Positions 1-22,645 of a stretch of 22,645 nt of DNA are shown one piece after another (the first letter of the stretch is position 1; each line of letters begins with the position of its first letter). Source of the DNA: a virus. The stretch spans positions 1 to 22,645 of IMG/VR virus record IMGVR_UViG_3300031566_000394. The stretch is one strand, 5' to 3'. A program made the position numbers and the translations under genes. The notes below the pieces were generated by a model, which made no database searches, was not told the DNA's origin, and saw only the letters and a list, made by a program, of their open reading frames with translations.

Positions 1-1132
1 AGGGGAGGCCACCATTGAAGGGGGACGGAACGAACGTACCGTACACCGGGCCGGTGTCGAGAGTCGCTCCTGGGAAGGCCCCGTTGTAGTCCTCAGCCAC
101 GAACTCAACACCGATCACATCGAGGTCGTTGAGCAAGATGGTGCGAGAGATGTGCAGGTACGGGGTGTTGAAGGCGACGGCGGAGGTGCTGTACCTGACG
201 CCAGCACTCTGCCCGATGCCATCGCCGGGGCGTCCCGAGGTGTCGCCGCGAAACAGGCGAAGCCGGAGGATCATGTCACCAGCCGAGATGGGGTTCAGCG
301 ACCATCCTGGGTGCGTTGCCTGGATGAGATAGACGCCAGCCCCTCCAACGGGAACTTCGATCGTGGTGTTGGCGTAAGCCCCGGTCGCTCCACAGAGGTG
401 AGGAAGAAGGCCAATGGCCTCCTCCACCGCGTCGTAGTCGATGAGGGCGGAGGAAGGGGTGTTGATCGCCGCGGGGGGCAGGACGGTGGGACACACGCCG
501 TTGTGAACGATGGTGGCTCGGTAGTCCACCGCCGCCTGGGCGACGGCTGGAACGAAAGCCCCGCTCGGGCGACACTGCAGGGTGTTGCCAACGTCGCCCG
601 AGACGATCAGGCTCGGGATCATCGGATCTCCGGCAGTCCCCTCGCCGTTCAACTCCACGCAGTCGGTATCGCCCGTGTAGAGCCGTGCCCGGAGTCCCAC
701 GTTGGGGTCGGGTGAAGCGACACACTCAAGCAAGTTCGAGGGATCAACCGAGACGACCGGAGTAGCCGTAACGGGGTCGCCCGCCGTGCCGATGCCGTCG
801 AGATCGATGCAGTCCGTGTCGGCGACCACGATCTCTGAGGGCGGGACATAGAGGCCGTCGATGTTGCACGCGAGGCGGTTGTCGGCAAGCGGATCGACCT
901 CAACGCTGATCTCGGCGGGGACCACCGAGTCATCGACGGTGATGCAGTCGCCAGCGGCGGGAGGCTCGACCAGGAGTCCGTCGTCGCCGCAGACCGCCTG
1001 GTTGTTGGCCGCCGGATCGATGTCGAGGTTCACTCGGTAGGGCGCGCCGGGGTTCCCGTTGCCAACGATGGCGGTGCAGTCACCGTCAACGATGACGCAG
1101 TTGCATTCTGAGACACATCCACACCGCGCCAT
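1..1132 (-). CDS. Receptor-binding tail fibre, partial (3' end outside window)
   Basis: An open frame starts at ATG 1132 and runs about 377 codons off the left edge without a stop. A good Shine-Dalgarno (GAGGAGG) lies 8 bases upstream. Residues 1-200 are Cys-rich and repetitive: motifs such as CGDDGLLVEPP, CNIDGLYVPP and CRPSGAFVPA alternate with ADTDCIDLDGIGTAGDP and GDTDCVELNGEGTAGDP. Such short beta-rich repeats are common in phage fibre and minor tail proteins. From about residue 240 the sequence changes to a beta-sandwich-like region (VPVGGAGVYLIQATHPGW) that resembles C1q/TNF-type trimeric heads. It is the last tail-tip gene visible, after the hub gene, where receptor-binding proteins usually lie. 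A fibre role is likely. The C1q-like fold is inference from a short motif. Confidence 0.8.
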   Translation of the reverse strand, partial: MARCGCVSECNCVIVDGDCTAIVGNGNPGAPYRVNLDIDPAANNQAVCGDDGLLVEPPAAGDCITVDDSVVPAEISVEVDPLADNRLACNIDGLYVPPSEIVVADTDCIDLDGIGTAGDPVTATPVVSVDPSNLLECVASPDPNVGLRARLYTGDTDCVELNGEGTAGDPMIPSLIVSGDVGNTLQCRPSGAFVPAVAQAAVDYRATIVHNGVCPTVLPPAAINTPSSALIDYDAVEEAIGLLPHLCGATGAYANTTIEVPVGGAGVYLIQATHPGWSLNPISAGDMILRLRLFRGDTSGRPGDGIGQSAGVRYSTSAVAFNTPYLHISRTILLNDLDVIGVEFVAEDYNGAFPGATLDTGPVYGTFVPSPFNGGLP

Positions 1133-1162
1133 TCGGCGGTCCTCCTCGGGTCCTGACTCTCT

Positions 1163-1168
1163 AGTGTA
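1163..1168 (-). promoter_or_regulatory. Candidate -10 box (TACACT) before the fibre gene
   Basis: TACACT on the minus strand lies 30 bases upstream of the fibre start, in a 42-base gap that otherwise holds only the Shine-Dalgarno. No convincing -35 is seen. Support comes mainly from the same hexamer type recurring in the other large gaps of the operon. Confidence 0.35.
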
Positions 1169-1174
1169 GCCCGA

Positions 1175-1366
1175 CTACTTGGTGCCGATCTCAGGTCCTA
1201 GCGAACCTGTTGGGACGTAGAGGAAATGGAGTCCTCCGCTGACCTCTGCCATGATCCACCCAGGGTCGGGCGGGCAGCATCCTGGTTGCTCGACAGCACG
1301 AAGGCGCCGATCAAGTTCGGCGATGCGGGCATTGAGGCTGGTGATCTCGTTGGCGCGGTACGACAT
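1175..1366 (-). CDS. Small coiled-coil tail protein, hypothetical
   Basis: A 63-aa protein. ATG 1366 is preceded by TAGGAG 5-6 bases away, and that Shine-Dalgarno overlaps the TAG stop of the hub gene, so translation is probably coupled. Residues 5-26 (ITSLNARIAELDRRLRAVEQ) have heptad spacing of hydrophobic residues and should form a short coiled coil. The rest has a CCPPDPGW turn and a short beta-like segment. It sits between the hub and the fibre. A small oligomerising tip protein or fibre-attachment factor would fit, but I do not recognise a named family and no function can be assigned. Confidence 0.7.
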   Translation of the reverse strand: MSYRANEITSLNARIAELDRRLRAVEQPGCCPPDPGWIMAEVSGGLHFLYVPTGSLGPEIGTK

Positions 1367-1373
1367 TGCTCTC

Positions 1374-2933
1374 CTAGGTGATCACCACTGTGCTACCAGA
1401 GTCGTCCCCGGCGGTGTTGCCGAGCGGCTGTAGGTCGATAGCGACAGTACCATCGAAGTTGACCGTGACCTTCTGCAAGCGGAAATCGTTCACGACCTGG
1501 CGACAAGTGGCCTGGCTGTCAACTCGCAGACGCATGCCGGGGATCAACTGCTCCAAGGTGATCGGCGCAGTCGTCTTGAGTCCCGCTCCGCTGGGAGTCT
1601 CGATGAAGAAGGCATCCTTGAGCAGATCGACGCGGGTCTTGGCGGCCAACGCTGCCGTGGCCTCATCTTCGATGTCCGGCTCATCGAACACCCTGACGAT
1701 GTGCCCGTAGTAGTCAAGGTAGGCCGCTTCCGCGTAGGCGGTTGCCTGGACCCCCTTGCCCTTGACCACCACGACGGTGGCCTGGTCGTTGCCGCGCTGG
1801 CGGATCTTCGGTGGGGTGGTCCAATGCTCATCGAGGAGCGTGACGTAGGGCTGGGCGTCTACTTCCTCTCCGCCGACAAGGACGTAGCGGCCGTAGGCGG
1901 TGTAGTCGATGCCGGTCTTGGCCAACTCATCGATGGCGTCGGCGACGTACTGGTAGTTGTTCTTCGTGTACGAACGCGTCCCAGCCACCCCCGTCGGGCT
2001 GGTGACGAGTTGGATGTTGGGGGTCGGGTCAGGCGCCATGGCGGCGGCGTTCAAGCCGATGAGGATGTCGGTCAAGTCATCGCCAACGAAGGTCAGGTCG
2101 GGCACCACTCGGCGGTCCCACCACGAGGTGATGTCGTCGGCGTCCAACTTGATCGCGCCGTACTCGAACGCCACGTCGGTCACCGGACCACACCAGGCGT
2201 CGCGACCATCGCGGTAGACAAGGATCTCCGTCGCCCATGTTCGGATGTCGTCCCACCCCTCACAGCAGAGTTCACCGCCGCGCCCGGTGACGATGCCATC
2301 CATCGTCAACTCCGAGGTGCCATCGAGGACGCGAGTGAACTGACCACTAGTGGGCTTCAACTCGGCGATCACCGTCCTCGCCCCCTTCGACACGAGCATC
2401 ACCCTCAGGTCGTTGCCGTCACCAAGGAGGCCGCCGGGGCGACAAGAAGTGAATCCCTGGATGTCGAGGGGCACGGGGCAGAGCAACTCGCATTCGCAGT
2501 CCACCTGGATCGTGTTGATCAGGGTGCGAAGTCCCTCGGGGTCCTCGTACACCTCGATGGCCCACGCTTGCCCGCAAGGCAGTTGCATCACGATGCACTG
2601 CTGCTCGTCGGCTACGAGGTTCAGGATGGTCGATTCGGCCGTCTCGGGGTTGACGATCTCGACGGTGGCCGCCGCTCCGATAGCAGTCACGCAGATTTCG
2701 ATGGTGGCGTTGCACCCAGCGTCGGCACCAGCCTCGAACTCGACTTCGATGACCGGCTCAGGGGGCACATCGCCCTCGGCGGCCAACACCTCGATGACCG
2801 TCTGAGAGGCGCGAGCGTCGGCCGCTACGCCAGAAGCGAGGACCTCGACGGCCTCCTGAGAGACGCGGGCGTCGGCTTCCGTGCCGGAAGCCAGCACCTC
2901 AAGGGCCTCCTGAGAGACGCGGGCGTCGGCCAT
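1374..2933 (-). CDS. Tail hub / minor tail protein (Tal-like)
   Basis: A 519-aa protein. The start at 2933 lies 3 bases after the LamG-gene stop with only a weak Shine-Dalgarno, so translation is probably coupled. Residues 1-54 are three 18-residue repeats (ADARVSQEAxEVLASG), a VSQ..VEVL motif seen in other phage tail proteins. Residues 60-150 are a beta domain with CNATIEIC and CECELLC. From about 165 the protein looks like an actinophage minor tail/hub protein: SGQFTRVLDGTSE, then ELCCEGWDDIRTW, then EILVYRDGRDAWCGPV and DDITSWWDRR. The C-terminal part continues the hub-like fold (PGMRLRVDSQATCRQVVNDF). It most likely forms the baseplate hub at the tail tip below the distal-tail ring. I see no peptidase motif. 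Confidence 0.75.
   Translation of the reverse strand: MADARVSQEALEVLASGTEADARVSQEAVEVLASGVAADARASQTVIEVLAAEGDVPPEPVIEVEFEAGADAGCNATIEICVTAIGAAATVEIVNPETAESTILNLVADEQQCIVMQLPCGQAWAIEVYEDPEGLRTLINTIQVDCECELLCPVPLDIQGFTSCRPGGLLGDGNDLRVMLVSKGARTVIAELKPTSGQFTRVLDGTSELTMDGIVTGRGGELCCEGWDDIRTWATEILVYRDGRDAWCGPVTDVAFEYGAIKLDADDITSWWDRRVVPDLTFVGDDLTDILIGLNAAAMAPDPTPNIQLVTSPTGVAGTRSYTKNNYQYVADAIDELAKTGIDYTAYGRYVLVGGEEVDAQPYVTLLDEHWTTPPKIRQRGNDQATVVVVKGKGVQATAYAEAAYLDYYGHIVRVFDEPDIEDEATAALAAKTRVDLLKDAFFIETPSGAGLKTTAPITLEQLIPGMRLRVDSQATCRQVVNDFRLQKVTVNFDGTVAIDLQPLGNTAGDDSGSTVVIT
2796..2930 (-). repeat. 54-bp tandem repeat encoding VSQ..EVL units
   Basis: Three in-frame 54-bp units at the 5' end of the hub gene. 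The two promoter-proximal units share an identical 27-base core at 2904-2930 and 2850-2876. The third, at about 2796-2822, is diverged. Near identity of two units suggests a recent duplication. Confidence 0.8.
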
Positions 2934-2936
2934 GGC

Positions 2937-3977
2937 TTACGGCCTGACTTCGATACCGAACTCGGCTGCGTCAACCTCTGCCTCGGTCCACGCGACCCCC
3001 GTCGCCGGGGAAACGTCCAGAGGGTCCTCGTAGTAGGCGTACTGCTCGGCCAGATTGTGGTCCGGGTTCGGGTAGTCAGCCCCACCGATTCGCTGGAAGG
3101 TGCGCGAAGCGATTGGGTCCGTGTCGGTCTTGCGGGAGTATTGGACCACTTGCAATCCGAGAACCGTTTCGCCTGGATCGAGAGCGAGGGCCTGGAACCC
3201 GTAGGAGTCCTTCGTGCCCACCACCCCATCCTCGACAAAGGAGGTGTCGCCGTCAGGATCAACCTCATCCACATAGGTGTAGTTATTGACGGAAGTGCTT
3301 GCGGTGTTGGTCCAATCGCTGTAGTTCCCGTCAGCGTCGGGGTGGCGCGCCAGAACGCGCGAGGGGCCAAGGAAGTCGTTGTTGGAGGCCCCGTCGGTGC
3401 TGCAGATGTAGATGTTGTCGAGATACTTGGTGGAGACCGATTGGTCGGCACTCTGGAACAACACGTTGTCGAGGACTGCGGTGCCACCGTTCTGCGTATC
3501 GCCCATGAAGGAAAGGTGCTCGACGCCATCGACGTTCATGACGATCTCGCCACCCACGTCGGCGATCCGACACCTGAACTCAAGGTGATGCCACTCGGTG
3601 CGGTCGGCGAGCGCAAGCGTCCCGACGGCGACCACGGTGGACCCGCGACGGACCTCGAACACTGACAGCGCGAGGTCGAAGTGGACGCTGAGGTGGACGC
3701 GCGCTCCTTCCCTGAAATGGAGAAGCAGGTGATCGCCAGCAGTGCCGACGAGGTTCTCGAACTTGTTGTGGAAGCCCACCACGACCCCGGAGACGCCGAA
3801 GGTGTTCTTCGAGAACCTTGCCAGATGCCCCATGGAGAGGCCGTTGGGGCCATCCTTGGCGGCGGTCGGGCCAACGGTCAACCCGGTACCGAACGACACC
3901 GAGTCCCACTTGCTGGCGAACTCTGGCGGATTGGTACCGAGGTAGTGATCGAATGAATCAACGAACAAGAGCGACAT
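2937..3977 (-). CDS. LamG/ConA-like minor tail protein
   Basis: A 346-aa protein starting at ATG 3977. AGGGG lies upstream and overlaps the stop of the preceding gene. The open frame extends further upstream, but the sequence before MSLLFVDSFDHY lies in another gene's coding region and was not used. Residues 1-200 resemble a concanavalin A/LamG-like beta-sandwich: FVDSFDHY near the N-terminus, FEVRRGSTVVAVGT, EWHHLEFRCRI and YLDNIYICS near its end. Such domains in phage tails usually bind carbohydrate. Residues 210-330 match a module common in phage structural proteins (GNYSDWTN, VDEVDPDGDTSFVEDG, a DSYGF strand, VVQYSRKTDTD). It lies between the distal-tail and hub genes, so a role in tip assembly or glycan contact is likely. 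Confidence 0.75.
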   Translation of the reverse strand: MSLLFVDSFDHYLGTNPPEFASKWDSVSFGTGLTVGPTAAKDGPNGLSMGHLARFSKNTFGVSGVVVGFHNKFENLVGTAGDHLLLHFREGARVHLSVHFDLALSVFEVRRGSTVVAVGTLALADRTEWHHLEFRCRIADVGGEIVMNVDGVEHLSFMGDTQNGGTAVLDNVLFQSADQSVSTKYLDNIYICSTDGASNNDFLGPSRVLARHPDADGNYSDWTNTASTSVNNYTYVDEVDPDGDTSFVEDGVVGTKDSYGFQALALDPGETVLGLQVVQYSRKTDTDPIASRTFQRIGGADYPNPDHNLAEQYAYYEDPLDVSPATGVAWTEAEVDAAEFGIEVRP

Positions 3978-3985
3978 AGCAACCC

Positions 3986-6900
3986 CTACCACCCGGAAGC
4001 GACGTACCTGCCGACCGCTCCAACGCTCACCATAGCATCTGCGGCCGTGTTCCTGCAGTCCGCCTGAGCCACGATGCAGAACGTGGAGCACTGACCGATG
4101 TCGAACCACCCGAAGGGCTTGCCGTCACCGGAGAAGATGTACCGAAGCGCGTTGACGGTACGCCCGCTGGACAGAACCAACTGAGCGATGCGCTGCCGCG
4201 AGTCAATGATCAACTTGGAGTTCTTGGGCAACTGAGGCACCAGGATCGTGGCGCATGGGTCGCGGCAGTCCCAGAAGTCGTCGGCCGGATCGCACGGGCA
4301 CGGGACCTTCTCGCCGAAGGGGTTGCGGTACGCCTCGATCTTGAGGTTCCGCATCTCCTCGGAGCCGGTCTGGACCTCGACGTAGGTCGTGGCCTCGTTC
4401 CAATCCGCCGGGTTGGTGAAGGTGCAGCACACCCGTGCCTGCTCCCACGGCTCACAGAAGCACTCCCCCGCGGTGAACAGCGTGGGGGGAGGAGGCTGGA
4501 CCGGGAACGGCCCACAGTCGGGGACGAACTCGTCGTAGGGGACCTCAACCAACTGCTTGATCGGGCTGAGGTCTTGCTCGGCACCGTTGACCGTGGCGAT
4601 GTAGAGCGTGCAGTTCTCTGGCGGGAAAACACCCTCTGGGTCGTAGTCCCAACCGATCGGCTCCCAACTGCGGCTGTTGGGGAACCCGAAGGAGATCCCG
4701 TTGTCGTGCATCCACTGGATCTGCAGGTAGTTGGTGTCGGACTCCGGCACGTCAGCGAAGAAGGGGGGCAGCGACGGGACGAAGATCGGCACCACGAACG
4801 GCGGGCTTCCGGCGTTGCGGTAGAAGAAGGAGGCCATGGCCTGGCGCGAGGTGGGATCGGTCGGTCGGAAGGTGCCGTCGCCAAACCCGAACACGATTCC
4901 GTTGGCGGCACACCACTCGATCTGCAGGTAAAAGGGGTGGATCGGGGAGACATCCGTGAAGGTTTGGACGGCTGGGGGCACGAAGGGGGGGGCGCCGTTC
5001 TGGTTGTAGAACGCTACGGCCGCTGCCTGGCGGCTGAGGTCGGTGTCAGGAAGGAAATTGGGACCGGGGACCCCGGTCATGATGCCGACGGAGTTGACCC
5101 ATTCGATCTCAAGGTACTGAGCATCAGTGAGGGGCACGTCGAGGAAGGTCGGCACGCCCGGCGGGATGAACGGGGGCGACCCGGCCTCGCGGTAGAAGGT
5201 GAGGGCGGCCGTGCGGCGCAACAAGTCGTTAGTGGGCTGGAACGTGCTATCCGCGTACCCAAAGAAGATCCCCTGGTCGTGGGACCACTCGATCTCGGTG
5301 AAGAAGGGGTATGTCGATGGGACATCGACGAAGGTCGGGTACTCGTTCGCGTAGCGGTAGAAGGTGATGGCCGCAGCCCGACGAGTCAGGCAGTCGGTGG
5401 GGCGGAAGGTCCCGTCGGGGTACCCAAGGAAGATGCCCTCAGAGTGGCTCCACTCGATCTCCAAGTAGAAGCCATCTCCCGTTCCGACATCGGAGAACGA
5501 CGGCGTGGCGGGAGGCACGAAGGCGGGACTTCCGGCGTCGCGGTAGTAGGTGGTGGCGGCGACCTGGCGGGAGACAGGGGTCTCGGGGCGGAAGGTCCCG
5601 TCGGGGTAGCCGTTGAGCAGCCCCACTGAAAAGGCCCACTCGATCTCCAAGTAGAACTGGTTGGAGGTGAGCAGATCGGGGAACGACGGCGTGGCGGGAG
5701 GCACGAAAGGCGGCGACCCGTTGTAGCGGTAGAAGAAGGCCGCCCACGACTGACGCGTGGTGCACCTGGCGGGCAAGTAGTCCGTGTCGCAGACGATATT
5801 GATGGGGCACTGCGTCGGATCGGCCGGGCACGACCCCTCGTCAGCGATCACGCAGATTTCGGCGATCTCAACGCAGTCGCACTCAGGGAACGCCGGGAGG
5901 TCGCCGCTCCAACGGATCGGCTCCCAGGTGGTCGATCCGGTCCCCTCGTCGTAGATCACGCGGATCAAGCAGTTGTTGTTGTCGGAGACGCAACCCTCCT
6001 GGGTCACGTTGGTACTGACCGAGGACGCTCCTCCCGAAAGCGAAACGTCGAAACCAGCAGCGCTCGCCGGTTCGCCCAACACCCCCGTGAAGAAGGTGAC
6101 GGTGTAGGGGGTCGTACCGCCGTCATCGCCAGGGCCGCCCGTGACCAAGACATCCCCAGGGTCGATGTTGGAGAGTCCCTCGATGGCGCCCTGCAGGGTG
6201 GCGGCTGACGCCGTGGCGTTCACGTTGACGTTCTGGACCGACCCGTTCGCGTCCACGAAGATGGCCCATTGGCCGCCGGTCGCATCGACCGTGAACTCAA
6301 CGATCTCATCCTGTGTCTCGGGGCACTCCCCGCAGGTCCCGCCGAACAGAACGACCAGATCACAGAACTTCGGAGGGAACCCGTCGCTCAACTCGAAGTT
6401 GAGGGGAATCCACGTCTTGTCGTCATAGAGGCCGATGATGCAGGGGTTGTCGTCAGTGGCACTACCCGTGCAGTCGGTGTTCTCGTCGGGGTCGTACTCC
6501 ACCACCTCGTTGATGTCGAGGGAGCAATCGATCGGCGGGCATCCATCCTCGGCGACATCCCACCCGACCGGGCACCAGGCGCCGTCGTGGAGAACGTCGA
6601 TTGGGCACGTCGGGCGCGTCGTCTCGACCTCAACGAACTTGGTGGCGTCCTCGGTCGAGCAGGAGTTGCACAACTTGCGGAGGTCGAGGCAGTAGCAGTT
6701 GTCGAGATCGAACGTCTGGTCCTGAATGCACCAGTCGATGTCGGAGAAGATGTAGGGGAACTCAGAGCACAGAGTGAACTGCACCTTGATGTTCACGCAG
6801 CCGCAGTCGTTCGAGCAGCACGTCCCCCTGCGCTCGATCACCTTGGGGCCGTCGGTGATCCCGACGCGGTGCATCAGGCGAACGTAGTCCTCGGGGTTGT

Positions 6901-7894
6901 AACCCGAGAGCGTCTCGAAGCAGCGAACCTGAGTGGGTGAGGTCATCACGACCAAGGTGGCGGAGGGGTAGACGGCGAGGTACTCGGTGACCTGCTCGGT
7001 GAAGTTCAGAATGTCCCGAGCAACGTCGTCACACGACCCCTCGACATTGGTGTCCACCATGAAGGTGAGGCTGGCGCCGCTGCCCGAAGGTGCCGTGAAG
7101 TCGAGAGTGATGGCTTCTTGGGGGACAAGGAAAGTGAAGATGGCTCCGAGATCATCGGCGACGACGAAGCGGAACGAGTTGCCAGCCCCATAACACGAGG
7201 GGATGGGACCGTCCGTGTTGTTGGGCACCCCGGCTGGATCGGAGATCAAGTTCGCCTGGTTCGAGTCATCGATCTCGAAGGTGTAGGTACCGTCCGCGTT
7301 GTCGGTGACGGTGAACCAGACGTTGAGATCAGGAACCGTGTCGGTGACTCCCACCTCGTTGGTGTAGCAACTGTCCCCCTCGGGGGGGCAGCACTTGATC
7401 ATGTAGAGGTCGCCGTAGGCGCAGTCCTCACAGAAATTGTTGCCCATGAGTGCTTCCTGCAGCCAGCGCAGTCCGTACTCCGCCCCGCAGCAGGTCTTGG
7501 CCATCAGCCAGCCCGTGACGGTCATGCAACGACCGCCGAGACGCATGGGGCCAAGAGAGCCGCCCGAGATGGCACCCTCTGAGAAGTCGCGACGAATCGT
7601 AGAGTCAAAGCCCGTCAACTCGGTGACGAACAGCCCGGCGAAGTCCTCGGAGTCCGGCACGCCAGAGTCGAACCACGGGGCGTCATCGAGTCGCGGCGAC
7701 GTGAAGGCGCCATCCTCTCCGGCTCCCTGGTCGCAGTAGAGGCAGATGGCGTCACAACCGCAGTCAGCGCTGACGACGGTGCTGGGGAGGGCCAACCCAG
7801 GGATGCCCGCAGCAGGGTCGCCCTTCAAGTACGCGACGACGCGCTGGTTGTTCCAGACCTCGGTTGAGTTGAAGTACGCGTAGCCGCCGTACAT
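3986..7894 (-). CDS. Giant distal tail (Dit-like) protein with SLH repeat array
   Basis: A 1302-aa protein. ATG 7894 overlaps the tape measure stop by one base (TGATG). Residues 1-160 look like a distal-tail N-terminal domain (YGGYAYFNSTEVWNNQRV, then LFVTELTGFDS). The last 100 residues close that fold (SKLIIDSRQRIAQLVL, FGWFDIGQCSTFCIVAQADC). Between them are a Cys-rich beta region and four copies of a module with pattern C.I...D..W.P..W....PP..C, near residues 430, 485, 642 and 696. The fourth copy is interrupted at about 709-1072 by S-layer-homology repeats (YLEIEW, GYPDGTFRP and AAxxFYR motifs). A plain Dit protein is a few hundred residues, so most of this one is insertion. It should form the ring at the tail tip with SLH repeats displayed outward. 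The host ligand is inferred, not seen. An alternative name is minor tail protein. Confidence 0.8.
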   Translation of the reverse strand: MYGGYAYFNSTEVWNNQRVVAYLKGDPAAGIPGLALPSTVVSADCGCDAICLYCDQGAGEDGAFTSPRLDDAPWFDSGVPDSEDFAGLFVTELTGFDSTIRRDFSEGAISGGSLGPMRLGGRCMTVTGWLMAKTCCGAEYGLRWLQEALMGNNFCEDCAYGDLYMIKCCPPEGDSCYTNEVGVTDTVPDLNVWFTVTDNADGTYTFEIDDSNQANLISDPAGVPNNTDGPIPSCYGAGNSFRFVVADDLGAIFTFLVPQEAITLDFTAPSGSGASLTFMVDTNVEGSCDDVARDILNFTEQVTEYLAVYPSATLVVMTSPTQVRCFETLSGYNPEDYVRLMHRVGITDGPKVIERRGTCCSNDCGCVNIKVQFTLCSEFPYIFSDIDWCIQDQTFDLDNCYCLDLRKLCNSCSTEDATKFVEVETTRPTCPIDVLHDGAWCPVGWDVAEDGCPPIDCSLDINEVVEYDPDENTDCTGSATDDNPCIIGLYDDKTWIPLNFELSDGFPPKFCDLVVLFGGTCGECPETQDEIVEFTVDATGGQWAIFVDANGSVQNVNVNATASAATLQGAIEGLSNIDPGDVLVTGGPGDDGGTTPYTVTFFTGVLGEPASAAGFDVSLSGGASSVSTNVTQEGCVSDNNNCLIRVIYDEGTGSTTWEPIRWSGDLPAFPECDCVEIAEICVIADEGSCPADPTQCPINIVCDTDYLPARCTTRQSWAAFFYRYNGSPPFVPPATPSFPDLLTSNQFYLEIEWAFSVGLLNGYPDGTFRPETPVSRQVAATTYYRDAGSPAFVPPATPSFSDVGTGDGFYLEIEWSHSEGIFLGYPDGTFRPTDCLTRRAAAITFYRYANEYPTFVDVPSTYPFFTEIEWSHDQGIFFGYADSTFQPTNDLLRRTAALTFYREAGSPPFIPPGVPTFLDVPLTDAQYLEIEWVNSVGIMTGVPGPNFLPDTDLSRQAAAVAFYNQNGAPPFVPPAVQTFTDVSPIHPFYLQIEWCAANGIVFGFGDGTFRPTDPTSRQAMASFFYRNAGSPPFVVPIFVPSLPPFFADVPESDTNYLQIQWMHDNGISFGFPNSRSWEPIGWDYDPEGVFPPENCTLYIATVNGAEQDLSPIKQLVEVPYDEFVPDCGPFPVQPPPPTLFTAGECFCEPWEQARVCCTFTNPADWNEATTYVEVQTGSEEMRNLKIEAYRNPFGEKVPCPCDPADDFWDCRDPCATILVPQLPKNSKLIIDSRQRIAQLVLSSGRTVNALRYIFSGDGKPFGWFDIGQCSTFCIVAQADCRNTAADAMVSVGAVGRYVASGW
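4680..5770 (-). repeat. SLH repeat array inside the distal-tail gene
   Basis: Five complete units of roughly 55-65 residues plus two half units, one at each end. Each unit has F.DV, then Y.EIEW, GI..GYPDGTFRP, then R..AA..FYR, and ends in an AGSPPFVPP-like linker. The linker is lost in the second complete unit. The array begins with the C-terminal half of a unit (CTTRQSWAAFFYR) and ends with the N-terminal half (YLQIQWMHDNGISFGFPN). Repeats differ at many positions, so the array is not a recent exact duplication. Confidence 0.85.
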
Positions 7895-10800
7895 CAGATG
7901 CGTCCCCGCATGGCTGCCTCATCTCGGGCACGGATTTCGGCCCTGACCTGTTCCATCGTAACGCCATGGATGTGGTAGGTATTGCCTGGTCCGCCGCCGA
8001 GGAAGCCTGCCTCGCCGGGAGCGGGGGAGGTGGTGGTCGGGACGTTGGTCTGCACGCCAGCGCCCGTCGGGTTCTGGGAGGCCGCCTGAGCGAGAATGGC
8101 GAACAGTCCAGACGAGCGAGCCAACTGCAGCGCTCGGATCGGATTGGTGAGCGGGAGCACGACTTCTGAGCCGCTCTCCCCGAGCAGCGCCACGATCGCG
8201 TCGTTGATGATGCCGCCCTTGGCGAGCGCCGCGTGAACGTGGTTGTGGTGCTGGGCCTCGACCCGAGAGCCATAGGGCTTGTCGCTGCGCCCGCCGGGAC
8301 CGGAGTAGATCAACTCCTGCAGCGTCCCATCGAGGAACGGCCAGAACGCCTGGTTGATCTTGAGCAGACCGGGGGAGTCGTAGTTGGAATCGTTGGGCGC
8401 CCCGAAGTCCACGGCCCGTGACGAGGCGTGATAGGAGGACCCACCAGGCCGGTAGGTCGAGTTGATCAGGTTCGGGATGCCAGCAGCGTTGAGGTACTGG
8501 ATCAGGTACGGGTACGACCCCGGCCCCTTGTTCTCGGCGAACGTCTGCTTCCACCCGGCGATGTCGAAGCCCTCGGGGAGCACCCCGGCGGGGACCCCAG
8601 CGTTGGCGATCTGCTGGGCCATGTGATCGGCGAACGAATCCTCGCCGCCTCGAATCCATTGGAGCAGGTCGTCCTTGAACCCCTCGATGGTCCCGGCGAC
8701 CATATCGACCACGAAGTTGCCAGGGAACATGCCGCGGAAGGTGTCGAGCAGTGGCTTGATCGTGTTGTTGTAGCCCGTCTCCAAGATGGAGGCAGCGACA
8801 CCTCCGATGACCTCGCGTCCCTTGGCAATGGCATCCCCCACGAACTCCTTGCCAGCCTCGAACGGGTTAGGAACCGAGAACCCGCCGATGTTGTATTGGT
8901 TGTCACCGAACACCTGCGTGTAGTCACCGCGCCTGAGCGAGTCCATCTGCTTGGGCGACAGGTTGGCAACGACCTCGGCGGGGATGACGGCTTCCCCCCG
9001 CTGCAGGAGAGCCAACTGCTCGTTGCTCATCACCGAGTCGCCGATGCGGTGGGTGCGTGAAGCAGCCTCACCGACGATGCCGCCCGTGTGGAACTCCGGC
9101 ACCGAGCCGATCCTCACCCCGGTGGGCATCGGGTTGCCGAGGCCGAACTTGCTGGCGACCTCGTTGACGATTCCAGCGAAGGGGTCCCAGACGTGCTCAA
9201 GGACCCAATTGATCGGGCCGCGGAACACGTCGGCGATGCCTCGGGCCACGCCCCCGATGGCTTCGGGGATGCCCACGATGAAGTCGATGACTCCCTGGAA
9301 CACCCCGGTGATCTGGTCCTTCAACCAGTTGAAGGTCGTGGAGACGACGTTCCAGATCGTCTCGCCTGCAGTCGTGAGGGTGGAGGCGATGCGGCCGGGG
9401 AGTTCTGAGAAGAAGGTCCAGACCCCATCCACGATGTCGGAGAAGCGGGCCTTCAACCAATCGAAGGTGGCAGAGATCCCGTTCCAGATCGTCTCGCCAG
9501 CGGTGGCCAAGAAGGACACCACGCGGCCGGGCAACTCTTGGAAGAAGGTCACCACACCATCAACGAGGTTCAAGAACTGATCCTTCAACCAGCCCCACGA
9601 AGTCTGGATTGCGTTCCAGATGAACTCGCCAGCGGTGCTGAGGAACCCGACAATCTGACCAGGCAACTCCTCGGCGAAGCCCACGACGGCCCAGAAGATG
9701 TCGTGAATCTGGTCCCGCAGCCACTCCCACGAGGTCTTGACTGCCTCCCAGATGAACTCCCCAATGCCCGCCAGGAGTTCGACAATCTTGCCGGGCATCT
9801 CAGTGAAGAAGGTCCACAACCACTCCCACACGGTGGGCCACGCCTCGGCGATGAAGTTGACCGCCGTCTGGAAGGCGGTCCAGATGAACTCGCCGAGTCC
9901 GGTCAGCAGATTCCAGATGGTTCCAGGGAGGCCGGTGAAGAAGTCCCACAGCCAGCCCCACAGGGTCGCGTAGAGGCCAGCCACGAACCGAACGGCCGCC
10001 TGGAAGGCATCCCACAACTTGGGACCGAGATCCTGCAACCAACCCCAGATCATGCCGGGCAAGTCCATAATGAACTTCGCAGAAGCGATGAACCCGTCAA
10101 CGAAGGTGAGGATCACGAGGCGGGCAACACCGAAGAACCCTGCCAGCAGGGTTTCAGCGGTCGCGAGGAAGGCGTCCCACATCATGCCAGGGAGTGACTT
10201 CATGAAGTCCCAGATGGCGGGGACAGCGATACTCAACCCCTGCAGGATCAGCCCAAGGATCGCCCCGCCAACCTCCCACAGCCCGCTGGCGATCGATCCA
10301 ACGATATTGACCAACTGAACGGGGAGGCTGAGGAACAAGTCGAGCAGGCCGCCGAACTTGCCGTTGGCGGCGTCGATGATGAACCCGACGATGGCCTCAC
10401 CGACCGCCCACACGGCATTCATGATGGTGCCGGGAAGGCCGGTGAAGAAGTCGATGACGCGGGGGCCGAACTCCACGAACGCTCCCACGAGGAGACCGGC
10501 GGCGTCCCCCATGAAGGACAGGATCTTGCCAGGCAACTCGGCGAACCAATTGAAGATCAGGGGGCCGTTGGTCGTCAGCCACTCGATGGCGCGCGGGATG
10601 AACTCGCCGATGGCGCTGACGATGCGGGGGATGACCTCAGTGATGATCAGGTAGGGGATGCCCACCAAGGCGGCGACGATGCCAATACCGATCCACTTGA
10701 GGGCGTTGAGCAACATCCCCGGACCGTTCTCCTTGAGCCAATCAAAGGCGGACCCAAGGGCATCGAGCAGCGCGGTCCCGATGCGAGGCACCCACTCGCT

Positions 10801-13800
10801 GAGGAACTCACCAATGCGGCCGAACGCACCGCCGATCATCTCGGCCAGGCTGATAGCGATGCTGCCGATGAACTCCGGGGAGTTGGAGATCGCATCCGCG
10901 ATGGAGGAGAAGATGGACGAGATGAGGTCGGGGAGGCGATCGAGGAACTCGGTCACCTTCGATGGCAGCGTGTCGAACACGAACCGGAAGATGTCCACGA
11001 ACCGATCGATCAGCCACCCACCGACAGGGCCAACAAGGTCACCGATCAGGCTGACGGACTCAGTGATGACCGTCCACAGCAACTTGCCCATCTCGACAGC
11101 CAGGGTCCCGATGAACTGACCCAAGCCCACGATCATGTTGAGCAGGCCCTCGATGATGGTGGGTCCGTACTCCAAGACGGCGTTGAAGATGGCGACGCCC
11201 GCCTGGGGCAGCCACTCGGTGAACAGCGTGTTGAGTCCTCCCAGCAACGCTCCGCCGATGGAGGCCAAGTTGCCAACGAGCCACTCGATGGCTCCGCTGA
11301 TCGCGTTGAGCAGGAACTCGCCGATCTTCTGGATGAGGGACTGCTCGTCCTCCGGCCCCGGAGCGACGGCTTCGCCGATGGCGTTGCCCGCCCCCGACGC
11401 GGCCGCTCCCCCGCCACCCGTGATGGCATCCCAGATGATGCTGGGGAGATCGCGCAGGAAGTCGAACCCAGCGACGATCCAGCCGCGCAGCGTCTCTCCG
11501 ATGTCGGGCAACTGATCGCCCAGGTTGGAGAAGAAGTCTCCGATCGAAGGGAGCACCTGGCCGAACACGAAGTTCAGAGCGTCGCCGAGTGCGGTGGGGA
11601 GCGTCGAGGTGATGAAGTTCCAGATGGCGTCGCCGACAGCGCCAGCGGCGTTGGACAGCCATCCCCAAGCGGCGCCGAACGCGTCCGCCAGGATCGGCCC
11701 GAGGAAGGCTCCCAGGTCACCGAGCAGGCCGGGGATCTGCTGCAGCGCTCCCCAGATGGCGCTCCCAAGGGTGGAAAGCATCTCGGGCACGCTGGTTACG
11801 AAGTCGCGGATGCCGCTGCCGATGTCGCCGAGGGAGTTCTCGATCATCTCCCATGCGGCGCCGAAGGCTTCGGTGACGCGCCCCCAACCCTCGGAGATCA
11901 TGTCCAGGTCGAGAGAGAAGATGCCCTTGAGGATGTCGAACAGACCGCCGAGCGCTCCCGTCAATCCGTTGACGATGCCCCGCAGGAGGTCAAAGACCGG
12001 CCCGATGATCGGGATGTTGCCGAAGGCTTCGAGGATGGTGTCCACGAAGGCGCCCAGCATCCGACTGACCTCGGCCGTCAGGCCAGAGACGCCGCCGAGG
12101 ATTCCGGTGACCAGACCATCGAACACCTGCTGCAGTCCGCCAACGATCTGATCGCCGTCGAGGTGGAAGATGCCAGCGATGATGTTCCAAAGGCCCCTCA
12201 GCGTGTCCGCCACGCCCGAGAAGATTTCTTGGATGTTCTGCCAAGCCCCCTGCACGGCCTGGCGGAACTCCTCGGATCGCTCGTAGACCGTCTTGATGAG
12301 AACGCCGACGGCGATGACAGCGATGGCGATGACCGCGGCGGTGGCCGCAACGCTGGTTCCGATGGCGGCGGCCACGCCAGCAAACCCACCACCAGCGGTG
12401 GTGAAGGCGGTAGACATGACGGTCCATGCTGCGATCATGGCATCGACGCCAGCGGCAGCATTGAACAGGGCGATAGCGGCCTTGTCGATGGCCACCCCAA
12501 TGGCCGCCGCTCCCTTGACGTACAGGAAGGCGGCCCCCAGGCCATACAACACGGGGATCATGTTGTCGCTGATGAAGTCCGCCAAGGGGATCAGCGCGGG
12601 GAGCAGCAACTCGATCACATCGAGGAACAGATCCGCTGCTTCCCATGCCACCTTGAACGCCGCGTAGAGGATCGTTCCGACGATCGGGGCAAGAGTCTTG
12701 GCGGTCTCGTAGAGACCCTGCAGGATCGGAACGCCAACGTCGCGGAGGAGGGCGAATAGGTCCGCCCCAACTCGGGCGAGTCCCTCCATCGCCGGAACGC
12801 CATACTGCTGGATCAGGCCGAATGCCCTCTCCGCGGCCGTGCCAATCGCGTCGAGGATCTCGTCAAGCCGACCGCTCTGCACGAAGTCGTTGATCCTGTC
12901 GGCGAGAGTCTGGATGATCGGGGCCAGGTTGTCGCCGATCTCCTTGAACAAGGAGTTGGCGTTGCCCTTGGTGTCGGCGAACCAGCCCTTCACTCGCTCC
13001 AAGACGGGACCGAGGGCGTCGCCGAAAGCCTCCACGAGTGAACTGATCGCCTCGCGCAGATCCTCCGACGATCGGTAGAGCAGCACGAAGAAGCCGACCG
13101 CTGCAGCCACGGCGGCTGCGATGGTCAGGAGGACCGGGTGGAACTCGGAGATGAACAGCAGTGCTCGGAAGGACTTGACCAGACCACCCAGGGTCTTGGT
13201 CATGATGCCCATGATCAGACTCACCGGCCCCATGGCCGCGAGGAGTGCTCCGAGAACGAACACGAACTTGAAGATTTCGGGGTTGGTGTCCGACATCTTC
13301 TTCACCCAATCGGCGATCTTGGATGCCATGTCGGTGAAGAAGTCGAGGACGCCGGACTCACCGATGGAGATGGCGAGGTCGATGAGGGCGTTCTTGAGCA
13401 TCAAGAACTGAATGGTGGCGCTCTCGCCGATCGTGTCGGCCATCCTCTGGGCTGAACCGCCAGCCAACTCCAACTCGGCGGTGAACTCGCGCAACTTGGC
13501 GGGGGTCTGACCCATGAGGCCCAAGAGGCCGGGACCAGCGCGCTGGCCGAACAACTTCATGATGTCGCCGGTACGGGCGCCCTTGACGCGCAACTCCTCG
13601 ATCACGTCGGCGAGGGGGATCATGTTGCCGGTGGAGTCGAAGATTTGCAGGTCGAGGCGACCGTAGGTGTCCTTCAAGTCCTCCACCGACGACCCGGTGG
13701 CGGACAGCGCCTCGTTCATCTGCTGAGTCGTGATCTGTCCGGCATCCACCAGAGAGAGAAGTTCGCGACGCGTGTCCTCAAGACTCACGTCGTCAGCCTG

Positions 13801-14712
13801 AGCGAATGCCTCCTCCACCGAGAGGCCGAACTTGGTGAAGATTTCCTCGCTCCGCTGCGTCGGGATAGCCAGGCGGGTGATGATGCCTCGAAGGGCCGTG
13901 CCGCCCACGGTGGCGTCGAAGCCCGACTGAGCCAACAGGCCGAGGGCGGCCGCGGTCTCCTCGAAGGAGAGGCCAGCCTGAGAGGCGACGGGACCGGCGT
14001 AACGGAAGGCGTCGGTGAGGCCCGTGATGTCGGTGGTGGTGAGGGCCGAGGTCTTGGCGATCACGTCGGTGAGACGCTCGAACTCGCCAGCCAGGCCGCC
14101 CATGTCGGACTTCATGCCGCCGAAGATCGACTCGCCTCCCTCACCCAGCGTTCCACCGAAGCCGGTGAACACCTGGATGAGTCGATCCGAAGCGTCGGCG
14201 AGAGAGATGCTCTCAGCCGTAGCCACGTTGATGACCGCGGGCATCGTGGCGATGATGGCCTGGACATCAAGACCGGCGCGGGCCAGGTCGGTGAAGCCCT
14301 GAGCGACCTCGATGGCCGAGAACTTGCCCTGTCGCCCGAACTCGCGAGCGGCGTCCGACAGGTCCTCGTAGAACTTGACGCCCTCGACCGTGTTGAGGTC
14401 GATCTCAGAGACGGCGGCGACCGTGCGAACAGCCTCATCGAAGTCAGCCGCAGCGCCGATCGACGCCTGAGCCATGCGGATCAGGGGTCGGGTGACGCCG
14501 TAGGTCATCGCAAGACCCGTCTGGGTCATGCGCGTTCCGGCTCGGGTGAGGTTGTCGCCCAGGGTGGTCAGTTGCGCGTTGAGTCCACCGAGGTTTCCCG
14601 TGGCGGCGCCAGCCTGGCCGCCAAGGCCACGCAGTTGGCCCTGCAGGGTCGCCGCGAACCCCGACGTGTCGGGGATGATCCGAATAGTTGCAGAACCGAC
14701 GACCTCAGGCAT
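7894..14712 (-). CDS. Tail tape measure protein with M15-like peptidase domain
   Basis: A 2272-aa protein, the longest in the window. ATG 14712 has a weak GGGG Shine-Dalgarno. Residues 80-420 match the TP901-type tape measure core (FDEAVRTVAAVSE, LTDVIAKTSALTTTD, FEETAAALGLLAQSG, GGTALRGIITRL). Hydrophobic stretches lie at about 482-503, 523-547 and 775-807. Residues 900-1815 are helical and Trp-rich, ending in six 44-residue repeats (1550-1814). GGIVGEAASR and LLQRGEAVIPAEVV follow. Residues about 2050-2165 resemble an M15/VanY-type zinc peptidase: SYHASSRAVDFG and HHNHVHAA supply the expected H, D and H ligands. The protein sets tail length and probably carries a peptidoglycan-cleaving domain into the wall at infection. 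Catalytic activity is inferred. Confidence 0.93.
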   Translation of the reverse strand: MPEVVGSATIRIIPDTSGFAATLQGQLRGLGGQAGAATGNLGGLNAQLTTLGDNLTRAGTRMTQTGLAMTYGVTRPLIRMAQASIGAAADFDEAVRTVAAVSEIDLNTVEGVKFYEDLSDAAREFGRQGKFSAIEVAQGFTDLARAGLDVQAIIATMPAVINVATAESISLADASDRLIQVFTGFGGTLGEGGESIFGGMKSDMGGLAGEFERLTDVIAKTSALTTTDITGLTDAFRYAGPVASQAGLSFEETAAALGLLAQSGFDATVGGTALRGIITRLAIPTQRSEEIFTKFGLSVEEAFAQADDVSLEDTRRELLSLVDAGQITTQQMNEALSATGSSVEDLKDTYGRLDLQIFDSTGNMIPLADVIEELRVKGARTGDIMKLFGQRAGPGLLGLMGQTPAKLREFTAELELAGGSAQRMADTIGESATIQFLMLKNALIDLAISIGESGVLDFFTDMASKIADWVKKMSDTNPEIFKFVFVLGALLAAMGPVSLIMGIMTKTLGGLVKSFRALLFISEFHPVLLTIAAAVAAAVGFFVLLYRSSEDLREAISSLVEAFGDALGPVLERVKGWFADTKGNANSLFKEIGDNLAPIIQTLADRINDFVQSGRLDEILDAIGTAAERAFGLIQQYGVPAMEGLARVGADLFALLRDVGVPILQGLYETAKTLAPIVGTILYAAFKVAWEAADLFLDVIELLLPALIPLADFISDNMIPVLYGLGAAFLYVKGAAAIGVAIDKAAIALFNAAAGVDAMIAAWTVMSTAFTTAGGGFAGVAAAIGTSVAATAAVIAIAVIAVGVLIKTVYERSEEFRQAVQGAWQNIQEIFSGVADTLRGLWNIIAGIFHLDGDQIVGGLQQVFDGLVTGILGGVSGLTAEVSRMLGAFVDTILEAFGNIPIIGPVFDLLRGIVNGLTGALGGLFDILKGIFSLDLDMISEGWGRVTEAFGAAWEMIENSLGDIGSGIRDFVTSVPEMLSTLGSAIWGALQQIPGLLGDLGAFLGPILADAFGAAWGWLSNAAGAVGDAIWNFITSTLPTALGDALNFVFGQVLPSIGDFFSNLGDQLPDIGETLRGWIVAGFDFLRDLPSIIWDAITGGGGAAASGAGNAIGEAVAPGPEDEQSLIQKIGEFLLNAISGAIEWLVGNLASIGGALLGGLNTLFTEWLPQAGVAIFNAVLEYGPTIIEGLLNMIVGLGQFIGTLAVEMGKLLWTVITESVSLIGDLVGPVGGWLIDRFVDIFRFVFDTLPSKVTEFLDRLPDLISSIFSSIADAISNSPEFIGSIAISLAEMIGGAFGRIGEFLSEWVPRIGTALLDALGSAFDWLKENGPGMLLNALKWIGIGIVAALVGIPYLIITEVIPRIVSAIGEFIPRAIEWLTTNGPLIFNWFAELPGKILSFMGDAAGLLVGAFVEFGPRVIDFFTGLPGTIMNAVWAVGEAIVGFIIDAANGKFGGLLDLFLSLPVQLVNIVGSIASGLWEVGGAILGLILQGLSIAVPAIWDFMKSLPGMMWDAFLATAETLLAGFFGVARLVILTFVDGFIASAKFIMDLPGMIWGWLQDLGPKLWDAFQAAVRFVAGLYATLWGWLWDFFTGLPGTIWNLLTGLGEFIWTAFQTAVNFIAEAWPTVWEWLWTFFTEMPGKIVELLAGIGEFIWEAVKTSWEWLRDQIHDIFWAVVGFAEELPGQIVGFLSTAGEFIWNAIQTSWGWLKDQFLNLVDGVVTFFQELPGRVVSFLATAGETIWNGISATFDWLKARFSDIVDGVWTFFSELPGRIASTLTTAGETIWNVVSTTFNWLKDQITGVFQGVIDFIVGIPEAIGGVARGIADVFRGPINWVLEHVWDPFAGIVNEVASKFGLGNPMPTGVRIGSVPEFHTGGIVGEAASRTHRIGDSVMSNEQLALLQRGEAVIPAEVVANLSPKQMDSLRRGDYTQVFGDNQYNIGGFSVPNPFEAGKEFVGDAIAKGREVIGGVAASILETGYNNTIKPLLDTFRGMFPGNFVVDMVAGTIEGFKDDLLQWIRGGEDSFADHMAQQIANAGVPAGVLPEGFDIAGWKQTFAENKGPGSYPYLIQYLNAAGIPNLINSTYRPGGSSYHASSRAVDFGAPNDSNYDSPGLLKINQAFWPFLDGTLQELIYSGPGGRSDKPYGSRVEAQHHNHVHAALAKGGIINDAIVALLGESGSEVVLPLTNPIRALQLARSSGLFAILAQAASQNPTGAGVQTNVPTTTSPAPGEAGFLGGGPGNTYHIHGVTMEQVRAEIRARDEAAMRGRI
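9271..10065 (-). repeat. Six 132-bp (44-aa) repeats in the tape measure gene
   Basis: Six consecutive units with consensus .LPG.I...L...GE.IW.A....W.WL.D....V..F.. ; the first five are exactly 44 residues by count and the last is 45. LPG at position 2 and the GE.IW block are most conserved. The protein repeat is clear, but the DNA copies are diverged. The two upstream units (DLPGMIW, GLPGTIW) are less like the other four. Confidence 0.85.
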
Positions 14713-14741
14713 GGCGCCCCATCACGAAAACGAGAATCCCT

Positions 14742-14763
14742 TCCCAGAGTAGTACCCCTGGGA
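14742..14763 (-). promoter_or_regulatory. Small hairpin with TACTCT hexamer before the tape measure
   Basis: The 57-base gap between the chaperone and tape measure genes holds an inverted repeat, TCCCAG with CTGGGA around a 10-base loop. On the minus strand it contains TACTCT (14751-14746), 33 bases before the tape measure start. It could be a weak terminator or attenuator, or the -10 of an internal promoter. No good -35 is visible. Confidence 0.3.
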
Positions 14764-14769
14764 CCCCGT

Positions 14770-15488
14770 TTACCGCGTGACCACGTTGTTCAGTGTGTGC
14801 TGGTCGGCGAAGGGGTCCTCGTCGTCGTCCCACCATGACGGCGCCTCCATGCCCTGCATCGAGGCGGGCAAGGACGGATCATCGATGACGACTCCACCAC
14901 CAGAGCCGATCTTACCCTCAAGGGCGGCGTTGACCTTCTTGCGTCCATCCTGATCGGCCCACGACAGCAGGTCCGCGTAGACGAAGTTCAGCAGTTCGAG
15001 GACGGATACTTGAGCAAGCCTGCGCCCGCTGTGGACGAACTTCCCGTCCACTTCATGCGCGTTAGCCAGCGTCCACAGCGCGAGGCCGAGGACTACTCGG
15101 TAGGGCGGCCGCCCACCATCTCGATCAGGCCCTCAACGATCTTGTTCAACTCATCGATCTTGATGATCGGAGCCGCGGTACGGAGCAGGCGCTCGAAGGC
15201 GGGCTGGTCCTCGGGGGTGATGGCGGCGTTGAGGAACTCGCGCACGGCCCTCAACTGCTCGGCCGGAGTGGCGGCCGGATCGGCGGCGACACCGAGGTCC
15301 AGCAGCACGATGCCCGGCAGTTCGGCGACGACGTGGAACGTCTGATCGCGCACGGGGAAGGTGCGCTCCGTTCCGTCCGCCTCGGCCTTCAAGGCGGTGT
15401 ACGCCTCGGTTCCGAGAGACGGTGCTGCCTCGGGCGCTGCCTCGGGGTCGGAAGCCGCGTCGGCGGCCTGGGGCTGGACATCCGTCAT
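14770..15488 (-). CDS. Tail assembly chaperone, long frameshifted form (gpGT-like)
   Basis: The -1 frame continues from the end of the short chaperone without a stop to TAA at 14770, giving a fusion of about 239 aa. The extension reads ...LALWTLANAHEVDGKF, then SVLELLNFVYADLLSWAD, GRKKVNAALEG, ending near LNNVVTR. LANAHEVDG followed by a short helical domain is typical of the T part in actinophages. No ribosome binding site precedes a start codon in this frame, which supports frameshifting over separate initiation. G/GT fusions bind the tape measure and recruit tube subunits. The exact fusion residue is not certain. Confidence 0.75.
15093..15488 (-). CDS. Tail assembly chaperone, short form (gpG-like)
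   Basis: A 131-aa protein. I chose ATG 15488 (MTDVQPQAADAAS) over an upstream in-frame start because AAAGGAA precedes it and a good promoter ends just before it. The upstream extension overlaps the promoter and the previous stop. Residues 1-40 are Ala/Pro/Asp-rich and probably disordered. Residues 45-131 are a small alpha/beta domain (TFPVRDQTFHVVAELPGIVLL, cut here at 20 residues or fewer: FPVRDQTFHVVAELPG) followed by helices with LNKIVEGLIEMVGGRPTE at the C-terminus. The GGRPT ending immediately before the tape measure is typical of actinophage chaperones. The short form should be made in excess over the frameshifted form and keep the tape measure soluble during tail assembly. Confidence 0.85.
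   Translation of the reverse strand: MTDVQPQAADAASDPEAAPEAAPSLGTEAYTALKAEADGTERTFPVRDQTFHVVAELPGIVLLDLGVAADPAATPAEQLRAVREFLNAAITPEDQPAFERLLRTAAPIIKIDELNKIVEGLIEMVGGRPTE
15096..15132 (-). other. Predicted -1 frameshift region
   Basis: The last -1-frame stop is TGA 15135-15133 and the zero-frame stop is TAG 15095-15093, so slippage must fall between them. No textbook X XXY YYZ heptamer is present. G-GGC-GGC and C-CCT-ACC allow P-site re-pairing only. A perfect 12-bp palindrome, GGGCGGCCGCCC, lies at 15103-15114. Confidence 0.6.
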
Positions 15489-15516
15489 GGGTGTTCCTTT
15501 CGCTGTGGACGTGTCG

Positions 15517-15545
15517 AGTGTATTCGATAGTCCGACAGATTTCAA
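15517..15545 (-). promoter_or_regulatory. Promoter for the chaperone/tape measure genes
   Basis: Minus-strand TTGAAA (15545-15540), a 17-base spacer and TACACT (15522-15517), close to the sigma-70/SigA consensus. The -35 overlaps the stop of the upstream gp10-like gene. The predicted transcript would start near 15510 and have a leader of about 22 bases carrying AAAGGAA. Confidence 0.6.
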
Positions 15546-15952
15546 TTGATGACCGACTTCAACGCGTTCCACAGGAAGGGGTTCGCGGTGGTGCCTGGGT
15601 GGTTGACCCGAGGAGTGTAGACGATGAAGCCGCTCCGGCTGGGGAAGCGCAGCAGCGAGACGTTGCGGGCCTCGATGGGGTGCTCACGGGTCCCCTCGTG
15701 GACGAAGAAGGCGTAGGAGATGTTGGCCGACACCCTGACTTCGGTGCCTTCCACCCTCCGAGAGATCGAGGTGATTCCAACACTGCGCCGGAGGGCGCCG
15801 CTAGCAACGGGGGCGTCGCGGCGCCCTCGGTCGGCCGTCTTGCGTCCGAGTTCGATGATGTAGCGACCGACCATCCCGCTCGGCGACTTGAGTACGCGGT
15901 CCAGCGCGATGTAGTCGAGCCGGAGGATGACCTGGGTCTTGATGCCCGCCAT
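15542..15952 (-). CDS. HK97 gp10-like tail completion/neck protein
   Basis: A 136-aa protein. ATG 15952 follows the previous stop by 8 bases and has GAGGTG overlapping that stop. The sequence matches the HK97 gp10-like family: a helical start, then GRRDAPVASGALRRSVG, a strand-rich middle with AFFVHEGTREHPIEA, LRFPSRSGFIVY, and the C-terminal VNHPGTTANPFLWNAL motif. Family proteins sit at the head-proximal end of the tail or in the neck and help join head and tail. Its place after the connector and before the chaperone is the usual siphovirus order. Confidence 0.85.
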   Translation of the reverse strand: MAGIKTQVILRLDYIALDRVLKSPSGMVGRYIIELGRKTADRGRRDAPVASGALRRSVGITSISRRVEGTEVRVSANISYAFFVHEGTREHPIEARNVSLLRFPSRSGFIVYTPRVNHPGTTANPFLWNALKSVIN

Positions 15953-15960
15953 GGGTCACC

Positions 15961-16527
15961 TCACGATGAGCCAGGTTCGCCGTACCAGCAGGAGTCGAGT
16001 TCAAAGCCGTAGGTCAGGGTCCACCCAGCGCACCCGCCGCGCGGACCCTCGGGAGTCACGTCGCCGATGGCGAACTCAAGGCACTCGGCATCCTCGGTGG
16101 TAGGGAACAAGAGGCCCTGGCATTGGGCCGAATCGATGCAGCAACGGAGAACCTGCAGGTCGATGAGCAGGTTCTCTGCTGCCGCCTGCATCTCAGCGGC
16201 GGGAGGGAAGGGGTTGGTGGCGTTGTCCTTGAGCGTGGGGAAGCACGGCCTCATCAGGCGCACGCCGATGTCGGCCACGCCGCCAACGTCTCCGCACTTG
16301 GCCCAGACCTTCTCGCCCGTGATGTAGGCAGCGTTGTCGAATCCAATCCGAGGACGGATGCGGTCAAGCCAGATCGCGAGGAAGTCGCAGCAATCGTCAG
16401 GCGGCTTGTTGTGGCTGATGTAGCAGTCCGCCGGGGCGCCATCGGGCGTGTCCACCAGACAGTTGCAGGCCACGTCGAGGATGGACTGCATCATGTTGTT
16501 GATGTGGTCGGGGTTGAGGAGAGCCAT
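15961..16527 (-). CDS. Head-tail connector-like protein, Cys-rich
   Basis: A 188-aa protein. ATG 16527 (MALLNPDHINN) overlaps the adaptor stop by one base (TGATG). A longer frame upstream is rejected because it lies wholly within the adaptor gene. The sequence begins with helices, then ADCYISHNKPPDDCCDFLAI, WLDRIRPR, MRPCFPTLKDN and a C-terminal GWTLTYGFELDSCWYGE. It has 13 cysteines by my count, including two CC pairs. I do not recognise it from motif alone. Its position between the adaptor and the gp10-like gene is that of a connector or tail terminator. Function is inferred from order. Confidence 0.65.
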   Translation of the reverse strand: MALLNPDHINNMMQSILDVACNCLVDTPDGAPADCYISHNKPPDDCCDFLAIWLDRIRPRIGFDNAAYITGEKVWAKCGDVGGVADIGVRLMRPCFPTLKDNATNPFPPAAEMQAAAENLLIDLQVLRCCIDSAQCQGLLFPTTEDAECLEFAIGDVTPEGPRGGCAGWTLTYGFELDSCWYGEPGSS

Positions 16528-17357
16528 CAGCCGGTGTAGGTCCTGATGTTGCGGGGCTTGTCTGCCCGGTGGGCGCGAGCGCGCCGCTTCAACTTGGAAG
16601 GATTGACCGACTGCAGCCACATGTCAACCTCGTAGATGCCAGTCTGGAAGTTGTCGATGAACTCCAACGGATCGGCGAATGCCATCTCCACGCCCTGGCG
16701 CGTGATGTTCTTGAGGCGCTGAGGGAGGCACGACTCGCCGCCGCACCGATTGAGGGCGATCTGGCAAGCGAAGATCGAAGCAGCAATGCGTCCATCGAGA
16801 GGGACGGGCTTCCCGTAGGAGTAGGTGATGGTGAAGGTCTGGGGGTCACCAACGTCACCAGCGATGTTGGACTGGCACGGCCAATCCTGACCATCGAGAC
16901 GCACGATGCGTCGATACGCCTGGATGCCCATGGCGTCGAGAGGGACCACCTCGCCGTCGATGACGACCTCGATGATCTCGTTCACGGTTGAGGGCAGATC
17001 GACGTGAGGGAGGCAGCAGGTGTTGCAGTAGCGGCCGCAGTTGATGAAGCCGTCGCCCGTCCCGTTGGTCATCGGCCATGCCGGATAGTTGTGCCACGCC
17101 CACCACCAGTCGTTGCCGAGAGCAGATGCCGCTCCTCCGCAGCCGCAACCACAGCCGCAGTTCTCTCCGCGGCAGGCCCAGACGGTGCGCTCACACACGC
17201 CAGGGAACTGGCGCCCCGAGAGTCGGAACAAGATGGCCGAGGCGAAGGTGATGGCCGCGGTCAGGTCGTACAGCGGGTCCAGACCCGCGCAGCACTCTTG
17301 GACCTCCTCAGGGGTGGTCCAAGGCTCGCATGGAACTTGAACAGGTGGAGCGGCCAT
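16527..17357 (-). CDS. Head-tail adaptor protein, Cys-rich
   Basis: A 276-aa protein starting at ATG 17357, with GAGGTG about 5 bases upstream. It resembles actinophage head-to-tail adaptors: an N-terminal helical segment (PWTTPEEVQECCAGLDPLYD, AAITFASAILFRLSGRQFPG), a CERTVWACRG strand, a middle beta region (LPSTVNEIIEVVIDGEVV, YRRIVRLDGQDWPCQ), a YSYGKPVP turn, a helix with AASIFACQIALNRCGGESC, and a C-terminal DPLEFIDNFQTGIYEVDMWL segment. It has 17 cysteines by my count, four of them in a CGCGCGC run at about 69-75. Adaptors of this type dock on the portal and receive the tail. No Zn site can be asserted from sequence alone. Confidence 0.75.
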   Translation of the reverse strand: MAAPPVQVPCEPWTTPEEVQECCAGLDPLYDLTAAITFASAILFRLSGRQFPGVCERTVWACRGENCGCGCGCGGAASALGNDWWWAWHNYPAWPMTNGTGDGFINCGRYCNTCCLPHVDLPSTVNEIIEVVIDGEVVPLDAMGIQAYRRIVRLDGQDWPCQSNIAGDVGDPQTFTITYSYGKPVPLDGRIAASIFACQIALNRCGGESCLPQRLKNITRQGVEMAFADPLEFIDNFQTGIYEVDMWLQSVNPSKLKRRARAHRADKPRNIRTYTG

Positions 17358-17376
17358 CCGGCACCTCGGTGTGAGT

Positions 17377-17931
17377 CTACGCCTTCACCGAGTCTACCTT
17401 GGCAGCCTTGGCTGCTCGGGCAACGGCCATGCGATCCCTGAGGACCGCCTTCTCCGCCTCGGTCAGCGGGCGGCGCTTTCGGGGCGCCTTGTGGCGCACC
17501 TTCTTCGCCTTGTAGGACTCCTTGAGGCCCTTCCCGGCCTCGACGCCCATCTCGTGGGTCACGAGTTCGAGCAGGGTCGCGGCGAACTGCCAGCCGTGGG
17601 CGGCCACGTCGCGAACCCCGTGGGCCTCGTCGGCGCAGTGGTGGGCGACCTCATGGAGTACCACGGACTTGGACCGGCTCCACCGGGGCATCTTGATGAT
17701 GCGCTGTGCCCAATCGGTGGTAGCGCAGGCCCGGCTGCGCCCACGGCCGTCACGCACCTCGATGCCTCCACCAGCCGTGCGGGGCCAGCGACGACGGAAC
17801 CACGCGCTTGCGACCAACTTGTCCACATACACCTGCATCTCCGCCACCGTCTCGTACCGAGGCCCGCGGCGCTGCAGGAAGTTCTCTGCGTTGTAGACCT
17901 TCTGCCGTTGAGTGTCCCGCGCTCGGGCCAT
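17377..17931 (-). CDS. TIGR04338-like zinc metallohydrolase (HEXXH)
   Basis: A 184-aa protein. I chose ATG 17931 (MARARDTQRQKVYNAENFL): an AAAGGGG Shine-Dalgarno precedes it and RD.QR.KVY.AE is the usual N-terminus of the family. The motif VVLHEVAHHCADE (about residue 100) is HEXXH zinc-binding and catalytic. AAHGWQFAATLLELV follows about 20 residues later and may supply the third ligand. The C-terminus is basic (KAKKVRHKAPRKRRP), which could contact DNA or another polyanion. The match is to the putative metallohydrolase family typified by mycobacterial Rv0185, whose substrate I do not know. It sits among virion genes downstream of a candidate promoter, so an accessory role is more likely than a structural one. 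It could instead be packaged or act in maturation. Confidence 0.8.
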   Translation of the reverse strand: MARARDTQRQKVYNAENFLQRRGPRYETVAEMQVYVDKLVASAWFRRRWPRTAGGGIEVRDGRGRSRACATTDWAQRIIKMPRWSRSKSVVLHEVAHHCADEAHGVRDVAAHGWQFAATLLELVTHEMGVEAGKGLKESYKAKKVRHKAPRKRRPLTEAEKAVLRDRMAVARAAKAAKVDSVKA

Positions 17932-17962
17932 GGTGGTCCCCTTTCTGTCATGTCGGAAACCT

Positions 17963-17989
17963 ATTGTACCATGGGGGTGTGACGCGCAA
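17963..17989 (-). promoter_or_regulatory. Candidate promoter for the metallohydrolase
   Basis: Minus-strand TACAAT (17968-17963) with TTGCGC (17989-17984) 15 bases upstream. The leader of about 25 bases contains AAAGGGG. The -35 touches the foot of the hairpin just upstream. Confidence 0.4.
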
Positions 17990-18018
17990 GAGGGGCGCCC
18001 CCGAAGGGACGCCCCTCT
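17989..18018 (-). terminator. Hairpin terminator after the HNH gene
   Basis: A 9-bp perfect stem (AGAGGGGCG with CGCCCCTCT) extended by about three more GC pairs around a short loop, 43 bases beyond the HNH stop. There is no T-run after it, which is common in high-GC hosts. Confidence 0.6.
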
Positions 18019-18060
18019 CAAGGCCCTGGGATTCATCCAGGGGTCCTAAGGTGCACGACC

Positions 18061-18558
18061 TCAGGCTACTGCCATCCACTCCTCCCAGGCGGGGTCCATG
18101 GACCCCACGATGAGGATGATGCGCCGGTTGCCCTCTGGCTCGACGGGCTGGAACCTCATCTTCCAACCCATCTCCTCGGGCGTGCGGTTGTCCTTGATCT
18201 GGTTGCAGTCGTAGCAGCACGCCACCACGTTCTTCCACGAGTGCTGACCGCCACGACTCCGAGGGATGATGTGGTCCATCGTGGAGGCGCGGTCACCGCA
18301 GTAGCAGCACTCGTGGTCGTCGCGCTGCAGGATGGTCTTGCGACTCAGGTACGCCTTGCGGAAGCGCGGGATGTTGACGTAGCGCACCAGCCGGATGACC
18401 GCCGGGGCATCGAGGGAGAACGAGGCCGACCGCACGGCGCGGTCGCGCGCCGAGATGACCTCGGCCTTCTCGGCCAAGACCAGCACAACGGCGCGCTTGA
18501 GCGAGACGACACAGATCGGCTCGAAAGTAGCGTTGAGAAGTAGCACTCGTTCAGACAT
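18061..18558 (-). CDS. HNH endonuclease
   Basis: A 165-aa protein starting at ATG 18558. The N-terminus (SERVLLLNATFEPICVVSL) and a KRAVVLVLAEKAEV segment match a large actinobacterial HNH family. The HNH core is complete: CCYCGDRAS, then MDHIIPRSRGG with the catalytic DH pair, HSWKNVVACCYDCN, and a NR ending. The two CXXC pairs form the usual structural zinc site. It probably cuts DNA. It could be a homing-type free-standing endonuclease or have a packaging role, but packaging HNH proteins usually lie beside terminase, not in the tail genes. Hairpins lie on both sides. No Shine-Dalgarno is seen, and the -10 is so near the ATG that a leaderless mRNA is possible. Confidence 0.9.
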   Translation of the reverse strand: MSERVLLLNATFEPICVVSLKRAVVLVLAEKAEVISARDRAVRSASFSLDAPAVIRLVRYVNIPRFRKAYLSRKTILQRDDHECCYCGDRASTMDHIIPRSRGGQHSWKNVVACCYDCNQIKDNRTPEEMGWKMRFQPVEPEGNRRIILIVGSMDPAWEEWMAVA

Positions 18559-18565
18559 AGCACTG

Positions 18566-18571
18566 ATCGTA
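18566..18571 (-). promoter_or_regulatory. Candidate -10 box (TACGAT) for a leaderless HNH mRNA
   Basis: TACGAT (18571-18566, overlapping TATACG) ends 7 bases before the HNH ATG. Transcription would begin almost at the start codon. No Shine-Dalgarno or clear -35 is present. Leaderless genes are common in actinobacteria. Confidence 0.35.
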
Positions 18572-18609
18572 TATCAGAGGTGTGACGGTAAGGGAAGGGG
18601 AAACGCGAA

Positions 18610-18635
18610 GGACCCCCCGCCGAAGCAGGGGGTCC
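18610..18635 (-). terminator. Hairpin terminator after tail-tube gene 2
   Basis: An 8-bp perfect stem (GGACCCCC with GGGGGTCC), three inner pairs including one G-U, and a C(TTCG)G loop on the minus strand. It lies 29 bases beyond the stop and is followed by a T/C-rich stretch. A UUCG tetraloop with this stem is a strong terminator form. Confidence 0.75.
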
Positions 18636-18664
18636 ATCGGGATCGGTCTTGCGTCAGGGTTGGC

Positions 18665-19474
18665 TCAGGAGGACGCCGCCGTGACCGGGACGTAGCCGCA
18701 GTCATCGATCGGGTCCGGCAGAGCGCCGACGCACTTCCAAGCCAGGGGACCGCCCGCCTGGATCGCAGCCTGATCGGCCAGGGTCCAGGGATCAGCCGTC
18801 ACCTGCGGGGGCAGGTTCGGGTTCGGGTTGCCCGGAGCCGGACCCGTGGGCTTGCCGGTGGGGTCGCCACCGCCGGGGACGTAGGACGGGAAGGTGCCAT
18901 CGGGGTACGACGGGAACCACAGTGGGTTGTTCTCGGCGTAGCCCATCACGGTGATCTCAAGGGGACCGTTGGAGAAGTTGAGTCCTCCACTGATCTCCCA
19001 ATTGATCGAGCGAGGCAGAACCCAATGGATGTAGAGGTTCTGCGTGGCGCCGTCCACCGTGCACTGACCCTTGTCGGCGTTCTTGGACCAGAACTCCAAC
19101 TGCTTCGACTGCTCGCACGCGGCGTCCTTGGACTCCCGCATGACTGCGCCGTTGAAGCCGCCAGCGCCATCGGAGAGCAGAGTCGCGCCGGTCAGCATCT
19201 CGATCACGGGGAGCGGGATGCCACACAACTTCAACTCGATCTCGAAGCCCTTGAGGCGATCGCAGTCCTTGTCACGGATGCAGATGTCGCCGCAGCCGTT
19301 CTTGGTGGTGATGTCCTCGCCCGACTCCACGTCCGGCGAGAGGTTCAACTCCATGAACCCAGCGCTCTGGATGCGGCTGTTCGGAACGAGTGGATCGAGT
19401 GCGATGTCGCACTCGTCCTGGCGCGTGATCCGCATGGCACACGCCTTGATGGACTTGGGGCAGCAGATTGCCAT
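18665..19474 (-). CDS. Major tail (tube) protein, paralogue B
   Basis: A 269-aa protein. ATG 19474 has AGGAGG upstream, as expected for a highly made protein. The N-terminus MAICCPKSIKACAMRITRQ is nearly the same as in the paralogue at 20098-20901; the two are roughly 60% identical by eye along their length. Shared blocks include PNSRIQSAGFMEL, CGDICI, CDRLKGFEIELKLCG, GATLL, NWEISGGLNF, GYAENNP and SYVPGGGDP. The C-terminus has a Gly/Pro-rich linker, then ADPWTLADQA and KCVGALPDPIDDCGY. The beta-rich body, two copies and strong initiation site fit a tail tube subunit. I identify it by context, not by a family motif; a decoration protein is possible. Confidence 0.65.
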   Translation of the reverse strand: MAICCPKSIKACAMRITRQDECDIALDPLVPNSRIQSAGFMELNLSPDVESGEDITTKNGCGDICIRDKDCDRLKGFEIELKLCGIPLPVIEMLTGATLLSDGAGGFNGAVMRESKDAACEQSKQLEFWSKNADKGQCTVDGATQNLYIHWVLPRSINWEISGGLNFSNGPLEITVMGYAENNPLWFPSYPDGTFPSYVPGGGDPTGKPTGPAPGNPNPNLPPQVTADPWTLADQAAIQAGGPLAWKCVGALPDPIDDCGYVPVTAASS

Positions 19475-19510
19475 GTTGTCTTGCCTCCTGTGGCTTGACC
19501 GATCACCGCC

Positions 19511-19516
19511 ATTGTA
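19511..19516 (-). promoter_or_regulatory. Candidate -10 box (TACAAT) for tail-tube paralogue B
   Basis: Minus-strand TACAAT (19516-19511) lies in the 66-base gap, 36 bases before the ATG. No -35 is convincing. AGGAGG in the leader would give strong initiation. Confidence 0.4.
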
Positions 19517-19540
19517 TGTCGGCGGCCCTTGCGGGTGTGT

Positions 19541-19843
19541 CTATGCTCCTCGCAACTTGCGGAGGAGAGTCTTGCGTGCCTTGCCTGCGACCTCTGCTTC
19601 CAGGGCGTAGGCGAGGCGGTCAGGGTCGTCACCGACCCACTTGAGGACCTCCTTGGTGTTCATCTCGGAGATGTCCTCACTGATGCCGGGGGCCTCGGTG
19701 GCCTCGGGAGCGTCCACAACGACGACCTCCTCGACCTCCTCGATCTCCTCGACTACAGACTCGGGTGCAACCGTGGGCGCGGGTACGGCCTGAACTTCCT
19801 CAGGCTCACGGTTGACTGCGGGAAAACGGCTGTAGCGACCCAT
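19541..19843 (-). CDS. Small acidic protein, hypothetical
   Basis: A 100-aa protein starting at ATG 19843, with GAGG about 6 bases upstream and only 9 bases after the preceding stop. Residues 10-55 are Pro/Glu/Val-rich and acidic (APESVVEEIEEVEEVVVV), probably disordered. Residues 60-100 form a compact helical segment, NTKEVLKWVGDDPDRLAYAL and then AGKARKTLLRKLRGA. A VLxWVGDDPxRxxxAL motif of this kind occurs in small phage proteins of unassigned function. It lies between the two tube paralogues, so a scaffold or tube-associated role is possible but not shown. Confidence 0.7.
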   Translation of the reverse strand: MGRYSRFPAVNREPEEVQAVPAPTVAPESVVEEIEEVEEVVVVDAPEATEAPGISEDISEMNTKEVLKWVGDDPDRLAYALEAEVAGKARKTLLRKLRGA

Positions 19844-19852
19844 GTCGTCCTC

Positions 19853-20098
19853 TTAGCGTTCGATGGCCCGGTAGGCAAGAACGTCGCCGTCCTCGCCACC
19901 TTGGCGTACTTCCACCATAGTCGATTCTGGTGCCAGGCTAAGGTTTACCGAGTAGCGCGTGTTGCCATCGAGTTCGATGGTCGCCTCGGGCACCACCCCC
20001 GAGACGTGGAACGGCTCGCGATGCCCGGATCGGTTCGCCAGCAGCACCTCGATGCTGCCGTCGTCGTTGGAACGCAGGGCGGCTTCCAGGCGGCCCAC
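19853..20098 (-). CDS. Small beta-rich protein, hypothetical
   Basis: An 81-aa protein. GTG 20098 overlaps the TAG stop of tail-tube paralogue A (TAGTG), so the start is set by coupling. The longer frame upstream lies inside the tube gene. The sequence alternates polar and hydrophobic residues (GSIEVLLANRSG, FHVSGVVPEATIELDG, YSVNLSLAPESTMVEV), so it should be mostly beta strand. It has no Cys, unlike its neighbours. I do not recognise it. Confidence 0.65.
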   Translation of the reverse strand: MGRLEAALRSNDDGSIEVLLANRSGHREPFHVSGVVPEATIELDGNTRYSVNLSLAPESTMVEVRQGGEDGDVLAYRAIER

Positions 20099-20901
20099 TA
20101 GTTCACCACCAGGGGAGCGTCGGACGGGGCGTAGGCGCAGTCGTCCAGGGGGGAGGGGAGCGCCCCCACGCACTTCCACACGAGCGGTCCGGCCGACTGG
20201 ATCACGGCCTGATCGGCCACGCTCCACGGATCGGCGGCGATGCCGTCGGGGAGCGTCGGCGGCGGGGGTCCGGTCGGGAACCCGGCGGGGTCGCCGCCGC
20301 CCGGAACGTAGGATGCGAAATCCGCACCAGGGTACGAGGGGTAGAAGTTGGGGTTGTTCTCGGCGTAGCCCGACAGCGTGAACTCAAGGGGTCCGCTGTT
20401 GAAGTTGAGGCCCCCAGAGACCTCCCACTTGAGGGTGCGCGGGAGCAACCAGTGAATCCACAGGTTGGTGGGGGTGCCATTGGCATCGCAAGACCCCTTC
20501 TCCGCGTTCTTGGTCCACAACTCCAACATCTTGTTGTCGGAGCAGTAGATGCTCTTGGTCTCCCTCAGGGCGCCACCAACGAAGTTCCCCGACCCGTCGT
20601 CAAGAAGCGTGGCGCCAATGAGCATCTCAAGAACGGTGAGCGGGACCCCGCAGACCCTCAGTTCGATGTTGAAGCCCTTGAGTCGGTCGCAGCCGCGATC
20701 GGTGATGCAGATGTCGCCACACTGGTTGGCGATCTCCAACACATCGCCCTGGCTGATGTCGGGGGCGAGGGCCAACTCCATGAACCCGGCAGTCTGAATG
20801 CGCGAGTTGGGGGTCAATGGATCGAGAGGCACATCAGAGGCGCCCAGGCGCGTGATGCGAAGGGCACATGCCTTGATCGACTTGGGGCAACAGATTGCCA
20901 T
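20098..20901 (-). CDS. Major tail (tube) protein, paralogue A
   Basis: A 267-aa protein. I chose ATG 20901 (MAICCPKSIKACALRITRL): it has a strong AGGAGG 7 bases upstream and the same N-terminus as paralogue B. The longer frame upstream lies inside the preceding gene. Conserved blocks are PNSRIQTAGFMEL, CGDICITDRGCDRLKGF, GATLLDDGSG, KWEVSGGLNF, GYAENNP, SYVPGGGDP and KCVGALPSPLDDCAY. The middle (residues 110-140) and the Pro-rich linker before ADPWSVADQA differ most. It is the first of the two tube-like genes transcribed. The role is inferred from duplication, beta-rich sequence and context. Confidence 0.65.
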   Translation of the reverse strand: MAICCPKSIKACALRITRLGASDVPLDPLTPNSRIQTAGFMELALAPDISQGDVLEIANQCGDICITDRGCDRLKGFNIELRVCGVPLTVLEMLIGATLLDDGSGNFVGGALRETKSIYCSDNKMLELWTKNAEKGSCDANGTPTNLWIHWLLPRTLKWEVSGGLNFNSGPLEFTLSGYAENNPNFYPSYPGADFASYVPGGGDPAGFPTGPPPPTLPDGIAADPWSVADQAVIQSAGPLVWKCVGALPSPLDDCAYAPSDAPLVVN

Positions 20902-20921
20902 GGTGGCCTCCTGTCCCCAGG

Positions 20922-21503
20922 TTAGGTCATCATCGGGACGAACTCGCCACCGGAGTAGCGGGTCACCCACTCGATGAACAGCGCCTCGGTAGCGTCCCAC
21001 GGAGCGCCGCCAGCCGGAGCGTAGGTGGTGTTCCACTCGGAGTCGGCGAGAACCGGAAGCGACCCAGCGTCGAGAGCCTCCCACCACAGCGCCGGGCACT
21101 GTGGGTTAGCCGCGAGGGTACCCGTAGTAGCGTCGGCGTAGATGTGGACCTGCGTCTGCTCGTCGGGACGGAAGCGCCCGGAGATCATCGACAGCGTGAG
21201 GAACTGCTGCAGGACCGCCTGCTTCAACGGGTTGTCGGCGATGTCTGTGAGGAGCAGGGTGATGATGCCCTCGCTGGTCCACTCCATCTCGCCGCCAGCC
21301 AGGAGCATCTGCATGGTGATGCCAGGAGCGTTGATCGGATCGACCTCGGAGGTGTCATCGAGGTAGGTCATCACGAAGTCGGTGATGTCCGACGCGTCGC
21401 CGTGGTCGATGGTCGCGCCGATCGCGGTGAGGGTGAGCGAGCCGTTGTCGCGCGCCTCGGTGCGGAAGAACGAACGCTGAACCTGGCTGATGTCGTCAAT
21501 CAT
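20922..21503 (-). CDS. Phage structural protein of unknown role
   Basis: A 193-aa protein. ATG 21503 (MIDDISQVQRSFFRTEAR) overlaps the previous stop (TGATG), with GGAGGAG just upstream. A longer in-frame start at 21836 is rejected because it would overlap the 101-aa gene entirely. The sequence has no Cys-rich segment (one Cys, NPQCPALWWEAL), a central helix (LKQAVLQQFLTLSMIS) and a C-terminal segment of aromatic and acidic residues (LFIEWVTRYSGGEFVP). I do not recognise it. Its position just before the tube genes suggests a head or neck structural role. Confidence 0.6.
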   Translation of the reverse strand: MIDDISQVQRSFFRTEARDNGSLTLTAIGATIDHGDASDITDFVMTYLDDTSEVDPINAPGITMQMLLAGGEMEWTSEGIITLLLTDIADNPLKQAVLQQFLTLSMISGRFRPDEQTQVHIYADATTGTLAANPQCPALWWEALDAGSLPVLADSEWNTTYAPAGGAPWDATEALFIEWVTRYSGGEFVPMMT

Positions 21504-21821
21504 CAGAACTCCTCCACGATCACAACATCGTTGTTGCCCGCACGCGTCTTGACGGTCATGGACTCGCAGGTCCAGCCGTCGGGCGCTTCGATGACGTACT
21601 TGCCCGAGCCGTAGCCGCCGCGGATCGGCGTGCCGTCGAGAGTGGGTCGGGCGCGCTCGGGACCGCCGTCGGGACTGTGGACGTAGACGGTGACCTTGCG
21701 GGCCTCGGCCGAAGTCGAGTGAGTCACGTTGTTGCCAACGAGAGCGGTAGTCACGGGAGCCGGACGAGGGGTTCCGCCAGAGCCGGTTTCTGCGGGGAGA
21801 TGAGACATCAGAACTCCTCCA
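21501..21821 (-). repeat. Duplicated gene-junction sequence
   Basis: The 16-base minus-strand sequence TGGAGGAGTTCTGATG occurs at 21821-21806 and at 21516-21501. Each copy encodes the EEF end of one gene, its TGA stop, the Shine-Dalgarno and the ATG of the next. Confidence 0.8.
21503..21808 (-). CDS. Small structural protein with EEF C-terminal domain
   Basis: A 101-aa protein. ATG 21808 overlaps the stop of the edge gene (TGATG), with GGAGGAG 5-6 bases upstream inside that gene's last codons. Residues 35-101 (ARKVTVYVHSPDGG, GKYVIEAPDGWTCES, MTVKTRAGNNDVVIVEEF) resemble the last 80 residues of the edge protein in order and pattern: a NAR/EAR-V-V opening, a central Gly-rich loop, and an N-D-(A/V)-x-(I)-(L/V)-EEF end. 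It looks like a free copy of that domain. A capsid decoration or fibre-attachment role is a guess. Confidence 0.6.
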   Translation of the reverse strand: MSHLPAETGSGGTPRPAPVTTALVGNNVTHSTSAEARKVTVYVHSPDGGPERARPTLDGTPIRGGYGSGKYVIEAPDGWTCESMTVKTRAGNNDVVIVEEF

Positions 21822-22645
21822 AGATGCCAGCGTCATCGCTGTTCTGGTTCGTCCGCAGCGAGATCGTGTAGCCCAAGACCGTTGAGGTGGTCAAGGTCCC
21901 GAACTCGATCAGCCCGACGTTGTTGGGCAGAGCGGTGAACGGACCACCAGCGATTGACAGCGACGCCCGGTTACCGAGCGACGCCGCAGTAGAAGTCCAG
22001 AACACCTGCACGCGGCGGGCGTTGGCGCTGGTGGTGTACGAAGATCCAACACTCGGGAAGGCACCGAAGATCCGGGTGTAGATGGGATCGCCGCCGTAGC
22101 CGGACTGCACGCCGTCCTGCGTCGCCTGACCGCAAGTAACGACCGTGCCGGTGATGACGTAGGGACCGCCAGCAAGGTCGAGATCGACCGGAGCGCCGGG
22201 GGTGCCGTCGCACGCAATCGGGTAGACCCGGATGAACCGAACGATCGCCCCGCCAACCTGCACGTCACAGAGGATCTGGACGGCCTGCGAGTCACAGTCG
22301 CTCGTTGTGATGTCCACTTCGATCGGGCTGCCGGTCGGGTTGCTGACCTCCACTGGACCCTGGTCGTCCGCCTCGCACTTCCGCACGGTGCCCGAAGGGG
22401 CATAGGCCACGCCGTCCAAGTCGAGATCGGCGGTGGACTGCAGCGTGCCGTTCGGGTTCCAGCGGTAACGACGCAAGAAGGGGACGACGGTGCCGCCGCC
22501 CTGGTCATCGCAGAGGATGTCCTGTTCGATGTCGCGAGGGCGCGCCGCACGGACCGACACCTCGATCGGGCCGACCGGAGCGTAGGCCGTCGAGCCGTCA
22601 AGTTCGGTGTCGGTGAAGCCGACGAGATCGCCGTCGCAGTCGTAC
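21808..22645 (-). CDS. Repeat-built phage structural protein, 5' end outside window
   Basis: The frame is open to the right edge, so at least 279 codons are present and the true start is not seen; an internal GTG at 22560 is only a possible start. The sequence is modular: a partial unit (DGDLVGFTDTELDGSTAYAP), then LCDDQGGG...VVPFLRRYRW with DLDLDGVAYAPSGTVRKC, then LCDVQVGG with IVRFIRVYPI, DLDLAGGPYVITGTVVTC. Units are about 65-75 residues with C at both ends. This LCD...FLR.Y...DLDL.G.(A)Y.P.GTV..C pattern is frequent in phage fibre-like proteins. Residues in the last 90 positions form a separate domain ending in ILEEF, shared with the next gene. A head or collar fibre is one reading. Confidence 0.65.
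   Translation of the reverse strand, partial: YDCDGDLVGFTDTELDGSTAYAPVGPIEVSVRAARPRDIEQDILCDDQGGGTVVPFLRRYRWNPNGTLQSTADLDLDGVAYAPSGTVRKCEADDQGPVEVSNPTGSPIEVDITTSDCDSQAVQILCDVQVGGAIVRFIRVYPIACDGTPGAPVDLDLAGGPYVITGTVVTCGQATQDGVQSGYGGDPIYTRIFGAFPSVGSSYTTSANARRVQVFWTSTAASLGNRASLSIAGGPFTALPNNVGLIEFGTLTTSTVLGYTISLRTNQNSDDAGILEEF

Follow-up and report, generated by a model that had tools for sequence, protein, structure and literature searches.

A six-repeat S-layer homology array inserted into a Dit-type tail protein of a probable actinobacterial phage

Introduction

Bacteria use S-layer homology (SLH) repeats for fixing proteins to their own cell wall. In SpaA of Paenibacillus alvei, Arg43 of the SLH domain is in contact with the pyruvate of the wall polymer, and a backbone flip required in binding is made possible by Gly29 (PMC6081394). 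The ligand of SLH repeats is made by CsaB, and Bacillus anthracis phages dependent on CsaB are known (PMC9703825), so that the wall layer carrying the SLH ligand can matter in infection. Moreover, phages themselves employ SLH repeats as a cell-wall-binding module in lysins, for example in LysBT1 (PMC12285257), in the endolysin of MTATph1 and in many lysins of IMG/VR, where the repeats target an enzyme.

A second group of described systems are the distal tail (Dit) proteins, the genes of which directly follow the tape-measure gene in the standard siphophage gene order (PMC7291167). In the "evolved Dits" of lactococcal skunaviruses and other lactic phages the Dit scaffold is enlarged by module insertion, the presence of the insert varies among close relatives, and the glycan-binding inserts are thought or shown to aid adsorption (PMC10688798, PMC7291167). 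These inserts are carbohydrate-binding modules (CBMs; PMC7291167) with a beta-sandwich fold located in galectin loops, and in skunaviruses they restore adsorption on exopolysaccharide-bearing hosts (PMC10688798).

In the present study, a Dit-type tail protein is described that carries an alpha-helical SLH array in a Cys/Trp mini-module of an actinophage-type Dit instead of a beta-sandwich in a galectin loop, and in which the SLH repeats belong to a structural tail-tip protein and not to an enzyme as in the lysins. Evolved Dits with other sugar-binding inserts were already known; a literature search for an SLH array in a Dit returned an SLH endolysin and the csaB-dependent anthrax phages, and no SLH repeats in a Dit. 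The analysed stretch of DNA, referred to as the window, comprises 22,645 nucleotides (positions 1 to 22,645 of the IMG/VR record IMGVR_UViG_3300031566_000394), and all of its features given below lie on the minus strand.

Results

Dit scaffold and gene context

The gene at 3986..7894 encodes a protein of 1302 aa, as delimited by open reading frame, translation and family matches. It is located directly after the tape-measure gene (7894..14712, 2272 aa; PhageMin_Tail at 2e-34, phrog_1272 at 4.4e-100), the end of which overlaps with its start codon, and it thereby occupies the position of a Dit gene. The second gene downstream encodes a minor tail protein (1374..2933; phrog_837 at 4.6e-36).

Both ends of the protein match phrog_838, the N-terminal domain (residues 1-173, 7376..7894) at profile positions 2-175 with 4.3e-51 and the C-terminal domain (residues 1140-1302, 3989..4477) at positions 287-424 with 3.3e-9 from about residue 1145 onwards (278-424 at the widest), the latter also being aligned with the homologue from Saccharomonospora phage PIS 136. 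This family has no assigned function; homologues from cultured actinophages bear the annotation "minor tail protein", and their genes are located after the tape measure. The N-terminal domain is ~42% identical to those of phage PIS 136 and of Streptomyces phage TurkishDelight. The respective proteins, PIS_006 and gp29, share the homologous N- and C-terminal scaffold and the gene position after the tape measure, but they have a length of only about 440-475 aa and contain neither SLH repeats nor Cys/Trp mini-modules. Alignment with both proteins additionally delimits a region of residues ~174-340 (6875..7375) that is not found in the relatives of ~440 aa and for which Pfam gives no match. A further region, residues 529-636 (5987..6310), matches phrog_5042, which is without assigned function, and is absent from the related loci L003 and L004.

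No solved structure was matched by sequence with the profile of the N-terminal domain. The fold was assessed on L018, a relative without SLH repeats, and not on the 1302-aa protein itself; the N-terminal domains of the two proteins are 48% to 53% identical. The AlphaFold model of L018 (45 alignment rows, pLDDT 79.0, pTM 0.78) has the SPP1 Dit gp19.1 (2x8k) as its best match among solved structures (E = 6.3e-07, prob 1.00), followed by the Dit-containing baseplates of Douge, monocin (tip), 80alpha and NF5, with TM-scores that are moderate (0.55-0.59 by target length), which is not surprising in view of the extra domains. Gene position, profile and the fold predicted for this relative agree and are consistent with a Dit-type protein. 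The preliminary description of the locus, made from the nucleotide sequence, had already considered the ends of the protein as Dit-like, a view which is upheld by the two phrog_838 matches and by the similarity of the L018 model to the SPP1 Dit.

Several other observations were made in the structural gene cluster. In the C-terminal part of the tape measure (8113-8595) the stretch SSYHASSRAVDFG...HHNHVH resembles a metallopeptidase motif of M15/LAS type, for which searches of Pfam and of solved structures gave no support. Two similar proteins are encoded at 18665-19474 and 20098-21099, both with MAICCPKSIKAC; since the first matches the major tail protein family phrog_792 and resembles the second, the phage may possess two major tail protein paralogs. 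An HNH endonuclease gene lies within the cluster (18061-18558; HNH_5 at 1e-12), and cysteine is unusually abundant in many virion proteins, as in the head-tail adaptor (16527-17357) with CRGENCGCGCGCGG.

Repeat structure of the SLH array

In a Pfam search with the 1302-aa ORF the SLH family PF00395 was the only family found, with E = 3.7e-43 and five matching stretches; a score of 145.7 bits compared with a cut-off of 20.8 places the match far outside chance. Five matches above the cut-off were likewise obtained in the longer copy G001. A part of the array is additionally matched by phrog_1696, named "major tail protein" in PHROGs, at 8.4e-09.

Inspection by eye and by script revealed six core helices, the first residues of which are 713, 775, 837, 892, 954 and 1016, interleaved with six lobes. 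A core helix opens the array and a lobe closes it. The initial count of about five complete repeats and two halves agrees with six units, as the halves complement each other to a sixth repeat, of which the helix stands at the beginning of the array and the lobe at its end. The insert as a whole comprises residues 704-1075 (4670..5785), with its boundaries taken from the uninterrupted site in relatives and with support from PF00395, and these boundaries lie close to the span of 4680-5770 that was given at first. Each unit consists of a core helix and the following lobe: unit 1 covers residues 713-774 (5573..5758), unit 2 residues 775-836 (5387..5572), unit 3, which has a short linker, residues 837-891 (5222..5386), unit 4 residues 892-953 (5036..5221), unit 5 residues 954-1015 (4850..5035) and unit 6, with a divergent last lobe, residues 1016-1075 (4670..4849). 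The best Pfam match (residues 978-1021) spans the border between units 5 and 6. A comparison of lobe identities gave no sign of a duplication of three plus three units. The AlphaFold model of the SLH region, calculated from an alignment of seven rows, reached a pLDDT of 32.1 and was not used for a fold search.

Insertion into a Cys/Trp mini-module

The array lies in a series of Cys-bounded, Trp-containing mini-modules of about 30-40 aa, for which Pfam gives no match. Three copies precede the one that is split by the array: mini-module 1 at residues 430-457 (6524..6607; pattern C.I...D..W.P..W....PP..C), mini-module 2 at residues 485-511 (6362..6442) and mini-module 3 at residues 642-672 (5879..5971). 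The first half of mini-module 4 is formed by residues 696-703 (5786..5809) and its second half by residues 1076-1095 (4610..4669). Tandem mini-modules of this kind (C.I...D..W.P..W....FPP..C; 6607-5879 and 4669-4610 in the window) also occur in L003, L004, L012, L014, L015 and L017.

The site of mini-module 4 is unbroken in the related phages L014 and L015. In L015 the uninterrupted sequence reads CPITVDCD-GSWAPVDWVLDPTAIFPPPGC, compared with CPINIVCD followed by residues 704-1075 and then by SWEPIGWDYDPEGVFPPENC in the 1302-aa protein. Since the flanks are continuous in L015 where the array is located here, the array is nested inside one Cys-bounded mini-module as a modular insertion. As in evolved Dits, an insert in a Dit scaffold is present that is absent from close relatives, and its adhesive nature would follow from the family to which the repeats belong.

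Distribution among related phages

When IMG/VR was scanned with the N-terminal domain, 80 loci were obtained. Nine of these are close (eight further contigs or copies), with 53-77% identity besides an identical copy, where L003 and L016 represent one and the same contig and L004 and L013 likewise. The remaining loci are 28-46% identical, mostly about 430-480 aa long and free of inserts. SLH repeats are present in the same gene of four other viral contigs, namely L003, L004, L012 and L017, the last of which ends within the array, so that its count of three units is a minimum. They are absent from L014 (929 aa), L015 (823 aa) and L018 (611 aa), the ORFs of which each end with a stop codon. The clade has five long basal branches, the order of which is not fixed by the tree, so that one gain of the array is accommodated as well as several.

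A second IMG/VR scan for the signature G[FYW]xDGT[FY]RP confirmed 99 loci, and among the 80 of them that were listed SLH repeats in a tail gene occur only in the five contigs of this clade. The other listed loci, judged by the length of the ORF, the place of the SLH repeats in it and its first residues, resemble lysins, subtilase-like proteins, cyanobacterial porins and secreted S-layer-like proteins. Further cases in tail genes may exist, because the signature is a strict one and tblastn performs poorly with SLH repeats, and phrog_1696 is a tail-annotated family of PHROGs with a partial match. No SLH repeats in a tail gene were found across 50,697 phage records queried with the array, an arthrobacter SLH protein and a Brevibacillus SLH protein; in named phages they occur in an endolysin (Moorella MTATph1), an amidase (Paenibacillus Pd_22F) and a porin (Synechococcus S-CREM1). 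Fecal scaffolds labelled "Bacteriophage sp." also carry SLH repeats; one of them (L006) was rejected as a phage tail case, as it encodes an amidase-like protein with C-terminal SLH repeats and looks bacterial. Another phrog_838 Dit, encoded at 6001-8226 of L071, carries a carbohydrate-binding domain (CBM_4_9) at residues 187-294, and a lysin on a viral contig (L119, 4527-5492) contains three SLH repeats, one with a linker of actinobacterial type.

Pocket residues and selection

The SLH trimers of Paenibacillus SpaA and B. anthracis Sap (PF00395) resemble the phage array in the repeat of lobe and core helix and in the conservation of Arg43 and Gly29. They consist, however, of three units and belong to secreted host proteins, whereas the phage array has six units, begins with a core helix, is devoid of Trp13 and is part of a tail protein. 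Arg43, which belongs to a TRAE-type motif, is present in all six core helices of the array, and Gly29, the second Gly of GIIxG, in all six lobes; both are also found in L003, L004 and L012. At the position of Trp13, which stacks on the sugar in SpaA, the six lobes carry Q, G, P, A, P and T (register of the HMMER alignment and listing). Paenarthrobacter, Pseudarthrobacter and the fecal scaffold L006 likewise have no Trp13 in their SLH repeats, and a Trp at position 20 is kept in these three as well as in the phage array. Since Trp13 is missing though Arg43 and Gly29 are kept, the array may have a ligand other than pyruvylated ManNAc.

Pairwise dN/dS values over the array were 0.16-0.30 and thus close to those of the N-terminal (0.08-0.26) and C-terminal (0.11-0.17) Dit domains, figures that are rough with synonymous sites near saturation. 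Purifying selection acts on the SLH array as it does on the remainder of the protein.

Origin of the array and host

The linker YR..G.P.[FYW]...[FY].D[VLI] is shared by the phage arrays, the SLH proteins of Paenarthrobacter and Pseudarthrobacter and the viral-contig lysin L119, and it was found neither in the SLH protein of Brevibacillus nor in any other of the viral SLH proteins listed. Its occurrence in phage arrays and arthrobacter-type SLH proteins points to an actinobacterial source of the array. The preliminary description had proposed the capture of a surface-anchoring module of the host; the modular insertion, with the site unbroken in L014 and L015, and the actinobacterial type of the repeats support this in part, and the origin from a host surface protein is a step that we infer.

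Matches to the scaffold in cultured phages were almost only from phages of Mycobacterium, Microbacterium, Gordonia, Streptomyces, Arthrobacter and their relatives. Two WhiB genes are present in the 171-kb record of L012, and among the controls WhiB was found only in Corynebacterium glutamicum. Due to these scaffold relatives and WhiB genes, the host is probably an actinobacterium.

A first scan of bacterial genomes for host SLH proteins confirmed no relative, and a second one yielded a weak match over 16 residues in a planctomycete MAG, which was taken as spurious. The SLH proteins of Paenarthrobacter and Pseudarthrobacter plasmids (L091, 2371-4203; L092, 1850-3703) lie in a cluster of prepilin and type II secretion F genes and begin with a prepilin-like segment, so the repeats of these proteins may sit on a pilus.

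Discussion

The locus is best read as an evolved Dit of an actinobacterial siphophage, the SLH-array insert of which is likely to be used in adsorption to a wall glycan. A conserved N- and C-terminal Dit scaffold bears large peripheral insertions, one of them being the six-repeat SLH array. The insertion within a Cys-bounded module would leave the start and the end of the array at a single point, and the permuted order, with a helix first and a lobe last, would bring the ends together and suit a hairpin insertion. SLH repeats in solved cases work in threes, and by this analogy the six repeats suggest two pseudo-trimers per Dit chain. The grooves of these units, lined by the TRAE-like Arg and the second Gly of GIIxG, would bind an anionic glycan of the host wall. 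The Dit ring is a hexamer in other siphophages; if the same is true here, a tail tip would carry 36 repeats, and with this number even weak binding would be enough to hold the tip on the wall with high avidity. The inserts of other evolved Dits, including the phrog_838 protein of L071, are CBMs, and replacement of a CBM by an SLH array would fit this pattern. Adsorption through a wall or surface glycan is the part of this proposal in which we have good confidence; that the glycan is the very polymer used by the SLH proteins of the host is held with less.

The strongest competing explanation concerns the ligand. The array may be adhesive and recognize, in place of a pyruvylated polymer of Firmicute type, some other glycan of the actinobacterial wall or surface, or else a protein on the surface, for instance a component of pili. 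The absence of Trp13 from all lobes and from the actinobacterial-type repeats of Paenarthrobacter, Pseudarthrobacter and L006, together with the retained Trp20, is in favor of such a ligand, as is the location of the actinobacterial SLH genes next to prepilin genes; on the other hand, no unit has lost Arg43 or Gly29, which are important in SpaA for the binding of pyruvate (PMC6081394). Taken together, we regard this as a serious possibility that falls somewhat short of an even chance.

More tentatively, the phage might mimic the anchoring of host proteins, with two closed, permuted pseudo-trimers per Dit chain and up to 36 repeats binding the anionic polymer of the host SLH proteins. If this rather doubtful proposal were true, the phage tip would compete with host surface proteins for the wall polymer, and an unrecognised actinobacterial anchoring glycan, read by a Trp20-type SLH pocket, would be revealed.

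A role of the array as a structural spacer or ring-stabilising decoration without receptor function appears improbable. In its favor, the cores of SLH repeats are helix bundles resembling oligomers, the array is remote from any tested function, and L014, L015 and L018 manage without it, but the presence/absence variation at the same site, the conserved pocket residues and the purifying selection better suit an adhesive module, and the inserts of other Dits are carbohydrate-binding modules (PMC7291167), including that of L071 from the same family. An artefact of assembly, or a joining of host DNA to a phage contig, retains next to no probability as the source of the SLH block, although the contig is metagenomic and the phage has no isolate. 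This explanation is refuted by independent contigs with the same architecture, which come from no fewer than three other metagenome samples and are 57-77% identical in the N-terminal domain, as well as by the uninterrupted frame, the conserved boundaries and the purifying selection.

The adsorption reading joins two well-studied subjects between which no earlier link was found, namely the gain of adhesive inserts by Dits and the anchoring of bacterial proteins to the wall by SLH repeats. The array also is a clear example of a nested module insertion for which the uninterrupted site survives in relatives. The literature search found no described ligand for actinobacterial SLH proteins, which lack the Trp13 of the solved complexes. 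If binding is confirmed, the fragment would be a ready probe for the ligand of these proteins, and a polymer used by the host for wall anchoring would be shown to serve as a phage receptor.
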